Origin: an uncultured Clostridia bacterium
Lineage (GTDB): Bacteria > Bacillota > Clostridia > Oscillospirales > Ruminococcaceae
Length of the DNA: 64,000 nt
Direction: 5' to 3'
Assembly: GCA_945829235.1 (NCBI GenBank)
Contig: CALZUA010000017.1
Span: forward strand, 1 to 64,000
The position numbers and the translations under genes are program-made. The notes under the pieces are model-generated. The model saw only the letters and a list, made by a program, of their open reading frames with translations, did not search any database and had not been told where the DNA came from. Shown one piece after another: positions 1-64,000 of the stretch (its first letter is position 1; each line of letters begins with the position of its first letter).

Positions 1-143
1 TACAATATTCCCATAAAACCCCGCTCAAACCGCGCTGTAAAACCATTTTTTTGAAAAGCAACAAAAAAACAAGCCGTCAGTTTTGCCGTCAAACTATTTC
101 AACACACTAAAGCGGCGAACTTTTGGCAATTAAAAAAAGCATA
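1..143. other. Non-coding left edge
   Basis: I see no gene, RNA or clear promoter in this stretch. It is AT-rich and lies beyond the terminator of the leftmost minus-strand gene. It may be the far side of a neighbouring transcription unit that lies outside the window. Confidence 0.4.
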
Positions 144-177
144 AAAAAAGCAACGATTAAAAAACCGTTGCTTTTTT
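144..177 (-). terminator. Rho-independent terminator of the zinc-ribbon gene
   Basis: A 12-bp stem (AAAAAAGCAACG at 144-155 against CGTTGCTTTTTT at 166-177) closes a 10-nt A-rich loop. Both arms carry A/T runs, so it can work in both directions. It lies 35 nt past the stop codon of the minus-strand gene ending at 212. Confidence 0.85.
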
Positions 178-211
178 GTTATTCAATTGTGAGTGATTTT
201 CGCGATTGTTA

Positions 212-3200
212 TCAGATAACCTGTGCAACCGCTTTTTCAAGCGCTTCTACCGAGAGCGCGAACGCCTGCACGGATTTTCTGGACTTTCTGAGAAGCGAGA
301 GGTTCAGCGAACCTGCTTGATAAACATCATAGAGGTTGTCATAATCGTCCATAGCTGTTTCGTATTTTGTGACAGCATCGGAATCGAGCGATTTCAGTGA
401 GCTGTCGTTTTCGATTTGAACACCGTTTTCCATGAGAACAGTAAGATATCTCGTTTCATATTCTGCAAAGATAAGGGTGAGCGACTTAAAATCGAGCGTC
501 GAGAAATCAATGCTTTCCGCCTTTGACGTGAATTCAACACCCGGCGTCTGCGGATTTGCAACGTCCTGATATTCCTTCTTAAGCGCGTCCTTTTCAGCCG
601 TGAGGGTTGCAAAGCGGTTCTTGAATGCGTCAAATTCCTTCTCGGTCATCTTGTTGCTCTTCGCGGCTATATCAATAAGAAGGTCATCGTATTTGGAAAC
701 AAGTGCGTTGGCTTTGTCGGAGAGCGTTTCGTCCTCGTTTTGATACTGCTCGTCGAGCATCATAATTTCGCTCTTCTCGTTTGAAATATCAAAAATCAAA
801 TTGCTGATTTCATTGCTATCGGCAGACGGACCGTTTTCAGCAACGTCAATGAGCTCCGCGAGGGAGTTTGCGAGTTTGTTTCCAAGCTCACCGGCGTTCT
901 GGCTCTTGATTGCGTTTTTGATATCCTTGAGGTAGGAGATAACGTCCTTCTTGAGGTCTTCGGGAATTTCATCGGCAGTTGCACCCGCGGCATTTGTAAT
1001 GTCGAGAACATTGCTCGGGATTGAGATACCGTTCGGTTTATCCTCGGTGGTGAGGGTAGAGTTTACGGAGAGCTTTCCGTACTGCGGGATTTCAAAGGAC
1101 ATGGTTTCCTTGAGGGTATTTCCGTTTTCAACCTTTACGGAGAACACGATTTTCGCGGAGCTTATCATAGCGGCGGCTTCGTTGGAGTTGCCTGCCTCCG
1201 TGAAATCAGCGGGCAGAACCATACTGATTTCGTACGTTCCCTCAGCGGCGGGTTTTCCGTTAAAGGTGGTTTTTTTGACACCGCTGTACTTGACCTTAGC
1301 GGATACCGTGGTTTTATTGTTGTATATGCTAACCGTGCAAACGCCGTCGGTATCGCTTGACTTTTCAAAGAGTGCGGAAGCGATTGTCTGATTGTTTATT
1401 TCAACAGCCGCCGCCGCAGTGTTGCCGTTTTTGGTGCTTACATTGAGGTCGCCGACAACGGAAATTTTAGCAGATGTTCCGTTAACGGAAACGGAATAGC
1501 TCTTTGCGAGCACGCGGCAACTGTTGTCGGTTACCGTTTCGATAACCAACTCAAATCTGTCGTCGGGAATTTCAATCATACTGAACAAGCTCTGGAGCGT
1601 ACTCTTGATTTGCTCAGCAGAAACGGGCATTCCGCAGTCGCTCAGGAACTTGGAGAACTTTTCGCAAAGGTAGCTGTCGTTTGCGAGAGCCTCACCCATT
1701 CTCTGAATCATTTCGGTGATTTTGCTTCCCTTGAGGTTGGCGGTTATGTACTTGCCCTTGGCGGTTGCGCCCGCGATGGAAATTTCTCCGTCCTGAACGG
1801 TAATCTCGCTTGACTTGTAAACGTCAACATAAACGTTTACAAGCTTTTCGATAATTCTCTTGAGTTCTTTTTCCTCGATTTCAAGATAGATATCGGAAAC
1901 CTGTCCTGCGGACGCGGTGTAACCCGTGCCGATTTTCATCATAAGCGCCTTATCGGAAACGAACGGCAGAACGAGATAAGCATTTCCGTCCTCGGAGATG
2001 ACGGTTTTCGCGTTCAGCTTAAGCGAGCCGCCGGATATTTCAATCGTTGATTCGAGCGCCTTTCCGTCGGCGGTGAGGTCAACGGAGAAGCCTGAATTGT
2101 TGATGAGCGATAAAATTTCCTCGATTTCCTTTTTGGTGCAGTTCATCGAGCTTGTGAGCTGAGCTATGGCCGTATCGGTGAGCTGTGCGTCAAAATCCAT
2201 CGAAATCTTCGCGGAATTAGCGCCGTAAGCTTCGCGCATAATATCGCCGAGCTGGTTGACAAGCGTTTTGAAGTCAACAGTACCGTAAATGCTTGACGAC
2301 GACATCATGGGCTTAACACTTGTGGTGGTAATTCCCGAGGAGTAGTTTGAGAGCTGAGTCAAGACGCTTGCGTAGGAGCTTGTCGCGGACTTTATGCCTT
2401 GCGACATTGCGCCGACATCGATTTTGTTGGTAACATCTTTGATTGAGTTACCCTCAACCATTGCCGCGTAGCCTGAGTTGCCGAGGACAATGTTGAACAA
2501 CATCGACTTGTTGACGAAGAACATCACGCCCGCCGCAATCAGAACGGCAACGATAAGTGAGCCGACTGCGATAAGAATAGGCTTCAGAACGCTCTTTTTC
2601 TTTATCGGCTTTGCGGCAACAGCCGCCGCGCCCATTCCGTAATCACCGAACGGGTTCTCCGGTTGGTTGTTGGGGGAAGGCGTGTAAGCGGGAGCGTCTG
2701 TCGGTGCGGGAGCAGGCATAGCTGTCGGTGCAGAATAGCTTGCCGCGGCAACGGAATAGCCGGTGGGTTCGGGAGTAACCGGAGTTTCGGTTATGACAGG
2801 CGTTTCGGATATAACAGGCGCTTCGGGGATAAACCCAAGGCCGTTGTCCTCGAGGGAGCTTGGTGCGGGAGCGACCTCCGGCATGACAGAAGCCGGTTCC
2901 TCAACAGGTGCGCCTCCAACAGACGGCATAGAAATATCGCTTGTGGGAATGGGGATTGAGTAAGCACTCTCGGTGTTTACGGTTACGGCAGTAACCGTAT
3001 TTTCGCTCTCGCCGATTGATTTTGTGAGGTCAACCGCGGGTGTAATCGAAACAGGCTCGCTTGGAGTAACGGGTGCGAGAACGTCCGAGGGCTTGACCTC
3101 GGCGCTTGCTTTTTTGGTAACGGAAGCGCCGCAAACCGTGCAGAATTTTGCTCCCTTGGGAAGCTCCAGACCGCAGTTTTCGCAGAAGCTCTTGTTTTGC

Positions 3201-3283
3201 GAAACCGGTGCGGTAAGAGCACCGCAGTTCGGGCAAAACTTTGCTCCATCGGGTACTTGACTATTGCATTTAGAACAAATCAT
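212..3283 (-). CDS. Zinc-ribbon domain membrane protein, large extracellular region
   Basis: A 1023-residue protein of unknown function. The N-terminus has two zinc ribbons (CSKCNSQ...FCPNCG near residues 3-20, then CENCGLE...FCTVCG). A long Pro/Thr/Ala-rich low-complexity linker follows, then one membrane segment near residue 245 (ILIAVGSLIVAVLIAAGVMF) after a KKK stop-transfer-like patch. The remaining ~750 residues are predicted extracytoplasmic and hydrophilic, with helical and beta-rich stretches. This architecture (cytoplasmic zinc ribbon, TM, extracellular domain) is common in clostridia; TcaA-like proteins are similar in outline. I chose the ATG at 3283 because AAAGGA lies 7-8 nt upstream and the zinc ribbon begins at once. 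A longer frame opens at 3394 but lacks a ribosome site and would precede the transcription start. Monocistronic, with its own promoter. Confidence 0.8.
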   Translation of the reverse strand: MICSKCNSQVPDGAKFCPNCGALTAPVSQNKSFCENCGLELPKGAKFCTVCGASVTKKASAEVKPSDVLAPVTPSEPVSITPAVDLTKSIGESENTVTAVTVNTESAYSIPIPTSDISMPSVGGAPVEEPASVMPEVAPAPSSLEDNGLGFIPEAPVISETPVITETPVTPEPTGYSVAAASYSAPTAMPAPAPTDAPAYTPSPNNQPENPFGDYGMGAAAVAAKPIKKKSVLKPILIAVGSLIVAVLIAAGVMFFVNKSMLFNIVLGNSGYAAMVEGNSIKDVTNKIDVGAMSQGIKSATSSYASVLTQLSNYSSGITTTSVKPMMSSSSIYGTVDFKTLVNQLGDIMREAYGANSAKISMDFDAQLTDTAIAQLTSSMNCTKKEIEEILSLINNSGFSVDLTADGKALESTIEISGGSLKLNAKTVISEDGNAYLVLPFVSDKALMMKIGTGYTASAGQVSDIYLEIEEKELKRIIEKLVNVYVDVYKSSEITVQDGEISIAGATAKGKYITANLKGSKITEMIQRMGEALANDSYLCEKFSKFLSDCGMPVSAEQIKSTLQSLFSMIEIPDDRFELVIETVTDNSCRVLAKSYSVSVNGTSAKISVVGDLNVSTKNGNTAAAAVEINNQTIASALFEKSSDTDGVCTVSIYNNKTTVSAKVKYSGVKKTTFNGKPAAEGTYEISMVLPADFTEAGNSNEAAAMISSAKIVFSVKVENGNTLKETMSFEIPQYGKLSVNSTLTTEDKPNGISIPSNVLDITNAAGATADEIPEDLKKDVISYLKDIKNAIKSQNAGELGNKLANSLAELIDVAENGPSADSNEISNLIFDISNEKSEIMMLDEQYQNEDETLSDKANALVSKYDDLLIDIAAKSNKMTEKEFDAFKNRFATLTAEKDALKKEYQDVANPQTPGVEFTSKAESIDFSTLDFKSLTLIFAEYETRYLTVLMENGVQIENDSSLKSLDSDAVTKYETAMDDYDNLYDVYQAGSLNLSLLRKSRKSVQAFALSVEALEKAVAQVI

Positions 3284-3365
3284 ATAAATTTCCTTTCGTA
3301 AAAGACCGCTTGCCGTGAATAAGCCTGTTCGGCAACCTGCGAACTGCTTAAAGTTAGCTACTTTT

Positions 3366-3394
3366 ATTATATAATTTTTCCTGCCTTTCGTCAA
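3366..3394 (-). promoter_or_regulatory. Promoter of the zinc-ribbon gene
   Basis: On the minus strand TTGACG (3394-3389), a 17-bp spacer and TATAAT (3371-3366). This places transcription start near 3360 with a leader of about 75 nt. Confidence 0.7.
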
Positions 3395-3399
3395 TAGCC

Positions 3400-3796
3400 T
3401 TGATTACAAATTTGTGTTAAATAGATGAAAAGTTTTGTGCAAGTTGACCATAAAATGCCTCGGTGAACGAAAAACAGCCCGAAGTTTGCGAGCTGTTACG
3501 GGTTTTTGGATTTTTTGCATAAGATTGATTTGCGAAAGGAGCGGGCGGGGCATTGCGAGTTGATTCGGGGTTTCTGCGAAACCTTGGCATTTTCGGCGGC
3601 ATCGAACCGCCGAAAATGCGCGGGTGCAGTCACGCCCCGTTGATTGCGAAAAATGCGGGTTTGATAGGCGTGACTGCACCCGCTCTTTTGCCGAGTTTTA
3701 CCGTTGGGTTGGCTTTGCGAAAAAATATCCCCTCCATTTTTCGGTATTGAACCGAAAAATGATAGGGGAGGTTGTTCTTATTGAATTTTTATTTTG
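3400..3796. repeat. Gene-free block of consecutive perfect hairpins
   Basis: About 400 bp with no credible gene but three separate perfect inverted repeats. They are a 13-bp stem (3587-3599 with 3607-3619, loop 7 nt), a 16-bp stem (3621-3636 with 3667-3682, loop 30 nt) and a 10-bp stem ATTTTTCGGT/ACCGAAAAAT (3736-3745 with 3751-3760). A weaker one lies at 3473-3497. The last stem resembles one at 54251-54277, which also precedes a copy of the dispersed repeat. Short frames on both strands here look like chance. Confidence 0.7.
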
Positions 3797-3925
3797 GCGC
3801 TTCGCGCGGAGTGGTCGCTTCGCTCAAGTGTGGGGCTTCGCCCCACGCCCCACAAGCCTTTTGAAAAAGGCTTGACCGAAAACTTTTGTACGCTTCGCGG
3901 TGCTCGAATACGGCTTTGCGAGTTC
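3797..3925 (-). repeat. Dispersed 3'-UTR repeat, copy A
   Basis: About 105 bp is nearly identical to 54351-54479, and its proximal part matches 11328-11485 in the opposite orientation. Read on the minus strand it runs: GAGCACCGCGAAGCGTACAA, hairpin AAGCCTTTTTCAAAAGGCTT, hairpin GTGGGGC.../GCCCCAC, then a GCGAAGCG tail. It lies downstream of the gene ending at 4001. A second partial copy of its proximal end (about 3984-4015) overlaps the last codons of that gene. Confidence 0.85.
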
Positions 3926-4000
3926 CGAGTGAGAATTTGCTCATAGTAGATACTTGTTACAAAAAAGGGTGCAGCGTCACGCTGCCTTCGCGGTGCTCGA

Positions 4001-5110
4001 TTACGGCTTTGCGAGAGTTTCTCTCTCCGACTTGCTGATGTATCTATTATCGCCCTCGGAAAGCACATAAATATCAACATAAATCGCGCCCCATTTGCAC
4101 GAATCCTCATAGCTTCCCATAAACACGTCAACCGCAATCGAGCCGTCCATCATTCCGTAGCCCGTATCCGCGGCAATCGCGTAACCGTAAACACGGCTTC
4201 CGTCCTGAGCGACAACATAAACCTCGCTCCCGTACGGGATAACATTCGGGTTCACCGCAACCGTTCCCACAACCGCATAACGCCCGCTTGCCGTGAGCGC
4301 GCCCGGTTTCGCCGAGTAAGCCGTAGCCTTGCCCGAAATCACTCTCGTGTAATTCTCGGGGATGCCGTTCACCAGCTTGAGCTGTTCGGGATTATCCATT
4401 TTCGCATAAGGCACGGCAAAAGCTGTTCCTCTTTCAATGACCTCGGCAACAGGCTCTTTCGTGATTTCCTCGCCGATAATTTCCGAAGAAACAAGCTTCC
4501 CGTCAACGTATTTGTCCTTGTAGGTTGTGACGTGAGCGCCGTTTGCGCCTTCTTCGAGAACCGTTTCCGTGCCGATTGCCCAGTTTGAGTTGTCCTTGTA
4601 AATCGTTTCAAACTGCAACGCGCTTTCGATGTTTCTCTCAACGTATTCCACGCGGTTGACATTGATATTCATACCCTCGAAAAGCGGTTCTTCGAGCAAA
4701 TAGTTGACAACATCATCGTCATCGACAACAATCCCAGCCTTTTCCAGCGCATCGGCAACCGTGCCCTCGGTGAACTTGAGCAGGTGCTCCTCGCCGTCAA
4801 CGTTAATCGTGATGCCAAACGCGCGGTTTATGATGATGTGCTTTTTCTTGTCTGAACTCGTTTGAACGGAAACCGTATCGTCAGGCTCGAGCACATAGTT
4901 GTCGCTTTTAAGTATTGCGTAGGTATCGAACTGGTTGGTTTTGATTTCTCTGGTAACGCCCTCGTCCGTTATGTAAACGGTATCGCGGAAATAAAGCGCG
5001 CCCGTGAGCAGAAGCGCCGCGGCTGTTATCACAACGAAAATTGCCGCTTTGATTATCCTGCTCTGCAAAAGCAACTTTTTCATTTTCTCATTTACTATCT
5101 GGGGTTTCAT
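4001..5110 (-). CDS. G5 and 3D domain cell-wall protein (YabE/YocH type)
   Basis: A 369-residue exported protein. One N-terminal membrane anchor or signal segment (residues ~19-42) is followed by a DUF348-like ubiquitin-fold domain (VYITDEGVTREIKTN...; a second INVDGE...LKFTEGTVADALEKAG unit), a G5 domain (~180-245) and a C-terminal 3D domain (~258-360). The 3D signature is visible: GTVAVNPNVIPYGS, IAADTG and a late WG. By family, 3D domains resemble MltA-type lytic enzymes acting on peptidoglycan, and G5 binds the wall. The ATG at 5110 has GGAGG nine nt upstream. The last residues (LAKP) and the stop lie in sequence matching the dispersed repeat, so the C-terminus may have been remodelled. 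Its own promoter and a WalR-like box lie upstream. Confidence 0.88.
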   Translation of the reverse strand: MKPQIVNEKMKKLLLQSRIIKAAIFVVITAAALLLTGALYFRDTVYITDEGVTREIKTNQFDTYAILKSDNYVLEPDDTVSVQTSSDKKKHIIINRAFGITINVDGEEHLLKFTEGTVADALEKAGIVVDDDDVVNYLLEEPLFEGMNINVNRVEYVERNIESALQFETIYKDNSNWAIGTETVLEEGANGAHVTTYKDKYVDGKLVSSEIIGEEITKEPVAEVIERGTAFAVPYAKMDNPEQLKLVNGIPENYTRVISGKATAYSAKPGALTASGRYAVVGTVAVNPNVIPYGSEVYVVAQDGSRVYGYAIAADTGYGMMDGSIAVDVFMGSYEDSCKWGAIYVDIYVLSEGDNRYISKSERETLAKP

Positions 5111-5203
5111 AGGGGTTTTGCCTCCATTTTTCTCTCTGTAACCAATGAACTGCCGAGCCTTATTTCAAGCAATATTTTCGAGCAGTTCTCCTTCCGTATG
5201 CCT

Positions 5204-5232
5204 ATTATAACTCACAGTTCTGTAAATGTCAA
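5204..5232 (-). promoter_or_regulatory. Promoter of the G5/3D gene
   Basis: On the minus strand TTGACA (5232-5227), a 17-bp spacer and TATAAT (5209-5204), about 95 nt before the start codon. Confidence 0.8.
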
Positions 5233-5277
5233 ACATATCAAAGGTGTTGAAATTGTGCAGATTTAACAAAATTATTT

Positions 5278-5294
5278 TGTAACCTTTTTGTAAC
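5278..5294 (+). promoter_or_regulatory. WalR (YycF)-like box
   Basis: The direct repeat TGTAAC-N5-TGTAAC matches the published WalR consensus TGTWAH-N5-TGTWAH. It lies about 45 bp upstream of the -35 of the G5/3D gene, in the reverse orientation. In Bacillus subtilis the 3D-domain gene yocH is a WalR target, which makes the placement plausible. The site call is inference. Confidence 0.45.
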
Positions 5295-5442
5295 CTTTTA
5301 AAAAAACCTAGATTTAATGGAAATTCTTGTCAAATTACGCAAATCTTATTGTAAGAATTGCTAAAAATCCGCACATACGGGTGTTTTGGGATAATTGCAC
5401 AAAAATCTTCAATGCGATTGCCTTGATTTTGCAAATTTGCAA

Positions 5443-5470
5443 CAAAAAAAGGAGCGCCGAAACGCTCCCT
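5443..5470 (-). terminator. Terminator of the HPr-like gene
   Basis: On the minus strand GGGAGCG, loop tttcgg, CGCTCC, then a run of eight T. It lies about 30 nt past the stop of the gene ending at 5500. Confidence 0.8.
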
Positions 5471-5499
5471 TTTCGCTTCGTTATTTTGCTTGAAACAGC

Positions 5500-5730
5500 T
5501 TACGCAACGATGAAATCCTTGATATCATCGAGGAAATCAGCGCAGTCATCGCTGTGGATTTTCAGCTCAAGGTCCTTGGAGAGGTCGAGGCTGAAAATGC
5601 CCATAATGCTCTTCGCATCGATAGCGTATCTGCCGCTTACAATATCAACGTCGTAAGCGCAACCCGTTACGATGGAAACAAACTTCTTTACGTCCTCAAT
5701 TGTGTTAATGTGAATTTTTGCGGTAGTCAT
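5500..5730 (-). CDS. HPr-like protein lacking the phosphorylatable histidine (paralogue 1)
   Basis: A 76-residue protein with the HPr fold. The second half carries the strongly conserved regulatory-site block AKSIMGIFSL, equivalent to LKSIMGVMSL around Ser46 of Bacillus HPr (Ser41 here). The first half lacks the GIHARPA active-site loop, with IEDVKKF in its place. It therefore cannot accept phosphate from PEP/enzyme I at His15. By analogy with Crh, which also lacks this histidine, a regulatory role through the serine is possible. Start ATG at 5730 with AAAGGAG upstream. It is the downstream member of a tandem pair with the gene ending at 5869, but has its own promoter (5795-5823). No other PTS gene is in the window. 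Confidence 0.8.
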   Translation of the reverse strand: MTTAKIHINTIEDVKKFVSIVTGCAYDVDIVSGRYAIDAKSIMGIFSLDLSKDLELKIHSDDCADFLDDIKDFIVA

Positions 5731-5794
5731 AATAAAACTCCTTTCATAATCCGCGCCCGCGGACTTTTCCCTTATTATTTTCTTTGCTACTTAA

Positions 5795-5823
5795 ATGTTA
5801 GCACAATTCCGTGCCTTTGTCAA
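5795..5823 (-). promoter_or_regulatory. Promoter of HPr-like paralogue 1
   Basis: On the minus strand TTGACA (5823-5818), a 17-bp spacer and TAACAT (5800-5795). It lies between the two HPr-like genes, so they need not be one operon. Confidence 0.65.
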
Positions 5824-5868
5824 TAGGGCTTTTGACCAATTTTACTAAATTTGCACTTGCCTTTTTGG

Positions 5869-6105
5869 TCAATCTGCAATAAACTTTGCCGCTTCCTCAA
5901 CGAAATCAGCCGCCGCCTCGCTGTCCGCGTGAACAATCATCTTGAGCGGCTTTGACAGGTCAAGGCTGAAGATGCCCATAATGCTCTTCGCGTCAATCGC
6001 GTATCTTCCCGACATCAGGTCAACATCAAACGCGCATTTGTTCGTGAGCGCAACAAATTCCTTAACCTCGTCAATCGAGTTCAGCTTGATTACATATTCT
6101 TCCAT
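5869..6105 (-). CDS. HPr-like protein lacking the phosphorylatable histidine (paralogue 2)
   Basis: A 78-residue paralogue of the neighbour ending at 5500. A 21-residue block ending in GIFSLDLSK, including Ser41, is identical in both, while the termini differ. As in paralogue 1, the His15 loop is replaced (IDEVKEF). The C-terminus is more acidic and Ala-rich (SEAAADFVEEAAKF). Complete conservation of the Ser46-type region with loss of the His site in both copies suggests selection on the serine face of the protein. Its own promoter lies at 6169-6197, back to back with that of mtaB. The function is inferred only from fold. Confidence 0.8.
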   Translation of the reverse strand: MEEYVIKLNSIDEVKEFVALTNKCAFDVDLMSGRYAIDAKSIMGIFSLDLSKPLKMIVHADSEAAADFVEEAAKFIAD

Positions 6106-6168
6106 ATCTTTGCCTTCTTTCTCAAATATTAAGAGCGTTTTTCTTTATTCTCGTCTGCTCTTGTAAAT

Positions 6169-6197
6169 AATATAACAACTTTTTAAAAAATAGTCAA
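6169..6197 (-). promoter_or_regulatory. Promoter of HPr-like paralogue 2
   Basis: On the minus strand TTGACT (6197-6192), a 17-bp spacer and TATATT (6174-6169). It is divergent from the mtaB promoter, with the two -35 boxes only 7 bp apart. Confidence 0.65.
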
Positions 6198-6204
6198 TAC
6201 CTTA

Positions 6205-6233
6205 TTGCAAAATTTGTAGTTTTAAAGTATAAT
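6205..6233 (+). promoter_or_regulatory. Promoter of mtaB-purL
   Basis: TTGCAA (6205-6210), a 17-bp spacer and TATAAT (6228-6233), about 52 nt before the mtaB start. Confidence 0.65.
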
Positions 6234-6285
6234 AGAAGTGTAGTGAAAAAATTTTTTGTGTATTTCCGACAGGAATTTTTTGGAT

Positions 6286-7581
6286 ATGAACGAAAAAACC
6301 ACATTTAAAATGCTCACGCTCGGTTGCAAGGTCAACTCCTGCGAGAGCGCGGCTATCGAAAAACGCTTTCTTGAAAACGGTTTCACGAAAGCCGAGGGCG
6401 AAAACGCCGACTTATACATTATAAATAGCTGTTCGGTCACGGGAACTGCCGTTGCTAAGGCGCGTCACGCGGCTTCGCGGTTTCGTAGGGAAAATCCAAG
6501 CGGTGTAATCGTGCTTTGTGGGTGTTTTCCGCAAAGTTACCCGGAGGAAGCAGGCTTGAAGTTTGATGCGGACATTGTTGTCGGCAACTCCGACAAGGAC
6601 AAAATTGTTGATTATGTACAAAATTTCCTCGAAAACCGCGTCAAAACCGTCAAGATAAACCCGCTCACCCGTGAATTCAGAAAGGGCTGTTCCGTTCCCG
6701 ACGAGGACAGAACCCGCGCTTTCATCAAAATCGAGGACGGTTGCGACCGCTTTTGCTCCTATTGCATAATCCCGACAGCGCGCGGGCGCGTTCGCTCGCT
6801 GTCTTATCAAGATATCCGCGAACAAGCCGCAAACTGTGTCGCGGACGGTCACCGTGAAATTGTTCTCACGGGAATAAACCTCGGTTGCTACGGTCAGGAT
6901 TTGGGACTTTCGCTTTATGACGCGGTAAAAGCGGTTTCCGAGAGCGGCGTCCCGAGGATTCGTTTGAGTTCTCTTGAACCCGAGATGATTACCGATGAAC
7001 TCATAGAGCGGCTCGGTGAAATCCCCTCGCTTTGCTCGCATTTTCACCTGTCGCTTCAATCGGGAAGCGATGAAATCCTCCGCAAAATGAACCGAAAATA
7101 CACAACCGAGCAATATCTTCACGTTGTCGAAAAGCTCCGCGAGGTTTTCCCGGAGTGCGCGATAACGACGGATATTATCGTCGGGTTTCCGTTCGAGAGC
7201 AACGAGGATTTTGAGCAAAGCGTTGAATTTGCGAAAAAAATCGGTTTCGCAAAAATCCACGTTTTCCCGTATTCTCTCCGAAAAGGGACAATCGCCGCGG
7301 AAATGCCGCAAATTCAGCCTTCCGTCCGCACCGAGCGCACGCGCCTGTTGATGAGCGTTGCGGAATCGCTTGAAGACGAGTTCTTGCGGTCACGGCGTGG
7401 GAAATCGGGCGTTGTGCTGATTGAAAAGCCGCAGAGTGAACTATACTCGCAGGGCTTCACCGAAAACTACACGCCCGTTCGGATTATCGGCGCGCAAATC
7501 CCCCGCCACTCGCTTGTCCGAGTGAAAATCACCGGTGCGAAAAAGGGGTACTGTCTTGGGACGGTAATTGAAGAATTGTAA
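6286..7581 (+). CDS. mtaB: tRNA (N6-threonylcarbamoyladenosine-37) methylthiotransferase MtaB
   Basis: A 431-residue radical-SAM methylthiotransferase that adds a methylthio group to t6A37 of ANN-decoding tRNAs. The N-terminal UPF0004 domain begins LGCKVNSCES and supplies cysteines for the auxiliary cluster. The radical-SAM CX3CX2C motif is CDRFCSYC followed by IIPTARGR near residue 150. The substrate-binding stretch LSSLEPEMI and LHLSLQSGSDEIL match the family, and a TRAM-like basic tail ends the protein. I chose ATG 6286 (AGGA upstream) over a frame opening at 6256, because the family sequence starts at once. purL starts 39 nt downstream without its own promoter, so the two are probably cotranscribed. 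Confidence 0.92.
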   Translation: MNEKTTFKMLTLGCKVNSCESAAIEKRFLENGFTKAEGENADLYIINSCSVTGTAVAKARHAASRFRRENPSGVIVLCGCFPQSYPEEAGLKFDADIVVGNSDKDKIVDYVQNFLENRVKTVKINPLTREFRKGCSVPDEDRTRAFIKIEDGCDRFCSYCIIPTARGRVRSLSYQDIREQAANCVADGHREIVLTGINLGCYGQDLGLSLYDAVKAVSESGVPRIRLSSLEPEMITDELIERLGEIPSLCSHFHLSLQSGSDEILRKMNRKYTTEQYLHVVEKLREVFPECAITTDIIVGFPFESNEDFEQSVEFAKKIGFAKIHVFPYSLRKGTIAAEMPQIQPSVRTERTRLLMSVAESLEDEFLRSRRGKSGVVLIEKPQSELYSQGFTENYTPVRIIGAQIPRHSLVRVKITGAKKGYCLGTVIEEL

Positions 7582-7619
7582 AAATACGGCAAATGCCGTT
7601 GAAAAAAGGAGATACAAAA

Positions 7620-10600
7620 ATGGTTTATCGAGTTTATGTGGAGAAGAAAAAGCTCTTCGCTGTCGAGGGCGGCGATGTTCTTGCCGACCTCAACACCGCG
7701 CTTGGCGTGAAATCCGTCAAGAACGTGCGGATTGTCAACCGCTACGATGTCGAGGGAATTTCCGAGGAGAACTTTAAAAAAGCGCTCCCGACAGTCTTTT
7801 CCGAGCCGCCTGTTGACGAGGTTTATTTCGCGCTTCCCGAGGCAAAGGAAAACGAGCGCGTCTTCGCCGTTGAGTTTTTGCCGGGACAATTCGACCAGCG
7901 TGCCGATTCCGCGGCGCAGTGTATTCAGATGCTCTGCAAGGGCGACCGCCCCGATGTGAAATACGCGAAAATCTACATTCTTTCGGGCGAAATCTCGGAC
8001 GAGGAATTTGCGAGAATTAAGCACTACCTCATCAACGCCGTTGAGTCGCGCGAGTGCGGTTTCGAGGAGAAGCAGACGCTTAAAGTTTCCTACACCGTGC
8101 CGACCGAGGTTGAAACGCTCACCGGTTTCATCGAGAAAACGGACGCGGAGCTTGCGGATTTTGTTGTTAAGTACGGTCTTGCGATGGACAACGACGATCT
8201 GAAGTTCTGCCAAGATTATTTCAAGGGCGAACACCGCGACCCGACAATCACCGAAATTCGTATGATTGACACCTACTGGAGCGACCACTGCCGCCACACG
8301 ACTTTTGGTACAATTATCGACAAGGCGGATATCAGACCGTCTTATATTCAGGATACCTTTAATAAATACCAGCTTCACCGCATTGATTTGGGCAGACAGA
8401 ACAAGCCGATTTGCCTTATGGATATCGCAACGCTTGCCGCGAAAAAGCTCAAGAAGGACGGTTTGCTCGATGATTTGGACGAGAGCGAGGAAATCAACGC
8501 TTGCTCGGTTAAGGTCAAGGTTGACGTTGACGGCAAGGATGAGGACTGGCTGTTGATGTTCAAAAACGAAACCCACAACCACCCCACAGAAATCGAGCCT
8601 TTCGGCGGCGCGGCAACCTGCCTCGGCGGCGCAATCCGCGACCCGCTTTCGGGACGTTCTTATGTTTATCAGGCGATGAGAGTTACGGGCGCTTCCGACC
8701 CGCTTCTCCCTGTTGAACAGACGCTCAAGGGCAAGCTCCCGCCCCGCAAAATCACCACAACGGCCGCCGCGGGCTACTCCTCCTACGGCAACCAAATCGG
8801 TCTTGCCACGGGACACGTTGCCGAGATTTATCACTCGGGTTATATGGCGAAGAGAATGGAAATCGGCGCGGTTGTCGGCGCGGCTCCCGCGGAAAATGTC
8901 CGCAGAGAACGCCCCGCTCCCGATGATGTGATAATTCTCCTCGGCGGAAGAACCGGACGTGACGGCTGCGGCGGTGCAACGGGTTCTTCAAAGGCACACT
9001 CCGTTGAATCGCTGGATTCTTGCGGCGCTGAGGTGCAGAAAGGTAACGCTCCCGAGGAACGCAAATTGCAAAGACTTTTCAGAAATCCCGAGGCAACCAA
9101 GCTCATCAAGCGCTGCAACGACTTCGGTGCAGGCGGTGTTTCCGTGGCAATCGGAGAGCTTGCCGACGGTCTTGAAATCAACCTCGATAAAGTTCCCAAG
9201 AAATATGACGGTCTTGACGGAACGGAGCTTGCTATTTCCGAATCTCAGGAGAGAATGGCGGTTGTTGTCGCACCCGAGGACGCGGACAAGTTCCGTGCGC
9301 TTGCTTCAAAGGAGAACCTTGAAAGCACGATTGTCGCGACCGTTAAGGCTGAGCCGCGCCTTAAAATGACGTGGAACGGCAAGACTATTGTTGATATCTC
9401 TCGCGAGTTCCTTAACTCAAACGGTGCCGAAAAGCACACGACCGTAAGCGTTCCCGACGTCAACGTAAGCTATTCCACGGGCTTCAAAAACACCGCAGAG
9501 GGCTGGGAAAAGCTTGTTACCGACCTCAACGTCTGCTCGCAGAGAGGTCTGGTTCAGCGCTTCGACAGCACAATCGGCTCGGGTACGGTTCTTATGCCGT
9601 TCGCGGGACGTTATCAGCAGACACCTGTTCAGGCAATGGCGGCGAAGCTCCCTGTCCTCAACGGCAAAACAACCACGGCTTCGATTATGGCTTGGGGCTT
9701 TAACCCGGCGGTTTCTCAGCAGTCGCCTTATCACGGGGCAATCTGCGCGGTTGTCGAGAGCGTGGCAAAGGTTGTCGCGGCGGGCGGTTCTTATGACAAG
9801 TGCCGTTTGACCTTCCAAGAGTACTTCGAGAGAACGCAGGGACAGCCCGAGCGTTGGGGCAAGCCTTTCTCGGCACTTCTCGGCGCTTATGAGGCACAGC
9901 TTGCTCTCGGACTTCCCGCAATCGGCGGTAAGGACAGTATGAGCGGTACTTTCGAGCATATCGATGTTCCTCCAACGCTGGTTTCGTTCGCGATTGCACC
10001 CGAGAAGGCGGACAACATCATTTCTGCGGAGTTCAAGTGCCCGTTCAGCAAAATCGGCTATATCGCTCCCAAATACAACGCAAACGGCTTGCCCGATTTC
10101 GCGAGCGTCAAGAGTGTTTTCAAGACGGTTGAAAAGCTCATCAAGAGCAAAAAGGCGCTCTCCGTGTGGAGTGTTGCAAATGGCGGCGTTGCCGAGGGTA
10201 TTTTCAAGATGTCGCTCGGAAACCACATCGGCGCGAAGCTCGTTAATCTCACCGATGAGGAGCTGTTCACGCCCACTTACGGCGCGTTTATCCTCGAGCT
10301 TGAGGAGGATTTCGGCGAGGACAGCGTGAGAGTTATCGGTGAAACGACAGCGGATTATGAGATTATCTGTGGTGATGTGAAGCTCGATATCGCGGCTCTC
10401 GAGGAGAAGTGGGACGATGTTCTCGAGCCTGTGTTTAAGGCGAAGCTCCCGTATCTCCCCGACGCGGAAAAGGTTGAGTATAAGGAAGGCTGTGAGTTGC
10501 TCACAACGCACATTTCCCCGAAGCTTGCCGCTCCGAAGGTGCTTATTCCCGTGTTCCCCGGCACAAACTGCGAGTACGACACGGCTATGGCTTTCGAGAA

Positions 10601-11327
10601 ATACGGCGGAAAATCCGAGATTTTCGTTATCAGAAATCTCTCGGCGAACGATATCGAGGAGAGCGTGAACGAGTTCGCGAAGCTTGCCGCAAGCGCTCAG
10701 ATTATCGCAATTCCCGGCGGTTTCTCGGGCGGTGATGAACCCGAGGGTTCGGCGAAGTTCATCAACGCGTTCTTCCGCAACCCGAAGATAACCGAGGAAG
10801 TCGAGAATATGCTGTACAAGCGCGACGGACTGATGCTGGGTATCTGCAACGGCTTCCAAGCGCTGATTAAGCTCGGACTTGTGCCGTTCGGACACATTGT
10901 TCCGCTCACCGAGGACAGCCCGACGCTCACCTACAACAAAATCGGCAGACACCAGAGCCAGATGGTTTACACGAGAATTGCCACGAACAAGAGCCCGTGG
11001 CTTGCGGGGTGCAAGGTCGGCGATATTCACGCAATTCCGATTTCACACGGCGAGGGAAGATTTGTGGCAAACGGCGATGTTATCAGGAAGATGATTGACA
11101 ACGGACAGGTTGCGACGCAGTATGTTGACCTGCATGGAAATCCCTCGGGCGATGTGAGATTTAACCCGAATTTGTCGATGTGTGCGATTGAGGGTATAAT
11201 TTCACCGGACGGACGTGTGCTCGGTAAGATGGGACACACGGAGCGACTGACTGATTATGTTGCGAAGAATGTTGACGGAAACAAGGACCAGCCGATATTC
11301 AAGAACGGAATAGAGTACTTTAAGTAA
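7620..11327 (+). CDS. purL: Phosphoribosylformylglycinamidine synthase, single chain
   Basis: A 1235-residue FGAR amidotransferase for step four of purine synthesis: FGAR + Gln + ATP to FGAM. All parts are fused. An N-terminal PurS-like domain comes first. The synthetase halves follow, with the FKNETHNHPTEIEPFGGAAT motif (near residue 330) and GGKDSMSG (near 770). The C-terminal class I glutaminase has GTNCEYD, FSGGDEPEG, the nucleophile in GICNGFQAL and SHGEGR. The length matches the long-type clostridial/bacteroidal single-chain enzyme, not the split PurS/PurL/PurQ of Bacillus. ATG 7620 has AAAGGAG upstream. Its 3' flank is a member of the dispersed repeat family. Confidence 0.96.
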   Translation: MVYRVYVEKKKLFAVEGGDVLADLNTALGVKSVKNVRIVNRYDVEGISEENFKKALPTVFSEPPVDEVYFALPEAKENERVFAVEFLPGQFDQRADSAAQCIQMLCKGDRPDVKYAKIYILSGEISDEEFARIKHYLINAVESRECGFEEKQTLKVSYTVPTEVETLTGFIEKTDAELADFVVKYGLAMDNDDLKFCQDYFKGEHRDPTITEIRMIDTYWSDHCRHTTFGTIIDKADIRPSYIQDTFNKYQLHRIDLGRQNKPICLMDIATLAAKKLKKDGLLDDLDESEEINACSVKVKVDVDGKDEDWLLMFKNETHNHPTEIEPFGGAATCLGGAIRDPLSGRSYVYQAMRVTGASDPLLPVEQTLKGKLPPRKITTTAAAGYSSYGNQIGLATGHVAEIYHSGYMAKRMEIGAVVGAAPAENVRRERPAPDDVIILLGGRTGRDGCGGATGSSKAHSVESLDSCGAEVQKGNAPEERKLQRLFRNPEATKLIKRCNDFGAGGVSVAIGELADGLEINLDKVPKKYDGLDGTELAISESQERMAVVVAPEDADKFRALASKENLESTIVATVKAEPRLKMTWNGKTIVDISREFLNSNGAEKHTTVSVPDVNVSYSTGFKNTAEGWEKLVTDLNVCSQRGLVQRFDSTIGSGTVLMPFAGRYQQTPVQAMAAKLPVLNGKTTTASIMAWGFNPAVSQQSPYHGAICAVVESVAKVVAAGGSYDKCRLTFQEYFERTQGQPERWGKPFSALLGAYEAQLALGLPAIGGKDSMSGTFEHIDVPPTLVSFAIAPEKADNIISAEFKCPFSKIGYIAPKYNANGLPDFASVKSVFKTVEKLIKSKKALSVWSVANGGVAEGIFKMSLGNHIGAKLVNLTDEELFTPTYGAFILELEEDFGEDSVRVIGETTADYEIICGDVKLDIAALEEKWDDVLEPVFKAKLPYLPDAEKVEYKEGCELLTTHISPKLAAPKVLIPVFPGTNCEYDTAMAFEKYGGKSEIFVIRNLSANDIEESVNEFAKLAASAQIIAIPGGFSGGDEPEGSAKFINAFFRNPKITEEVENMLYKRDGLMLGICNGFQALIKLGLVPFGHIVPLTEDSPTLTYNKIGRHQSQMVYTRIATNKSPWLAGCKVGDIHAIPISHGEGRFVANGDVIRKMIDNGQVATQYVDLHGNPSGDVRFNPNLSMCAIEGIISPDGRVLGKMGHTERLTDYVAKNVDGNKDQPIFKNGIEYFK

Positions 11328-11485
11328 GCGAGCGGAGTTATCGCAGAGCCGCAATTGAGCACCGCGAAGCGTACAAAAGTCTTTTTGGAAGTCCAGAAAC
11401 CTTTTTCTTCAGAAAAAGGTTTCTGGTCGCCGAAGGCACTCGGCGCGAAGCGCCGCCACTCGCGGCGAAGCCGCAAAATCCATAA
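11328..11485 (+). repeat. Dispersed 3'-UTR repeat, copy C
   Basis: It begins directly at the purL stop codon. The proximal block GAGCACCGCGAAGCGTACAA (about 11359-11378) is identical to copies A and B read on their sense strand. The central hairpin is different: a perfect 15-bp stem CCAGAAACCTTTTTC/GAAAAAGGTTTCTGG (11393-11407 with 11412-11426). The GGCGAAGCCGC tail is again shared. So the family is modular, with conserved ends and an exchangeable hairpin. Confidence 0.8.
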
Positions 11486-11612
11486 AAAGGACGATTGAAG
11501 AAATCCGGCTTTTACAAACCGACTTATCTTCCGGTTTCGCTATCATTGCCAAATTTTTTTGCGAACGCAAAAAAATTCGCAAATCGAATTCCACAAAGCA
11601 AGATTTAACAGC
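11486..11612. other. Intergenic stretch without a gene
   Basis: No gene or RNA recognised between the repeat and the terminator at 11613. Low-complexity A-runs lie around 11550-11580. Confidence 0.4.
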
Positions 11613-11640
11613 AAAGCTCGGAGCAAAACTCCGAGTTTTT
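11613..11640 (+). terminator. Terminator after mtaB-purL
   Basis: Stem CTCGGAG (11617-11623), loop caaaa, CTCCGAG (11629-11635), then five T. It lies nearly 290 nt past the purL stop and beyond repeat copy C, so the purL mRNA may have a long structured 3' UTR. Confidence 0.75.
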
Positions 11641-11786
11641 GCTTTTCTTATGGAGAAATCGAATATCGCGACAAAAATGAAAACTCTCCGCAAATCAAGT
11701 TCAAGAGCAAAATCAGAGTGTTTTCCGAGGTTCAAGAGAGCCGAGAAAGAATTGCGTTTCAAGAGCGAAAAAATTCCAAAAAGTCC

Positions 11787-11815
11787 TTGACAAAGCGTGA
11801 AAAAAGTGGTATAAT
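11787..11815 (+). promoter_or_regulatory. Consensus promoter of tRNA-Ala
   Basis: TTGACA (11787-11792), exactly 17 bp, TATAAT (11810-11815): a perfect sigma-A promoter. The start is predicted near 11822, about 23 nt before the tRNA. Confidence 0.9.
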
Positions 11816-11844
11816 TATTCGTGCAGTGAGATTTCACGCAATTT

Positions 11845-11920
11845 GGGGGTATAGCTCAGCTGGGAGAGCGCTTGCTTCGCATGTAAGAGGTCAGGGGTTC
11901 GAATCCCCTTATCTCCACCA
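11845..11920 (+). tRNA. tRNA-Ala (anticodon CGC)
   Basis: A 76-nt cloverleaf with CCA encoded. The acceptor is GGGGGTA against TATCTCC and includes the G3-U70 wobble pair, the hallmark of alanine identity. The D stem is GCTC/GAGC, the anticodon stem CTTGC/GTAAG with loop TTCGCAT (anticodon CGC at 11878-11880), and the T arm AGGGG-TTCGAAT-CCCCT. It reads GCG codons. Confidence 0.95.
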
Positions 11921-11944
11921 GCCGGTGCGACCGGCAACGAATTT

Positions 11945-11976
11945 CGCCTCTAGTTTCATCTAGGGGCGATTTTTTG
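11945..11976 (+). terminator. Terminator of tRNA-Ala
   Basis: A 9-bp stem CGCCTCTAG/CTAGGGGCG (11945-11953 with 11960-11968), loop tttcat, followed by ATTTTTT. A small GCCGG/CCGGC hairpin lies just before it at 11921-11935. Confidence 0.85.
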
Positions 11977-12012
11977 CCCGAAAGCGAAAATCCATTTAGT
12001 CACAATTTCACC

Positions 12013-12039
12013 TTGAGGACGGTTCTTTTGACTGTCCTT
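12013..12039 (+). repeat. REP-like sequence at the 5' edge of the kinase gene
   Basis: An imperfect palindrome (AGGAC ... GTCCT) containing GGACGGTTCTTTTG. From memory this resembles the REP-type sequences GGGGACGGTTCTTTTGTC found scattered in clostridial genomes near RAYT (Y1) transposase genes. No transposase gene is nearby. It replaces the place where a ribosome site and the 5' end of the kinase gene would be expected. Confidence 0.35.
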
Positions 12040-12046
12040 TTCTGTT

Positions 12047-15000
12047 TTGGTTTTGGCACAAATTGTTGTTTATCGCGAAAATTGCCTTGCCGAGGTAAAT
12101 CCGCAGAAAACCGAGATTAGCATTACCTACGAATTCAACCGCGCCGGTGTTGCTTCGCTTTCCGATGATTTCCGCAATTTTTCTGTCAAGGACGCGGAAA
12201 GCTGTCTGAGAATGCTGGAGGAAAAGGGCGAGTTTTACATTGCTTCGCTGAACGAGCATTTTGCCGGTGACGCGGATATGTTGCAAAAGCTGTTCCCGAG
12301 AGATGTTTCGAGCATCGCCGTAGCTCCGCTTGTGGCAAACGGCACGGTTGTCGGCTGTTTGAGGCTGGATAACCCGCGTTGTCACTGCGATTACTTGCTT
12401 TTGCTGTCGATAATCGCATCGGCTTGCTGTAACGAAATTGCAAACAAGCGGCTGAACGACACCAACAAAGCCCTTATCGAGCGTATGAAAATCATACAGT
12501 CGATGAGCGAGATTTACACGTCCGTGTACTACATAGACATTGCGGAGAACACTTTTTCTGAGATTGCCTCCCGGGACAATGTTCACGAACACATCGGCGA
12601 GTCGGGTATCGCGCAGGAGCGGCTGGACTATTTCTGCAAAAATATGGTTACCGAGGAATATACCGATGAACTGCTGGATTTTGTCAATCTGAAAACGCTC
12701 GGTGAACGCTTGCACGGCGAGAAGATTATCTCAAGCGAGTTTCTCTGCACCCTCACGCACCCCGACAGAGCGCTTGAAACGCCTTACTGGGCGCAGTGCT
12801 CGTTTATCGAGGTTGACCGTGAGAACGGACAGCTCGCGCACGTTGTTTTTGCAACGCAGACAATCCACGACTCCAAGACAAAGGAGTTGAACTCAACCAA
12901 AAAATTACAGGAAACAAACACCGAGCTTTCCGAGCTTCTCGAAGCGGAAAAACAGCACACGACTATCATAAATTCGCTCAGCAGTGTTTTCTTTTCGCTG
13001 TATTATATCAATGTTGAGGAGAACACGTTTCAGGGTATCTTCTCGCGTGATGGTTTGACTAAAACCTTGGGTGAAAAGGACAACGCGAGCTTGTTTATGA
13101 AGTCGGCAATCGATACATGGGTTAACGATGAATTCAAGGACGCGATGCGTATTTTCACCGATATCGACACCATTGACGAGCGCCTTGGCGACAAGCGGAT
13201 AATCTCGATGGAGTACGAGGATATCGCGGGCAAGTGGGTGAGGTGCAGTATTATCTCTGCGGAGAAAAACGAGTTCGGGAAAAATGTCGGCTTAATCTGC
13301 GGTTTCCGTGATATCACCGCCGACAAGGAACGCCGTGAAACGCAGTCCAACCTTATCCAAGCGCTTGCTCTATCGTATCAGAACGTTTACGCGGTTAATA
13401 TGGACACAAAAGAAGCCGTGTGCTATCGTATGGACAGGACGATAAAATCCCGCTACGGGCAGGAATTTGCGGTCGGCGATTACGAGCTTAACATAAAAAT
13501 GTACGTTGAAAACGATGTCTACGAGGACGACCGCAAGCTCTTCGATAAAATCAGCACGATTGCCGGTATAAGAAAGCTCCTCGAGAACAAGACAACCCAC
13601 TCGTTCGGCTACCGCGTTTTCCGTGACGGGAAGATAAGCTATTTCGAGTGTCAGGCTGTTAAACCGAACGATAAGCGCAATGAATTTGCTATCGGTTTCA
13701 AAAATGTTGACGAGGAGAAAAAGCTGGAGATTGCACAGCAAAAGCGGATTGAGGAAGCGTTCTCAGCCGCTGAAAAGGCAAACAAAAAGCTCCGTTACGA
13801 GATGGCGATTGCGGGAACGCTCAGCAAGGATTATCCCGATGTTGTGCTCCTTGACCTTGCAAACGACACCGCGACCACAATCAAACGCCACGGTGTTATC
13901 ATCGAGGAGGACCAGCGCGTTCAGCGGCGCTCTTATAACCAAACTTGGGATAATTATATCGAAAAATACGTTATGGATGAGGACAGGGAAGCGCTGAGAG
14001 CGGCGGTTTCCATTCCGTGTGTGCAGGGCGCTCTCAGAAACAGCGATGAGTATGTGTGCAGTTATCGCGTGCTTTACGATGACACGGGCTTGCATTATTT
14101 TCAGGCGCTGTTTATCCGGATTTTCTCGGCGTTTTTCGATGAAAGTCAGATAATTCTGGGCTTCCGCAACGTTGACGCAATTGTCGAGGAAGAACGCAAG
14201 AACATCAAAATCCAAGAGGAACAGCTCAATATTATCGGCGCGCTCAGTCAGGAGTATCACAGTCTGTTCAAAATCGAAGCGGACACGGCGAAAATCTCGC
14301 TTTACAGAACGGACGGCGTTGGTATGCCGCCGGAGCTTATGGGCAAGCTGATGGAGAGCGACAACTATTCGAGCGTTCTCGCAAGGTATATCGAAACGTT
14401 TATCGTTCCCGAGGACCGCGAGCGCATAAGCCAAGCGACAACTCTTGAGGTTCTCGCCGAAAAGGTTCCCGAGAAGGGACTTTACAAGCTCGATTATCGC
14501 AGAGATATGAACGGCGTGGTTTCCTATTATGAGATGAACGTGGTGAAAATCGCCGATTGGAGCGGGCGGGTTACTTACATTATGGGACTGCGCGATGTCA
14601 ACGATGAGATGCAGCGCCAGCTCAAGCAGGCGCGTGAATTTGAGGCGCAGAGCGAGATTATCGAGGGCTTGGGCTCGGTTTATTACTCAATTCTGCTGGT
14701 TTATCCCGAAACGGACAAGGTTGTCACCTACCGTGCCGCAGACGAGGACGGGCGCGCTATCGCGGAGTATTTCCGCAGACACGACCACTGCTGGTCAAAG
14801 GGCATCCAAAGGTGTTCCGAGGAGCACATCTCCGAGAACAGTCAAGCCGAGTTTATGGAGAAGCTGTCTCTTGACTATATCCGCACGCACGGCGAGGACT
14901 ACTCGCTCACCTACGAAAAAAACACCCCGAGCGGCGCGGTTTATCTTCAGGCGAGAATTTCTTATGTTCGCGAGAAAAACGGCGGTTTTGTCGCGGTTGT

Positions 15001-16636
15001 GGGAACGCGCAATGTTGACGATATCGTGAAAAAGGAGCGTATGCAGGAGGCGGCGCTTCAGGCGGCTTATGACGCGGCAGAAGCGGCAAACAAGGCGAAA
15101 ACGGACTTCCTGTCGAATATGTCGCACGATATCAGAACGCCGATGAATGGAATTATCGGAATGACGGCGATTGCCGCAACGCATATCGACGACAAGGAGC
15201 GCGTTCAGGACTGTTTGCAAAAAATCTCGCAGGCAAGCAAGCATATGTTGAGCCTCATAAACGAGGTTCTCGATATGAGCAAAATCGAGTCGGGCAAGGT
15301 TGACCTTATCGAGGAGGAGTTCAACCTGTCGAATTTGGTTGACAATCTGCTCACGATGACCAGCTCGCAGATAAACGCGCACGGACACAAGCTCTCGGTA
15401 AACATCTCGGGTGTAACGCACGAGGAGGTTATCGGCGACAGTCTGCGCATACAAAAGGTGTTCACAAACCTTATGAGCAACGCCGTGAAGTACACTCCCG
15501 ACGGCGGAGAAATCCGCTTCTCGATAACCGAAAGACCGTCAGGACAAGCGAAGGTCGGCTGTTACGAGTTTATCTTCGAGGACAACGGTATCGGTATGAG
15601 CGAGGACTTTATGGGGCAGATTTTCGAGCCGTTTGCAAGAGCCTCGGACGCCCGCGTCAACAAAATTCAGGGCACGGGACTCGGTATGCCTATCAGCAGA
15701 AACATCGTGCGAATGATGGGCGGCGATATCAAGGTTGAGAGCGAGCTTAACAAGGGAACTCGTTTTACTGTTACCATTTATCTTAAGTTACAGGACACCG
15801 TTGAAATTCACGAGGAAAAATTTGTGGATTTGAACGTGCTGGTTGCCGATGACGATGAAATCAGCCTTGATTCTTGCTGTACAATTCTCGAGGATTTCGG
15901 AATGAAGCCGGACGGTGTTTCGAGCGGCGAACAGGCTGTCGAGCAGGTTGTAAAGCGCCACGAGGAAAAGCGGGATTATTTCGCGTGCATAATCGATTGG
16001 AAGATGCCCGAAATGGACGGCATCGCCACAACGCGCGCTATCCGAAAAGCTGTCGGAAACGACGTGCCGATAATCATAATCTCGGCTTACGATTGGTCGG
16101 ACATCGAGCCGGAAGCGAGAGCCGCGGGCGCAAACGCGTTCATCAGCAAGCCGCTTTTCCGCTCAAGGCTTGCGAAAACGTTCAACACGCTTGTCGGCGT
16201 TGAGGAAACGAGCGAGCAAGCGCCGCCGCTTGTTGCGCTGAACGAGATGAAGCTTGCGGGGCGGCGCGTTCTGGTTGCCGAGGACAACGACCTCAACGCG
16301 GAAATAGCCGAGGAAATTCTCGAGATGACGGGAATTGAGGTAGAGCGCGCGTGTGACGGCGCACAGGCTGTCGATATGGTTTCGGCGCGCGAGGACGGCT
16401 ATTACGACTTGATTTTTATGGATATTCAGATGCCCCACATGAACGGCTACGACGCAACCCGCGCAATTCGCGCTATGGACAGGAATTACTGCAAGCAGGT
16501 GCCGATTGTCGCGATGACCGCGAACGCTTTTGCTGAGGACGTTCAGGCGGCGAAAACCGTTGGAATGAACGAGCACATCGCAAAGCCGCTTGATTTGAAC
16601 GCGCTTGCGGTGACGCTTCAAAGGTGGCTGAAATAA
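12047..16636 (+). CDS. Multi-PAS hybrid histidine kinase with two receivers (5' end unclear)
   Basis: A 1529-residue cytoplasmic hybrid kinase with no membrane segment. Order: GAF-like domain (~1-125, apparently lacking its beginning); four to six PAS-type sensor repeats (~140-1000), several starting with patterns such as IIGALSQEYHSLFKIE; coiled linker; HisKA with the phospho-acceptor His1027 in SHDIRTPMNG; HATPase (~1130-1260) with the EDNGIGMS and GTGLGMPI boxes; receiver 1 (Asp1317 in IDWKMPEMDG, YDWSDIE loop); receiver 2 (Asp1459 in FMDIQMPHMNG). Translation as shown starts at a TTG with no Shine-Dalgarno, and an in-frame TGA lies just upstream at 12029. The true 5' end may be truncated or may use another start. 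It heads a run of signalling genes; a separate Hpt gene follows. Confidence 0.85.
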   Translation: MVLAQIVVYRENCLAEVNPQKTEISITYEFNRAGVASLSDDFRNFSVKDAESCLRMLEEKGEFYIASLNEHFAGDADMLQKLFPRDVSSIAVAPLVANGTVVGCLRLDNPRCHCDYLLLLSIIASACCNEIANKRLNDTNKALIERMKIIQSMSEIYTSVYYIDIAENTFSEIASRDNVHEHIGESGIAQERLDYFCKNMVTEEYTDELLDFVNLKTLGERLHGEKIISSEFLCTLTHPDRALETPYWAQCSFIEVDRENGQLAHVVFATQTIHDSKTKELNSTKKLQETNTELSELLEAEKQHTTIINSLSSVFFSLYYINVEENTFQGIFSRDGLTKTLGEKDNASLFMKSAIDTWVNDEFKDAMRIFTDIDTIDERLGDKRIISMEYEDIAGKWVRCSIISAEKNEFGKNVGLICGFRDITADKERRETQSNLIQALALSYQNVYAVNMDTKEAVCYRMDRTIKSRYGQEFAVGDYELNIKMYVENDVYEDDRKLFDKISTIAGIRKLLENKTTHSFGYRVFRDGKISYFECQAVKPNDKRNEFAIGFKNVDEEKKLEIAQQKRIEEAFSAAEKANKKLRYEMAIAGTLSKDYPDVVLLDLANDTATTIKRHGVIIEEDQRVQRRSYNQTWDNYIEKYVMDEDREALRAAVSIPCVQGALRNSDEYVCSYRVLYDDTGLHYFQALFIRIFSAFFDESQIILGFRNVDAIVEEERKNIKIQEEQLNIIGALSQEYHSLFKIEADTAKISLYRTDGVGMPPELMGKLMESDNYSSVLARYIETFIVPEDRERISQATTLEVLAEKVPEKGLYKLDYRRDMNGVVSYYEMNVVKIADWSGRVTYIMGLRDVNDEMQRQLKQAREFEAQSEIIEGLGSVYYSILLVYPETDKVVTYRAADEDGRAIAEYFRRHDHCWSKGIQRCSEEHISENSQAEFMEKLSLDYIRTHGEDYSLTYEKNTPSGAVYLQARISYVREKNGGFVAVVGTRNVDDIVKKERMQEAALQAAYDAAEAANKAKTDFLSNMSHDIRTPMNGIIGMTAIAATHIDDKERVQDCLQKISQASKHMLSLINEVLDMSKIESGKVDLIEEEFNLSNLVDNLLTMTSSQINAHGHKLSVNISGVTHEEVIGDSLRIQKVFTNLMSNAVKYTPDGGEIRFSITERPSGQAKVGCYEFIFEDNGIGMSEDFMGQIFEPFARASDARVNKIQGTGLGMPISRNIVRMMGGDIKVESELNKGTRFTVTIYLKLQDTVEIHEEKFVDLNVLVADDDEISLDSCCTILEDFGMKPDGVSSGEQAVEQVVKRHEEKRDYFACIIDWKMPEMDGIATTRAIRKAVGNDVPIIIISAYDWSDIEPEARAAGANAFISKPLFRSRLAKTFNTLVGVEETSEQAPPLVALNEMKLAGRRVLVAEDNDLNAEIAEEILEMTGIEVERACDGAQAVDMVSAREDGYYDLIFMDIQMPHMNGYDATRAIRAMDRNYCKQVPIVAMTANAFAEDVQAAKTVGMNEHIAKPLDLNALAVTLQRWLK

Positions 16637-16723
16637 GCTTTCTCCGGCGGAAAATGCGGTGGAAACGTGTTTGAAATGCGGGAAAAATTGAGTTCCGATA
16701 AAATCGGGGAAATTGAGGACAAT

Positions 16724-17080
16724 ATGAATTTTGATTTGCTTATAAACGCGGGAATTGACGCGGCGGACGCGGTCAAGAGATTTATGGGAAACGAGTCGCT
16801 TTACGCGAGAATGCTCCGGAAATTTCTTGACGACAAGAACTACGAAAATCTTGTCAAGGCAATCCCCGAGAAGAACGAAAGCGAGGCGCTCACGGCTTCG
16901 CACACCCTCAAGGGCTTGTGCGGAAACCTCTCGATGAACGAGCTTTTCAGGCTTTTCTCCGAGCAGGTTACGCTTTTCAGAGCGGACAAGTGGGACGAGG
17001 CCTGCGCGATGATGCCCGAGATTTCCGAGAATTACAACAAGATTGTTGATGCAATCAAGGCTTGGCTTGAACAGCAATAA
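16724..17080 (+). CDS. Stand-alone histidine phosphotransfer (Hpt) protein
   Basis: A 118-residue Hpt domain. The phospho-acceptor is His60 in the motif SHTLKGLCGNL. The flanking helices (AVKRFMGNESLYARMLRKFL before, LFRLFSEQVTLFRA after) fit the four-helix bundle. It would shuttle phosphate from the receiver of a hybrid kinase to a terminal response regulator. I chose ATG 16724 (GAGG five nt upstream; the Hpt fold begins at once) over a frame opening at 16667. It is the only Hpt in the window and lies between the first kinase and the receiver/HD protein, so it is the natural hub of this phosphorelay. Confidence 0.88.
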   Translation: MNFDLLINAGIDAADAVKRFMGNESLYARMLRKFLDDKNYENLVKAIPEKNESEALTASHTLKGLCGNLSMNELFRLFSEQVTLFRADKWDEACAMMPEISENYNKIVDAIKAWLEQQ

Positions 17081-17135
17081 AGCGTTTCAGCGGGCTGTTT
17101 GTTAATCATTTTCACAAAATTACAAGGAGATTTTT

Positions 17136-18185
17136 ATGCCGAGTTTTAAGAGATTGTTGTTGGTTGACGATTCCGAGATTGACAGAAGAATTCTGCGAAA
17201 TATGCTGAGCAAGCGCTTTGAAATCACAGAGGTCGGAAACGGCTATGCGGCGCTTGAGCTTTTGATGAACAAGGGCGCGGGAATTGACGGAATGTTGCTT
17301 GATATATCGATGCCGGTGCTGGACGGATTTGACGTTTTGCGCGTTATGACCGAGAACAAAATAAAGCTTCCTGTTGTGCTGGTAACCGCCGAGGCAACCG
17401 CCGAAAACGTCAAGCATGCTTCGCAGTTTGGTGTTTTGGATTTCATAAGCAAGCCGTTTGACGCGCAGACTGTTTTGGACAAGATTTGCCGGATTTTCGG
17501 TGTAACCAAGGATATTGAGAAGGACAAGGACGCGGATGACAGAGCTGTTGGCTCGGAAACCTACGCTATCGACAGCTATATTTCCAAGCTCACCGCGATT
17601 TACGACACGTTCCTCAAGAACTCGGGGCTTGACCCGTCGCATTGCGCGCGTGTTTCAAAGCTCACGGAGATTTTGCTTATTGAATACGGTCTTGTACACA
17701 AGCTCGACATTGATGTTCTTGACCTCAAGACGATGAGCAAGGCGGCGTATTTTTACAATATCGGTCTTATGGCAACACCGTCGCGGTGTTTTTCGAGCCG
17801 CGATGTTTCGGACGCAGACAGGCAGATTTATCAGGAGCACACGGTTGCGGGCGCGAAAATTGTTTGCCTGAACGAGTCGGCAAGTTGCAAGTATTTCATC
17901 AGAGTTTGCTCGGATATTTGTATGCACCACCACGAAAGATATGACGGAAGAGGCTTCCCGCACGGCTTGCAGGGCGGCGATAACTCAATCCACAGCTACG
18001 CGGCGAGCTTTGCTATTGCCTTTGACCGTATTTTCAACAAGCGTCCTGACTACAACGATATGCAGTTTGATTTTGTTATGAGGGAGTTGCTTCGCGACAG
18101 GGGTGCGTTCTTACCCGATGTGGTTGAGATTGCCAAAAAGTGCAGATATGAGATAATAAATTATTACAAGAGCCTTGTTGTATAA
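17136..18185 (+). CDS. Response regulator with degenerate HD-GYP output domain
   Basis: A 349-residue protein. The receiver (1-125) has Asp56 in LLDISMPVLDG, VTAEA and SKPF. The C-terminal part (~150-349) is homologous to HD-GYP c-di-GMP phosphodiesterases: the first His region (HCARVSKLT), HTVAGAKIV, and HHERYDGRGFPHG for HHE...DG.GYP.G. The metal-binding HD pair expected in HDIGK is replaced by YN (AAYFYNIGLMATP), and GYP is GFP. Catalysis is therefore doubtful; it may act as a phosphorylation-dependent adaptor or c-di-GMP binder. AAGGAG precedes ATG 17136. It is the only non-kinase receiver protein of the cluster and the likely terminal acceptor from the Hpt. Confidence 0.85.
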   Translation: MPSFKRLLLVDDSEIDRRILRNMLSKRFEITEVGNGYAALELLMNKGAGIDGMLLDISMPVLDGFDVLRVMTENKIKLPVVLVTAEATAENVKHASQFGVLDFISKPFDAQTVLDKICRIFGVTKDIEKDKDADDRAVGSETYAIDSYISKLTAIYDTFLKNSGLDPSHCARVSKLTEILLIEYGLVHKLDIDVLDLKTMSKAAYFYNIGLMATPSRCFSSRDVSDADRQIYQEHTVAGAKIVCLNESASCKYFIRVCSDICMHHHERYDGRGFPHGLQGGDNSIHSYAASFAIAFDRIFNKRPDYNDMQFDFVMRELLRDRGAFLPDVVEIAKKCRYEIINYYKSLVV

Positions 18186-18206
18186 ACTTAAATTTTACGT
18201 CAAGAG

Positions 18207-18235
18207 ATGCCGCGCAATATTTTATTGTGCGGCAT
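18207..18235 (+). terminator. Strong hairpin after the receiver/HD gene
   Basis: A 13-bp stem ATGCCGCGCAATA/TATTGTGCGGCAT with a 3-nt loop and no clear T-run. It may be a weak terminator or an mRNA-stabilising hairpin dividing the cluster into two transcripts. Confidence 0.5.
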
Positions 18236-18322
18236 TATGGTTAAAATGGGAGAGCTGTTTGGCGTGAATTTTCCGAAAAGTGTGGAGAACATTTGAGATA
18301 ATTGCGGAAAGGAATGATTGAT

Positions 18323-21172
18323 ATGATAAAACGATTTGACAGCGCGCCGCTTATAAAGGACATTCTTTCCGACTCGAAAATCAGCCTTTGGGAGATTGAA
18401 ATCGAAGAGGGAAAAGAGCCAAAAATGTACGGCAACTCATCGTTTTATGAGATAATGGGAATGAACCCCGCGCTTTCGGGCGAGGAGAACTATCGCTTTT
18501 GGTTTGAGAGAATCGGCGAAAGCGAGAAGCCGCGCGTTTTGGAGTGCGTGGACGAGATAATGAATTTCCGTCATTCCGAGGTTGAGTACGCGTGGCAACA
18601 CCCCGAAAAAGGCGTGATTTACATACGTTGCGGAGGAAAGCGCGACGCTTCTTATCCAAAAGAAAACGGCGCTCGGCTTTGGGGCAGTCATCAGGATATC
18701 AGCGAGCTTGTCGGCGCACGCAAGAAGATTGAAAGCAAGCTGGAGCAGAGCGAAAACGAGGTTGTGCGGCTGAACAAGGCGAACGAGGAGAAGAAGAAAA
18801 TCCTCAACAACCTCTCCGAGGGAGTTGCGGTTCTTTGCAGAACGCCTGACGGCAACACGCGCGTTGAGTTCATCTCCGAGGGCTTTGCGAGTATGATGAA
18901 GATGACGCCTGAGAAGATTATGGAGCTGTACCGCGAGGACGTTAGGGGCGCGATTTACCCCGATGACAGGGAGCGCGTTGACAAGAAGCTTGACGAATAC
19001 TTAAAGGGTGGAAAAGAGCACACCGAGCTTTCCTATCGAATGAAGCGCGGTGACGGGACTTATTTTTGGGTGAAAAACTCAATCACGCAAATGGAGAACG
19101 AGGGCGGCGTGAGGAAGCTGTACTGCTCGCATTTTGATATGACCGAGGAAATTGAGGAGCAGGAAAAGCTCCGCAAAAACTACCGACAGCGCCTTGACCG
19201 ACACTTGCGTTCAGCGGGGCGGAATGTGCTTTTGCTGGGGCAGTGCAACATCACACGCGATGTGATTACCGAGGTAATCGACTACACGGATTCGGGCTTT
19301 AACGAGAAATCCGGTACATCGCGCAACGATTTCATCACGGAAATGAGCGCGCTTATAACCGATGATGAGGAGCGCCGCGGCTTTTTGGGAACGTTCCTCA
19401 ACGAGCCGGCAATCCGTTCCTATCGAAACGGCTTCACAAAGCTGGAAAAGATATGTATGGTGAAGCTCCCGAAGGACGAGTCGGGCAGATATGTGCGGTT
19501 TTTCGCGCGGCTGTTGGAGGACCCCGATACGGGCGATATCACGGGAAACCTCTCGGTAACCGATATGACCGAGCAGATTATTCGCGAGAGAATTATGCTA
19601 AATCTTGCGTATGTGGGCTATGATATGGTGTCGGAAATCGACCTGAACCGCGATAAACAGCGGATTATGCGAAACTGGCAGTCGGGCGATTTCAGCGGCG
19701 AGGAAAGAAATTATTTCGAGTATATAAAATGGTTTATCGAAAATTACGTCTGCGAGGAGTACCGCGAAAAAACCGCGATATTGATTGACAGGGAGCGGCT
19801 TGTCGAAAAGCTGGAGAAATGCGGCTCGTTCTCGCTGAATTATTCGATAAAAACCGCCGACGGCGAAACCCGTTTCAAAAATCTAACTGTTCTGGCAACT
19901 GACCTGCGGCTCGGAAAAATCTGCTTTGCGCGCAAGGATATCACGGAAACCGTTGAGGCTGAGCGCAAGAGCAAGGCTGAGCTTGAGCAGGCGCTTGCGG
20001 TTGCGGAAAAGGCAAGCCACGCGAAGGGCGCGTTTTTGTCCTCGATGAGCCACGATATCAGAACGCCGATGAACGCGATTATCGGCTTTGCGGAAATTAT
20101 CGCGCAAAACACCGGTGACAAAGAGGTTGTCGAGCGCTCGGTGCAGAAAATCCTGAAATCGGGCGATGTGCTGTTGAAGCTGATAAACGATATTCTTGAC
20201 CTGTCGAAAATCGAGAGCGGCAAGACAACGCTTGACCTCACCGCGGTTGATTTGAACACGGAAATCGAGAATTTGTCGGTTATGTTCAGCGAAAGCACCG
20301 AGCAGGCGGGCGTAAACTTTGTCGTATTGAAGAATATTGAAAATCGGTATGTTTTGTGCGATAATATAAAGCTGTCGCAGATTATGGTGAATATCCTCAG
20401 CAACGCCGTGAAATTCACGCGAAAAGGCGGGAGGATTGTGTTCTCGATAAACCAGCGCGGGAGGAGCGAAAACGGCTTCGCGCAGTATGTTTTCTCGGTT
20501 AAGGACACGGGAATAGGAATGAGCGAGAATTTCCGCAGTCACGCTTTTGAGATGTTTGAGCGCGAGAAAACCACAACCGAAACCGGCATAAGCGGCACGG
20601 GACTTGGACTTGCGATTGTGAAGCGGCTTGTGGAGATGATGGGCGGCGAGGTTGAGATTTTCTCGGAGCTTGGCAAGGGCACGGAGGTTGTCGTGACGCT
20701 GAAGCTCGAAATCACCGATGTTTCCAACGTCAAGACGGGCAAAGTCAAGACAGATGCTGTTGTGGATTTTGCGGGGAAACGGTTGCTGTTGGTTGAGGAC
20801 AACGAGATGAACCGCGAGATTGCCACGGCAATTCTCTCGGAGCTTGGTTTTACCGTTGAACAAGCGGAAAACGGCGCGATTGCTGTCGATAAGGTTGCCA
20901 ACAGCAAGGACGGTTATTACGATATAATTCTGATGGATTTGCAGATGCCGGTTATGGACGGATACAAGGCAACGAGCGAAATTCGTGCGCTCCCGAACAA
21001 GGCGCTTGCGGGAATACCGATTGTTGCGATGACCGCGAACGCTTTTGATACCGACAGGCAAAAGTGCCTTGAAGCGGGAATGAACGCGCACGTCAGCAAG
21101 CCGATTGATATTGAGGTGCTCAAGCACACGCTCGGCGAGGAGTTGAGCGGGCGCGAGAAAATCGGAGTTTAA
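18323..21172 (+). CDS. PAS hybrid histidine kinase with one receiver
   Basis: A 949-residue cytoplasmic hybrid kinase. The N-terminal PAS (SLWEIEIEEG...YGNSSFYEIMGM, ~10-120), a short coiled coil (~125-155), a second PAS (~160-280) and a third divergent sensor region (~285-560) precede HisKA (His577 in SHDIRTPMN), HATPase (KDTGIGMSENF, GTGLGLAIV) and one receiver (Asp872 in LMDLQMPVMDG). It has no membrane segments. ATG 18323 is preferred because AAAGGA lies 10 nt upstream; ATG 18314 is too close to it. The lipoprotein gene starts 27 nt downstream, so they are likely cotranscribed. Confidence 0.88.
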   Translation: MIKRFDSAPLIKDILSDSKISLWEIEIEEGKEPKMYGNSSFYEIMGMNPALSGEENYRFWFERIGESEKPRVLECVDEIMNFRHSEVEYAWQHPEKGVIYIRCGGKRDASYPKENGARLWGSHQDISELVGARKKIESKLEQSENEVVRLNKANEEKKKILNNLSEGVAVLCRTPDGNTRVEFISEGFASMMKMTPEKIMELYREDVRGAIYPDDRERVDKKLDEYLKGGKEHTELSYRMKRGDGTYFWVKNSITQMENEGGVRKLYCSHFDMTEEIEEQEKLRKNYRQRLDRHLRSAGRNVLLLGQCNITRDVITEVIDYTDSGFNEKSGTSRNDFITEMSALITDDEERRGFLGTFLNEPAIRSYRNGFTKLEKICMVKLPKDESGRYVRFFARLLEDPDTGDITGNLSVTDMTEQIIRERIMLNLAYVGYDMVSEIDLNRDKQRIMRNWQSGDFSGEERNYFEYIKWFIENYVCEEYREKTAILIDRERLVEKLEKCGSFSLNYSIKTADGETRFKNLTVLATDLRLGKICFARKDITETVEAERKSKAELEQALAVAEKASHAKGAFLSSMSHDIRTPMNAIIGFAEIIAQNTGDKEVVERSVQKILKSGDVLLKLINDILDLSKIESGKTTLDLTAVDLNTEIENLSVMFSESTEQAGVNFVVLKNIENRYVLCDNIKLSQIMVNILSNAVKFTRKGGRIVFSINQRGRSENGFAQYVFSVKDTGIGMSENFRSHAFEMFEREKTTTETGISGTGLGLAIVKRLVEMMGGEVEIFSELGKGTEVVVTLKLEITDVSNVKTGKVKTDAVVDFAGKRLLLVEDNEMNREIATAILSELGFTVEQAENGAIAVDKVANSKDGYYDIILMDLQMPVMDGYKATSEIRALPNKALAGIPIVAMTANAFDTDRQKCLEAGMNAHVSKPIDIEVLKHTLGEELSGREKIGV

Positions 21173-21199
21173 CAAAGCGTGTTGATAAGGAGAAACTTG

Positions 21200-22846
21200 A
21201 TGAAACTTAACAGAATAATTGCCACGGGAATTTGCACAGTCTTGCTTTTGACAGGCTGTTCATCGAGTTCCTCCGAATCGGGCGGTTTCAGCGTTGATGT
21301 AATGAACAAAAAATTGCTCGAGAGCGCGAAAGCTTTGCCCAAAAGCCAAAACCTGTTCTTCGAGAACGGCCTGGAGATAACGGGGCTTGGCGTGACGTTT
21401 GACGGCAGACCTAAGAGCTTTGACGGGTGCTATTATTTCCCCGCAATCGAGAGTCTCATGGGAGCGCACGTTGCGATTGACTGGCACGAGGCGGACGGTT
21501 ACAGCTCGACCGTTGCGGCGACCTTGTTGTCGGGGAAAACCGACTTGCCCGATATCCTGAACCCGATGGATTTCGGCGTTATGGAGCTTGCCGCAGATGA
21601 CCTTATAATACCGCTCGACAACTATCTTGACCTTATGCCGAACATTGTCGCGGCGGTTGGCGAGGAGCGAATGGACGCTTGGAAATCGTCCGACGGGCAC
21701 ATTTACACAATCCCGTCCGTATCGATGATACGCGGCTCTTTTTCAACGCTTATCCGCAAGGATTGGCTCGCAAAACTCGGAATGACCGAGCCGCAGACTT
21801 GGGAGGATTGGCTCAAATATTGGCGCGGTGTACGCGACAACGACCTCAACGGCAACGGCGACAATACCGATGAAATCCCGCTTGCGCTTGCGGGGGGAAT
21901 GGGCGGCGAGCGAAGCCTCACGCACCTGCTGAATGCGTTTGGAATTGCCGCTTCTATCGACACGCAGTTTTGCGTGCTTGATGACGGCACTTATACAATG
22001 GTTTACGAGCACCCGCGCTACGGTGAGTTTCTCGAAGCAATGGCGGGACTTTACCGCGAGGGGATACTTGTCGAGGGCTACGAGAGTTACTCATACGGTT
22101 CAATCGAGGAGATGATGGGCAAAAACGTGCTCGGGAGCACGATGACCTTTGCCGCATCGGGCGCGCAAACCGCGGCACTTCGCGAAGCGGGAGTCAAGGA
22201 CGCGCTCTGGGAGAGCGTTGAGCCTATCTGCGGTCCTCACGGCGACAAAATGATACCGGAGCGCGAGTTGGTTTCGCCGATGTGGTGTATAACGGCGGGC
22301 GCAGAGGAGCGCGGGAAGGCTGAGGACATTGTGCGGTTCTTCAACTGGTGCTTCTCGGAGGAAGGCGCGTTTTTGTACAATTACGGGATTGAGGGCGTGA
22401 GCTACACGGTGACGGACGGACAGCCCGTGCTCAACCGAGAGCTTGTGGCAAACGGCTTTGCGGATTACCGCGCGGTCGGGATAAACTACGAGCCGTTCGG
22501 CGGATATTGGCTTCAGGACGCGTATATGCAGTGCCTTTTCGCGGGAGAAAAGCTCGAAAATCTGAACGATATCCAAAAGCAAACCTACAACGGACTTTTC
22601 GAGGTAAACAACGATTATTTCTATGTACAGCCCGTCACAATCGAAACGCCGTGCTATGTGAAATACCGCACGAGCCTGATAACGGACGGCGTGTGCAAGC
22701 TCCGCGACAAGGCAATCCGCGGTGAAATCACGGTTTCGGAGTTCTTCGCTGAGTATAACAAGCTGAAATCAAAGGGCATTTCGGAGATAATCGAGAGCGG
22801 CAAAACCTATTATGAAAAAATCGCGTCGGGGAGTGAGAAGCAGTGA
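21200..22846 (+). CDS. Orphan extracellular solute-binding lipoprotein
   Basis: A 548-residue substrate-binding protein of the family 1 (sugar/oligosaccharide, LplA-like) type. A lipoprotein signal ends in the lipobox LLLTGC (Cys20), followed by a Ser-rich tether. Family features include ATLLSGKTDLPDI and TWEDWLKYWRGV, and a Ca-loop-like segment DNDLNGNGDNTDEIPLAL. No permease or ATPase gene is near. The next gene, a membrane-bound hybrid kinase, overlaps its stop by 4 nt (GTGA), so the two are translationally coupled. I infer a sensory role: it may present ligand to the extracellular domain of that kinase. ATG 21200 has AAGGAG upstream. Confidence 0.85.
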   Translation: MKLNRIIATGICTVLLLTGCSSSSSESGGFSVDVMNKKLLESAKALPKSQNLFFENGLEITGLGVTFDGRPKSFDGCYYFPAIESLMGAHVAIDWHEADGYSSTVAATLLSGKTDLPDILNPMDFGVMELAADDLIIPLDNYLDLMPNIVAAVGEERMDAWKSSDGHIYTIPSVSMIRGSFSTLIRKDWLAKLGMTEPQTWEDWLKYWRGVRDNDLNGNGDNTDEIPLALAGGMGGERSLTHLLNAFGIAASIDTQFCVLDDGTYTMVYEHPRYGEFLEAMAGLYREGILVEGYESYSYGSIEEMMGKNVLGSTMTFAASGAQTAALREAGVKDALWESVEPICGPHGDKMIPERELVSPMWCITAGAEERGKAEDIVRFFNWCFSEEGAFLYNYGIEGVSYTVTDGQPVLNRELVANGFADYRAVGINYEPFGGYWLQDAYMQCLFAGEKLENLNDIQKQTYNGLFEVNNDYFYVQPVTIETPCYVKYRTSLITDGVCKLRDKAIRGEITVSEFFAEYNKLKSKGISEIIESGKTYYEKIASGSEKQ

Positions 22847-25833
22847 AAAAAAGCTCGATTAAGGACAGCGTAAAAACCGCGGGACTTGGCAAAGGCTTTT
22901 ATATTGCGGTGCTTCTCGTTTCTGCGGCGCTGATTGCGTGTACAATTTTTTGGTTGAACAACACCCAAAAAGCGTCCGAAAAGACAATAAATCTGCTCGG
23001 TGAATTTTACCTTCAGGAAATCACCGAGAGAAATGTAAGCAATATCGCGGCAAGCATCGACACCCGTGCTGAGCAGATAAAAAGCGCGGTTGAGGTGCTG
23101 GATTCGGAGCATCTCAGGAACGAAAGCTCCGTCCGAAAGTACATTTCGATGATACAGAAGCTCAACGGCTTGGACATTTTCGCGCTTGTTGACGAGAACG
23201 GAATGGTGTACACCGCCGACAGCACTTTTTCGGGAATTTCGAGGTTTGGTTTTCTCTCGGAGGAGTTGACCGATGTATCGATTTACACGATAAAGAATTA
23301 CGGCTCGGAAACGATGCTTGCGATTGCAATTCCCGTCCCACACAAACCAACGGACGGTATCCACATAGTTTCGTGCTTTACCGCGGTAAATTCCGAACAT
23401 ATTATCAATTCTCAGCAAATCCAAAACGCCGAGAACCGGATTTTCTGCCGAATGTTTGACAAAGAGGGCAACAATCTTGTGAACATCAGCGGCGAATATC
23501 CCACGGACAAAAATTTGTTTGATATTTACGAAACTGTTCAGTTTGCGCCGGGATACAGTCTGGAGAAGCTGAAAAGCGACTGGGCAAGCGGCACGGAGGG
23601 CTACTGCGTCTATTCTAAAGAGGGTGTTGGAAACACCTACGTTTACTACAAAAACGTCCCCGGCACCGACTGGATTCTCACCTCGCTTATGCGCGAGAGC
23701 AACATTAACACGACCGTTGAAGCCGGCTCTCAGCGAATGGTTTTGAGCAGTGTTCTGCTGGTTGTAATCGTTACGGTTTCGCTTGTTGTGCTGTTTTTCT
23801 TCATCTTGCGCGCGGCGGGCAAAATCCGTCAATCGCAGAGCGACCGTGAGCAACTGAAAATTATCGGCGCACTGAGCAACGATTATTCCGATGTTTTTCT
23901 CATTGACTTGGTGAACGACAAGTCCGTGACGCTGAAAGAGCACGGCAGAATTCACAAGCTTGGCGAAAGCGCCGAGCGTTCCTACACGGAAACTTGGGAA
24001 AAATTCACCGAGAGTTATGTAGCGGAGGACGACCGCGAGCGCGTTTTAGAGTTGGTTGACGAGGAGAATATCACTGCGGTAATTAACGAGAACGATGAGT
24101 TTTCCTTTGATTTCAAGGTGAATGTTGACGAGGGAAGTCACTATCTTCAGGCAAAAATCGTGAAGCTCCCCGGTGAACAGGACAGGCTGATTTTGGGCTT
24201 CAGGAATATCGATGAACAGGTTGAAGCGGAGGAAAACCGCCGCCGTGTTTTGCAGGACGCTCTTGACGCGGCTCAGCACGCAAACCGCGCAAAAACCGTG
24301 TTCCTGAACAATATGAGCCACGATATCCGCACGCCTATGAACGCGATTATCGGCTACACCTCGCTTGCGGCAACGCACCTCGACAACAAGGAGCAGGTTC
24401 GCGATTATCTCTCGAAGATACAGACCTCGGGAAGCCACCTGTTGAGCCTTATCAACGATGTGCTTGATATGAGCAGGATTGAGTCGGGCAAGTTCAAGAT
24501 TGATGAAAAAGAGGTGCATTTGCCCGATATAATTCACGCTTTGCGGAATATTGTGCAGGCTGATATCAACTCAAAACAGCTTGAGTTTTTCATCGATACG
24601 GTTGATGTTGTCAACGAAGATATCATCTGCGACAAACTGCGCTTGAACCAGATTTTGCTCAATATCCTGAGCAACTCGATGAAATTCACGCGCCCCGGCG
24701 GAATTGTAAGTCTGCGGATAATCCAGACAGCGAACGCGCCGAGCGGCTACGCTGGCTATGAGTTCCGCATAAAGGACACGGGCATCGGAATGAGCAAGGA
24801 GTTCCAAGAGCACATTTTCGAGGCGTTCACGCGTGAGCAAAATTCCACGGTGAGCGGTATTCAGGGCACGGGGCTTGGAATGTCGATAACCAAGAGCATT
24901 GTTGACCTTATGGGTGGCACAATCAGCGTCACCAGTGAGCAGGGCAAAGGCACGGAGTTTGTTGTCAACCTCAAATTCCGCATAAGCGGAGAAACCCCGA
25001 AATGCGAGGAAATCCCCGAAATCAAGGGCTTGCGGGCGCTTGTTGCCGATGATGACGCGAACACTTGCTTGAGCATTTCCAAAATGCTTCACTCCATCGG
25101 AATGCGCTCCGAGTGGACGACAACAGGCAAGGAAGCTGTTCTCCGAGCAAAGTTCGCGCTAAACGAAAACGACGAGTTTTACGCGTATATTATCGATTGG
25201 CTGATGCCCGATATGAACGGCGTTGAGGTTGTGCGGAGAATAAGAAGCATAATCGGCGACAGCACACCGATAATAATTATAACGGCTTATGATTGGTCGG
25301 ACATTGAGGAAGAAGCAAAGAAAGCGGGCGTAACGGCGTTTTGTTCAAAGCCGATTTTCCTGTCGGAGCTTCGCGGGATACTCACGAAGAATTACCGCGC
25401 TCCCGAGCAACCCGCCGAAGTTCTCGCAGAAAAGCCTGATTTTTCGGGGAAGAAGGTTCTGCTTGTCGAGGACAATCGGCTTAACCAAGAGATTGCAACC
25501 GAGATTTTGCGCGAGGTTGGGATTGAGGTTGATGTTGCCGAGGACGGCGAGATAGCTGTCGAGAAGGTCAAAAACGCGGCGCGCGGGCAGTACGACTTGA
25601 TTTTGATGGACATTCTGATGCCGCGAATGAACGGCTACGAGGCAACCCGCCAAATCCGTGCGCTTGATGACACCGAAAAGGCGAACCTTCCGATTATCGC
25701 GATGACCGCGAACGCGTTCGAGGAGGACAAGAGAGAGGCGGCAAATGCAGGAATGAACGGGCATATTGCCAAGCCGATTGATGTTGACAAGCTGTTTGAA
25801 ACGCTTGCTGAGGTCCTCAAAAAGGGCAGATAA
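22843..25833 (+). CDS. Membrane-bound hybrid histidine kinase with extracellular sensor and two receivers
   Basis: A 996-residue kinase starting at GTG, overlapping the preceding stop. TM1 (~20-40) and TM2 (~299-322) flank a ~260-residue extracellular region of dCache type. A PAS (~345-465), HisKA (His493 in SHDIRTPMN), HATPase (KDTGIGMSKEF, GTGLGMSI), receiver 1 (Asp785 in IDWLMPDMNG) and receiver 2 (Asp923 in LMDILMPRMNG) follow. Coupling to the solute-binding lipoprotein suggests it senses a ligand outside the cell. It has no Hpt of its own, so the Hpt encoded at 16724 is a candidate partner. Its TAA directly abuts the stop of the convergent DUF421 gene, leaving no intergenic space. Confidence 0.9.
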   Translation: MKKSSIKDSVKTAGLGKGFYIAVLLVSAALIACTIFWLNNTQKASEKTINLLGEFYLQEITERNVSNIAASIDTRAEQIKSAVEVLDSEHLRNESSVRKYISMIQKLNGLDIFALVDENGMVYTADSTFSGISRFGFLSEELTDVSIYTIKNYGSETMLAIAIPVPHKPTDGIHIVSCFTAVNSEHIINSQQIQNAENRIFCRMFDKEGNNLVNISGEYPTDKNLFDIYETVQFAPGYSLEKLKSDWASGTEGYCVYSKEGVGNTYVYYKNVPGTDWILTSLMRESNINTTVEAGSQRMVLSSVLLVVIVTVSLVVLFFFILRAAGKIRQSQSDREQLKIIGALSNDYSDVFLIDLVNDKSVTLKEHGRIHKLGESAERSYTETWEKFTESYVAEDDRERVLELVDEENITAVINENDEFSFDFKVNVDEGSHYLQAKIVKLPGEQDRLILGFRNIDEQVEAEENRRRVLQDALDAAQHANRAKTVFLNNMSHDIRTPMNAIIGYTSLAATHLDNKEQVRDYLSKIQTSGSHLLSLINDVLDMSRIESGKFKIDEKEVHLPDIIHALRNIVQADINSKQLEFFIDTVDVVNEDIICDKLRLNQILLNILSNSMKFTRPGGIVSLRIIQTANAPSGYAGYEFRIKDTGIGMSKEFQEHIFEAFTREQNSTVSGIQGTGLGMSITKSIVDLMGGTISVTSEQGKGTEFVVNLKFRISGETPKCEEIPEIKGLRALVADDDANTCLSISKMLHSIGMRSEWTTTGKEAVLRAKFALNENDEFYAYIIDWLMPDMNGVEVVRRIRSIIGDSTPIIIITAYDWSDIEEEAKKAGVTAFCSKPIFLSELRGILTKNYRAPEQPAEVLAEKPDFSGKKVLLVEDNRLNQEIATEILREVGIEVDVAEDGEIAVEKVKNAARGQYDLILMDILMPRMNGYEATRQIRALDDTEKANLPIIAMTANAFEEDKREAANAGMNGHIAKPIDVDKLFETLAEVLKKGR

Positions 25834-26541
25834 TCACTCGAAAACGTCGCAGTTTTTGTTCGGGACATCGCGCGGATAGAGTTGCAAAGTATTGTCAACC
25901 GTGTTGACCGCGCCGAGGAAAATCTCGCGTGCGTTGTGGTAGCCCTGATTGCGAAGCTCCTTGTCGAGCCACATTTTGTCGTTGCCGGTGTGCTTGAGGT
26001 TGGGTTCGTTTATGTGACCGTCAAGAATGACGTTCACCAAAAGTTCCTGCTGAACCGGCTTTATATTCACGTCTGTCGGCTGAATGGGACGATTTTCCTC
26101 AACGGGCAGAACGCTTATCGAGCCGTTGTACTCGAACACGGCGGTCTGTACCTGCGACAAATCAAAATAGCCGAGATTTCGGCAGTGCGTGAGAAAATCC
26201 GACAAATCAATCCGCGCTTTTCGGAAATTCTCGCGGTAGAGCTTGCCTTTGTCGAAGAGAATGAGCGGCTTGCCGTTGACGATTTTTCGCGCGCGCGGTG
26301 ATTTCCCCGTGACAATGGACACGCAAAAAGCGATACCCGCGTAAATTATCATAGCGATGAGCGAGTGCTCGGGATTTTCAAGCTCCGTGGCAAATTCCGC
26401 GGCAATCGAACCGATTGAGATGCCGATGATATAGTCGAACATACTCAGCTGAGAGAGTTGCTTGTTGCCCATCAGCTTTGTGAGCAAAAACAGCGCCACA
26501 ACGCTTGCCGCCGATGTTAAAACAACCTTTAATATATCCAA
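25834..26541 (-). CDS. DUF421 (YetF-like) membrane protein
   Basis: A 235-residue protein with three N-terminal membrane helices (~5-85) and a cytoplasmic YetF-type domain (~90-225). Family hallmarks: SMFDYIIGISIGSIAAEFA, GKPLILFDKGKLYRENFRKARI and the LPVEENRPIQPTD stretch. The molecular function is not established; Bacillus homologues are linked to spore or membrane physiology. It converges end to end with the third kinase. No promoter was clear to me. Confidence 0.88.
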   Translation of the reverse strand: MDILKVVLTSAASVVALFLLTKLMGNKQLSQLSMFDYIIGISIGSIAAEFATELENPEHSLIAMIIYAGIAFCVSIVTGKSPRARKIVNGKPLILFDKGKLYRENFRKARIDLSDFLTHCRNLGYFDLSQVQTAVFEYNGSISVLPVEENRPIQPTDVNIKPVQQELLVNVILDGHINEPNLKHTGNDKMWLDKELRNQGYHNAREIFLGAVNTVDNTLQLYPRDVPNKNCDVFE

Positions 26542-26603
26542 AAAATTTCACCTCTTTGCAGTTATTTTGCAAAAAAGCCGGTCGAATATTCACGAAATTG
26601 CAC

Positions 26604-26633
26604 AAAAAATCCCCCGCTAAACAGTAGCGGGGG
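26604..26633 (-). terminator. Terminator of the BI-1-like gene
   Basis: Stem CCCCCGCTA/TAGCGGGGG (26611-26633, loop acag and neighbours). On the minus strand it is followed by ATTTTTT. It lies between this gene and DUF421, about 35 nt past the stop. Confidence 0.85.
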
Positions 26634-26667
26634 TTGTTGAATTGTTGCTTGACTTATTGCGGAACGC

Positions 26668-27468
26668 TTACTTGCTGTCGCTGTTTTTGAGCTTGAGGAG
26701 CAGGTTAAGGATTTCGAGGTACAGCCAGATAATGGTGAACGTAAGCGAGAACGCCGCAACCCATTCATACTCCTTGGGGAGCTTGTTCTCGACAGTCTGC
26801 TGAATTTGGCTGAAGTCAACCAGCAGGAACAGTGACGCGAGAATTATTCCGCCAACGGACATTGCGATTGAAATAGCCATATTCCCGCGAATGAAAGCGA
26901 TAATCTGATTAAGACCGGGGATAAACGAGCAGATGAACACAAGCAGGCTTCCGATAACCGAAGCGAAAAGAAGCGTCATCAGAATGGTTACGAACTTGTT
27001 TGTAACCTTGATTTTACCGGTTGAGAAGAGGAGTTGCATTGCGGCAACCATCGATACGGTAAGCACGAGCGCAAGCCCGATAATACCCTGATACTCTTTG
27101 ATAACGTTGCCCATAAATGCGAAGGTGTAGCCGTAGCCCGCACAGCTTATCGCGCCGAAAACCGCGGCTCTTTTCATCGAGATTGAGCCTGCGATTGAAA
27201 ATACGAACGAGAGAATAAAAGCCGCAATTGCGCCGTATAGCTCGGGCATATTGACATCGATACCCTCGAGAATCGCCTGCGGGTCTGCGGGGAACATAAA
27301 GTGGATTGCAAGCTCAATCGCCACGCCCGCCGCAATCATCAGCATAAAAAATCCGCACTTTGCCACAATTCCTTTATATGTCGCACAATTTTCGTTTGTT
27401 TCCTCAATTTTTGAAACTCTTTTTACCATCGGGTTGGCAAAGAGGTCAACCATTTTTTGGCTTGCCAT
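26668..27468 (-). CDS. Bax inhibitor-1/YccA-like membrane protein
   Basis: A 266-residue protein with seven predicted membrane helices, of the BaxI_1 (YccA-like) type. A short hydrophilic N-terminus (NPMVKRVSKIEE) precedes helix 1 (~36-58), and the protein ends with a Leu-rich amphipathic tail (YLEILNLLLKLKNS). Related proteins are pH-sensitive Ca2+ leak channels or inhibitors of FtsH, but which activity applies here cannot be told. AAGGAGG precedes ATG 27468. Monocistronic, with its own promoter and terminator. Confidence 0.85.
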   Translation of the reverse strand: MASQKMVDLFANPMVKRVSKIEETNENCATYKGIVAKCGFFMLMIAAGVAIELAIHFMFPADPQAILEGIDVNMPELYGAIAAFILSFVFSIAGSISMKRAAVFGAISCAGYGYTFAFMGNVIKEYQGIIGLALVLTVSMVAAMQLLFSTGKIKVTNKFVTILMTLLFASVIGSLLVFICSFIPGLNQIIAFIRGNMAISIAMSVGGIILASLFLLVDFSQIQQTVENKLPKEYEWVAAFSLTFTIIWLYLEILNLLLKLKNSDSK

Positions 27469-27505
27469 AAAAATTCCTCCTTTGTGAAACGCTTGGCTTA
27501 AGCAT

Positions 27506-27534
27506 ATTATATCCTAAATTTGCTGATTTGTCAA
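27506..27534 (-). promoter_or_regulatory. Promoter of the BI-1-like gene
   Basis: On the minus strand TTGACA (27534-27529), a 17-bp spacer and TATAAT (27511-27506). Confidence 0.85.
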
Positions 27535-27594
27535 CGATTATTTGCCCTTGAGCAACTCAACGGTACGAAATTTTACGTTTTTTACAAATTTATC

Positions 27595-27623
27595 TTGTTT
27601 AATTTAAAAATAAATGCTATAAT
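27595..27623 (+). promoter_or_regulatory. Promoter of the PPTase gene
   Basis: TTGTTT (27595-27600), a 17-bp AT-rich spacer and TATAAT (27618-27623), about 27 nt before the start codon. Confidence 0.65.
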
Positions 27624-27656
27624 TAAGGGGAGAAATACGGAATAACGAGGTAATAT

Positions 27657-28331
27657 ATGGTGAAAATGGAAAATAAAGTATATCTTGCGCGAACGGACGC
27701 GCTGAATGATGAAAAAGTCTTTGCGCGGCTTTACAGCGCGGTTCCCGAGGAACGTCGGCGAAAGGCTGACCGCTTTGTTCAGAAAAGGGACAAAATGCTG
27801 TCAATCGGTGCGGAAATCCTGCTGAAGCGGGCGCTTGTTGACTGCGGGATTGAGGATTTTTCGCTTCGATACGGTGAAAACGGCAAGCCTTATCTCTCCG
27901 ACAACGCTCTCTTTTTCAACCTCTCGCACTCCGAAAATACGGTAATCTGCGCGGTTTCCGAGCGGGAAATCGGCGTTGACGCGGAAAAAGTCGGCGAGGT
28001 TGATATGGAGATTGCAAGGCGCTTTTTTCACCGCGATGAATTTGCGCTACTCGAAAAATTGCCGACAAATGCGGAAAAGCGCGAGATGTTTTTTCGGTTG
28101 TGGACATTGAAGGAGAGCTTTGTGAAAGCGCTCGGAAAGGGCATTCTTATGCCGCTCGACAGCTTTTGCGTTGAGTTCACCGGCGGAGAAATCTCGGTTC
28201 GGCAGAACGTCAGCCCGAACAAATATTTCTTCAAGGAATACGCTCTCGGCGATGGTTTCAGATACGCCGTGTGCGGCTTGTGCGGGGAGTTTGAGGACGA
28301 GGTTAGGTTTGTGGAATTGGGGAATTTATAG
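27657..28331 (+). CDS. Sfp-type 4'-phosphopantetheinyl transferase
   Basis: A 224-residue enzyme that moves phosphopantetheine from CoA to a carrier protein serine. The family motifs are all visible: NLSHSENTVICAVS (~90), IGVDAEKVGEV (the Mg-binding Asp, ~107) and RLWTLKESFVKALGKG (the WxxKEA-type box, ~150). The length fits the Sfp type. No carrier-protein or NRPS/PKS gene is in the window, so the substrate is unknown; it could serve fatty-acid ACP. ATG 27657 is used (GAGG five nt upstream); ATG 27666 is possible. Confidence 0.9.
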   Translation: MVKMENKVYLARTDALNDEKVFARLYSAVPEERRRKADRFVQKRDKMLSIGAEILLKRALVDCGIEDFSLRYGENGKPYLSDNALFFNLSHSENTVICAVSEREIGVDAEKVGEVDMEIARRFFHRDEFALLEKLPTNAEKREMFFRLWTLKESFVKALGKGILMPLDSFCVEFTGGEISVRQNVSPNKYFFKEYALGDGFRYAVCGLCGEFEDEVRFVELGNL

Positions 28332-28357
28332 GGCAAAATTGCTCGTGGTAAAAGTAA

Positions 28358-28385
28358 AGCGGCTCTCAATCGAGAGCCGATTTTT
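28358..28385 (+). terminator. Terminator of the PPTase gene
   Basis: Stem CGGCTCTC/GAGAGCCG (28360-28367 with 28372-28379), loop aatc, then ATTTTT. Part of the stem sequence recurs inverted at 28814-28826, on the far side of the small AT-rich gene. Confidence 0.8.
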
Positions 28386-28764
28386 AATGCAAATTTATAA
28401 TTTCTTCTTTAAATTGCCGGAGAGATGATGCCCCCCAATCAAGCACATATTTCTCTACATATATTTCCCAATAGCTTTTCCAATCCCTATTTGAGCTTTC
28501 TACAATATCGGGGATAACGTGAATGCAGTCAACTAAATCATACGCCTGATTGAGCTTTTCATCTTGTACTAATTTTTCAATTTCTGAAACGCAAACAAAC
28601 AAGAAGCTATATACTTGTTCTTCCTTTATTTCATCAAGAAGATAAAGTATTTTTTCAATGTTGTATAATGCGCTTTCTTTGTCCTTATTAAAAAGATTGC
28701 TTCGTAATAAAACCAACAATGTTTTCAAATCTCTGATTTTACTTGTCATTTTGAGTTCCACCAT
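28384..28764 (-). CDS. AT-rich orphan gene, unknown function
   Basis: I do not recognise this 126-residue protein. It is soluble, predicted mostly helical, and acidic/Leu-rich (LKTLLVLLRSNLFNKDK; ILYLLDEIKEEQVYSFLF). It ends with an amphipathic KEEIINLH tail. Codon use is strikingly AT-rich (AAA, GAA, TTA/TTT favoured) compared with the GC-balanced neighbours, which suggests recent acquisition. Start options are ATG 28764 or ATG 28749; neither has a strong ribosome site. It lies between two inverted GAGAGCCG-type elements (28355-28379 and 28814-28826). It could be a small immunity or stress protein, but nothing seen supports a specific function. Confidence 0.6.
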   Translation of the reverse strand: MVELKMTSKIRDLKTLLVLLRSNLFNKDKESALYNIEKILYLLDEIKEEQVYSFLFVCVSEIEKLVQDEKLNQAYDLVDCIHVIPDIVESSNRDWKSYWEIYVEKYVLDWGASSLRQFKEEIINLH

Positions 28765-28844
28765 TTAATATGCAAGGCAAACTTGTTGCGGTATGCCTTG
28801 CAAAACTATAATATCCATCGAGAGCCGCTTGTGTTATCAACAAA

Positions 28845-30662
28845 TCACTCAATCTCAAGGAATGCTTTCATAACCTCGAGCGCGTCTATTGAGTTAACGC
28901 GACCGTCGCGATTGAAATCGGCAACATCGTGGTTTGGAGCTTTTTCAATTTCCAGAAATTCCTTGATAATAGCCAGAGAGTCCTTTGCATTGAGGATACC
29001 GTCATTGTTCGCGTCACCGGGGAGGTCGCTGTAATCGCAGAGCATAACCGCGTAGTTCCCGAGCGCCGTTACGTTCGGCAGAATAACCGTTCCGTTCTCG
29101 TCAACCTTTGCGGTTTCCATAAAAAACAGCTCTTCGTCAATCTGCACATAGAGATTTGCAAATTTTCCCGCGTGTTTTTTGTTGAAATTAAACTCAAGGC
29201 TTGTCGGCAGATTTGTGTCCTCGGACGTGAATTTTGCTCCCGCAATGCCGCGCAGACCGCTTGTGTCAAGGTCGGCATCGGTGAGAATCGGTATATTTGC
29301 ATCCTGTAAAGAGGTGAGATTTGAGCCGTTGATTATCCAGCTGTACACGTTGTTTATTACCAGTTTAATTTTTCTGTTTGCGGGAACGGGCGTATCAAAC
29401 GGGTTGATAAAAATGTACGAGCCTATACCCTCAACATCTGCGCCGATAACGATATCGGTGATTTTCTCGTTGTAGTTCTTCCACGGAATTTCGCTTGTTT
29501 TGTAGCTGTTCATATTGCCCGTGCCGTCGATATCGAGCGTGTAGGTTTCGCCGTCCTCGTTCTGATAAAGAAGCCACGTTATGTCATCGCCGCACATTCC
29601 CGTCAGCTTGGGTTCTTCGGTGTGGTAATCCTCGGTTGAAACCGTGAGCAGTGCGCTGTCGTATAACTTCGTGGTATAATCAAAGTAAGAGTAGTCGATT
29701 TTGGTCTTCTCAAATCCGGGCGCTTCGATAGTGAACGAGCAGCCCTTTTCGTCTGCGGTTTCTGCGCCTTTCATAAACAGATAGCCGCCCTCACCGATTG
29801 TGCCTTCATCGCAGTTTGTCACGTCAACGAGATAGTTCTTCCCACCGAGAGTGACGATGTTCCACATATGATTGCTCACTTGCGTCTTGCCCGTTACCTG
29901 CGCGCATCTGACGGTTTTGTCGTCAAAATCGGTGATATCGCAGAGGTACTGAAACGCCTTGGCATAGCCATCGCAGACAACATTTGTCGCAGGGTCGTTG
30001 TCGAACACATAAATGAGTTGCCACGGGTCGCCGTAGGGAGTGTCGGGATTTTCCATCGCCTCGTGGTTGTAGGAAACCAGCTCGCAGATTTTGTCCTTGT
30101 AAGCCTTGAGCTTGTCGTAGTCGCTTTTGTCCTTGTTTTCCTCAACGATAGACTTTGCGTTTTCAATAGCCTTTGCCGCCGCCGCGATTTTCTCGGGATT
30201 TGCGGTATATTCATTCTCGCCCATATACGCATTCGCAAAAGGCAACGAGAATATCATTCCCGTGACGTACTTTTCCTCGTCAATTATTTCTATGGAATAC
30301 TCGGCTTTAAGACTGTCTTCTTTTGTAAAATCAAACCAGAACAGCTCATACGGATATTCGGCAAAAAGTGCGTCAATTAACAATGATTCTGCGAAAATTT
30401 GCTCGCCATAGTCATAAGGAACAAGTGTCGGGAGTTCAACCGTGAATATTGAGCTTGTGCGCTTGCCCGCGGCGATTTCTTCAATTCCCTCGCAAAGCCC
30501 TTTGTAGAGCGTCTGCATAAACTCGGGCTGTTTTGCAATATAGTCATCGCCTGCACCCGCAAAAGCGGTTACGCCCGCCGAAATTTCCGCGACATAAGCC
30601 GAGCTTACCGTCAAAGCCGCGGACATTGCCGCCGAGAGCAACCTTTTATGTGATTTTCTCAT
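28845..30662 (-). CDS. Secreted transglutaminase-like protein with C-terminal dockerin
   Basis: A 605-residue exported protein. The signal peptide (~1-35: basic MRKSHKR, then Ala/Val-rich core) is followed by a helical region (~45-180) and a transglutaminase-core domain with a readable triad: Cys in VVCDGYAKAF (~240), His in NHMWNIV (~280), Asp in YLVDVTN (~290). A beta-rich region (~350-540) comes next. A dockerin closes the protein with two Ca-binding loops, DANNDGILNAKD and DFNRDGRVNSID, each followed by a helix ending FLEIE. Dockerins plug enzymes into cohesins of a cellulosome or cell-surface scaffold, as in Ruminococcus. The role of transglutaminase-fold modules there (protease-like, crosslinking or inactive) is open. 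ATG 30662 has AAAGGA upstream. Confidence 0.85.
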   Translation of the reverse strand: MRKSHKRLLSAAMSAALTVSSAYVAEISAGVTAFAGAGDDYIAKQPEFMQTLYKGLCEGIEEIAAGKRTSSIFTVELPTLVPYDYGEQIFAESLLIDALFAEYPYELFWFDFTKEDSLKAEYSIEIIDEEKYVTGMIFSLPFANAYMGENEYTANPEKIAAAAKAIENAKSIVEENKDKSDYDKLKAYKDKICELVSYNHEAMENPDTPYGDPWQLIYVFDNDPATNVVCDGYAKAFQYLCDITDFDDKTVRCAQVTGKTQVSNHMWNIVTLGGKNYLVDVTNCDEGTIGEGGYLFMKGAETADEKGCSFTIEAPGFEKTKIDYSYFDYTTKLYDSALLTVSTEDYHTEEPKLTGMCGDDITWLLYQNEDGETYTLDIDGTGNMNSYKTSEIPWKNYNEKITDIVIGADVEGIGSYIFINPFDTPVPANRKIKLVINNVYSWIINGSNLTSLQDANIPILTDADLDTSGLRGIAGAKFTSEDTNLPTSLEFNFNKKHAGKFANLYVQIDEELFFMETAKVDENGTVILPNVTALGNYAVMLCDYSDLPGDANNDGILNAKDSLAIIKEFLEIEKAPNHDVADFNRDGRVNSIDALEVMKAFLEIE

Positions 30663-30709
30663 ACGATTATCCTTTCTCAAATACACTTACGTCCAAATTC
30701 GTACAATTC

Positions 30710-30738
30710 ATTATACCATAATTTTTCCCTATTTTCAA
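30710..30738 (-). promoter_or_regulatory. Promoter of the dockerin gene
   Basis: On the minus strand TTGAAA (30738-30733), a 17-bp spacer and TATAAT (30715-30710), about 45 nt before the start. Confidence 0.8.
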
Positions 30739-30841
30739 GACTGATTTTTTCGATTGTTTACCGTGATAACTTATTTCTCGCTTTGTGATTTTTGTTAAAT
30801 ATTTCCCAAAATTACAGAAAATTCTGTTGCGTTATAACAAA

Positions 30842-30878
30842 ATTCTACTAAACCTATTGACAAAGTAGAATAATAGGT
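30842..30878 (+). promoter_or_regulatory. Two interleaved inverted repeats over the cysteine-operon promoter
   Basis: Half-sites in order: ATTCTACT (30842-30849), ACCTATT (30852-30858), AGTAGAAT (30864-30871) and AATAGGT (30872-30878). The first pairs with the third and the second with the fourth as perfect inverted repeats. They cover the -35 box and spacer, a typical repressor position. A cysteine-responsive Rrf2-type (CymR-like) regulator is a plausible but unproven ligand. Confidence 0.55.
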
Positions 30879-30885
30879 GTATTAT
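30857..30885 (+). promoter_or_regulatory. Promoter of the cysteine operon
   Basis: TTGACA (30857-30862), a 17-bp spacer and TATTAT (30880-30885). The start near 30892 gives a leader of about 320 nt before cysK. Confidence 0.8.
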
Positions 30886-30955
30886 GTGATTATAAACCGA
30901 CAAGTTCACTAGGTGAACATCAACTTGCCGATAGCCTCCATCATTTTCATCACAC

Positions 30956-30991
30956 TGTACAACGGCAGGCGCACATTCTTGCCGTTGTACA
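30956..30991 (+). promoter_or_regulatory. Stable 12-bp hairpin in the cysteine-operon leader
   Basis: A perfect stem TGTACAACGGCA (30956-30967) with TGCCGTTGTACA (30980-30991) and a 12-nt loop. No T-run follows, so it is not a terminator. A second palindrome (GTTCAC-tag-GTGAAC) lies at about 30904-30918. Role unknown. Confidence 0.5.
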
Positions 30992-31044
30992 AAATCCTTT
31001 GAGGGAAATCGGAAAAGCGTATATTTTTGAGAGGTAAAATAATA

Positions 31045-31086
31045 ATGAAAATCAAGTTTTGTTGTATGTGCAAAGTAAAGATGTGA
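31045..31086 (+). CDS. Cysteine-rich leader peptide
   Basis: A 13-codon frame, MKIKFCCMCKVKM then TGA. Codons 6, 7 and 9 are Cys (TGT TGT at 31060-31065, TGC at 31069-31071), with Met between. GAGAGG lies about 10 nt before the ATG. It is in the leader of an operon for cysteine synthesis, and its Cys codons lie inside the first arm of a large stem. I read it as the sensor of a cysteine-responsive attenuator: scarce Cys-tRNA would stall the ribosome at these codons. Confidence 0.75.
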   Translation: MKIKFCCMCKVKM

Positions 31087-31156
31087 AAGCGGGAAATTTT
31101 CCCGCCAAAGCTTGCTTTACCGAAACGCATACAACAGCTTGAAATTTGATTTTGTG

Positions 31157-31188
31157 AGCTGTTTCATCTTGCATTGAAACAGCTTTTT
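31157..31188 (+). terminator. Conditional terminator before cysK
   Basis: A 9-bp stem AGCTGTTTC/GAAACAGCT with a 10-nt loop and TTTTT (31184-31188), only 25 nt before the cysK ATG. It is the 3:4 hairpin of the attenuator. Confidence 0.8.
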
Positions 31189-31212
31189 CATAATCAGCGA
31201 AGGAGGAGCGTT

Positions 31213-32106
31213 ATGACAATTCTTGATTTGATAGGAAACACGCCCCTGCTTGAGCTGGAGCCTGACGGGCTGAAAAAGGGAGTGAAGCTCCTCGGCAAAG
31301 CCGAGTTTATGAACGTAGGCGGCTCGGTTAAGGACAGGGCGGCGCGGGCGATGCTGTTGAACGGCATCGAGAGCGGGCGGCTTACCAAGGACAAAACAAT
31401 AATTGACGCTACCAGCGGCAACACCGGCATTTCCTACGCGATGATAGGCGCGGCGCTTGGGTATAAGGTGAAGCTGTGCATACCCGCAAACGTTTCTCCC
31501 GAGCGGCGGCATTTTATGAGAGCTTACGGAGCGGATATTGTGGAAACGTCCGCACTCGAGGGAATTGACGGCGCTTACAACGAGGTTTGGCGGATAATCG
31601 AAAGCGCGCCCGACGAGTACTTTTACCCCGACCAGTACAGCAACGATGAGAACTGGCTCGCGCACTACAACGGTACGGGCAGAGAAATCCTCTCGCAGAC
31701 GGGCGGTCACGTTACGCATTTTGTTGCGGGAACGGGCACTGCGGGAACATTCACGGGCTGTGTGAAGCGGCTCAAGGAGTACAACAGCGCGATAAAAGCC
31801 GTGATAATGCGCCCCGATTCTCCGTTCCACGGAATCGAGGGTATCAAGCACCCGTCCGCGCACGTTAAATCGAGCTTTTACGATGAAACGCTTGCCGATG
31901 AAACGGTTGAAATCACCACGGAGCAGGCGTATGAGATGACCAAAACGCTCGCCCGAAAGCACGGAATTTTCGTCGGAATAAGCTCGGGCGCGAACGTTCT
32001 CGCGGCGCTGAAAACCGCGGAAAATGCACCCGCCGGCTCGGTGATTGTCACGATTCTGTGTGACGGCGGCGGACGATATCTGTCAAATCCGCTTTGGGAG
32101 GTGTAG
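31213..32106 (+). CDS. cysK: Cysteine synthase (O-acetylserine or O-phosphoserine sulfhydrylase)
   Basis: A 297-residue PLP enzyme making cysteine from an activated serine and a sulfur donor. The PLP lysine is Lys40 in GGSVKDRAARAM. The substrate loop ATSGNTGISYAM and the phosphate-binding loop AGTGTAGTFTG are intact, and VGISSGANV is near the C-terminus. ATG 31213 has AAGGAGG upstream; a frame opening at 31174 would cross the terminator. It is followed after 2 nt by a JAMM peptidase. In actinobacteria that pairing marks the CysM/CysO/Mec route, in which sulfur comes from a carrier-protein thiocarboxylate, so the sulfide donor here may not be free sulfide. No carrier gene remains in the operon. 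Confidence 0.93.
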   Translation: MTILDLIGNTPLLELEPDGLKKGVKLLGKAEFMNVGGSVKDRAARAMLLNGIESGRLTKDKTIIDATSGNTGISYAMIGAALGYKVKLCIPANVSPERRHFMRAYGADIVETSALEGIDGAYNEVWRIIESAPDEYFYPDQYSNDENWLAHYNGTGREILSQTGGHVTHFVAGTGTAGTFTGCVKRLKEYNSAIKAVIMRPDSPFHGIEGIKHPSAHVKSSFYDETLADETVEITTEQAYEMTKTLARKHGIFVGISSGANVLAALKTAENAPAGSVIVTILCDGGGRYLSNPLWEV

Positions 32107-32108
32107 CG

Positions 32109-32624
32109 TTGATTACACTATCCAAAGAAGTTTTCGCGAACATTTCGGCAGACGGCGCGGCTTGTTACCCCGAGGAATGTTGCGGTATCATTTTCGGGAC
32201 AATTAACGAAAACGGCGATAAAACCGCACATTTCACCGAGCCTGTTGAAAACGGATTTGAACAGCGCGAGAAATATCACCGTTTTGAGATAACCCCCGAA
32301 ATTATGCTGAAAGCGGAACGCGCCGCTCGTAAAAAACGGCTCGATATCGTAGGATTTTACCACTCTCACCCCGACTGCAAGGCGTTTCCGTCCGAGTTTG
32401 ACCGCGCGCACGCTCTGCCTGTTTATTCGTACATAATCGTTTCCGTTGTCAAAGGGAGCGCGGTTGGTACAAGGAGCTTTGTGCTTTCGGCAGAGAATAT
32501 GCGGAAAAACCAACATTCTGCTTATCCGTACAGGCGAAGCAAAGCGCGGCGTTATCGGCTTGTATCAGGCAAATCTGAAGAACGAACAGTCGAGAGGTCT
32601 TTCCGTAAGATACAGAGGAATTGA
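32109..32624 (+). CDS. M67/JAMM metallopeptidase (Mec-like) with aberrant C-terminal tail
   Basis: A 171-codon frame. Residues 1-131 are a compact JAB/MPN domain with the full zinc motif: Glu in YPEECCGIIFG, then HSHPDCKAFPSEFD (His85, His87, Ser, Asp; HxHx7Sx2D). In the Mec/CysO system such enzymes release cysteine from the C-terminus of a sulfur carrier protein. The start is TTG 32109 with GGAGGTG upstream, 2 nt after cysK. From about codon 131 (32500) the reading becomes Arg/Lys-rich and unlike any peptidase. In the +1 frame the same DNA encodes the end of an encapsulin shell protein. The tail is thus out-of-frame readthrough across a deletion junction. The catalytic core may still be functional. 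Confidence 0.78.
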   Translation: MITLSKEVFANISADGAACYPEECCGIIFGTINENGDKTAHFTEPVENGFEQREKYHRFEITPEIMLKAERAARKKRLDIVGFYHSHPDCKAFPSEFDRAHALPVYSYIIVSVVKGSAVGTRSFVLSAENMRKNQHSAYPYRRSKARRYRLVSGKSEERTVERSFRKIQRN

Positions 32625-32742
32625 CGACAAGGGCGTGGCTTCCTACCTGCTCAGCCTTTACTGCTCGGCGGCTATCCTTTCGGACGACGCTATTGCAGTT
32701 TTGGAGGACGTTGAAGTAGGTGAATACTATGACTACGATTGA
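32503..32742 (+). pseudogene. Remnant (C-terminal ~79 codons) of a family 2A encapsulin shell gene
   Basis: In the frame beginning GGA AAA ACC (GKTNILLIRTGEAKRGVIGL) the DNA encodes the end of an SrpI-like family 2A shell protein. Recognisable conserved stretches are GKT-ILL-RTGE, GV-GL-Q, EQ--GLSVR--GI, SYL--LY-S-A-L-DDA-AVLEDVEV and a YDY-type end. About 230 residues of the usual ~310 are missing. No start codon with a ribosome site exists in this frame. It overlaps the tail of the JAMM gene at the left and the start of the desulfurase at the right (TGA 32740 lies after ATG 32729). In intact systems the shell gene lies immediately before its desulfurase cargo gene, as here. Confidence 0.8.
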
Positions 32743-34555
32743 CAGACTGCCCTCGGAAAGCGAGCTTGAAGCGCTTGCAAACGGCTTGTTTCCCGAGTAC
32801 AACACCGCCGAGTGTGCGGACGGTATTGAAAAGCTTGTCACGCAGGGCGATACGGCGGTTGTTGAAAGAGCCGTGCAAAAGTCTGAAAACCTGTTAAATC
32901 GCGAAGCCGTGCCTTTCCAAAGCGAAATCAACCGTCTTGACGGCTACGCGAGAGCGGCAGAGGAGGTTTTGGGAGAAGCGGCTCCGATAACCGCGGACGA
33001 ATTTTACCCCGAAACATCTCCGCTTGACGGTTTTGCACCCGTGGGAAATCTGAACACGGCGACGCTCCCGTTTACCGAGATAACCTCCGCGGCTCAAATA
33101 TCGGAACACGACATCAACCACCCGAAATACACTCTTGACGAGGACGATTTGAATACCGTGGTTTCCGAGCTTGACGGCTTCAGCGTTTACCGCGCGGAAA
33201 AAGCTCCCGAGCCGCAGAAATCCGAGGGTTATTCACCGGTTGTTGTTTCACAAGCGCAGGCGCAGAGCAATCCCGCTCCCCGAGCGCAGGGAAACGCTGT
33301 TAAGAGCAACAATTTCCGACAGAGCCACAACAATTCGATTATCATCGGCACAAAAACGCTCGAGCAAATCCGCAGTGATTTTCCGATACTCGCCGAGAAG
33401 ATAAACGGTCACGATTTGGTTTGGCTGGACAACGGCGCGACAACTCAGCGCCCGCAACAGGTTATCGACCGCCTTTCGCAGTATTACGCGCACGAAAACT
33501 CGAATGTACATAGAGGCGCGCACACGCTCGCCGCGCGTTCAACCGACGCTTACGAGGGTGCGCGGCAGACGGTTGCGGATTTTATCGGCGCGCCCGACAA
33601 GAACAACATCGTGTTCGTTAGAGGCACGACCGAGGCGATAAATCTCGTGGCAAACGCTTATGTGAAGCAGTATCTTCACGAGGGCGACGAGATTATTCTC
33701 ACACTTCTCGAGCACCACGCAAATATTGTTCCGTGGCAACTTATCGCGCAGGAAACCGGTGCTGTGATAAAGGTTGCGCCCGTGGATAAAACAGGGCAGA
33801 TTATCCTTTCGGAGTATGAAAAGCTGTTTACAAAGCGCACGAAATTCGTTTCGGCAACGCACGTTTCAAACGTTCTCGGAACAATTACACCGGTAGCGGA
33901 GCTTATTTCAATCGCCCACGCTCACGGCGTGAGAATACTCATAGACGGCGCGCAGTCCGTTGCGCATATTCCCGTGAACGTTTCTGCTCTTGACGCGGAC
34001 TTTTTCGTGTTCTCGGGACACAAGATTTTTGCACCGACGGGAATTGGCGTTGTTTACGGCAAAAAGGAGCTTCTCGAAGCGGCAAGACCTTATCAGGGCG
34101 GCGGAAATATGATTGCGGATGTGACGTTTGAGCGCACCGTTTACAATCCCGCGCCGAACAAATTTGAAGCGGGAACGGCAAGCATTGCGGACGCAGTTGG
34201 ACTTGGCGCGGCGCTTGAGTATCTCAACTCAATCGGAATGCCCGAGATAAGCCGCTATGAGCACGAGCTTGTTTCCTACGGAATGAAGGAGCTTGCGAAA
34301 ATCCCGGGGCTTCACCTCATCGGCACGGCTTCTCAAAAATCGAGCGCATTGTCCTTCGTGCTTGATGGCTACGACAACGAAACCGCCGGACAGCACCTCG
34401 ACAAATTCGGCATCGCCGTGAGGACGGGACATCACTGCGCTCAACCCATTTTGCGGTCATTCGGGCTGGAGGGAGTTGTCCGTCCGACGCTTGCGCTGTA
34501 CAACTCGCCCAAGGATATCGACAGACTTGTACGGGCAATTCGTTCGCTCACATAA
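32729..34555 (+). CDS. Cysteine desulfurase with encapsulin-cargo-type N-terminal extension
   Basis: A 608-residue SufS/CsdA-type (group II) enzyme: cysteine to alanine plus enzyme-bound persulfide, PLP-dependent. Catalytic core ~210-608: VWLDNGATTQRP, VFVRGTTEAINLVA, EHHANIVPWQ, PLP Lys432 in FSGHKIFAPTGIG, sulfur-carrying Cys570 in RTGHHCAQPIL. The first ~205 residues are a low-complexity, probably disordered extension opening with LPSESELEALANGLFPE, then Asp/Gly/Pro/Gln-rich sequence. Such an extension targets family 2A desulfurases into the shell. ATG 32729 is used; GTG 32720 is in frame upstream. The start overlaps the stop of the shell remnant, a relic of coupling. With the shell lost, the cargo may work free in the cytoplasm. 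Confidence 0.9.
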   Translation: MTTIDRLPSESELEALANGLFPEYNTAECADGIEKLVTQGDTAVVERAVQKSENLLNREAVPFQSEINRLDGYARAAEEVLGEAAPITADEFYPETSPLDGFAPVGNLNTATLPFTEITSAAQISEHDINHPKYTLDEDDLNTVVSELDGFSVYRAEKAPEPQKSEGYSPVVVSQAQAQSNPAPRAQGNAVKSNNFRQSHNNSIIIGTKTLEQIRSDFPILAEKINGHDLVWLDNGATTQRPQQVIDRLSQYYAHENSNVHRGAHTLAARSTDAYEGARQTVADFIGAPDKNNIVFVRGTTEAINLVANAYVKQYLHEGDEIILTLLEHHANIVPWQLIAQETGAVIKVAPVDKTGQIILSEYEKLFTKRTKFVSATHVSNVLGTITPVAELISIAHAHGVRILIDGAQSVAHIPVNVSALDADFFVFSGHKIFAPTGIGVVYGKKELLEAARPYQGGGNMIADVTFERTVYNPAPNKFEAGTASIADAVGLGAALEYLNSIGMPEISRYEHELVSYGMKELAKIPGLHLIGTASQKSSALSFVLDGYDNETAGQHLDKFGIAVRTGHHCAQPILRSFGLEGVVRPTLALYNSPKDIDRLVRAIRSLT

Positions 34556-34596
34556 GGGGCAAAATCGAATTGCAATGCGGGACGACACTAATTTCC

Positions 34597-34633
34597 GATA
34601 ATTCACGGACGGCAAAACCGTCCGCGAGTTATC
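34597..34633 (+). promoter_or_regulatory. Intercistronic hairpin before the serine acetyltransferase gene
   Basis: A 16-bp stem with one mismatch and one wobble, GATAATTCACGGACGG (34597-34612) against 34618-34633, loop caaaa. No T-run follows. It ends 15 nt before the start codon, so it could be an RNA-processing or stability element or could tune translation of the downstream gene. Confidence 0.6.
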
Positions 34634-34648
34634 AAACGGAGGCACATT

Positions 34649-35605
34649 ATGCACAGACTTGAAACCGAGGTCAACAAACTCACGGAGGATATTCTCGCGG
34701 ACTACGAGCAGGGGCGGGATATCGACAATATCCACACCTTCGACCACCCGAACAAAGAGGTTATAATCGAGATTGTGGACAAGCTTCGGAACATCATTTT
34801 CCCCGGCTATTTCAAAAACGGAACTTACCGTATTTACACCGTGCGGAACAATATGACAATGCTCTTGGAGGACGTTTTGTACAACCTCATCAAGCAGATT
34901 TCGATTGTATTGCGGTACGTTCCCGAGTATGAAAAAGCGCACGAAAGCGAGATTTCCGCGGAAGCGGAGCGGCTCGCGCTGAAGTTTCTGGGAACGATAC
35001 CGAAAATTCGCGAGTATGTCGATACGGACGTGCAGGCGGCTTTTGACGGCGACCCCGCCGCGTTCAACAAGGACGAGATAATCTTCTCCTATCCGGGGCT
35101 GTTTGCAGTAATGGTGAACAGGATTGCTCATGAGCTGTATTTGCTCAACATTCCGCTGATACCGAGGATAATGACGGAGTACGCGCACAGCGTGACGGGA
35201 ATTGACATTCACCCCGGCGCAACAATCGGCAAATTCTTCTTCATCGACCACGGAACGGGGATTGTTATCGGCGAAACGACGGTTATCGGCGACAACGTGA
35301 AGATTTATCAGGGCGTGACGCTCGGTGCGCTTTCAACGCGCGGCGGGCAGAAGCTCAAGAGCAAAAAGCGTCACCCGACCATTGACGACAACGTCACGAT
35401 TTATTCGGGCGCGTCAATTCTCGGCGGAGAAACGGTTGTCGGGAAGAATGTTGTTGTCGGCGGCAACGCGTTTATCACGAAATCCGTTCCCGATGGCGCG
35501 AGAGTGAGCATCAAAAATCAGGAATTGCGCTACAACTATGACGCGGCTCACCCTGTTCAGCGCGCGGAGTTTGAGGTTGACGACAGCTGGTTCTATGTTA
35601 TTTAG
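34649..35605 (+). CDS. cysE: Serine O-acetyltransferase (EpsC type)
   Basis: A 318-residue enzyme that acetylates serine with acetyl-CoA to make the precursor of cysteine. An N-terminal helical domain (~1-180) is followed by a left-handed beta-helix of hexapeptide repeats: IDIHPGATIGKFFFIDHGTGIVIGET, VKIYQGVTLGALSTRGG, and NVTIYSGASILGGETVVGKN. The His/Asp pair in FIDHGTG and the KKRHPTIDDNV stretch fit the EpsC subgroup, which is longer than E. coli CysE. The C-terminus ends DSWFYVI; in CysE proteins the tail often docks into the active site of CysK. CGGAGG precedes ATG 34649. It is the last gene of the cysteine operon. Confidence 0.93.
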   Translation: MHRLETEVNKLTEDILADYEQGRDIDNIHTFDHPNKEVIIEIVDKLRNIIFPGYFKNGTYRIYTVRNNMTMLLEDVLYNLIKQISIVLRYVPEYEKAHESEISAEAERLALKFLGTIPKIREYVDTDVQAAFDGDPAAFNKDEIIFSYPGLFAVMVNRIAHELYLLNIPLIPRIMTEYAHSVTGIDIHPGATIGKFFFIDHGTGIVIGETTVIGDNVKIYQGVTLGALSTRGGQKLKSKKRHPTIDDNVTIYSGASILGGETVVGKNVVVGGNAFITKSVPDGARVSIKNQELRYNYDAAHPVQRAEFEVDDSWFYVI

Positions 35606-35713
35606 TGCAATTTTAATGCAATCTTAACGAATTTTACTGTTTTTTAACAGCATCTTTGTGCAAAATGTGCTATAATTATTCTGTGATACACAGAATATGT
35701 AAAAAAATACGCG

Positions 35714-35747
35714 GAAAAGTCCGAGTAATTTCGGGCTTTTCTTTTTT
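35714..35747 (+). terminator. Terminator of the cysteine operon
   Basis: An 11-bp stem GAAAAGTCCGA/TCGGGCTTTTC (35714-35724 with 35731-35741), loop gtaatt, then TTTTTT. Confidence 0.85.
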
Positions 35748-35803
35748 AGTATCCGCAAAAAGCGACTTTTTTGAAAAAGTGTTTTCATATTTGGGGTAAG
35801 GAC

Positions 35804-35832
35804 TTGAAAAGCTGAGCAAAATCGGTTATAAT
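35804..35832 (+). promoter_or_regulatory. Promoter of the kdpD-like gene
   Basis: TTGAAA (35804-35809), a 17-bp spacer and TATAAT (35827-35832). Predicted start near 35839, so the leader before ATG 35851 is only about 12 nt. Confidence 0.75.
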
Positions 35833-35850
35833 TATAATCGGGTGATAAAA

Positions 35851-37881
35851 ATGGAAAAAATGAAATCATCTCCCGATGATATAAAAACAACCAAAGACAA
35901 CAGCGAGAACACGCCAACAGAAAACAGTGCCGATGGGCAGATTCTGGTGTGCCTGTCCTCGTCACCGTCAAATCCGAAGATAATCAGAACGGCGGCGCGA
36001 ATGGTGAAGGCGATTAACGGCTCGCTTACGGCGCTGTTTGTGGAAACACCTGAGTTTTCGGCGATGAGTGCCGAGGACAAAAAGCGTCTGCGCGAGAACA
36101 TAAATCTTGCGGAACAGATTGGCGCGAAAATTGAAATAACCTACGGTTCGGATATTGCTTATCAAATCTCGGAGTATGCGCGGCTGTCGGGCATTTCCAA
36201 AATTGTTATAGGGCGCAGTATTTCAAAGCGCAGACACTTTTTTGGCAAAACCCCGCTTACCGAAAAAATTATCGAGTACGCGCCGAATTTTGACATCTAC
36301 ATAATCCCCGACACAACCCCTTCGGGAACTTACAGTACGAAAAAAGCAAAAACAAATTCGCAAAAGCACATTTTGTCGGACTGCATAAAAACAGTTGCGG
36401 TTATTGCCGCGGCAACGGCTGTCGGGTACATTTTCGAGCTGTTCGGGGTTAGTATGCTGAACATCATCACCGTGTACATTTTGGGTGTGCTGGTGAATTC
36501 GCTGTTGACCTATAACCGCTGGTTCAGCCTTGTTTCATCGCTTTTGAGCGTGCTTGTGTTCAATTTCTTATTCACCGAGCCGCTCTTCTCGCTCACCGTA
36601 TATGACACCTCGCTTCCGATAACATTTTTTGTGATGTTCATCTCGGCTTTCATCACGAGCAATCTTGCCGCGAAGATAAAGCAGAACGCGAAGCAATCGG
36701 CGTTGACGGCGTATCGAACGAGGGTGCTTTTTGACACGGACAAGCTTTTGCAGAAGGCGGAAACAAAGCGCGAAGCAATTGCGGCGGCGGCAAATCAGCT
36801 TGTAAAGTTGCTTGACCGAAGCGTGTTGTTTTACGGTGAAAAAGGCGGAGAACTCGTTGAGCCGCAGATTTTCGGGGAAGCGGGAAAGGCTGTTTCCGGG
36901 GAGTGCGTTTCCGATGCTGAAAAAGCCGCGGCGGAGTGGGCTTTGCACAACAACAAGCGTTCGGGTGCAACCACAAATATGTTTCCCGAGTCAAAGTGCC
37001 TGTATCTTGCGGTACGGGTGAACGAGAGCGTTTACGGCGTTTTTGGAATTGTCATAAATAAAACCCCGCTTGATTCCTTTGAGAATAGCGTTGTGTTGTC
37101 GATAATCGGCGAGCTTGCGCTTGCGCTGGACAATCTGCGTAACCGAAAGGAAAAAGAGGACGCGGCGGTTCTCGCGCAAAACGAGCAACTCCGCGCGAAT
37201 TTGCTCCGTTCGATTTCACACGACCTGCGTACTCCTCTTATGTCAATTTCGGGGAATGCGGGATTTTTGATGGAGGAACCGGAGGAAATTGATCCGGAAA
37301 TGCGCGCGGTAATCTGCAAGAGCATTTACGATGACTCGCTCTGGCTGATAAATATTTTCGAGAATCTGTTGGCAGTAACTCGTGTTGAAAATGGACCGAC
37401 CGAGCTTCGCCGCCGCTCCGAGCTGATGGAGGAGGTCATAAGCGAGGCGGTTTCGCGTATCCGCAAGACAAGCGGCAGAACGATTTCCGTACACGAGAGT
37501 GATGAGCTGTTGATTTTAAAAATTGACGCGCGGCTTATCGTTCAGGTGATTGTCAACATTTTGGATAACGCCGTGAAATATTCTCCCGCGGATACCGAGA
37601 TAACAGTAAACGTGTTCAAAAGCGGCGAAAAAGTGGTGACAGAGATTGCCGATTTCGGAAACGGAATTCCCGACAAGGACAAGCCGCGGATTTTCGATAT
37701 GTTTTACACCACGGGCGAAGCCAAAATTGCCGACAGCCGCCGCAGTATGGGCTTGGGACTGGCGGTTTGCAAATCGATAATTAACGCGCACGGCGGGGAG
37801 ATTTCCGTTCGCGACAACAAACCGACAGGCACGGTTTTCAGCATTTCCTTGCCTGTGGAGGAGGTAATAATCCATGAATAA
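35851..37881 (+). CDS. KdpD-like sensor kinase with N-terminal USP domain
   Basis: A 676-residue kinase resembling the C-terminal three quarters of KdpD. Order: universal stress protein domain (~29-155), four membrane helices of the DUF4118 type (~175-290), a GAF-like region (~300-430), HisKA (SISHDLRTPL, ~455) and HATPase (ILDNAVKYS, GLGLAVCKSI). The N-terminal KdpD nucleotide-binding domain of classical KdpD is missing. In the USP domain SSS at 36-38, a 20-residue gap and LTALF at 59-63 resemble the c-di-AMP-binding pattern SxS-x20-FTAxY reported for S. aureus KdpD. ATG 35851 is used; GTG 35842 is in frame upstream. It overlaps the regulator gene by 8 nt. No kdpFABC follows. Confidence 0.85.
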   Translation: MEKMKSSPDDIKTTKDNSENTPTENSADGQILVCLSSSPSNPKIIRTAARMVKAINGSLTALFVETPEFSAMSAEDKKRLRENINLAEQIGAKIEITYGSDIAYQISEYARLSGISKIVIGRSISKRRHFFGKTPLTEKIIEYAPNFDIYIIPDTTPSGTYSTKKAKTNSQKHILSDCIKTVAVIAAATAVGYIFELFGVSMLNIITVYILGVLVNSLLTYNRWFSLVSSLLSVLVFNFLFTEPLFSLTVYDTSLPITFFVMFISAFITSNLAAKIKQNAKQSALTAYRTRVLFDTDKLLQKAETKREAIAAAANQLVKLLDRSVLFYGEKGGELVEPQIFGEAGKAVSGECVSDAEKAAAEWALHNNKRSGATTNMFPESKCLYLAVRVNESVYGVFGIVINKTPLDSFENSVVLSIIGELALALDNLRNRKEKEDAAVLAQNEQLRANLLRSISHDLRTPLMSISGNAGFLMEEPEEIDPEMRAVICKSIYDDSLWLINIFENLLAVTRVENGPTELRRRSELMEEVISEAVSRIRKTSGRTISVHESDELLILKIDARLIVQVIVNILDNAVKYSPADTEITVNVFKSGEKVVTEIADFGNGIPDKDKPRIFDMFYTTGEAKIADSRRSMGLGLAVCKSIINAHGGEISVRDNKPTGTVFSISLPVEEVIIHE

Positions 37882-38572
37882 AACAACAGTCCTTGTGGTT
37901 GAGGACGACAGTGCTGTACGAAATCTCATCACAACCACGCTCGAAACCCACGATTACAAGTACATAAAAGCGGCGAATGGGCAGAGCGCTTTGATGGAAA
38001 CCTCAACCCATAAGCCCGATATAATTTTGTTGGACTTGGGACTGCCCGACATTGACGGGATTGATATTATAAAGCGAATTCGCACCTGGTCTGAGGTGCC
38101 GATTATCGTGATAAGCGCACGCAGTGAGGACACCGACAAAATTGACGCGCTGGATTCGGGCGCGGACGATTACCTCACAAAGCCGTTTTCCGTCGATGAG
38201 CTTCTGGCGCGGCTTCGCGTAACTCAGCGGCGGCTTGCGAGCATGAAAAACACCGACCCGGAGGACTCCACGTTCACGAACGGCGAGCTTAGGATAGATT
38301 ACGCGGCGGGGAGCGTTTTTATGAACGATGAGGAAATTCACCTCACCCCGATTGAGTACAAGTTGCTTTGCCTGTTGGCGAAGAACAACGGCAAGGTGCT
38401 CACGCACAATTTCATCACGAACAACATTTGGGGAAGCTCATTTGACAGCGATTTGATGTCGCTTCGCGTGTTTATGACAACGCTCCGCAAAAAGCTGGAT
38501 AAAAGCTCAAAATCGGGACAGCAGTACATTCAAACGCACGTTGGAATAGGCTACCGAATGAACAAGCTGTAA
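37874..38572 (+). CDS. KdpE-like response regulator
   Basis: A 232-residue OmpR/PhoB-family regulator. The receiver has the acidic pair EDD near residue 10, the phospho-acceptor Asp in ILLDLGLPDIDG (~54), ISARS and TKPF. The C-terminal winged helix (~130-232) has LTPIEYKLLCLLAKN and the end QTHVGIGYRMNK, like KdpE. It is cotranscribed with, and overlaps, the sensor gene. Likely targets are K+ transport genes, perhaps the convergent trkA/antiporter pair next door; I infer this from context only. Confidence 0.9.
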   Translation: MNKTTVLVVEDDSAVRNLITTTLETHDYKYIKAANGQSALMETSTHKPDIILLDLGLPDIDGIDIIKRIRTWSEVPIIVISARSEDTDKIDALDSGADDYLTKPFSVDELLARLRVTQRRLASMKNTDPEDSTFTNGELRIDYAAGSVFMNDEEIHLTPIEYKLLCLLAKNNGKVLTHNFITNNIWGSSFDSDLMSLRVFMTTLRKKLDKSSKSGQQYIQTHVGIGYRMNKL

Positions 38573-38614
38573 ACCGCAAATCCCGAAAAATGTAACTCCT
38601 TTTGTACAAAACAG

Positions 38615-38650
38615 CCCCCGTAAATTTCGCGATTTACGGGGGAATTTTTA
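38615..38650. terminator. Bidirectional terminator between kdpE-like and trkA
   Basis: A perfect 11-bp stem CCCCCGTAAAT/ATTTACGGGGG with a 6-nt loop. AATTTTTA follows on the plus strand, and TTTTGT on the minus strand. Confidence 0.85.
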
Positions 38651-40015
38651 TCTGAAAATCTCGTTGAGCGTGTTGTAACGCCCGCCCGATTTCGTGACCG
38701 CGATAACCTTGTCGCCGCTTTTTATGCAACTTTTTCCGTCCGGAATAATGGTTTCGCCGCCGCGGATAATGAGCGCGATGATAACGTCCTTGTTGAGCCG
38801 AAAATCTTTCGAGGAGAACGGGATATCGAGCGCCTTGCAGTTGTCGTAGGCGAGGAACTCAATTGCCTCCGCGCCGCCGTCTGCGATAAGGCTGATTTGC
38901 CCGATATCATCGCCTTTTTCGTTGTAGAACGCGATGTTGCGGATAAACCCGAGGAGCTTTTCTGCCGCAGTGACAACGGGCGAAACGGTGATTTGGATAT
39001 CGGTTTTGCGAAGGAGCTTTTCATATTGCGGCGAGGTAATTCGGGTGATGACCGAGCGCACGCCGCTTGACCACGCGAAAAGCGAGTTTACAAGGTTTCG
39101 GTCGTCCTCACCGGTGAGGGAAACGCAAGCGTCAAAGCTTCGCAAATCCTGTTGCATAAGGGTATCGGCATCGTTGATGTAAGAGATTTCGGTTTTGGGG
39201 AAAAGCTCGGTTAGTCTGCGGCAACGTGCCATATCGCGGTCGATAATCTTGACTGTTTTTTTCAGCCGCAAAAGGTGATTTGCGAGATAATAGCCTGTTG
39301 TCCCGCAACCGATTATCAGCACCTTATCCGCAGAAATATCGGGCAAACCGAGGCTCCCGAGAATCGAGTGAACAGAGCTTTTCGCGGAGATAATCTCGAT
39401 TTCATCATCGGCTTTGAGGACAAAGCTACCGTCGGGGATATAGATTTTTTTGCCGCGGCGAACGGTGCCGACAAGCATATTCTCGCTGAAAAAGCGTTTT
39501 ACGTCAATCATTGATTTCCCGTCCAGCGCGCCGCCTTTTTCAACGGAGGTTCGGAGCATAATCGCGTTTTCGCCGAACACAGCGTCTGTCTTGACCTTGC
39601 CTGTTTTGCCTATCTGCAAGCCGATTTCTTCGGCGGCGGCAAGGCGCGGGTTAATGACAAAATCGATAGAAGCGAGCTTCTTGAAATAGTCGGTATCCTC
39701 AACCAAATCGGGGCGGTGAACAAGCGCCGAGGAATAGCGCGTTCCGCAGTCTTTGGCAATCATACAGCAGAGTATGTTTATCTCGTCCACGGGCGTGAGC
39801 GCGACAACAACGTCCGCGGTATCCGCGCCCGCCTTCATCAAAATGCTTCGCGAGGAGCCGCTTCCGCACACTCCCGAAACGTTGTAGAGGTCGGTTGCCT
39901 TGTCAACTTCTTCTTGGTTGCTGTCGATAACGGACACGTCATATTCGGGGTTTGCCGAGAGGATTTTCACGAGAAATGAGCCGATATTGCTCATTCCCAC
40001 AACAATGATTTTCAT
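38648..40015 (-). CDS. trkA: TrkA-type potassium channel regulatory subunit
   Basis: A 455-residue peripheral membrane protein made of two RCK modules. Each has an NAD-type Rossmann domain (IIVVGMSNIGSFLVKIL at 1; VLIIGCGTTGYYLANHLL near 230) followed by a TrkA_C lobe. It normally gates TrkH/KtrB-type K+ channels in response to nucleotides, and RCK_C lobes in Firmicutes often bind c-di-AMP. No trkH is nearby. Instead its ATG shares one base with the stop of an upstream CPA1 antiporter gene (TAATG), so it may regulate that antiporter or a TrkH encoded elsewhere. Confidence 0.9.
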   Translation of the reverse strand: MKIIVVGMSNIGSFLVKILSANPEYDVSVIDSNQEEVDKATDLYNVSGVCGSGSSRSILMKAGADTADVVVALTPVDEINILCCMIAKDCGTRYSSALVHRPDLVEDTDYFKKLASIDFVINPRLAAAEEIGLQIGKTGKVKTDAVFGENAIMLRTSVEKGGALDGKSMIDVKRFFSENMLVGTVRRGKKIYIPDGSFVLKADDEIEIISAKSSVHSILGSLGLPDISADKVLIIGCGTTGYYLANHLLRLKKTVKIIDRDMARCRRLTELFPKTEISYINDADTLMQQDLRSFDACVSLTGEDDRNLVNSLFAWSSGVRSVITRITSPQYEKLLRKTDIQITVSPVVTAAEKLLGFIRNIAFYNEKGDDIGQISLIADGGAEAIEFLAYDNCKALDIPFSSKDFRLNKDVIIALIIRGGETIIPDGKSCIKSGDKVIAVTKSGGRYNTLNEIFR

Positions 40016-41313
40016 TACTTTGTCAACTCGCTTTCTTTTCTTATTCGGAGCGCTTTTTTGCGTTCAATTCGCCGATAAATCGGCTTTGTGGCAAGACCTT
40101 GAACAATCGTGGTGAAGAAAATTGTCGCATAGGCGAGGTTAACCGCAAGCAGATATTCCGTTTCACCGAGAAACGCCGCGGTGCTCATTGCCAGCGCGAG
40201 CGAAAGCCCACCTTTTAGCCCCGTCCAAGTCATAAGCGCGGAGTACTCGGCAAGGCAGTAGTTGCCGGGGATTTTGCGTTTTCCGGTGATTGCGCCGGCG
40301 GTCATAACACCCGCAAATCTCGAAACCAAGCCGATTATAATCGAAGCGGGAATGATGAACCAAATGTACTCGCTCGACTTTGCGCTGAGGAGCGACAGCC
40401 CAATCATCACGAACAGAACCGAGTTCAGGATTTCCTCGGCGGCGTCCCAAAAACTGCGGTAAACGCCCTCGGTATCGGTGATGATAATGCTGTCGGACTT
40501 TTTGGCGGTCATATAGGAGAAGTACATTCCGCAGACAACCGATGCGATAATTCCCGAGAAGCCGAATTTCTCGCACACAAAATAGCTCAGCGACACATCA
40601 AGCAGGCTGATGATAATGCGCGTGACGGGGCTTTTTGTGAGGGTGATGAGCTTGAACAGCAGAAACGACACGACAAGCGCCACGCCAAGCGCACCGAGCA
40701 CCTCTTTTAGCATAACCAGCAGGAAATTCTCCTCACCGCTTCGGCTGACGATGCTCTTGACAAATAGGAACAGCGCAACACCCGTGCCGTCGTTGAAAAG
40801 CGACTCGCTCTCGATAACCGAGGTGACGTTTTTGGACAAACCAAGCTTGTTGAGGATACCGGTCGCGGCGATGGGGTCGGTCGGCGAAACAATGCACCCG
40901 AGCAGAATGCACAGCCAAATGTCGAGCTTTATGCCGAAAACAAAGCCCGCCGCCCAGAAAATCAGCCCGTAAAGCGCCGAGGAAATAACCGTGGTTATGA
41001 GCGCGAGAAGGCTTATTGTCTTGATGTTGGACTTGAATTTGCGGAAGTTTACCTTGCCCGCGCCCGCAAACAGCATAAAGCACAAAACGCCGTCCAGCAG
41101 GTATTCGGAGAAGCCAAAATTTCCGATTTCGTTCACAAAATCGGTGAACGCACATTCACCCGCGAGGTTTTTCGCCACAAGCAGAGCAACGCTTATCAGC
41201 GAAGAAAACAGCACCAGCGCGATATCGCCCTGCATATGAATAAAGCGCTCGTTGACCGCGCGGATAATCACGATAAGTACAAGAATTATCAGGAAACATT
41301 CCATTATGCCCAT
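40015..41313 (-). CDS. CPA1-family cation/proton antiporter (NhaP-like)
   Basis: A 432-residue protein with about 12 membrane helices. The family core is visible in LLGCIVSPTDPIAATGIL and ESLFNDGTGVALF (the ND pair of CPA1 transporters), and in ALMTWTGLKGGLSLALA near the C-terminus. It exchanges Na+ or K+ for protons in pH and ion homeostasis. It lacks its own cytoplasmic RCK domain, which the coupled TrkA protein could supply in trans. AAAGGA precedes ATG 41313. The promoter in the 100 bp upstream is not clear to me. Confidence 0.88.
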   Translation of the reverse strand: MGIMECFLIILVLIVIIRAVNERFIHMQGDIALVLFSSLISVALLVAKNLAGECAFTDFVNEIGNFGFSEYLLDGVLCFMLFAGAGKVNFRKFKSNIKTISLLALITTVISSALYGLIFWAAGFVFGIKLDIWLCILLGCIVSPTDPIAATGILNKLGLSKNVTSVIESESLFNDGTGVALFLFVKSIVSRSGEENFLLVMLKEVLGALGVALVVSFLLFKLITLTKSPVTRIIISLLDVSLSYFVCEKFGFSGIIASVVCGMYFSYMTAKKSDSIIITDTEGVYRSFWDAAEEILNSVLFVMIGLSLLSAKSSEYIWFIIPASIIIGLVSRFAGVMTAGAITGKRKIPGNYCLAEYSALMTWTGLKGGLSLALAMSTAAFLGETEYLLAVNLAYATIFFTTIVQGLATKPIYRRIERKKALRIRKESELTK

Positions 41314-41415
41314 TTAAAAAAGTCCTTTCAAAACTCGTTTTAACACTAAATATAGATTATCACAAATTGCATAAATTTTGTATAAAGATTAAGCGAATGG
41401 ATTTAGCATAAAGAG

Positions 41416-41444
41416 TTGACACGGCGCACAAAATTTGCTATAAT
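41416..41444 (+). promoter_or_regulatory. Consensus promoter of the HELTH protein gene
   Basis: TTGACA (41416-41421), a 17-bp spacer and TATAAT (41439-41444), preceded by TGC. Confidence 0.85.
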
Positions 41445-41489
41445 CAAGACAGGATTTTGGCGAGAAGAAACGATTTGGAGGTAGAGAAA

Positions 41490-42365
41490 ATGTCGGTTAT
41501 AGGCGAGCTTGCAGAGCGTTTTCCACAGCTTTACATCAAGCCCGAAAAGGGCGCGTCACAAAGCGAGATTTACCGTGCGATTGTCCGCAAGGGCGAGAGC
41601 TTTTTAGGGGATTTGGCGCATTTTATTTGTTCGGACGAGGACAGCCTGACAGTCGCGGAAACGCCCGCGGGAAGGGTTGAGGTTGTCTTTCTGAAAAACC
41701 GTGAGGATTTCGAGTGCTTTTATCGGATAATGGCGGCGAAATGCGAGCCGGTGCCGATTTTGCGGACGGTCGGTGCGGCGTACATCGGCGGGATAAACGA
41801 CTGGAGCAAAATCCACGCGCACCTTGCCGAATACGAGCAAAACGGCGGCACGGACAGCACGGGTGAATTTGCGCGCTTCACCGCTGATAAGAGCAACTAC
41901 AAAACCTCGATAATCCTGCTCTCGGACGGCTTTTACAGCAACCTGAGCTATGAAAACACTCCGTTTCCCGAGGAACAATGGCGGCAAATTTCGCTTGATA
42001 TCCGCAAATATCACGAGCTTACTCACTTCGTTTGCAGGAGCTTTTTCCCGAACAAAATCAACGCGATTTGGGACGAAATTCTCGCGGATTTTTACGGACT
42101 TTTGTGTGCAACGGGAAACTATAACGCGGCTCTTGCGATGAAATTTCTGGGAATTGTTGACGGGAAATACACGGGCGGTCGGCTTGAGCGTTATGTTGAA
42201 GCGCCGATAACCGAGGAGCTTGTCGGTGAAATTGTCGGGCTTTCTTCGCTTTTGGGGGAATTTGTTCCCGAGAAATTTGACAGGAGCGAGGACGATTTCA
42301 GGACGGTAATTTCGGTTCAGGAACGCTCGGACGAGCTCTTGCAAAAGTACCCGCTTGTGAAATAA
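41490..42365 (+). CDS. Metallopeptidase-like protein of unknown function (HELTH motif)
   Basis: A 291-residue soluble protein I cannot assign. The feature that stands out is HELTH (residues 175-179, HExxH), followed about 20 residues on by WDEILADFYGL, whose Glu could be the third zinc ligand as in gluzincin-like enzymes. Upstream there is a mixed alpha/beta region with FLKNREDFECFYRIM and a Gly-rich AAYIGGINDW. It has no signal peptide, so any peptidase would act in the cytoplasm. GGAGG precedes ATG 41490. It is monocistronic, with its own promoter and terminator. Catalytic activity is inference from the motif alone. Confidence 0.65.
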   Translation: MSVIGELAERFPQLYIKPEKGASQSEIYRAIVRKGESFLGDLAHFICSDEDSLTVAETPAGRVEVVFLKNREDFECFYRIMAAKCEPVPILRTVGAAYIGGINDWSKIHAHLAEYEQNGGTDSTGEFARFTADKSNYKTSIILLSDGFYSNLSYENTPFPEEQWRQISLDIRKYHELTHFVCRSFFPNKINAIWDEILADFYGLLCATGNYNAALAMKFLGIVDGKYTGGRLERYVEAPITEELVGEIVGLSSLLGEFVPEKFDRSEDDFRTVISVQERSDELLQKYPLVK

Positions 42366-42372
42366 TTCATAG

Positions 42373-42397
42373 GGCATACCGCTTGGTGTGCCTTTTT
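42373..42397 (+). terminator. Terminator of the HELTH protein gene
   Basis: Stem GGCATACC/GGTGTGCC (42373-42380 with 42385-42392), loop gctt, then TTTTT. Confidence 0.85.
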
Positions 42398-42440
42398 CTT
42401 TTGCAAAGCTATCAATTTTCGCAGAAATCGAAAAAAGCTC

Positions 42441-42469
42441 TTGACAGGGCGAAGTTTTTGTGCTATACT
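42441..42469 (+). promoter_or_regulatory. Promoter of the radical-SAM-like gene
   Basis: TTGACA (42441-42446), a 17-bp spacer and TATACT (42464-42469). Confidence 0.85.
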
Positions 42470-42515
42470 GTTCTTAGGTTTAAATAAACTTTTAATAAAG
42501 AACGGAGGAAAAACT

Positions 42516-44264
42516 ATGAATTATCAGATAAGACGCAGTATTCACGAAACAAGTTCGAGCAGTGCAAGCGCGATGACGATGATATCGGACAGCGGCAGGC
42601 ATTTTGACGTGAAGCTCGACAAGCCTTGGATTTGCGTACAAGGTTGCTATAACACGTCCGGCGATGGGATTAGTCACGTTTATCTGAACAGTTGGGCGGA
42701 CAAAATGGCGTTTCTCGCGGACGATTCACCCGTTTGGCACGAGATGTTCAAAAAGGTGACGGGGCAGGATTTTGTGCTGTACAAGCTGTTCTACACCGAA
42801 TGGGAGTACATCGATGACGTTGACGCTCACACGATACCCGGCGCGATTGTCCCCGAAAACAGATTGGACGATTTTTTACAGATTGTCCCCGATTTGGGCT
42901 ATGTCTGCGGAGTGGAATTGACTTATCTTGATAATTTGGTTGCGCTTCCCGCCGACACTCCCGATGAATTTCTCAAAAAATACTATCTCGAACCGGCTTA
43001 TACGTCATTTGAATCGAACATAAAGCTCAATGACCTAAAGAAAATGTTCGGCGAGAACGAGGTTGACGAGAAGTTGCTGGAGGAGATTGTTTTCAACCCC
43101 GCAATTGCTTTTAATATCGGCGGCGACGCGTTTGATGATGACCGCGGCTTTGGCGTGATAAACGGCTATTATATGGACAAAAGCGCTGACAATACATTTC
43201 GCCGCGCGCATTATTCGATGTTTGGCGGGATTTATCACAACGGAAACGAAACGCTAATTCTTGGGCTTGACGGCACGAAGGTGAGAATGTGCCGCGATGA
43301 AAAATCCGAGCCGGAGTACCCCGAGAGCATTGACGTGAAGATAACCGACCGTTGCGAGCACAACTGCCCGTTTTGCTACGAGGGTTGCACGGCTGAGGGA
43401 CAGCACGGCGAGATACCCGAAAAGCTGTTCGCGTCGCTCCCGCCGTTCACCGAGCTTGCGATAGGCGGCGGAAACCCGCTTTTGCACCCCGAGTTTGCCA
43501 CACTCCGCGACAAGTACAATGTTTTTATGAACGTCACTGTTCGTGCGGAAGATTTCGAGAAATTTTTCGACCCCGAGAGATATACAAGATATGAGCGCTT
43601 CGATATTTGGAGCAGACCGATAAAGAGCGAGCTTGAGCTGTTGAAATACAACGCGCTCGGCGTATCGGTAAGCTCGGCGGAGAGCGCAAAAAAGTTCTCC
43701 GAGGGATATGAAAACTTGTCTACGGTGTTGTACCATGCGGGCGGGTACGAAATAAACAGTTATCGTGATGAATATTTTCCGTATGTTGTCATTGCCGATG
43801 GCGACGGGCAAATGGAGCTGAATACTCGTGTTGTTGTTCACGCGGTAAACGGTGTAATCGGCGAGGGAATGCTTGACGAGCTGTTTGACAAGGAACTTGA
43901 TTTGCTGATTCTCGGGTACAAGACGAAGGGCAGGGGAGTTGAGTTTGCGGAAAACGGGCGCGTTGCCGAGAACCAAAAGTGGCTTTACGACAACATCGAC
44001 AGTCTTGCGAAGCATTTCAGAGTGGTTGCGTTTGACAATCTTGCTCTTGAACAGCTTGATATGCACAGGTTTATATCCGATGAGGAATGGAAGCATTTTT
44101 ATATGGGTGACGAGGGAACGCACTCGATGTACATTGACCTTGTGAAAAAGGAGTACGGGATAAGCTCAACGGACAACAGGCGCTGGGCGCTCACGGACGA
44201 TATACGGGAAATGTTCCGGCATATTCGGGAGGTTGTTTCCGAGGATAAGGCAAAACGCTCTTGA
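42516..44264 (+). CDS. Radical-SAM-like protein with ETSSSS-type N-terminal domain
   Basis: A 582-residue protein of unknown function. The N-terminus, YQIRRSIHETSSSSASAM, resembles the 'FETNSSSTHS' opening seen in phage and clostridial proteins; a ~240-residue uncharacterised domain follows. The central part begins VKITDRCEHNCPFCYEGC, with CX3CX2C at Cys280, Cys284 and Cys287, the 4Fe-4S motif of radical-SAM enzymes. ELAIGGGNPLLHPEF, a GGxP-type SAM-binding strand, comes about 40 residues later. The C-terminal ~200 residues show no SPASM-like Cys cluster and look divergent. No peptide precursor or partner is obvious next to it. ATG 42516 has CGGAGG upstream. The substrate cannot be told from sequence. 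Confidence 0.75.
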   Translation: MNYQIRRSIHETSSSSASAMTMISDSGRHFDVKLDKPWICVQGCYNTSGDGISHVYLNSWADKMAFLADDSPVWHEMFKKVTGQDFVLYKLFYTEWEYIDDVDAHTIPGAIVPENRLDDFLQIVPDLGYVCGVELTYLDNLVALPADTPDEFLKKYYLEPAYTSFESNIKLNDLKKMFGENEVDEKLLEEIVFNPAIAFNIGGDAFDDDRGFGVINGYYMDKSADNTFRRAHYSMFGGIYHNGNETLILGLDGTKVRMCRDEKSEPEYPESIDVKITDRCEHNCPFCYEGCTAEGQHGEIPEKLFASLPPFTELAIGGGNPLLHPEFATLRDKYNVFMNVTVRAEDFEKFFDPERYTRYERFDIWSRPIKSELELLKYNALGVSVSSAESAKKFSEGYENLSTVLYHAGGYEINSYRDEYFPYVVIADGDGQMELNTRVVVHAVNGVIGEGMLDELFDKELDLLILGYKTKGRGVEFAENGRVAENQKWLYDNIDSLAKHFRVVAFDNLALEQLDMHRFISDEEWKHFYMGDEGTHSMYIDLVKKEYGISSTDNRRWALTDDIREMFRHIREVVSEDKAKRS

Positions 44265-44289
44265 CATTTCGTGCAATTTGTGATAATAT
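44261..44289 (+). promoter_or_regulatory. Promoter of the half-HsdS gene
   Basis: TTGACA (44261-44266) overlaps the stop codon of the preceding gene; a 17-bp spacer and TAATAT (44284-44289) follow. Confidence 0.65.
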
Positions 44290-44327
44290 AAAATCAGGAT
44301 ATAAACCGTACAGTCAAGGAGCAAATT

Positions 44328-45029
44328 ATGTCAGAACAGAGAAACGATGAAATAAACTTTGGAAGTGTTATCACGGACATTTCGCGAGGAATACAGCTTA
44401 CCGCCGGACAGCTTGAGCGGTGCCTTACGGACGAGGACACGGGCTATCGGTATCTTGCGCTTGCGGACATAAAGAACGGATTTTCGTTTGAGCTGGACAC
44501 GGAAAATCTTCGCTTTTTTGACCCGAAACAGCTGGGGAAGTCGGTTGAACAGTTTTGCGTAAAGCCCGATATGATACTGCTCACCAAGAACGACACGCCG
44601 TTTAAGGTGGACATCGCGGGCAAAATTGACGACAAGAAGATAATTGTCGGCGGCAATATTTATATGATAAAGGTTGACGAAAGCAAGGTTATCCCGCGCT
44701 GGTTGTGCTATTGGCTTCAGAGCGCTGAGGGTATGGCGAAACTGCGCGGTGCGTCCTCTTTTACGCATAACGGAAAGATGAAATGGATATCCATCAAGCA
44801 GATTGAGGGCTTGATGATACCGCACATCGATTTTAATCAGCAAGCAAACGAGCTTGTTGCCAAAATTTACGAATATATGGACTGGCTCAAACGACTCAGC
44901 AATGACTTTTTTAGAAATTCAAATGAGATTTTCGCGATTTTTCATTCGCTCGGTATGCCCACTCCCATCGAGGATTTGGAAGCGGATTTTGCGAAACCGA
45001 CATCGTTTTTATCCGAGAATGAAGACTGA
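44328..45029 (+). CDS. Orphan HsdS-like protein with a single target-recognition domain
   Basis: A 233-residue protein resembling half of a type I restriction specificity subunit. TRD features: YRYLALADIKNG, KPDMILLTKNDTPFKV, IIVGGNIYMIKV, and SFTHNGKMKWISIKQIEGLMIP. The typical conserved spacer helix follows (QANELVAKIYEYMDWLKRL, ~190-215). There is only one TRD instead of two, and no hsdM or hsdR in the window. Single-TRD S-type proteins can dimerise or modify other complexes, or can be remnants. AAGGAG precedes ATG 44328; it has its own promoter and terminator. Function in DNA recognition is inferred from family only. Confidence 0.75.
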   Translation: MSEQRNDEINFGSVITDISRGIQLTAGQLERCLTDEDTGYRYLALADIKNGFSFELDTENLRFFDPKQLGKSVEQFCVKPDMILLTKNDTPFKVDIAGKIDDKKIIVGGNIYMIKVDESKVIPRWLCYWLQSAEGMAKLRGASSFTHNGKMKWISIKQIEGLMIPHIDFNQQANELVAKIYEYMDWLKRLSNDFFRNSNEIFAIFHSLGMPTPIEDLEADFAKPTSFLSENED

Positions 45030-45052
45030 AACGGCATTTTGGAAGGATCTTG

Positions 45053-45078
45053 CCAAGCTCTTCGGGGCTTGGTTTTTT
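45053..45078 (+). terminator. Terminator of the half-HsdS gene
   Basis: Stem CCAAGCTC/GGGCTTGG with a 4-nt loop, then TTTTTTCTT. Confidence 0.85.
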
Positions 45079-45107
45079 CTTAATCTAAACACGGTTTGAA
45101 AAAACCG

Positions 45108-45136
45108 TTGACAAGGCGGCAAAATCGTGTTATAAT
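45108..45136 (+). promoter_or_regulatory. Consensus promoter of the LRR gene pair
   Basis: TTGACA (45108-45113), a 17-bp spacer and TATAAT (45131-45136). Confidence 0.85.
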
Positions 45137-45180
45137 GACAACAAGGCTTATATAAACCGAGCGCGAAAGGAGAGCAGAAT

Positions 45181-46608
45181 ATGAGTTCATATCATACCGA
45201 TTTGTTTGATTGTTACATCAAAGAGGAGTATCGGAAAACGATAACCGAGGTTCAGCGAACGAAAAGCTGGTACAGCTTTGTGGATATAGATGTGTGGGAA
45301 CCGGCGGACGAGGTTGACCACGACTACTGCCCGTATTTTCCTTTTCGCGAAGCCGATTGGGACGAGGAAACCGGCAGATTTCGCTTTTATACCGATTTCA
45401 ACACGCACAATAATGTTTATTATTATAAAGCGCTGGAGCTTATTCAGTACGTTTTGGAAAGGATTTGCGAGGACGACAAACCGCTTTATTATGCGATGGA
45501 TGATGAAGTGGACGATGAACCGATGATTCTTCGGGACTTGCGGGGAAATCGAAGCGCGCAGGTTGAAAAGTTTCTGGAGAAGCCGTTTGATGATTTTTCG
45601 GAATACGAGAAATATTTTGAAAATCAGCCGTTTGTAATTCTCGAGAAACCGAAAATTCCCGAGGGATATTTTATCACGGCAGGCGGCTCTTTGTATACAA
45701 TCGGGCAGGCGGCAAACGCGAGATATTTTGGTATGGGCGCTCCCGAGGAGATTTTGGAATATGTAAAAATGCGCGGACTTAAGCTGTACTCGCAGGACGA
45801 TTTTATCGATGAAAACGGAAAGCTTGTTTTTCCGGAGGAAGTTCGGTGTATTGAGAAAAATTCGTTCAAGGGCTGTAAAAAGCTCCGCTCGATAGAATTG
45901 CCGGAAAAATTTGTGATAAGCGAGGGCGCGTTTGAGGACTGCGAAAATCTTGAGAGCGTGAAGCTTTCTCACCGAACGGTTGTCGGAGCGCGCGCGTTCA
46001 GCCGCTGTACATCGCTGAAGGAAATCGATTTGCCCGTAATTTTTGAGGAAACCGATGAAAACTATGAAATGTTCGGTATTTTCCATATGTGCATTAAGCC
46101 CTACGCTTTTTTCAGCTGCAAGTCGCTTGAACGGGTGACGCTCCCGCCGAATATAACCTCCATAGGAACTCGCGCGTTTGCGATGTGCGAGAGCCTGAAA
46201 TCGATTGATATTCCCGAAAGCGTTGTGAAAATTAAGAGGGGCGCGTTTTGCGGGTGCAAGTCGCTGGAAAAGGTTGTGCTTCCCGCGGGATTACAGATAA
46301 TAGAAAACGAAGCGTTCAACGGTTGTACAAGTCTTGTTGAAATTATCATACCCGAGTCCGTGCGGCAAATCGGCGAGGGCGGCGAAGAATATTATGATGA
46401 TTTGGACAGAGTGCTGGGCGGGGTTGTTTTCAATCAAAGCGTCGGCTATTACAGAGGAACAGAAAGATGGTTTTCGTGGGCGAAAGACATTATTCCCGCG
46501 GCTCTCCCGAACCTCACCATCAAAGGCAAGAGCAGAAGCTGTGCGCACGTCTACGCTGTTTATAACGGAATTAAGTTTGAGGAATATGACTTTGGCGAAA
46601 AAGTGTGA
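45181..46608 (+). CDS. BspA-type leucine-rich-repeat protein, cytoplasmic
   Basis: A 475-residue protein. The N-terminal ~200 residues are an acidic, Tyr/Asp-rich domain I do not recognise. From ~215 to ~400 there are LRR_5 (BspA/TpLRR) units of ~23 residues with the repeating core F-GC-SL--I-LP, for example RAFAMCESLKSIDIPESV and GAFCGCKSLEKVVLPAG. The tail (~420-475) returns to non-repeat sequence. Most BspA-like proteins are surface proteins, but no signal peptide or anchor is visible here, so a cytoplasmic role is likely. AAGGAG precedes ATG 45181. A second gene of unknown function follows after 12 nt. Confidence 0.8.
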   Translation: MSSYHTDLFDCYIKEEYRKTITEVQRTKSWYSFVDIDVWEPADEVDHDYCPYFPFREADWDEETGRFRFYTDFNTHNNVYYYKALELIQYVLERICEDDKPLYYAMDDEVDDEPMILRDLRGNRSAQVEKFLEKPFDDFSEYEKYFENQPFVILEKPKIPEGYFITAGGSLYTIGQAANARYFGMGAPEEILEYVKMRGLKLYSQDDFIDENGKLVFPEEVRCIEKNSFKGCKKLRSIELPEKFVISEGAFEDCENLESVKLSHRTVVGARAFSRCTSLKEIDLPVIFEETDENYEMFGIFHMCIKPYAFFSCKSLERVTLPPNITSIGTRAFAMCESLKSIDIPESVVKIKRGAFCGCKSLEKVVLPAGLQIIENEAFNGCTSLVEIIIPESVRQIGEGGEEYYDDLDRVLGGVVFNQSVGYYRGTERWFSWAKDIIPAALPNLTIKGKSRSCAHVYAVYNGIKFEEYDFGEKV

Positions 46609-46620
46609 GGAGGAAGAGAA

Positions 46621-47439
46621 ATGGTTGAGCTAAAGAACTGGACGATTACGAGAGAATATTTCGGTCAAGAAGTTTTCAATATGCACGGCACCGTTTACGG
46701 ACACAAATCGCCGAGATGTCCCGACGGAACGTTTATTCACACAACGAGAATTATGAGCATTGAGGACAAGGGCGAGTTTTTGGAGGTAAACACCCGCAAC
46801 ACTGTTTACACCTTGCAAAAGCAAAGCATTTCGAGAAAATATGACGCGGCAGATGAAAATGCTTTTGAGGATTTGCAAAGCTGTCTGTCAATGATTTTGG
46901 GCAAAAAAGGCGAGGAGATTTTGTCGGAGCTGAAGAAAATTGTTGCCGAAAAACAGCAAAAGCTGATTGAACAAGCGCCGCCTTTGGAGAACGGAATGTT
47001 TTATCTCTTGCTTTCGGGCGGCGAGGTCTTCTATTATGACGATGCGTTTTATAAAGACGAGAACGGCGAGATAAAAAAGGAAAAAATGCAGGTTCACGTC
47101 GGAATGTTTCGAAACGCCGTGTTGCTTTTCGGGTGCGGAGTGTGGTTTTACCCGCACAAGCACAACGGAATTGAGTTTTATCATTCAATTGCCGAAATGC
47201 TTGATATGAACACCGAGGAAATTTCCGAGCACGTTTTCGGCTACATTCACAACAGCGGGAGCGAGCCGCTTTTCCTGAAAACAGCTTGGAGGAAAACGGT
47301 TGAAATCAAGCCGAATGAAACGATAACGTATTGCCGCACGGAGCTTGAAAAATACCCTGACGCCGAGCTTTCCTCACGCGCTGATTTGTACACACCCGAA
47401 GAGGTTTTTACCGTTAAGAATAACCCGTTCCTGCAATAA
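46621..47439 (+). CDS. Hypothetical protein downstream of the LRR gene
   Basis: I do not recognise this 272-residue protein. It is soluble with no signal peptide. The first 70 residues look beta-rich (TITREYFGQEVFNMHGTVYG). A helical KKIVAEKQQKLIEQ segment lies at ~105-120, and a beta-rich half with VGMFRNAVLLFGCGVWFYPHKHNG follows. AGGAGGAAGAGAA precedes ATG 46621, which lies 12 nt after the LRR stop, so the two are surely cotranscribed and may act together. Confidence 0.7.
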   Translation: MVELKNWTITREYFGQEVFNMHGTVYGHKSPRCPDGTFIHTTRIMSIEDKGEFLEVNTRNTVYTLQKQSISRKYDAADENAFEDLQSCLSMILGKKGEEILSELKKIVAEKQQKLIEQAPPLENGMFYLLLSGGEVFYYDDAFYKDENGEIKKEKMQVHVGMFRNAVLLFGCGVWFYPHKHNGIEFYHSIAEMLDMNTEEISEHVFGYIHNSGSEPLFLKTAWRKTVEIKPNETITYCRTELEKYPDAELSSRADLYTPEEVFTVKNNPFLQ

Positions 47440-47440
47440 G

Positions 47441-47467
47441 AAAAAGCCCGAGAATTTCGGGCTTTTT
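47441..47467. terminator. Bidirectional terminator
   Basis: Stem AAAAAGCCCGA/TCGGGCTTTTT (47441-47451 with 47457-47467) between convergent genes. Confidence 0.9.
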
Positions 47468-47476
47468 GACGCGGCT

Positions 47477-48490
47477 TCACTTTTGCAAAGCCGTGTTGTT
47501 TGACGTGTTATCGGAATTGGTTGAAGTGGTATCATCAGCCTTGAGCTTTGCCATAACCTCAAGCGCAAACGGACGCAACTCATCGGGAAGCACGCTCAAA
47601 TCACCGTTTTTGATTGCTTCGACAGCGGCAGAAAGTTGCTCATCGGAAACGCCCGCCGCTGCGATTTCATCGTGATATTTCGCCATAACCGCTTCAACCT
47701 TTTCATCGGAGATGTTAAGGCTCTGAGCGGTGGGCTGTTGCTCGCCGTTTGCGTCAATTGTGTAGTTGTCGTGAAGGATAAGCTCGTCAACCGTGACAAA
47801 CTCGAAGCCCTTTTCCTTCAACCCTTTGAGGACATTCGGGAGTGCTTCGGTTGTGTTCTGCAAATCGTTGTGGAACAGCAGAATTGAGCCTGATTTCGTG
47901 TTCTCAAGCACCTTTTTGGTAATCTGCTCGGCGGTCGGCTTGTTCCAGTCAACGCTGTCAACGTCCCATTGAATTGTTTTCAACCCCATACCCTCGAGGG
48001 TTGTGAGGAGCGAGTCATCGTACTCGCCGTAAGGCGCGCGGTAAAGGACGGGTTCTTTTCCGGTAATCATCTTGATTTTGCGGGAACATTCGCGCGTGTC
48101 GTTAATCAGGTCGTTGACGTTTATCCCCTCAACGTGGGGGTGTTGGTCGGAGTGGTTTTCGATTTCGTGACCGGCATCGGCGAATTTCTTGACATCATCG
48201 GGATAACGGTCACACCAGTCACCGGTGATGAAAAAGGTTGCTTTTGCGTCGTAATCGTTGAGGATATCGAGAAGCTCATCGGTGTTCGAGTTTTCCCAGG
48301 CAACGTCAAAGGTAACGGCAATTTTGTTGTCGGCGCGCTCCACGCGGTAGATGGGGAGCTTTCGCTGTTCAGCCTTTGTGCCGACGGACGTGACTGCGGC
48401 GGTGATGATAACGGCGGCGGTTGCCGCGGCGGCAGCGGCGATTGCGGCGATACGTTTTATTTGTTTTTTGGTTATTGAAACAGCTCTCAT
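47477..48490 (-). CDS. PdaB-like polysaccharide deacetylase
   Basis: A 337-residue exported protein. An N-terminal signal/anchor (~11-35: Ala-rich IAAIAAAAAATAAVIITAAV) is followed by a NodB-homology deacetylase domain (~45-255). Catalytic motifs: TFDVAWEN in place of the usual TFDDG, so only one Asp, as is typical of PdaB/YlxY proteins; HSDQHPH (HxxxH metal ligands); RAPYGEYD; DVDSVDW; LLFHND. The C-terminal ~80 residues are a Ser/Thr/Asn-rich extension after a helical segment. By family, substrates are peptidoglycan or chitin-like sugars; PdaB itself matters for spore cortex stability. Loss of the canonical second Asp makes activity uncertain. GGAGG precedes ATG 48490. Confidence 0.87.
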   Translation of the reverse strand: MRAVSITKKQIKRIAAIAAAAAATAAVIITAAVTSVGTKAEQRKLPIYRVERADNKIAVTFDVAWENSNTDELLDILNDYDAKATFFITGDWCDRYPDDVKKFADAGHEIENHSDQHPHVEGINVNDLINDTRECSRKIKMITGKEPVLYRAPYGEYDDSLLTTLEGMGLKTIQWDVDSVDWNKPTAEQITKKVLENTKSGSILLFHNDLQNTTEALPNVLKGLKEKGFEFVTVDELILHDNYTIDANGEQQPTAQSLNISDEKVEAVMAKYHDEIAAAGVSDEQLSAAVEAIKNGDLSVLPDELRPFALEVMAKLKADDTTSTNSDNTSNNTALQK

Positions 48491-48594
48491 AAAAATTCCT
48501 CCGTAAGATTAGCAAGATTTTTTGTTATATTGTTATGAAAAAGCGCGGACAGATATGACAAGCAGAAAAATTTGGAGAAACTTTTTCAAAGCCC

Positions 48595-48623
48595 TTGACA
48601 AAAAGAACAATAAGGTATATAAT
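48595..48623 (+). promoter_or_regulatory. Consensus promoter of comFB
   Basis: TTGACA (48595-48600), a 17-bp spacer and TATAAT (48618-48623). Confidence 0.85.
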
Positions 48624-48673
48624 AAAGGTGTATAAGTGCGCGAAATACGCGGCACGGAAATGAGGGAATGGGT

Positions 48674-48946
48674 ATGGCTCTTGTTAACGTAATGGAAAAG
48701 GTTGTTGAAGACAAGCTCGAGGAGATGCTGAAATCGGAGAATTGTTGTAAATGCGAGCGGTGCATCGAGGATATGAAAGCGATTGCTCTGAACAAGCTCC
48801 CTGCGAAATACGTCAGCACCCACAACGGCGAGCTTTTTTCAAAGCTGGATTCAACGCTTCGTCAGATGGTTGTTGACATAAACGTTGCCGTATCAAACGC
48901 GATTGCGTGCGTATCGAAAAATCCTTCTCACGGACAGGCAAAGTAA
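48674..48946 (+). CDS. ComFB-like late competence protein
   Basis: A 90-residue protein of the ComFB family. Hallmarks: VNVMEKVVEDKLEEM, the cysteine cluster CCKCERCIEDM, ALNKLPAKYVST and NGELFSKLD. The four cysteines probably bind zinc. In cyanobacteria ComFB-type proteins have been linked to c-di-nucleotide signalling; in Firmicutes the function is open. No comFA/comFC neighbour is present. ATG 48674 lies 9 nt after GAGG, better than ATG 48668 at 3 nt. Confidence 0.85.
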   Translation: MALVNVMEKVVEDKLEEMLKSENCCKCERCIEDMKAIALNKLPAKYVSTHNGELFSKLDSTLRQMVVDINVAVSNAIACVSKNPSHGQAK

Positions 48947-48969
48947 GAACCGTGGTTTTATGCAAATTC

Positions 48970-49004
48970 AGCCGACTTTGGTGAAAATCAAGGTCGGCTT
49001 TTGT
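48970..49004 (+). terminator. Terminator of comFB
   Basis: Stem AGCCGAC/GTCGGCT (48970-48976 with 48993-48999), then TTTTGTG. Confidence 0.75.
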
Positions 49005-49020
49005 GTTTAATTTTATATGC

Positions 49021-49049
49021 AAAAAAGCCCGAAAGCGTAACCTTCGGGC
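49021..49049 (-). terminator. Terminator of the dnaX-ybaB-recR operon
   Basis: On the minus strand GCCCGAA, a 9-nt loop, TTCGGGC, then TTTTTT. It lies 15 nt past the recR stop. Confidence 0.85.
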
Positions 49050-49064
49050 AAATTTTGTTTTTGA

Positions 49065-49661
49065 TTAAAGCTCGTTTCTGTTTTCGAGAGCCTTGACGAG
49101 CGTAACATCATCGGCAAATTCAAGCGCCGAGCCTGCGGGCAAGCCGTAAGCAAGCCGCGTGACTTTGATGCCGAGCGGCTTTATCAGCCTGCTGATGTAC
49201 ATTGCGGTTGCCTCGCCCTCAACGGTCGGGTTTGTTGCCATAATGACCTCTTTCACGTCTGACAGCCGCCCGAGCAACTCCTTGATTTTCAAGTCCTCGG
49301 CGGTTATACCGTCCATCGGCGACAACAGCCCGTGAAGAACGTGATAAAGCCCCTCATAGCCGCCCGCTCTCTCGAACGCGGACACGTCCTTCGGCGACTC
49401 GACAACGCAAACCACGCTTTTGTCGCGGTTATCATCAGAGCAGATTTCGCAGACATCGCGCTCGGTGAAATTCTGACAGCACGAACAAAGCCGCACGCTT
49501 TTTCTTGCCTTAACAAGATTTTCGGCGAACTCGCAGACTTCGTTTTCGGGCAAATTCAGCACATAGTAAGCCAGCCGCTGGGCGGTTTTTATGCCAATTC
49601 CCGGCAGTTTGGCAAATTGTTCCGCCGCAAGAGCAAGCGGTAAAGACACAAATTCGGACAT
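49065..49661 (-). CDS. recR: Recombination mediator RecR
   Basis: A 198-residue protein acting with RecO/RecF to load RecA on gapped DNA. The helix-hairpin-helix ([17 protein letters not shown], ~19-35) is followed by a C4 zinc finger (LCSCC...CEIC, ~58-74), a TOPRIM domain ([27 protein letters not shown]) and the C-terminal [18 protein letters not shown]. Normal length. It is the last gene of the dnaX-ybaB-recR unit, 7 nt after ybaB. Confidence 0.97.
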
Positions 49662-49668
49662 CGCGTTA

Positions 49669-50016
49669 TCAGAACAATCCCGGCATTGTAACGCCGCCTG
49701 TTACCTTAGACATTTCCTCGGTGCTGTACTCCTCGATTTCGGCAATGATTTCGTTCACGCCGCTGATGATGAGGTCCTGAAGCATCTCAATATCCTCGGG
49801 GTCAACAACCTCGGGCTTGAGCGTAACGGACTTGAGCTTCTTGTCGCCGGTCATAACCAGCTCGAGCGCGCCGCCGCCAACCTGCTTTGTGAACTCTTTA
49901 GCCTCGAGCTCCTCTTGGATACGGGTGATATCCTCCTGCATTTTCTGCGCTTTTCTCACCATCTGGTTCATATTTGCGCCTGAATTCTGATACTCTGCGG
50001 GAAGTCTTGATTTCAT
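49669..50016 (-). CDS. ybaB: YbaB/EbfC nucleoid-associated protein
   Basis: A 115-residue DNA-binding protein. A Met/Gln-rich helix ([21 protein letters not shown]), [20 protein letters not shown] and [16 protein letters not shown] match the family, which forms tweezer-shaped dimers. The flanking dnaX and recR genes are its usual partners. It starts 12 nt after the dnaX stop. Confidence 0.95.
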
Positions 50017-50028
50017 AAAATTTACCTC

Positions 50029-51936
50029 TCATTCTTGTTTAATTTCAATTCCAAGCTGCTTTGCTTTGCCGAGCAACTTGTCTATTTCGCTTTGATTTTT
50101 TTCGTCATCGGCGGCGGGAGCGGTTTCCTTCTCGATTTTCACGCCGATTTGGTAGCCGAGCGCCCGTGAAATCTCGGTTCTGAACGCGTCAAGCTCCTCG
50201 TTTTTGACGTTGTTCACCAGCATATTGTTGGACGAGCGGATTACGAGCGTCTTGTCCTTAATTTCGGCGGTTGAGCCGTCAAGCATTGACTGCGTCATAA
50301 AGTCGCACTTTTCGATTGCGCTCTGCCATTCCTCGGGGGAGATTTTCTCCGGCACGGCAACTTCTGCGGCTTTATTTTCAGCTGTTTCCTCAACAACTTG
50401 TTCCTCGGCATTAACGGGAACATCAGCCGTTTCCTCGGCAACATTTTCCTCAACGTTCTCGATAACCTCGGTTGCTTGTTCAACGGGCTTTTCGACAACC
50501 TTTTCGGCTGTTTCTTCACGAACAGCTAGTTCCTTTTCGGGAACGCTTGGTTTATCGAACAACGGCTGTTCTTCAACAGGCTTTTCGACAACCTTTTCGG
50601 CTGTTTCTTCACGAACAGCTTGTTCCTTTTCGGGAACTTTCGGTTCATCGAACAACGGCGGAGCTTGAACGGGAGCGGTTTCTCCCTCAACAATTTTTGC
50701 GGTTTCCTCGCCGAGCGCTCGCATTCGGTTGAGGTTTATCAGGCTCTCGCGCGACATTTTTTCGGGCGGCGTGGGGACAAAATCCTCCTTCGGCAACTCC
50801 TTGACGCGCATTTCCGGCTTTACGCTAACCGCGCGCGTGGTGCTCTCGGTATCGCTCACTCCGGTACACATCTTCACAAAGCACATCTCCGCGAGAATTT
50901 TCCGCCCGCGTGTTTTTCCGATATTGTCCGCGCACTGCCGCATTAAATTCAGACAACGCAGGATTTCGTTCATCGAAAACGCTTGCGCGGTGGCTTTTAT
51001 ATCCTCGTGCTCCGTGGGCAACGCCGCGAGTAAATCAAGGTCATCGGGCGCGGCTTTGCAAATCATCAGGTCGCGGAAACGCTCCGACAGGTCATCGATA
51101 ATCAGCGCGGGGTCTTTCGAGCGCTTGTACAGCTCCGACAGCAACCGTATGCAACCCGCCGCATCGTGCTCGGCAATCATTTTCGCAAAAGCAGTGAGGT
51201 GAGAGGTTTCGGCAACACCCGCACACCTTCTCACAATCTCGCTTGTGACGTGCTTGTCCGCAGAAGCGCAACGGTCCAAAATTGAGAGCGCGTCACGCAT
51301 TCCGCCGTCGGAAAGCCGCGAGATAAGCTCAGCCGCATCGTTGTCGAGAGTAATTCCCTCGCTTTGTGCGGCGAAGAAAAGCCGTTTTGCGCTTTCGGCA
51401 ACGTCAATTCTCCGAAACTCAAATCGCTGACAGCGCGAAACTATGGTTGCGGGAACTTTTTGGAGTTCGGTTGTCGCGAGAATGAATTTAACGTGAGGAG
51501 GCGGTTCTTCGAGCGTTTTCAGAAGCGCGTTGAACGCGGCAACCGAAAGCATATGCACCTCATCGATTATATAAACGCGATATTTGCAGGAAACGGGCGT
51601 GTAGTTCACCTCATCGCGGAGCTGTCGAACATCGTCAACGCCGTTGTTTGAAGCCGCGTCCATTTCCACGATATCTGTCGCCGAGCCGTCAAGGATTTCG
51701 CGGCAACGCTCGCACTCAAGGCAAGGATTTCCGTCCTTCGGGTTAAGGCAGTTCACCGCCATCGAAAGTATCTTCGCGCAGGTTGTCTTGCCCGTGCCGC
51801 GCGAGCCGGTGAACAGGTACGCGTGACCTGTCGAGCCGTTTTTTATCTGATTTTTGAGAGTTGTGGTGATAGGCTCTTGTGACACAACGTCGTCAAAAGT
51901 TCTCGGACGATATTTTCTGTAAAGAGCAAGATACAT
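50029..51936 (-). CDS. dnaX: DNA polymerase III subunit tau/gamma
   Basis: A 635-residue clamp-loader ATPase. Walker A is GSRGTGKTTCAK (~45). The zinc module is CLNPKDGNPCLECERC (~63-79). IDEVHMLS (Walker B) and the sensor-1 region ATTELQKVP follow, with domain III to ~365. A Pro/Glu/Val-rich linker (~390-520) contains a 31-residue tandem repeat, and the C-terminal ~110 residues probably contact the polymerase. I see no obvious A-rich slippery heptamer making a gamma form. The linker repeat is visible at DNA level as a 93-bp duplication. Confidence 0.95.
   Translation of the reverse strand: MYLALYRKYRPRTFDDVVSQEPITTTLKNQIKNGSTGHAYLFTGSRGTGKTTCAKILSMAVNCLNPKDGNPCLECERCREILDGSATDIVEMDAASNNGVDDVRQLRDEVNYTPVSCKYRVYIIDEVHMLSVAAFNALLKTLEEPPPHVKFILATTELQKVPATIVSRCQRFEFRRIDVAESAKRLFFAAQSEGITLDNDAAELISRLSDGGMRDALSILDRCASADKHVTSEIVRRCAGVAETSHLTAFAKMIAEHDAAGCIRLLSELYKRSKDPALIIDDLSERFRDLMICKAAPDDLDLLAALPTEHEDIKATAQAFSMNEILRCLNLMRQCADNIGKTRGRKILAEMCFVKMCTGVSDTESTTRAVSVKPEMRVKELPKEDFVPTPPEKMSRESLINLNRMRALGEETAKIVEGETAPVQAPPLFDEPKVPEKEQAVREETAEKVVEKPVEEQPLFDKPSVPEKELAVREETAEKVVEKPVEQATEVIENVEENVAEETADVPVNAEEQVVEETAENKAAEVAVPEKISPEEWQSAIEKCDFMTQSMLDGSTAEIKDKTLVIRSSNNMLVNNVKNEELDAFRTEISRALGYQIGVKIEKETAPAADDEKNQSEIDKLLGKAKQLGIEIKQE
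50488..50673 (-). repeat. 93-bp tandem duplication in the dnaX linker
   Basis: The two copies (50488-50580 and 50581-50673) are nearly identical over about 80 bp and keep frame, giving two 31-residue units around EKAVREETAEKVVEKP-type sequence (PEKEQAVREETAEK in one, PEKELAVREETAEK in the other). Such a repeat can change copy number by slippage. Confidence 0.85.
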
Positions 51937-51955
51937 TCACCCACCGCCGTTTCTA

Positions 51956-52495
51956 TCAATAATCGCCGCCGCTCTTCATTTCCGACAGCGCAAGCCTTCT
52001 TTCGCTTATCACATCGCCGCTCATATATTCACATTCGCGCACCCAGACCTCGCCGTTGTTCATAAACAACGTGAAATTGCTGTTAAAGCGGCTTTGGAGG
52101 ATATAGAGCTGTTTTTCCGAGTAATCGTAAGCGTAAATTCTCTCGTCAACAATCCCCGAGCCAAACGACGCGCACGACACGATTTCGCGCAGTCCGTCAC
52201 CGTTCAAATCGGCAAGATAAACGCTCCAAACGGGCATTCCCCAAAAGAGCGTTTCGCCGTTTGCCGAAACCTCGCCGCTTGACCATTTAAACTCAACGCC
52301 GCCGTATTCGGGAACGCAAAACGAGCGTGTTTCTTCCCACGGCAAATCCCCGTGCCAATAATCGAAAAGCACCTCGGAATTGCCTTTTCCCGTGGATTGC
52401 GTGGTTTGCTTTTTGCCGAAGAAAAGCGCAAAAACCGCTGCTCCCGCGAAAATCAGAGCAAGCGCCGATATCATAACTACTTTAGCAATTTTCAT
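51956..52495 (-). CDS. Membrane-anchored FG-GAP/VCBS-like hypothetical protein
   Basis: A 179-residue protein. An N-terminal membrane helix (~4-27, IAKVVMISALALIFAGAAVFALFF) is followed by an extracellular domain with LADLNGDGLREIVS, the Ca-loop motif of FG-GAP/VCBS beta-propeller repeats, and a YDYSEKQLYIL strand. Only about one blade is seen, so it is not a full propeller. Function unknown. ATG 52495 is preferred (GGTGA upstream) over a frame opening at 52540. It lies between the SRP RNA gene and dnaX, which are normally neighbours in Firmicutes. Confidence 0.65.
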   Translation of the reverse strand: MKIAKVVMISALALIFAGAAVFALFFGKKQTTQSTGKGNSEVLFDYWHGDLPWEETRSFCVPEYGGVEFKWSSGEVSANGETLFWGMPVWSVYLADLNGDGLREIVSCASFGSGIVDERIYAYDYSEKQLYILQSRFNSNFTLFMNNGEVWVRECEYMSGDVISERRLALSEMKSGGDY

Positions 52496-52549
52496 CAAAT
52501 TCACCAAAATCGCCGGCAATTTTACCGAAATTTTCAGCAATTATGAAAA

Positions 52550-52675
52550 GTGTTCTCGATTATGGGAACAGGCTTGCCGTACACACGCGGCAAATCGCTT
52601 AATGCTGCTCGGTTCCCCGCCTGACATGGTTCACGGCGCCGTGTTGTCGGGGTCTGCCCCCATAATCGAAAACAC
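52550..52675 (-). ncRNA. ffs: Signal recognition particle RNA
   Basis: The minus strand has the conserved SRP domain IV: GTGAACCATGTCAGGCGGGG then AACCGAGCAGCATTAAG (about 52640-52600), the binding site of Ffh and FtsY. The ends pair over a long stem (GTGTTTTCGATTATGGG at the 5' side with CCCATAATCGAGAACAC at the 3' side), setting the limits at 52675 and 52550. The RNA is about 126 nt, with no clear Alu domain. The location next to dnaX matches Bacillus scr-dnaX-yaaK-recR. Confidence 0.92.
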
Positions 52676-52686
52676 TTCACTTATCT

Positions 52687-52715
52687 ATTATACAACATTT
52701 TCTCCAAAAAATCAA
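52687..52715 (-). promoter_or_regulatory. Promoter of the SRP RNA
   Basis: On the minus strand TTGATT (52715-52710), a 17-bp spacer and TATAAT (52692-52687), placing the start at about 52680. Confidence 0.85.
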
Positions 52716-52737
52716 GTACTTTTTGTAATTTATCATA

Positions 52738-52767
52738 TTGACAAACGGTTATTACATAAAGTATAAT
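52738..52767 (+). promoter_or_regulatory. Promoter of glmM
   Basis: TTGACA (52738-52743), an 18-bp spacer and TATAAT (52762-52767). Divergent from the SRP RNA promoter. Confidence 0.75.
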
Positions 52768-52802
52768 AGAATATAGTGATTTATTGACAAAGGAGAATGG
52801 AA

Positions 52803-54167
52803 ATGTCAAAATATTTCGGAACAGACGGCTTTCGCGGCGAGGCGAACATCGGTCTTACCGTTGAGCACGCTTTTAAGATAGGCAGATTTATCGGGAATTA
52901 TTACGGCAGGGAGCACCATTGCTCGGTTGTTATCGGAAAGGACACCCGCCGAAGCTCGTATATGTTCGAGTACGCGCTTACTGCGGGACTTACGGCATCT
53001 GGTGCGGACGTTTACTTGCTTCACGTCACCACAACTCCCTCGGTATCTTATGTTGTGAGAACGGACGATTTTGACTGCGGAATTATGATTTCGGCTTCGC
53101 ACAATCCTTTTTCCGATAACGGTATAAAGCTGTTCAACTCAAAGGGCGAGAAAATGGAAGATGCTGTTATTGACGAGATTGAGAAATATCTTGACGGCGA
53201 GCTTCCCGAAATACCGCTTTCCACGGGAAACGAAATCGGCAGAGCCTCGGACTATTCCGCGGGCAGAAACCGTTACATAGGCTATCTTATTTCGCTGGCA
53301 ACGCACTCGTTCAAGGGCAAGAGAATCGGACTTGACTGCGCGAACGGCTCTGCGTTTACCATTGCAAAGAGCGTTTTTGACGCGCTCGGGGCGAAAACGT
53401 ATGTTGTGGGTAACAAGCCGGACGGGTTCAATATCAATCTTGGTTGTGGTTCAACGCATATTGAAAATCTTGTCGGCCTTGTCCGTGAGGAACAGCTTGA
53501 CTGCGGATTTGCCTTTGACGGTGACGCGGACAGATGTATCGCGGTTGACGATAAAGCGGGGGTTGTTGACGGGGACAAAATCCTGTATATCTGCGGAAAC
53601 TACCTCAAGGAGCGCGGACAGCTCGACAACGACACGGTGGTAACCACGGTTATGTCAAATCTCGGGCTTTACAAGGCTTTTGACGAGCTTGGGATAAAGT
53701 ACGAGAAAACTCCCGTTGGCGACAAGTACGTTTACGAGTGTATGAACGAAAAGGGGCATATTCTCGGCGGCGAGAACAGCGGCCACGTTATTTTCAGCAA
53801 GTACGCAAGCACGGGTGACGGAATTATCACGGCGCTGAAGCTTATGGAGGTAATCTGCGCGAAAAAGTGCGCGCTCTCGGAGCTTTCGGCGGGAATGATT
53901 GTGTACCCGCAGATTTTGAAAAACGTTCGGGTTAAGGACAAGAAAGCGGTGCTTGATGACTTGGACGTTCGTGCGGCTGTTAAAGCGGCGGAGGACGCTC
54001 TCGGCGCTGACGGACGAGTGCTTGTTCGTCCATCGGGGACAGAGCCGTTGCTTCGCATTATGGCAGAAGCGGCAACCAAAGAAATCTGCAAAATGCACAT
54101 CGAGGATATCGAAAAGGTTGTTCGGGAAAAGGGTTTTTGTGTTGACAACGAGCCGGCTTTTTCGTGA
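52803..54167 (+). CDS. glmM: Phosphoglucosamine mutase
   Basis: A 454-residue enzyme converting glucosamine-6-phosphate to glucosamine-1-phosphate for cell-wall UDP-GlcNAc. KYFGTDGFRGEAN opens the protein. The phospho-serine is in MISASHNPFSDNGIK (~100), the metal loop is DGDADRC (~240), the sugar loop is GGENSGHVIF (~320) and the phosphate loop is RPSGTEPLLRIM (~415). AAAGGAG lies 8 nt before ATG 52803; an ATG at 52797 is too close to it. Monocistronic. Confidence 0.94.
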   Translation: MSKYFGTDGFRGEANIGLTVEHAFKIGRFIGNYYGREHHCSVVIGKDTRRSSYMFEYALTAGLTASGADVYLLHVTTTPSVSYVVRTDDFDCGIMISASHNPFSDNGIKLFNSKGEKMEDAVIDEIEKYLDGELPEIPLSTGNEIGRASDYSAGRNRYIGYLISLATHSFKGKRIGLDCANGSAFTIAKSVFDALGAKTYVVGNKPDGFNINLGCGSTHIENLVGLVREEQLDCGFAFDGDADRCIAVDDKAGVVDGDKILYICGNYLKERGQLDNDTVVTTVMSNLGLYKAFDELGIKYEKTPVGDKYVYECMNEKGHILGGENSGHVIFSKYASTGDGIITALKLMEVICAKKCALSELSAGMIVYPQILKNVRVKDKKAVLDDLDVRAAVKAAEDALGADGRVLVRPSGTEPLLRIMAEAATKEICKMHIEDIEKVVREKGFCVDNEPAFS

Positions 54168-54183
54168 TTTATTGCAACAAAAT

Positions 54184-54212
54184 ACCCGCGGGTGAAAACT
54201 CGCGGGTTTTGT
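54184..54212 (+). terminator. Terminator of glmM
   Basis: Stem ACCCGCG/CGCGGGT (54184-54190 with 54201-54207), followed by TTTTG. Confidence 0.8.
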
Positions 54213-54250
54213 TTTGTAATCCTATCGGAACTTGTTCGGTGGGATTTGCG

Positions 54251-54277
54251 ATTTTTCGGGTATTAAACCCGAAAAAT
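54251..54277. repeat. 11-bp perfect hairpin, related to 3736-3760
   Basis: ATTTTTCGGGT (54251-54261), loop attaa, ACCCGAAAAAT (54267-54277). A near-identical hairpin stands at the same relative place beyond repeat copy A, so it may belong to the composite element. The rest of 54213-54350 holds nothing I can name. Confidence 0.65.
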
Positions 54278-54350
54278 TAGCAATGGTTGCTGAACGTATG
54301 CCCAATTTTTCTGTTAAGATAAATTGCTTCAATTGTCCTTTTCGGGATTT

Positions 54351-54479
54351 GGCGGCTTCGCCTTCAGTGGTCGCTTCGCTCCAGTGTGGGGCTTTGCCCC
54401 ACGCCCCACAAGCCTTTTGAAAAAGGCTTGACCGAAAACTTTTGTACGCTTCGCGGTGCTCGGAACTAACTTTGCGAAA
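54351..54479 (-). repeat. Dispersed 3'-UTR repeat, copy B
   Basis: Nearly identical to copy A (3797-3925) from the GAGCACCGCGAAGCGTACAA block through the AAGCCTTTTTCAAAAGGCTT and GTGGGGC/GCCCCAC hairpins. It begins 3 nt after the clpB stop, with the same orientation relative to its gene as copies A and C. Confidence 0.85.
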
Positions 54480-54482
54480 TGC

Positions 54483-57077
54483 TCACACAATCGCAAGCGC
54501 GCCGTCCTTTACGCCAACCCTAATCGTATCGCCCTGATGCAACTTATCCGCAAGTATCTCCCTCGCAATCAACGTTTCCAGATTGCGCTGAATATACCTC
54601 TTGAGCGGTCTTGCACCAAACATCGGGTCATAGCTCTCATCGACAATCAGCTGTTTCGCCTCATCGGTTATCTCAAGCGACAGCTGTTTTTCTTTCAAGC
54701 GCTTCGCAAGGTCCGCCGCCTGCAACTCGATAATGCCGAAAATATTGTCCTTCGTCAGCGGCTTGTAGAACACAATCTCGTCAAGTCTGTTCAAAAACTC
54801 CGGTCTGAACGAGCCTTTCAGCAGTTTGTCAACATTGCTTCTCGCTTCCTCGGTAATCTCGCCGTTCTCGTCAATACCATCAAGAATATACTGCGAACCG
54901 AGATTTGACGTGAGAATAATAATCGTGTTCTTGAAGTCAACCGTCCTGCCTTGGCTGTCGGTAACGCGACCGTCATCGAGAATTTGCAGCAGCACGTTGA
55001 ACACATCGGGGTGCGCTTTTTCAACCTCATCGAACAGTACAACCGAGTAAGGCTTTCTGCGAACCGCGTCCGTGAGCTGACCGCCCTCCTCGTAGCCGAC
55101 ATATCCTGGAGGCGCGCCAATCAAGCGCGACACGGTGTGTTTCTCCATATATTCGCTCATATCAAGACGCACGATGTTGTGCTCGTCATCGAAAAGCGCT
55201 TCTGCGAGAGCCTTTGCAAGCTCGGTTTTACCAACACCCGTAGGACCGAGGAACAGGAACGAACCGAGCGGCTTTCTCGGGTCGTTTATGCCGGCTCTGG
55301 AGCGCATAATGCTTTCGGTGACGCGCTGTACAGCCTCGTCCTGACCTTTAACTCTCTTGTGGAGGGTATCGGCGAGGTGAAGAATCTTTTCGCGTTCACC
55401 TTCAACCAGCTTGCTCACGGGAATACCCGTCCAGCGCCCGACAATTCGTGCAATTTCCTCCTCGGTAACCTTGTCGCGGAGCAACGAGCTTGCCTTTGCC
55501 TGCTCGGCGATTTCCTCCTCGTTTTTCAGCTCCTCCTGCAATTTCGGCAGTTTACCGTACATCAGCTCTGCCGCCTTGTTCATATTATATTCGCGCTTTG
55601 CTTTCTCGATTTCGGAGTTTGTCTGCTCGATTTCCTTGCGCAAATCCTGAACCTTGGAAATCGCGTTTTTCTCGTTCTCCCACTTTGCCTTCATCGCCGA
55701 GAACTTGTCGCGCTTTTCGGCAAGCTCCTTGCGGATTTCGGCAAGGTGTTCCTCGGAGAGCTTGTCGGTTTCCTTTTTCAGAGCGGCTTCTTCGATTTCG
55801 AGCTGCATAATTTCACGAGAAATTTCGTCCAACTCTGCGGGCATAGAGTCCATTTCGGTGCGTATCATCGCGCACGCTTCATCAACCAAATCTATCGCCT
55901 TATCCGGCAAAAATCTGTCGGTGATATAGCGGTTGGATAGGGTAGCGGCGGCGATTATCGCGTTGTCCTGAATTTTTACTCCGTGGAACACCTCATAGCG
56001 CTCTTTCAGACCGCGCAGAATGGAAATCGTGTCCTCAACATTCGGCTCGTCCACGAGAACCGTCTGGAAGCGGCGCTCGAGAGCGGGGTCTTTCTCGATA
56101 TATTTTGAGTACTCATCAAGGGTTGTCGCGCCGATACAGTGGAGTTCGCCGCGCGCCAGCATCGGTTTCAGCAGGTTTCCTGCGTCCATAGCGCCGCCGT
56201 TTTTGCCCGCACCGACAATGAGGTGAAGCTCGTCGATGAACATAATAATCTGCCCCTCGCTCTTCTTGACCTCGTTCAGCACGGCTTTCAGACGTTCCTC
56301 AAATTCACCCTGATACTTCGCACCGGCAATCAGCGCGCCCATATCGAGCGAGAACAGCTTGCGGTTTTTCAGATTTGCGGGAACATCGCCACGTACAATA
56401 CGCAGAGCAAGTCCCTCGGCAATCGCGGTTTTACCAACGCCCGGCTCGCCGATTAAGCAGGGATTGTTCTTGGTTTTACGCGAAAGGATACGTATAACGG
56501 AGCGGATTTCGCTGTCGCGTCCGATAACGGGGTCGAGCTTGTTTTGCCGCGCAAGTTCAACCAAATCCGTGCCGTATTTTTTGAGAACATCATAGGTTTC
56601 CTCGGGATTTTGCGAGGTAACGCGCTGATTTCCGCGAACCTCTTGGAGAGCCGCGAGGATTTTTTTCTTGTCGATACCGAAGCTCTTGATAAGCCCCGAA
56701 ACACCGCTGTCAGCCTTTTCGAGCAACGCCATAAGCAGATGTTCAACCGAAACATAATCGTCCTTCATACGCTCGGCTTGGGCTTCCGCTTCGGTGAAAA
56801 CCTTGTCCAAATCGGAGGAAACGTAGATTTTCCCGACCTCGCGCCCGCTTCCCGAAACGCGCGGCATACCCTCGATGAATTTTAGCGCCGCCTGTTTCAA
56901 GCCGTTCGCGTCAATGCCTGTTTTCGAGAAGAGTTGCGGTACAAGCCCGCCCTCGTCGTTCAACAGCGCGTATAAAAGGTGCATTTGTTCAACGCAGTTG
57001 TTCTGATACGACACGGAAATATCCTGCGCCGCCTGAACAGCTTCCATTGATTTTTGGGTTAATTTGTTCGCATTCAT
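54483..57077 (-). CDS. clpB: ATP-dependent disaggregase ClpB
   Basis: An 864-residue Hsp100 protein that works with DnaK to rescue aggregates. Order: N domain with two Clp_N repeats (1-145); AAA+ 1 with [13 protein letters not shown] and [14 protein letters not shown]; a long coiled-coil M domain (~405-530; [20 protein letters not shown]); AAA+ 2 with [31 protein letters not shown] and LTSNLGS; the C-terminal D2 small domain ([14 protein letters not shown]). It has no ClpP-binding IGF loop, as expected. AAGGGG precedes ATG 57077. Only 31 nt separate it from the upstream gene, and I see no CIRCE inverted repeat there. Confidence 0.96.
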
Positions 57078-57108
57078 AAAAATTCCCCTTTCTTTTTGAT
57101 AATTTCAA

Positions 57109-57945
57109 TCAAGCGTCGCCGTTTTTCAACGACATTGATTTAATAACATTTTGGTACCAGCCGTTATTCCATTCGGCTCTCTTTTTGAGCCGCTTTTCGT
57201 ACTCGGCTAAAAAGCCGTCCAAATCGGGCATTCCGACAAGCTCCAGCGCCCGCCTGAAATAATCCCAATCCAACTCCAACGACTTTTGTGTGGTATGATA
57301 ATCGCTCTCGTAAATCGCTTTGTTCGGCAACTCATAAAGCTTTTCGTAGGTCTTGTATAACTCAACAGCCTTGTTCTCGTTCACGATTTCAACAGTGTTG
57401 TCGTGAACCCAAACCCCGCACTCGATAAGAGCGGTAAAGCCTTCCTTCTGATATTTTTCCCAATCGTCCGGATGATAGTCTTTTTGGTCACCGATTTGCT
57501 CGTCCCTGTAAGAGATGCCCGCGAAGAAATCCAGATAAGGAAAAGCGGTCACAATGGGAACAAGGTCAGTCATTATATCCCTTACCTCGGGGTACTTGAA
57601 GCCGGTCATATCGTTTTGCCCGATTGTTCCATCGGGGTGAACCCAGCCTGTTCGCCAATCCAGCGGAATGTTGTAGTAGCTGTTTCGGAACAAGGCGCTT
57701 CCCACATAACACGGAAGAGTTTTGTTCCCATCGAACTCCCAGCTCCAAAGGCTTTCCGTGCGGATAAGAATTTCCATAGCTTGTTCGGGCGTTACGGGGC
57801 GGCCGCGAAGCTGATAATACGGGCGGCGCGCAAGCGGACACCAATCTTCGTCAAAAGCCTCGTCAACCTGCATTTTCACGGGATTTTCGCAGTAAATATA
57901 CTCGCACATACCCCAATTTTCCTCGTCAAACGAAAACTCCCTCAA
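57109..57945 (-). CDS. Hypothetical protein downstream of the RHH regulator
   Basis: I do not recognise this protein of about 278 residues. It is soluble, acidic and rich in Trp/Tyr (WSWEFDGNKTLPCYVGSALF; WRTGWVHPDGTIGQNDM), with a C-terminal helical WDYFRRALELVGMPDLDGFLAEYEKRLKKR. The likely start is TTG 57945, 13 nt after the stop of the RHH gene, with GAGGTGA six nt before it. GTG 57954 or a longer form from 58014 overlapping the RHH gene are alternatives. Immediate downstream position makes it a probable partner of the RHH protein. clpB follows after 31 nt and may be partly cotranscribed. Confidence 0.65.
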   Translation of the reverse strand: MREFSFDEENWGMCEYIYCENPVKMQVDEAFDEDWCPLARRPYYQLRGRPVTPEQAMEILIRTESLWSWEFDGNKTLPCYVGSALFRNSYYNIPLDWRTGWVHPDGTIGQNDMTGFKYPEVRDIMTDLVPIVTAFPYLDFFAGISYRDEQIGDQKDYHPDDWEKYQKEGFTALIECGVWVHDNTVEIVNENKAVELYKTYEKLYELPNKAIYESDYHTTQKSLELDWDYFRRALELVGMPDLDGFLAEYEKRLKKRAEWNNGWYQNVIKSMSLKNGDA

Positions 57946-57958
57946 TCGCTTCACCTCG

Positions 57959-58612
57959 CTATACAATTGCCTTTTGCTTAGCGATTTCCTGCCGGTAATA
58001 ATTCTCGGCGGCAATTTTCGCGCTTGAAATATCGGGCAGAGCGCCGAAATACTCCTTCATCGTCCCGTCAAGCATCGCCATATAATCCGCGACAGCCTCG
58101 CCGAGAGCGTCATCGGAGATATCCTCACGCGGCATATTGAGCGTTCTCGTAAACTTTCCCGCGTTTATCGTGAAAACAATATCGTCGGACAGCGCCTGCG
58201 AGATATACTTTTTCTCCAGCTCAATCCAGCACCCGAAAAATCCGTCCAGCGCGTCAATAAGCTCAGCGTTCTGCGTTCGGAACGACACGCGGATTTCTCC
58301 GGCTTTTTTGCCGTTTCGCGAGTAAATTTCAACGGAATAACGCGCGGTCGGCTTGTAGCGGTATTTGAGCGACGAGCGCGCGTTGATTGTCGCCGAGCCG
58401 GGCATTTCCGTGAGCACGAAGCAGTCGCCCATTGCCCCGCGAACCGCCTCGAGAACCTCTTGCAATCGCATTTCGGGAGTTGTGAGGGCAACGCGTTCCG
58501 CTAAAATTCTGTTTATCATCGCCGAGCGCGACAGCCCGTTTCCGTGCGCGAGCGCGTCAACCGCGTCAACAACCTCGTCCGAAAGCACCAAACTGTAAAT
58601 ACTGTTCCCCAT
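57959..58612 (-). CDS. Ribbon-helix-helix (CopG-like) DNA-binding protein
   Basis: A 217-residue protein. The N-terminal ~45 residues form a ribbon-helix-helix: beta strand SIYSLVLSDE, then VVDAVDALAHGNGLSRSAMINRILAERV. The ~170-residue C-terminal part is uncharacterised (VLTEMPGSATINARSSLKYRYKPTARYSVEI, a predicted beta region) and may bind an effector or oligomerise. AGAGGTGATGAAAA precedes ATG 58612. The upstream region has several TTATTAA-type sequences that could be its operator, suggesting autoregulation. The following gene probably shares its transcript. Confidence 0.78.
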   Translation of the reverse strand: MGNSIYSLVLSDEVVDAVDALAHGNGLSRSAMINRILAERVALTTPEMRLQEVLEAVRGAMGDCFVLTEMPGSATINARSSLKYRYKPTARYSVEIYSRNGKKAGEIRVSFRTQNAELIDALDGFFGCWIELEKKYISQALSDDIVFTINAGKFTRTLNMPREDISDDALGEAVADYMAMLDGTMKEYFGALPDISSAKIAAENYYRQEIAKQKAIV

Positions 58613-58647
58613 TTTTCATCACCTCTTTGAGAACTTGCTTCTTATAT

Positions 58648-58720
58648 TATTAAGTTTACCACACATTTATTAAATTGTCAAGCATTTTTATTAAAAATTT
58701 GCACAAAATCTTAATAAAAT
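58648..58720 (-). promoter_or_regulatory. Promoter and TTATTAA repeats before the RHH gene
   Basis: On the minus strand TTGACA (58681-58676), a 17-bp spacer and TAAACT (58658-58653). Four TTATTAA/TTAATAA elements lie within about 75 bp (near 58647, 58669, 58687 and 58711), spaced by roughly two helical turns, as expected for cooperative RHH binding. Which protein binds is inference. Confidence 0.5.
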
Positions 58721-58743
58721 TTTTGGTAATTTTGAAAAAGCAG

Positions 58744-58772
58744 TTGACAAATACCCCCATAGGGTATATAAT
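58744..58772 (+). promoter_or_regulatory. csoR-copA promoter with embedded CsoR operator
   Basis: TTGACA (58744-58749), a 17-bp spacer and TATAAT (58767-58772). The spacer holds the inverted repeat ATACCC-N5-GGGTAT (58751-58767), matching the known CsoR operator. Copper-free CsoR would block RNA polymerase here. Confidence 0.9.
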
Positions 58773-58793
58773 ATAAGCAAAAGGAGTGTTGAA

Positions 58794-59090
58794 ATGGAAG
58801 AAAAATGCTGTTGTTCAAAGAAAAAAGTCCGCTCACCCGAGGAGAAAAAGCGGCTGATTAACCGCCTGAACAGGATTTCGGGGCAGATAAACGGGCTGAA
58901 GAAAATGCTGGAAAACGATGAATATTGCGTTGATATTTTAACGCAGAGCGCGGCGGCTTCGGCGGCGCTAAATTCTTTTGAAAGAGTGTTGCTTGATGAG
59001 CATATAAGAACCTGCGTTGCGGATAATATCAGAAAAGGGAACGATGAGGTTATCGAGGAGCTTGTCGATATTCTTCGCAAGATGAGATGA
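58794..59090 (+). CDS. csoR: Copper-sensing transcriptional repressor CsoR
   Basis: A 98-residue DUF156-family repressor, all-helical. The Cu(I) ligands Cys-x-His-xxx-Cys are visible: Cys in NDEYCVDILTQ (~44), His and Cys in DEHIRTC (~69 and ~73). A Cys-rich N-terminus (MEEKCCCSKKK) adds possible metal ligands not common in the family. It binds its own promoter until copper is loaded. AAGGAG precedes ATG 58794. copA starts 9 nt after its stop. Confidence 0.92.
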   Translation: MEEKCCCSKKKVRSPEEKKRLINRLNRISGQINGLKKMLENDEYCVDILTQSAAASAALNSFERVLLDEHIRTCVADNIRKGNDEVIEELVDILRKMR

Positions 59091-59099
59091 GGCGATTTT

Positions 59100-61601
59100 A
59101 TGGTGCAATTTAATGTAACGGGAATGACCTGCGCGGCTTGCTCGGCGCGCGTGGAAAAGGCGGTGCGCGGGGTAACGGGCGTTTCGGAGTGCTCGGTGAA
59201 CCTGCTCACAAACTCGATGACGGTTGAGGGCGGCGCGGCTTCCGATATTATAAGGGCAGTGGAAAACGCGGGCTACGGCGCGTCCGTTAAAGGGCAAAAA
59301 TCCGCCGATACCGAGGAGAACTCGCTTGAAAACAAGGAGTTCCCGAAAATGAAGCGGCGGCTTTTTTGGAGCTTGGGCTTTCTGCTTATTTTAATGTATA
59401 TCTCGATGGGCGCGATGATGTGGGGTTTCCCGCTACCGCCGTTTTTGGCGAACGACCACGTTTCGATGGCGCTCGCGCAGTTTTTGTTAACGGCAATAAT
59501 TATGGTCATCAACCAAAAATTCTTTGTGAGCGGCTTTCGCGGGATAATCTACAAAGCGCCGAATATGGACACGCTTGTGGCGCTGGGAGCCGCGGCGGCG
59601 TTCGGTTACAGCGTCTACGCGCTTTTTGTTATGTCAAACGCGCAGGCTGTCGGCGATGGGGAAACCGTGATGAAATATATGCACGAGCTGTACTTTGAGA
59701 GCGCTGGAATGATACTCACGCTAATTACGCTTGGAAAACTGCTCGAGAGCTATTCCAAGGGCAAAACCACAAACGCGCTTCGGGGGCTTATGAAACTCGC
59801 GCCGAAAACCGCCGTGCTTATTGAAAACGGTATCGAAACTATCGTACCGGTTGAACAGGTGAAAATCGGCGATATTTTCAGCGTGAAGCCCGGCGAAAGC
59901 GTGCCGGTTGACGGAATTGTGGTTGAGGGAGAAACGGCGGTTGACGAGAGCGCGCTCACGGGAGAGAGCGTTCCCGCGGACAAAATTGTCGGAGACGAGG
60001 TTTCCGCGGCGACTATCAATCAGTCTGGGTATATCCGCTGCCGTGCGACAAGGGTTGGCGAGGACACGTTGCTGTCGAAGATTATCAAAATGGTGAGTGA
60101 TGCCTCGGCGACAAAAGCTCCCATCGCCAAAGCCGCGGACAAGGTTTCGGGGATTTTCGTGCCGGTGGTTATCGGCATTTCGCTGGTTACAATTTTGGTG
60201 TGGCTGTTGTGCGGATTTGGCGCGGGATTTGCGCTGGAGCGCGGAATTTCGGTGCTCGTGATATCCTGTCCGTGTGCGCTAGGCTTGGCAACACCCGTTG
60301 CGATTATGGTCGGGAACGGCGTTGGCGCGAAAAACGGAATTCTGTTTAAAACCGCAGTTTCGCTTGAACAAACGGGCAAAACCGATATTGTTCTCCTCGA
60401 CAAAACGGGTACGATAACCAAAGGTCAGCCCGAGGTCACGGACGTTGTTCCCGCCGATAATATTGACGAAAACGAGTTGCTTAAAACGGCGTTTTCTCTC
60501 GAAAAACGAAGCGAACACCCGCTTGCCGCAGCTATCGTGAAATACGGAAACGAGCGCGGCTTTACCGCAGACGAGCCGACCGAGTTCAAGGTTTTGCGCG
60601 GAAGCGGACTTGCGGCAACGCTGAACGGGAGAGAGCATATCGCGGGAAATCTGCGGCTTTGCGAAACGTACTGCGATATCGCGGGCAAAATGCGCGAAAA
60701 AGCCGAACAGCTTGCCGAGGAGGGCAAAACGCCGCTGTTTTTCTGCCGTGAGAGCCGGCTGATGGGAATAATCGCAGTTGCGGACGCGGTGAAAGAGGAC
60801 AGCCCGCGCGCGATTTCGCAGCTCAAAAATATGGGCATAAAAACGGTTATGCTCACGGGCGACAATCGCCGAACCGCCGAAGCCGTGGGAAAAATCGCGG
60901 GAGTTGACGAGGTAATCGCGGAGGTTTTGCCGGGGGACAAGGAGGACGTTGTTCGGGAGCTTCAAAAGAGCGGAAAAGTCGCGATGGTCGGCGATGGAAT
61001 AAACGACGCGCCCGCCCTGACTCGCGCCGATACGGGAATTGCCGTGGGCGCGGGCACGGACATCGCGATAGACGCGGCGGACGTTGTGCTGATGAAAAGC
61101 AGTCTGCTGGACGTTCCCGCGGCGATACGGCTGTCGCGCGCGGCACTCCGAAACATTCACCAAAACCTGTTCTGGGCGTTTTTTTACAACGTTATCGGCA
61201 TACCGCTTGCCGCAGGTGTTTGGATACCGCTGTTTGGCTGGCGGCTGAACCCGATGTTCGGCGCGGCGGCGATGAGCCTGTCTAGCGTGTTCGTGGTAAC
61301 AAACGCGCTGCGCTTGAATTTGGCGAAAATCTACAACGAAAAGCACGACAAAAAAATCCGCGCCAAACGCGGAAAAACCCACAAGGAGGAAGAAACGATG
61401 GAAGTCACGATGAAGATTGAGGGAATGATGTGCGGGCACTGCGAGGCGACCGTGAAAAAGGCTCTCGAAGCAATTCCGACTGTCGAGAGTGCGGAGGTTT
61501 CGCACGAAAGCGGCACGGCTGTTGTAAAGCTCTCTGCCGAAACCGATTTCGCGGTGCTCAAAAAAGCTGTCGAGGACAAAGACTATAAGGTGATTTCGTA
61601 A
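59100..61601 (+). CDS. copA: Copper-exporting P-type ATPase fused to a C-terminal CopZ-like domain
   Basis: An 833-residue P1B-ATPase exporting Cu(I). N-terminal HMA domain (GMTCAACSARVEKA, residues ~8-20), eight membrane helices, actuator TGES, CPC copper site in ISCPCALGLA, phosphorylation site DKTGTIT, HP motif (SEHPLAAA) and GDGINDAPALTRAD. After the last helix a basic linker (~745-766) leads to a second, C-terminal HMA domain (767-833; GMMCGHCEATVKKAL). C-terminal HMA domains are rare in CopA. The linker codons contain AAGGAGG eight nt before an in-frame ATG at 61398, the remains of a separate copZ start. Regulated with csoR by copper. Confidence 0.93.
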   Translation: MVQFNVTGMTCAACSARVEKAVRGVTGVSECSVNLLTNSMTVEGGAASDIIRAVENAGYGASVKGQKSADTEENSLENKEFPKMKRRLFWSLGFLLILMYISMGAMMWGFPLPPFLANDHVSMALAQFLLTAIIMVINQKFFVSGFRGIIYKAPNMDTLVALGAAAAFGYSVYALFVMSNAQAVGDGETVMKYMHELYFESAGMILTLITLGKLLESYSKGKTTNALRGLMKLAPKTAVLIENGIETIVPVEQVKIGDIFSVKPGESVPVDGIVVEGETAVDESALTGESVPADKIVGDEVSAATINQSGYIRCRATRVGEDTLLSKIIKMVSDASATKAPIAKAADKVSGIFVPVVIGISLVTILVWLLCGFGAGFALERGISVLVISCPCALGLATPVAIMVGNGVGAKNGILFKTAVSLEQTGKTDIVLLDKTGTITKGQPEVTDVVPADNIDENELLKTAFSLEKRSEHPLAAAIVKYGNERGFTADEPTEFKVLRGSGLAATLNGREHIAGNLRLCETYCDIAGKMREKAEQLAEEGKTPLFFCRESRLMGIIAVADAVKEDSPRAISQLKNMGIKTVMLTGDNRRTAEAVGKIAGVDEVIAEVLPGDKEDVVRELQKSGKVAMVGDGINDAPALTRADTGIAVGAGTDIAIDAADVVLMKSSLLDVPAAIRLSRAALRNIHQNLFWAFFYNVIGIPLAAGVWIPLFGWRLNPMFGAAAMSLSSVFVVTNALRLNLAKIYNEKHDKKIRAKRGKTHKEEETMEVTMKIEGMMCGHCEATVKKALEAIPTVESAEVSHESGTAVVKLSAETDFAVLKKAVEDKDYKVIS
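61398..61601 (+). CDS. copZ: Possible internally initiated copper chaperone CopZ
   Basis: From ATG 61398 to the copA stop the frame encodes 67 residues, exactly a free CopZ-type chaperone: EVTMKIEGMMCGHCEA with the CxxC copper site, and VESAEVSHESGTAVVKL. AAGGAGG (61383-61389) stands eight nt upstream, as strong as any ribosome site in the window. The same mRNA could thus give the long CopA fusion and free CopZ. Whether internal initiation happens is inference. Confidence 0.6.
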   Translation: MEVTMKIEGMMCGHCEATVKKALEAIPTVESAEVSHESGTAVVKLSAETDFAVLKKAVEDKDYKVIS

Positions 61602-61609
61602 ACCAAAAA

Positions 61610-61641
61610 CGCCCGAGATTTTGCTCTCGGGCGCTCTTTTT
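61610..61641 (+). terminator. Terminator of csoR-copA
   Basis: Stem GCCCGAGA/TCTCGGGC (61611-61618 with 61625-61632), then GCTCTTTTT. Confidence 0.85.
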
Positions 61642-62179
61642 ATACAAAACTAATTCTCGACAAATCGGGAAAACTCGGCTTAAGTTTCTCCATATTTCGT
61701 TCCATAACAAACAGGCTTTCCGCGTCGTTTGCTTTGATTAAATTCACGATTTTCTGCAAAAGCGAAATGATTTCGTCTCTCCGATAATCCGCTTGCGAGA
61801 GCAACGCCACGCAGTAAAAATACCCCGACAACGAGCCGATTTCGTTCGGATTGCCCTTGAACGGATAAAGGTTCGCGCTCAGACTGTTGAAAACAACGTC
61901 AACGATTTCCGCGTCTTTGGCAAAATCCGCCATACGCTGATATTCTTTGGGAGTAACGGGTGCGTGGCTGAACGAGTGCAGTTTTTTGCAGAGCGTCCAA
62001 ATTTTCTCGCGGCACTTTTCGTCGGCGTTGGACATCAAAATCCCCGTCATAATCTTCACAATTGTCATTTTCCGCTTGTCATCGAAAAATTTCATCTCGC
62101 AAAGCTGCGCGTGAGTTGAGTTCGCGAACAAATTCTGAATTTCTTTGATTTCCTGCATTGACGGTGCTGTATCTTTCAT
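61640..62179 (-). CDS. Hypothetical helical protein
   Basis: I do not recognise this 179-residue protein. It is soluble, predicted nearly all-helical, with three Cys (CEMKF, EKCRE, WTLCKK) and a Leu/Asn-rich C-terminal half (EIISLLQKIVNLIKAND). No signal peptide. It lies downstream of the Na/Pi cotransporter gene on the same strand, about 55 nt after its stop. It could share that transcript, or have its own start near the TATAAT at 62201-62196. Confidence 0.65.
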   Translation of the reverse strand: MKDTAPSMQEIKEIQNLFANSTHAQLCEMKFFDDKRKMTIVKIMTGILMSNADEKCREKIWTLCKKLHSFSHAPVTPKEYQRMADFAKDAEIVDVVFNSLSANLYPFKGNPNEIGSLSGYFYCVALLSQADYRRDEIISLLQKIVNLIKANDAESLFVMERNMEKLKPSFPDLSRISFV

Positions 62180-62211
62180 TTCGGATTCTCCATATTATAA
62201 TAGTATAGCCC

Positions 62212-62238
62212 GTTCACAAGGAGCGGGCTATTTTTTTA
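62212..62238 (+). terminator. Hairpin with plus-strand T-run
   Basis: Stem ATAGCCCG/CGGGCTAT followed on the plus strand by TTTTTTT. On the minus strand, the direction of both flanking genes, there is no T-run after the stem. It may stop antisense transcription or be an incomplete terminator for the cotransporter gene. Confidence 0.4.
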
Positions 62239-64000
62239 ATCGGGCAAAACGTACTTCGCCTTATAATCATTAAACTCGTCCATAAACTCGGACTTGTCGA
62301 GCTTTTTGAGCTCGTTGATGTATTCGTGGGTATCGAGGCTGTTGTCCTGAATTTGGATAAGGCAGACCGCGATATTCGAGCAGTGGTCGGAAACTCGCTC
62401 AAAGTTCGTGAGCAAATCCTGTAAAATAAAGCCAAGCTCGATTGTGCAGATGCCCGAGCGCAGACGCTCGATGTGACGGTTTTTCAGCTCCGCGCGAAGC
62501 GTGTCGATTACGTCCTCGAGCGGCTCAACCTCTTTCGCGAGCTTGATATCCGAGGTCATAAACGACTGTATCGACATATCGAGAATTTCCTTCAGCGCGC
62601 TTGTCATCACGCCGACTTCCTTTTCGGCGGCTTCGGAGAAGCGGATTTTTTTCGTGTGCATTTCCTCGGCGGTTTCCTTGATGTTGACCGCGTGGTCGGA
62701 AATTCGCTCCAAATCGCCGATTGTGTGCAGCAGATTTGACACAACCTGACTGTCGCTCACGGACAAATCCTTTGAGGCGACTTGCAATATATACGAGCCG
62801 ATTTTGTCCTCGTAGATATCGATTGTGTTCTCGTTATCGACAACCTCTTGTGCAATTTTCGGGTCATATTCTTTAACCAAATCAAGCGACATCAACAGCG
62901 TTTTCTGCGTGAGCGTAGCCATTTTGTAGGCAACATTCTTGCACTGCTCGATAGCAACGGACGGTGTGTTGAGGAAACGCTTGTCGAGCATCGGCATTTC
63001 CGAAGTGGTTTCGCCGTCTTTGTCGCGGATTGTGAGACAAGCGAGTTTTTCGAGTTGTTTTGTGAACGGGAGGAAAAGCGCGGTTACCAGCACGTTGAAG
63101 CAGGTGTGGATAATTGCAATTCCCACGGAGTTCAGCTGTTCGTTCATAAACGGCAAATCTATGAGCGCGTTTACCAGATAGAACAGTCCCAAAAAGACAA
63201 CCGTACCGATTACATTAAAATAAAGGTGAACGATAGCAACGCGCTTTGCGGACTTATTCGCGCCGATTGACGAGATAAGCGCGGTCACGCACGAGCCGAT
63301 GTTTTGTCCGAGAATAATCGGGAGCGCGATGGAGTAGGTTACCGTGCCGGTTGTGTTGGACATGGATTGCAGGATACCGATTGACACGGACGATGATTGA
63401 AGCACCGCCGTCAGAAGCGCGCCCGCAAGTACGCCCAAAATCGGGTTCGAGAACATTGTCATAATGCTCGTGAACTGCTCGTTGTCCTTGAGGCTTTCTG
63501 CCGCGGAGGACATCGAGTTCATACCGAACATCAAAAGCGCAAAGCCCACCATAATTGTACCGATGGTTCGCTTTTTGTCGGATTTCGTGAACATTGCGAG
63601 AATGATACCCAAAATCGCGAGAACCGTGGTGAAGGTTTTCACGCTGAAAATCTGCGAAAGAATTGCTTCACTGCCGCCGCCGACGGAGGAAAGGCTCACC
63701 AGCCAAGCGGTTGCGGTTGTACCGATATTTGCGCCCATAATGACGCCGATAACCTGCGACAGCTTCATCAGCCCCGAGTTAACGAAGCCGACCATCATAA
63801 CGGTTGTCGCCGCGGAGGATTGAATAAGAGCGGTGACAATCGCGCCCAAGCCCACACCTTTGATGGGGTTTGAGGTCATTTTTTCGAGCAGTGTTTCAAT
63901 TCGTCCGCCCGCCAGCTTTTCCAGCGCGCCGCTCAGGGTGTGCATTCCGAACATAAACACCGCGAGTCCGCCGAACATTCCAAGCAAATCCTGAAAGCTC
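62236..64000 (-). CDS. Na/Pi cotransporter with C-terminal PhoU domain (5' end beyond window)
   Basis: At least 583 residues. The frame stays open to the window edge (SFQD before LLGMFGGLAVFMFGMHTL), so the true start is probably outside. Two inverted Na/Pi repeats carry the QSSS signature: ALIQSSAATTVMMVGFVNSG (~55) and LLTAVLQSSSVSIGILQ (~195). Each is followed by a GANIGTT/GQNIGSC motif. About eight to ten membrane helices end near residue 310. The C-terminal ~230 residues are a PhoU-type three-helix bundle with two ISDHAVNI/VSDHCSNIAV repeats. It probably imports phosphate with sodium, with the PhoU part regulatory. Confidence 0.9.
   Translation of the reverse strand, partial: SFQDLLGMFGGLAVFMFGMHTLSGALEKLAGGRIETLLEKMTSNPIKGVGLGAIVTALIQSSAATTVMMVGFVNSGLMKLSQVIGVIMGANIGTTATAWLVSLSSVGGGSEAILSQIFSVKTFTTVLAILGIILAMFTKSDKKRTIGTIMVGFALLMFGMNSMSSAAESLKDNEQFTSIMTMFSNPILGVLAGALLTAVLQSSSVSIGILQSMSNTTGTVTYSIALPIILGQNIGSCVTALISSIGANKSAKRVAIVHLYFNVIGTVVFLGLFYLVNALIDLPFMNEQLNSVGIAIIHTCFNVLVTALFLPFTKQLEKLACLTIRDKDGETTSEMPMLDKRFLNTPSVAIEQCKNVAYKMATLTQKTLLMSLDLVKEYDPKIAQEVVDNENTIDIYEDKIGSYILQVASKDLSVSDSQVVSNLLHTIGDLERISDHAVNIKETAEEMHTKKIRFSEAAEKEVGVMTSALKEILDMSIQSFMTSDIKLAKEVEPLEDVIDTLRAELKNRHIERLRSGICTIELGFILQDLLTNFERVSDHCSNIAVCLIQIQDNSLDTHEYINELKKLDKSEFMDEFNDYKAKYVLPD

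Follow-up and report, generated by a model that had tools for sequence, protein, structure and literature searches.

A probable cysteine-codon leader attenuator ahead of an encapsulin-type cysteine operon in a Clostridia genome

In proteobacteria, the leader attenuators of the trp and his operons combine a short open reading frame (ORF) carrying the regulatory codons with alternating helices and an intrinsic terminator before the first gene; the his attenuator has more than four segments and terminates when its leader is untranslated. The T-box also senses tRNA charging to control expression. Leader ORFs with Cys codons in Actinobacteria are reportedly leaderless, going by the title of Canestrari 2020. 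In the passages of PMC8632094 that deal with it, uORFC-8-2 of Rhodobacterales is an AUG-started upstream ORF before cysS, with tandem Cys codons in the first stem and an intrinsic terminator, and Cys-tRNA attenuation is proposed for it. Runs of Cys codons before the cys operons of Actinobacteria are described, in extracts of PMC1262725, as having no conserved terminator hairpins. His leader peptides with His codons occur in bacilli at hisS/hisZ genes, and their authors state, in the relevant extract, that no amino-acid leader peptide had been known to them earlier outside Proteobacteria and Actinobacteria (PMC2965389). An extract of PMC8049743 links the family 2A encapsulin with sulfur starvation.

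Here, we describe a leader in a 64-kb stretch of Clostridia DNA (64,000 nucleotides, hereafter the window). We propose that positions 31030-31188 are very probably a transcription attenuator, mediated by the ribosome and sensing charged tRNA-Cys. At low levels of charged tRNA-Cys, the switch would probably activate an operon for cysteine and sulfur handling; we infer this direction of regulation, from Cys shortage to read-through. The features are collected in Table 1.

Table 1. Features of the leader region and downstream operon, in window coordinates
Feature	Position	Strand	Basis
Sigma-70-type promoter, TTGACA-17-TATTAT	30857..30885	+	consensus at 11/12 positions; similar sequence aligned in four relatives
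Extra 5' UTR, about 95 nt, with 14-bp hairpin	30921..31033 (approximate limits)	+	alignment, fold; missing from four relatives
Shine-Dalgarno sequence AGAGG of leader ORF	31030..31034	+	sequence; 10 nt 5' of ATG
Leader ORF MKIKFCCMCKVKM	31045..31086	+	sequence, chance test, counterparts in four relatives
Segment 1 (Cys codons); partner segment C 31126-31136	31060..31070	+	folds, script; 34/36 cells paired, 4 sequences
Segment A (ORF end); partner segment B	31075..31084	+	folds
Segment B; partner A or alternatively C	31110..31120	+	folds, alignment
Segment C; antiterminator strand 31133-31140	31126..31140	+	C:D 40/40 cells, 5 sequences
Segment D, common to antiterminator and terminator	31156..31167	+	script, alignments
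Segment E and U-run, intrinsic terminator	31175..31188	+	D:E 59/60 cells, 5 sequences; -14.8 kcal/mol alone
cysK/cysM-type cysteine synthase, 297 aa	31213..32106	+	PALP; best NCBIfam cysM 318.2 bits, below cut-off 394.2
JAB-type metalloprotease, 3' end replaced at junction near 32501	32109..32624	+	domain match, alignment
Family 2A encapsulin shell gene remnant, C-terminal ~80 residues	32502..32742	+	alignment: 107 residues, one internal stop
SufS-like cysteine desulfurase, long N-terminal extension, encapsulin-cargo type	32720..34555	+	NF041166 789.6 bits, just under cut-off 800
Serine O-acetyltransferase (cysE/epsC type)	34649..35605	+	NF041874 154.8 bits, above cut-off 150

Leader frame and alternative helices

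A 13-codon Cys-rich frame with a ribosome site had been claimed in a preliminary description of this DNA, and its coordinates are as given there: read directly, the frame starts with the ATG at 31045, ends with the TGA at 31084-31086 and carries its Cys codons at 31060-31065 and 31069-31071. Among 20,000 dinucleotide shuffles of 30893-31212, 7 contained an ATG-started ORF of 8-30 codons that has a Shine-Dalgarno sequence and three or more Cys within four codons, a rarity to be read with the knowledge that the thresholds, here and in the structure tests below, were chosen post hoc with the sequence already seen. On both strands of the 64-kb window, it is the sole Cys-clustered one among 38 short ORFs with a Shine-Dalgarno sequence and ATG start.

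The leader ORF begins 160 nt after the promoter-like site, and the large ORF upstream of the leader has the opposite orientation. By eye, an inverted repeat ACCTATT...AATAGGT lies across the promoter (30850-30880), and ordinary cysK promoters have CCTATAA...ATAGGT-like repeats directly 3' of the -10 box. These promoter-associated inverted repeats are perhaps a candidate operator of a cysteine regulator, for which we take a CymR-like protein to be a candidate. Between promoter and leader, the extra 5' UTR (30921-31033) has no full match among 43 genomes of the genus except in its own genome.

The 5' UTR ahead of the leader ORF folds better than shuffles (z -3.5), as might be seen if a metabolite riboswitch or a protein-binding RNA governed the terminator and the ORF were incidental. 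We consider this highly improbable: much of the extra 5' UTR is missing from the relatives, and conservation sits in the ORF and segments A-E. The leader itself matches no Rfam family above the gathering score and no T-box (RF00230), the one Rfam match near it is at chance level (E 0.83), and the leaders of the four relatives described below (L213, L214, L217 and L221) likewise gave no Rfam match above the gathering score.

The helices that the preliminary description had placed downstream were recovered by script, namely a 9-bp stem between the Cys codons and segment C (31060-31068 with 31128-31136), a 7-bp antiterminator (31133-31139 with 31157-31163) and a terminator ahead of cysK (31157-31188), and these beat shuffles. 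The terminator has 10 Watson-Crick pairs (31157-31166 with 31175-31184) and a T-run at 31184-31188, and it ends 24 nt before the start of cysK at 31213; a simple terminator scanner listed none in 30600-31300. Terminator and antiterminator have one arm in common, segment D, and are mutually exclusive. The 1:2 stem is present, but its extent had been set too short; it is truly far longer, pairing 31048-31070 with 31126-31153 (-38.6 kcal/mol alone). The helices of the proposed 1:2 / 2:3 / 3:4 scheme were all found, but its count of segments was too low, as relatives show further alternating segments. An origin of the long stem from a repeat or mobile element was considered and rejected, as 31020-31195 matches only itself in the genome.

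Folded alone, 31036-31195 has a z of -7.9. When the post-ORF region was shuffled, a comparable terminator (at least 9 bp with a T-run) arose in 12 of 20,000 sequences, and terminator, antiterminator and ORF pairing together arose in none of 20,000. When the terminator was kept and the rest of that region was shuffled, the antiterminator arose in 947 of 20,000 and all three in 12 of 20,000, under an antiterminator rule that admits G-U; a rule forbidding G-U scored the real sequence as a miss.

Relatives and modelled ribosome positions

When an alignment of the synthase was searched against 396 family genomes, a subset of a larger group, five genes besides the window's own were found at E up to 1e-108. 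Three same-family relatives carry the leader upstream of an 83%-identical cysK, with the peptides MIMQFCSCMCKMRM (L213), MKKLFCCFMCKVQM (L214) and MRMLFCCCMCIGQM (L217). In L214 and L217, a DUF2292 gene (by Pfam in L214, by eye in L217) stands between leader and cysK, and the L217 contig ends inside cysK; L213 and L214 have three Cys in five codons and would fail the strict three-in-four rule. A covariance model of the four leaders found a fifth, MKKWFCCCMCRVQM (L221, E 4.4e-35), which lies outside the model's training set. It precedes a DUF2292-like frame and a cysK-cysE remnant, in which the first 30-36 residues of cysK are fused in frame to residues 193-318 of cysE. With a limit of E 0.01, the model had matches in 15 of these 396 genomes. 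Five reached E 1e-33 or better; the other ten were weak (E between 3e-4 and 0.01), of which six are confined to the 3' part and four are full length (G1055, G064, G044 and G972; E 0.003-0.01). Among the six genomes of the genus of G1031, G1031 alone was matched.

All five leader peptides have FC, MC and a final ATG TGA, with 3-4 Cys each, and vary at other positions; the differences by codon position number 22, 40 and 33, with no excess at the third. The preliminary expectation that the leader frame recurs upstream of cysK in relatives held at 83% identity (three relatives) and failed at 57-66% (eight orthologs), so that 4 of the 12 Firmicutes orthologs readable upstream, the window included, have it. 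The eight without it are L032, L033, L034, L072, L134, L135, L215 and L216, in which model R1 gave no match at E up to 1. In the first six (58-66%), no sense Cys cluster (three in four codons) was found within 400 nt upstream, and looser listings show no leader-like ORF with a Shine-Dalgarno sequence; L215 and L216 are 57% and 63% identical to the window cysK. A TTG-started frame with four scattered Cys in L216 was not counted, as it lies upstream of a promoter-like sequence (by eye). The leader is present in close orthologs and in no distant ones; therefore, it is a family-level element. Among the 43 genomes of the same genus, a full leader DNA match occurs in the window's own genome only, and short matches occur in five others (E 0.002-0.008). 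Four of the genus (G001, G005, G007 and G010) have the encapsulin operon with JAB first and no Cys-rich ORF with a Shine-Dalgarno sequence nearby; in three of these, a DUF2292-like frame lies ahead of JAB (by eye). A search of viral contigs found no relative.

In the five-sequence alignment, all 40 cells of the antiterminator C:D are paired, as are all but one of the 60 cells of the terminator D:E, and slid controls on the first four sequences reached 34-63% and 32-59%, respectively, versus 100% for the real registers. The Cys-codon stem (segment 1 with C) is paired in all but two of 36 cells in four sequences. Two further helices appear in the relatives: A:B, which joins the ORF end to segment B and is paired in all 48 cells of the four relatives, and B:C (31 of 32 cells). 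In the relatives' register, the window makes only 4 of 11 A:B pairs and 2 of 5 B:C pairs; folding gives it an A:B helix of its own register (31075-31084 with 31110-31120), plus B:C in other registers. Of the covariation that had been looked for, the pairings were kept but two-sided compensatory changes were found in none of the helices among the five sequences, every change being one-sided via G-U. In the column-shuffle control, every one of the 500 shuffles did as well as the real alignment for C:D and D:E, as did 377-500 of 500 for the Cys-codon stem. With shuffles doing so well and the changes one-sided in so few sequences (five), covariation proves nothing yet; the predicted helices are consistent across relatives, and covariation gives no proof of them.

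We propose the following mechanism. When Cys-tRNA is ample, the ribosome would reach the stop codon and then either leave or cover A, so that B could pair with C; with C occupied, the D:E terminator would form and RNA polymerase would stop near 31188. When Cys-tRNA is scarce, the ribosome would stall on the first Cys codons, blocking their pairing with C. The stall would leave A:B formed, and C could capture D, allowing the operon to be transcribed. In an untranslated leader, segment 1 or B would pair with C and transcription would stop too.

Ribosome positions were modelled by masking the 17 nt that precede the A-site and the 14 nt that follow it, an assumed footprint. In the free RNA of the window, the antiterminator has a probability of 0.00 at every length modelled. 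A ribosome on a Cys codon raises it to 0.87-0.96 for 3' ends 31164-31180, and one at the stop codon to 0.66-0.96 at intermediate lengths; since the latter position also permits the antiterminator, the window needs ribosome release. With segment E fully transcribed (from 31184 on), the equilibrium favours the terminator even if a ribosome is stalled; thus, read-through must be kinetic. At the end of segment D, the expected numbers of C:D pairs with no ribosome, a ribosome at the first Cys codon and a ribosome at the stop codon are 0.0, 5.7 and 3.7 in the window, 4.1, 1.4 and 1.7 in L213, 2.5, 4.9 and 1.1 in L214, 0.3, 8.7 and 6.3 in L217, and 6.2, 10.6 and 6.7 in L221. The first-Cys stall thus exceeds the stop-codon ribosome in four of five sequences, with L213 the opposite. 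In the full RNA, L221 alone among the five switches cleanly (C:D 8.1 and D:E 2.9 at the first Cys codon, C:D 0.1 and D:E 11.7 at the stop codon); L217 runs contrary to the model, with C:D at 2.9 for the first Cys codon versus 5.3 for the stop codon, and the terminator keeps at least 10.5 pairs in all states of the window, L213 and L214.

These folds bear on two other readings. First, the leader may be a general sensor of translation status, in which the ORF is translated, the Cys codons play a minor part and any ribosome arrest leads to read-through. Indeed, any mask over segment 1, that at the stop codon included, permits the window antiterminator, and the peptide also has conserved Met codons and ends in ATG TGA; however, each of the five leaders keeps its 3-4 Cys codons while other positions vary, and the downstream genes make cysteine, which leaves such a sensor unlikely. 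Second, the terminator may be constitutive, the ORF arising by chance with no regulation, or the whole may be a relic of a former switch. A terminator stable in nearly all modelled states and an operon damaged in the window genome, G1101 and G903 would fit this; the chance statistics for the ORF and for the three-way arrangement, together with a leader and alternative pairings conserved in five genomes, argue against it and make it very doubtful. A Cys-tRNA attenuator remains our preferred reading of the leader.

The downstream operon

Judged by domain matches and alignments, the genes under the leader are a family 2A encapsulin-type cysteine operon, with the shell gene missing here. In relatives, the operon consists of cysK, JAB, ThiS-ThiF-rhodanese, the family 2A encapsulin, the cargo desulfurase and cysE, and their shell protein matches NF041162 at 491.6 bits (cut-off 380), with SrpI among the solved structures. 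Aligned with L235 of G903, the window passes from JAB to encapsulin similarity at about 32501, across a gap of ~2.3 kb (a deletion or an assembly fault). The window lacks ThiS-ThiF-rhodanese and most of the shell gene and keeps the cargo desulfurase; the encapsulin remnant is the only encapsulin match in the genome. The JAB gene continues, in a different frame, into the terminal portion of the encapsulin gene (32490-32742).

The cysK frame of G903 has two stop codons, and in G1101 cysK is fused to cysE in one frame over a large gap. The leader is retained despite the decayed operon in both G1101 (L221/L233) and G903 (L235:1603-2496). Half of the 16 loci scanned (8: L072, L114-L117, L214, L217 and L221) have a repeated CTGACCGGA-N-CCGGAGGTTTT element ahead of the sulfur operon, upstream of JAB or cysK and mostly directly 3' of a DUF2292-like frame (frames by eye except in L214).

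Other cysteine leaders and comparison with known systems

The window's own genome has six T-box matches, two of them above the cut-off. One of these two, predicted T-box L207 (G000:C8:8842-9053, 94.4 bits), lies ahead of cysE-cysS: the gene after it is a hexapeptide-repeat gene, cysE by eye, and the next one has a cysteinyl-type class I synthetase domain. With this T-box and the Cys leader, the genome probably has two means of sensing tRNA-Cys. Matches L206 and L211 (G000:C4) score 116.9 bits (above the cut-off) and 37.2 bits (weak and partial); the genes after them have similar N-termini and by eye resemble genes for secreted proteins of unassigned function rather than amino-acid genes.

From other phyla, we compared 22 orthologous cysK loci that are at least 46% identical and have a sufficiently long upstream region, a length of which L035, L046 and L056 fell short. 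In six (L039, L041, L044, L047, L049 and L057), the 400 nt ahead of cysK contain a Cys cluster in the sense direction, and none of the 22 has one on the opposite strand; shuffled sets averaged 0.63 and peaked at 4, and 0 of 500 reached 6. Two of the six, L041 and L044, look closely alike by eye. A terminator of -17 kcal/mol or better stands between cluster and cysK in four of the six, and among the other 16 loci a terminator-like hairpin was found in three, one of them strong (L054). The poly-Cys frames of these six loci (CCCCC, CPCCCPC, CCCCCC and similar) come from records titled as Pyrinomonadaceae, Acidobacteria, Ignavibacteriae, Bacteroidota and Neomarinimicrobiota.

A candidate second family of Cys leaders, termed RC leaders, may precede ordinary cysK genes. 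Of 157 cysK regions, 16 carry the sequence CGATGTTG in the 230 nt preceding the gene and none has it in antisense; in 15 of the 16, CGA-TGT-TGN is in frame with a start behind a Shine-Dalgarno-like sequence under a permissive rule. Such frames are present in the same-genus genomes G006, G013, G022 and G040, and a search for the pattern across the genus was unspecific. The loci (L022, L085, L093, L094, L095, L100, L120, L123, L126, L127, L129, L143, L146, L150 and L002) have the leader ~76-145 nt upstream of cysK, with peptides such as MKTTKRC, MNVLYEPRRC and MITRMSQRCCGI. No terminator was seen by eye in the loci first read, and 13 loci gave no Rfam match to the leader, the sole hit (Gut-1 in L100) sitting downstream.

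Considering these leaders together, we give about even chances to a broader view, in which Clostridia would use two or more unrelated translated leaders to read Cys-tRNA supply at cysteine synthase genes: the FC-MC attenuator on the encapsulin-type operon, with read-through only upon a stall at the first Cys codons, and the CGA-UGU-UGN ORFs before ordinary cysK. The same logic would hold for the poly-Cys leaders before orthologous cysK in other phyla.

The finding directs attention to further Cys-codon leaders ahead of cysK genes, a wider set that lies outside Rfam families in the loci tested. It also gives the encapsulin-associated sulfur operon a concrete, testable candidate signal, cysteine limitation. 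As the Cys leader and the predicted T-box before cysE-cysS occur in one genome, two modes of reading one and the same tRNA could be compared in one cell. Among the matches listed, the open-licence literature described no Cys leader from Clostridia and none preceding an encapsulin operon.

The attenuation logic is textbook; the Clostridia host and cysteine are unusual for such a switch. The window leader resembles the trp and his leaders in its regulatory codons, alternating helices and terminator, and differs from them in its host and its Cys codons. With uORFC-8-2, as far as the extracts describe it, it shares the layout of a Cys upstream ORF and a terminator, and it is set apart by phylum and by gene, which there is cysS. 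Unlike the reportedly leaderless poly-Cys ORFs of Actinobacteria, it has a terminator and a promoter-like site well upstream. Unlike the window leader, a T-box binds tRNA directly and has no ORF. The His leaders of bacilli, as the extract presents them, are similarly a leader-peptide system of Firmicutes, where T-boxes are usual, with His in place of Cys. If the proposed mechanism is true, cysteine and the Clostridia would join the short list of leader-peptide attenuators beyond proteobacteria and actinobacteria.
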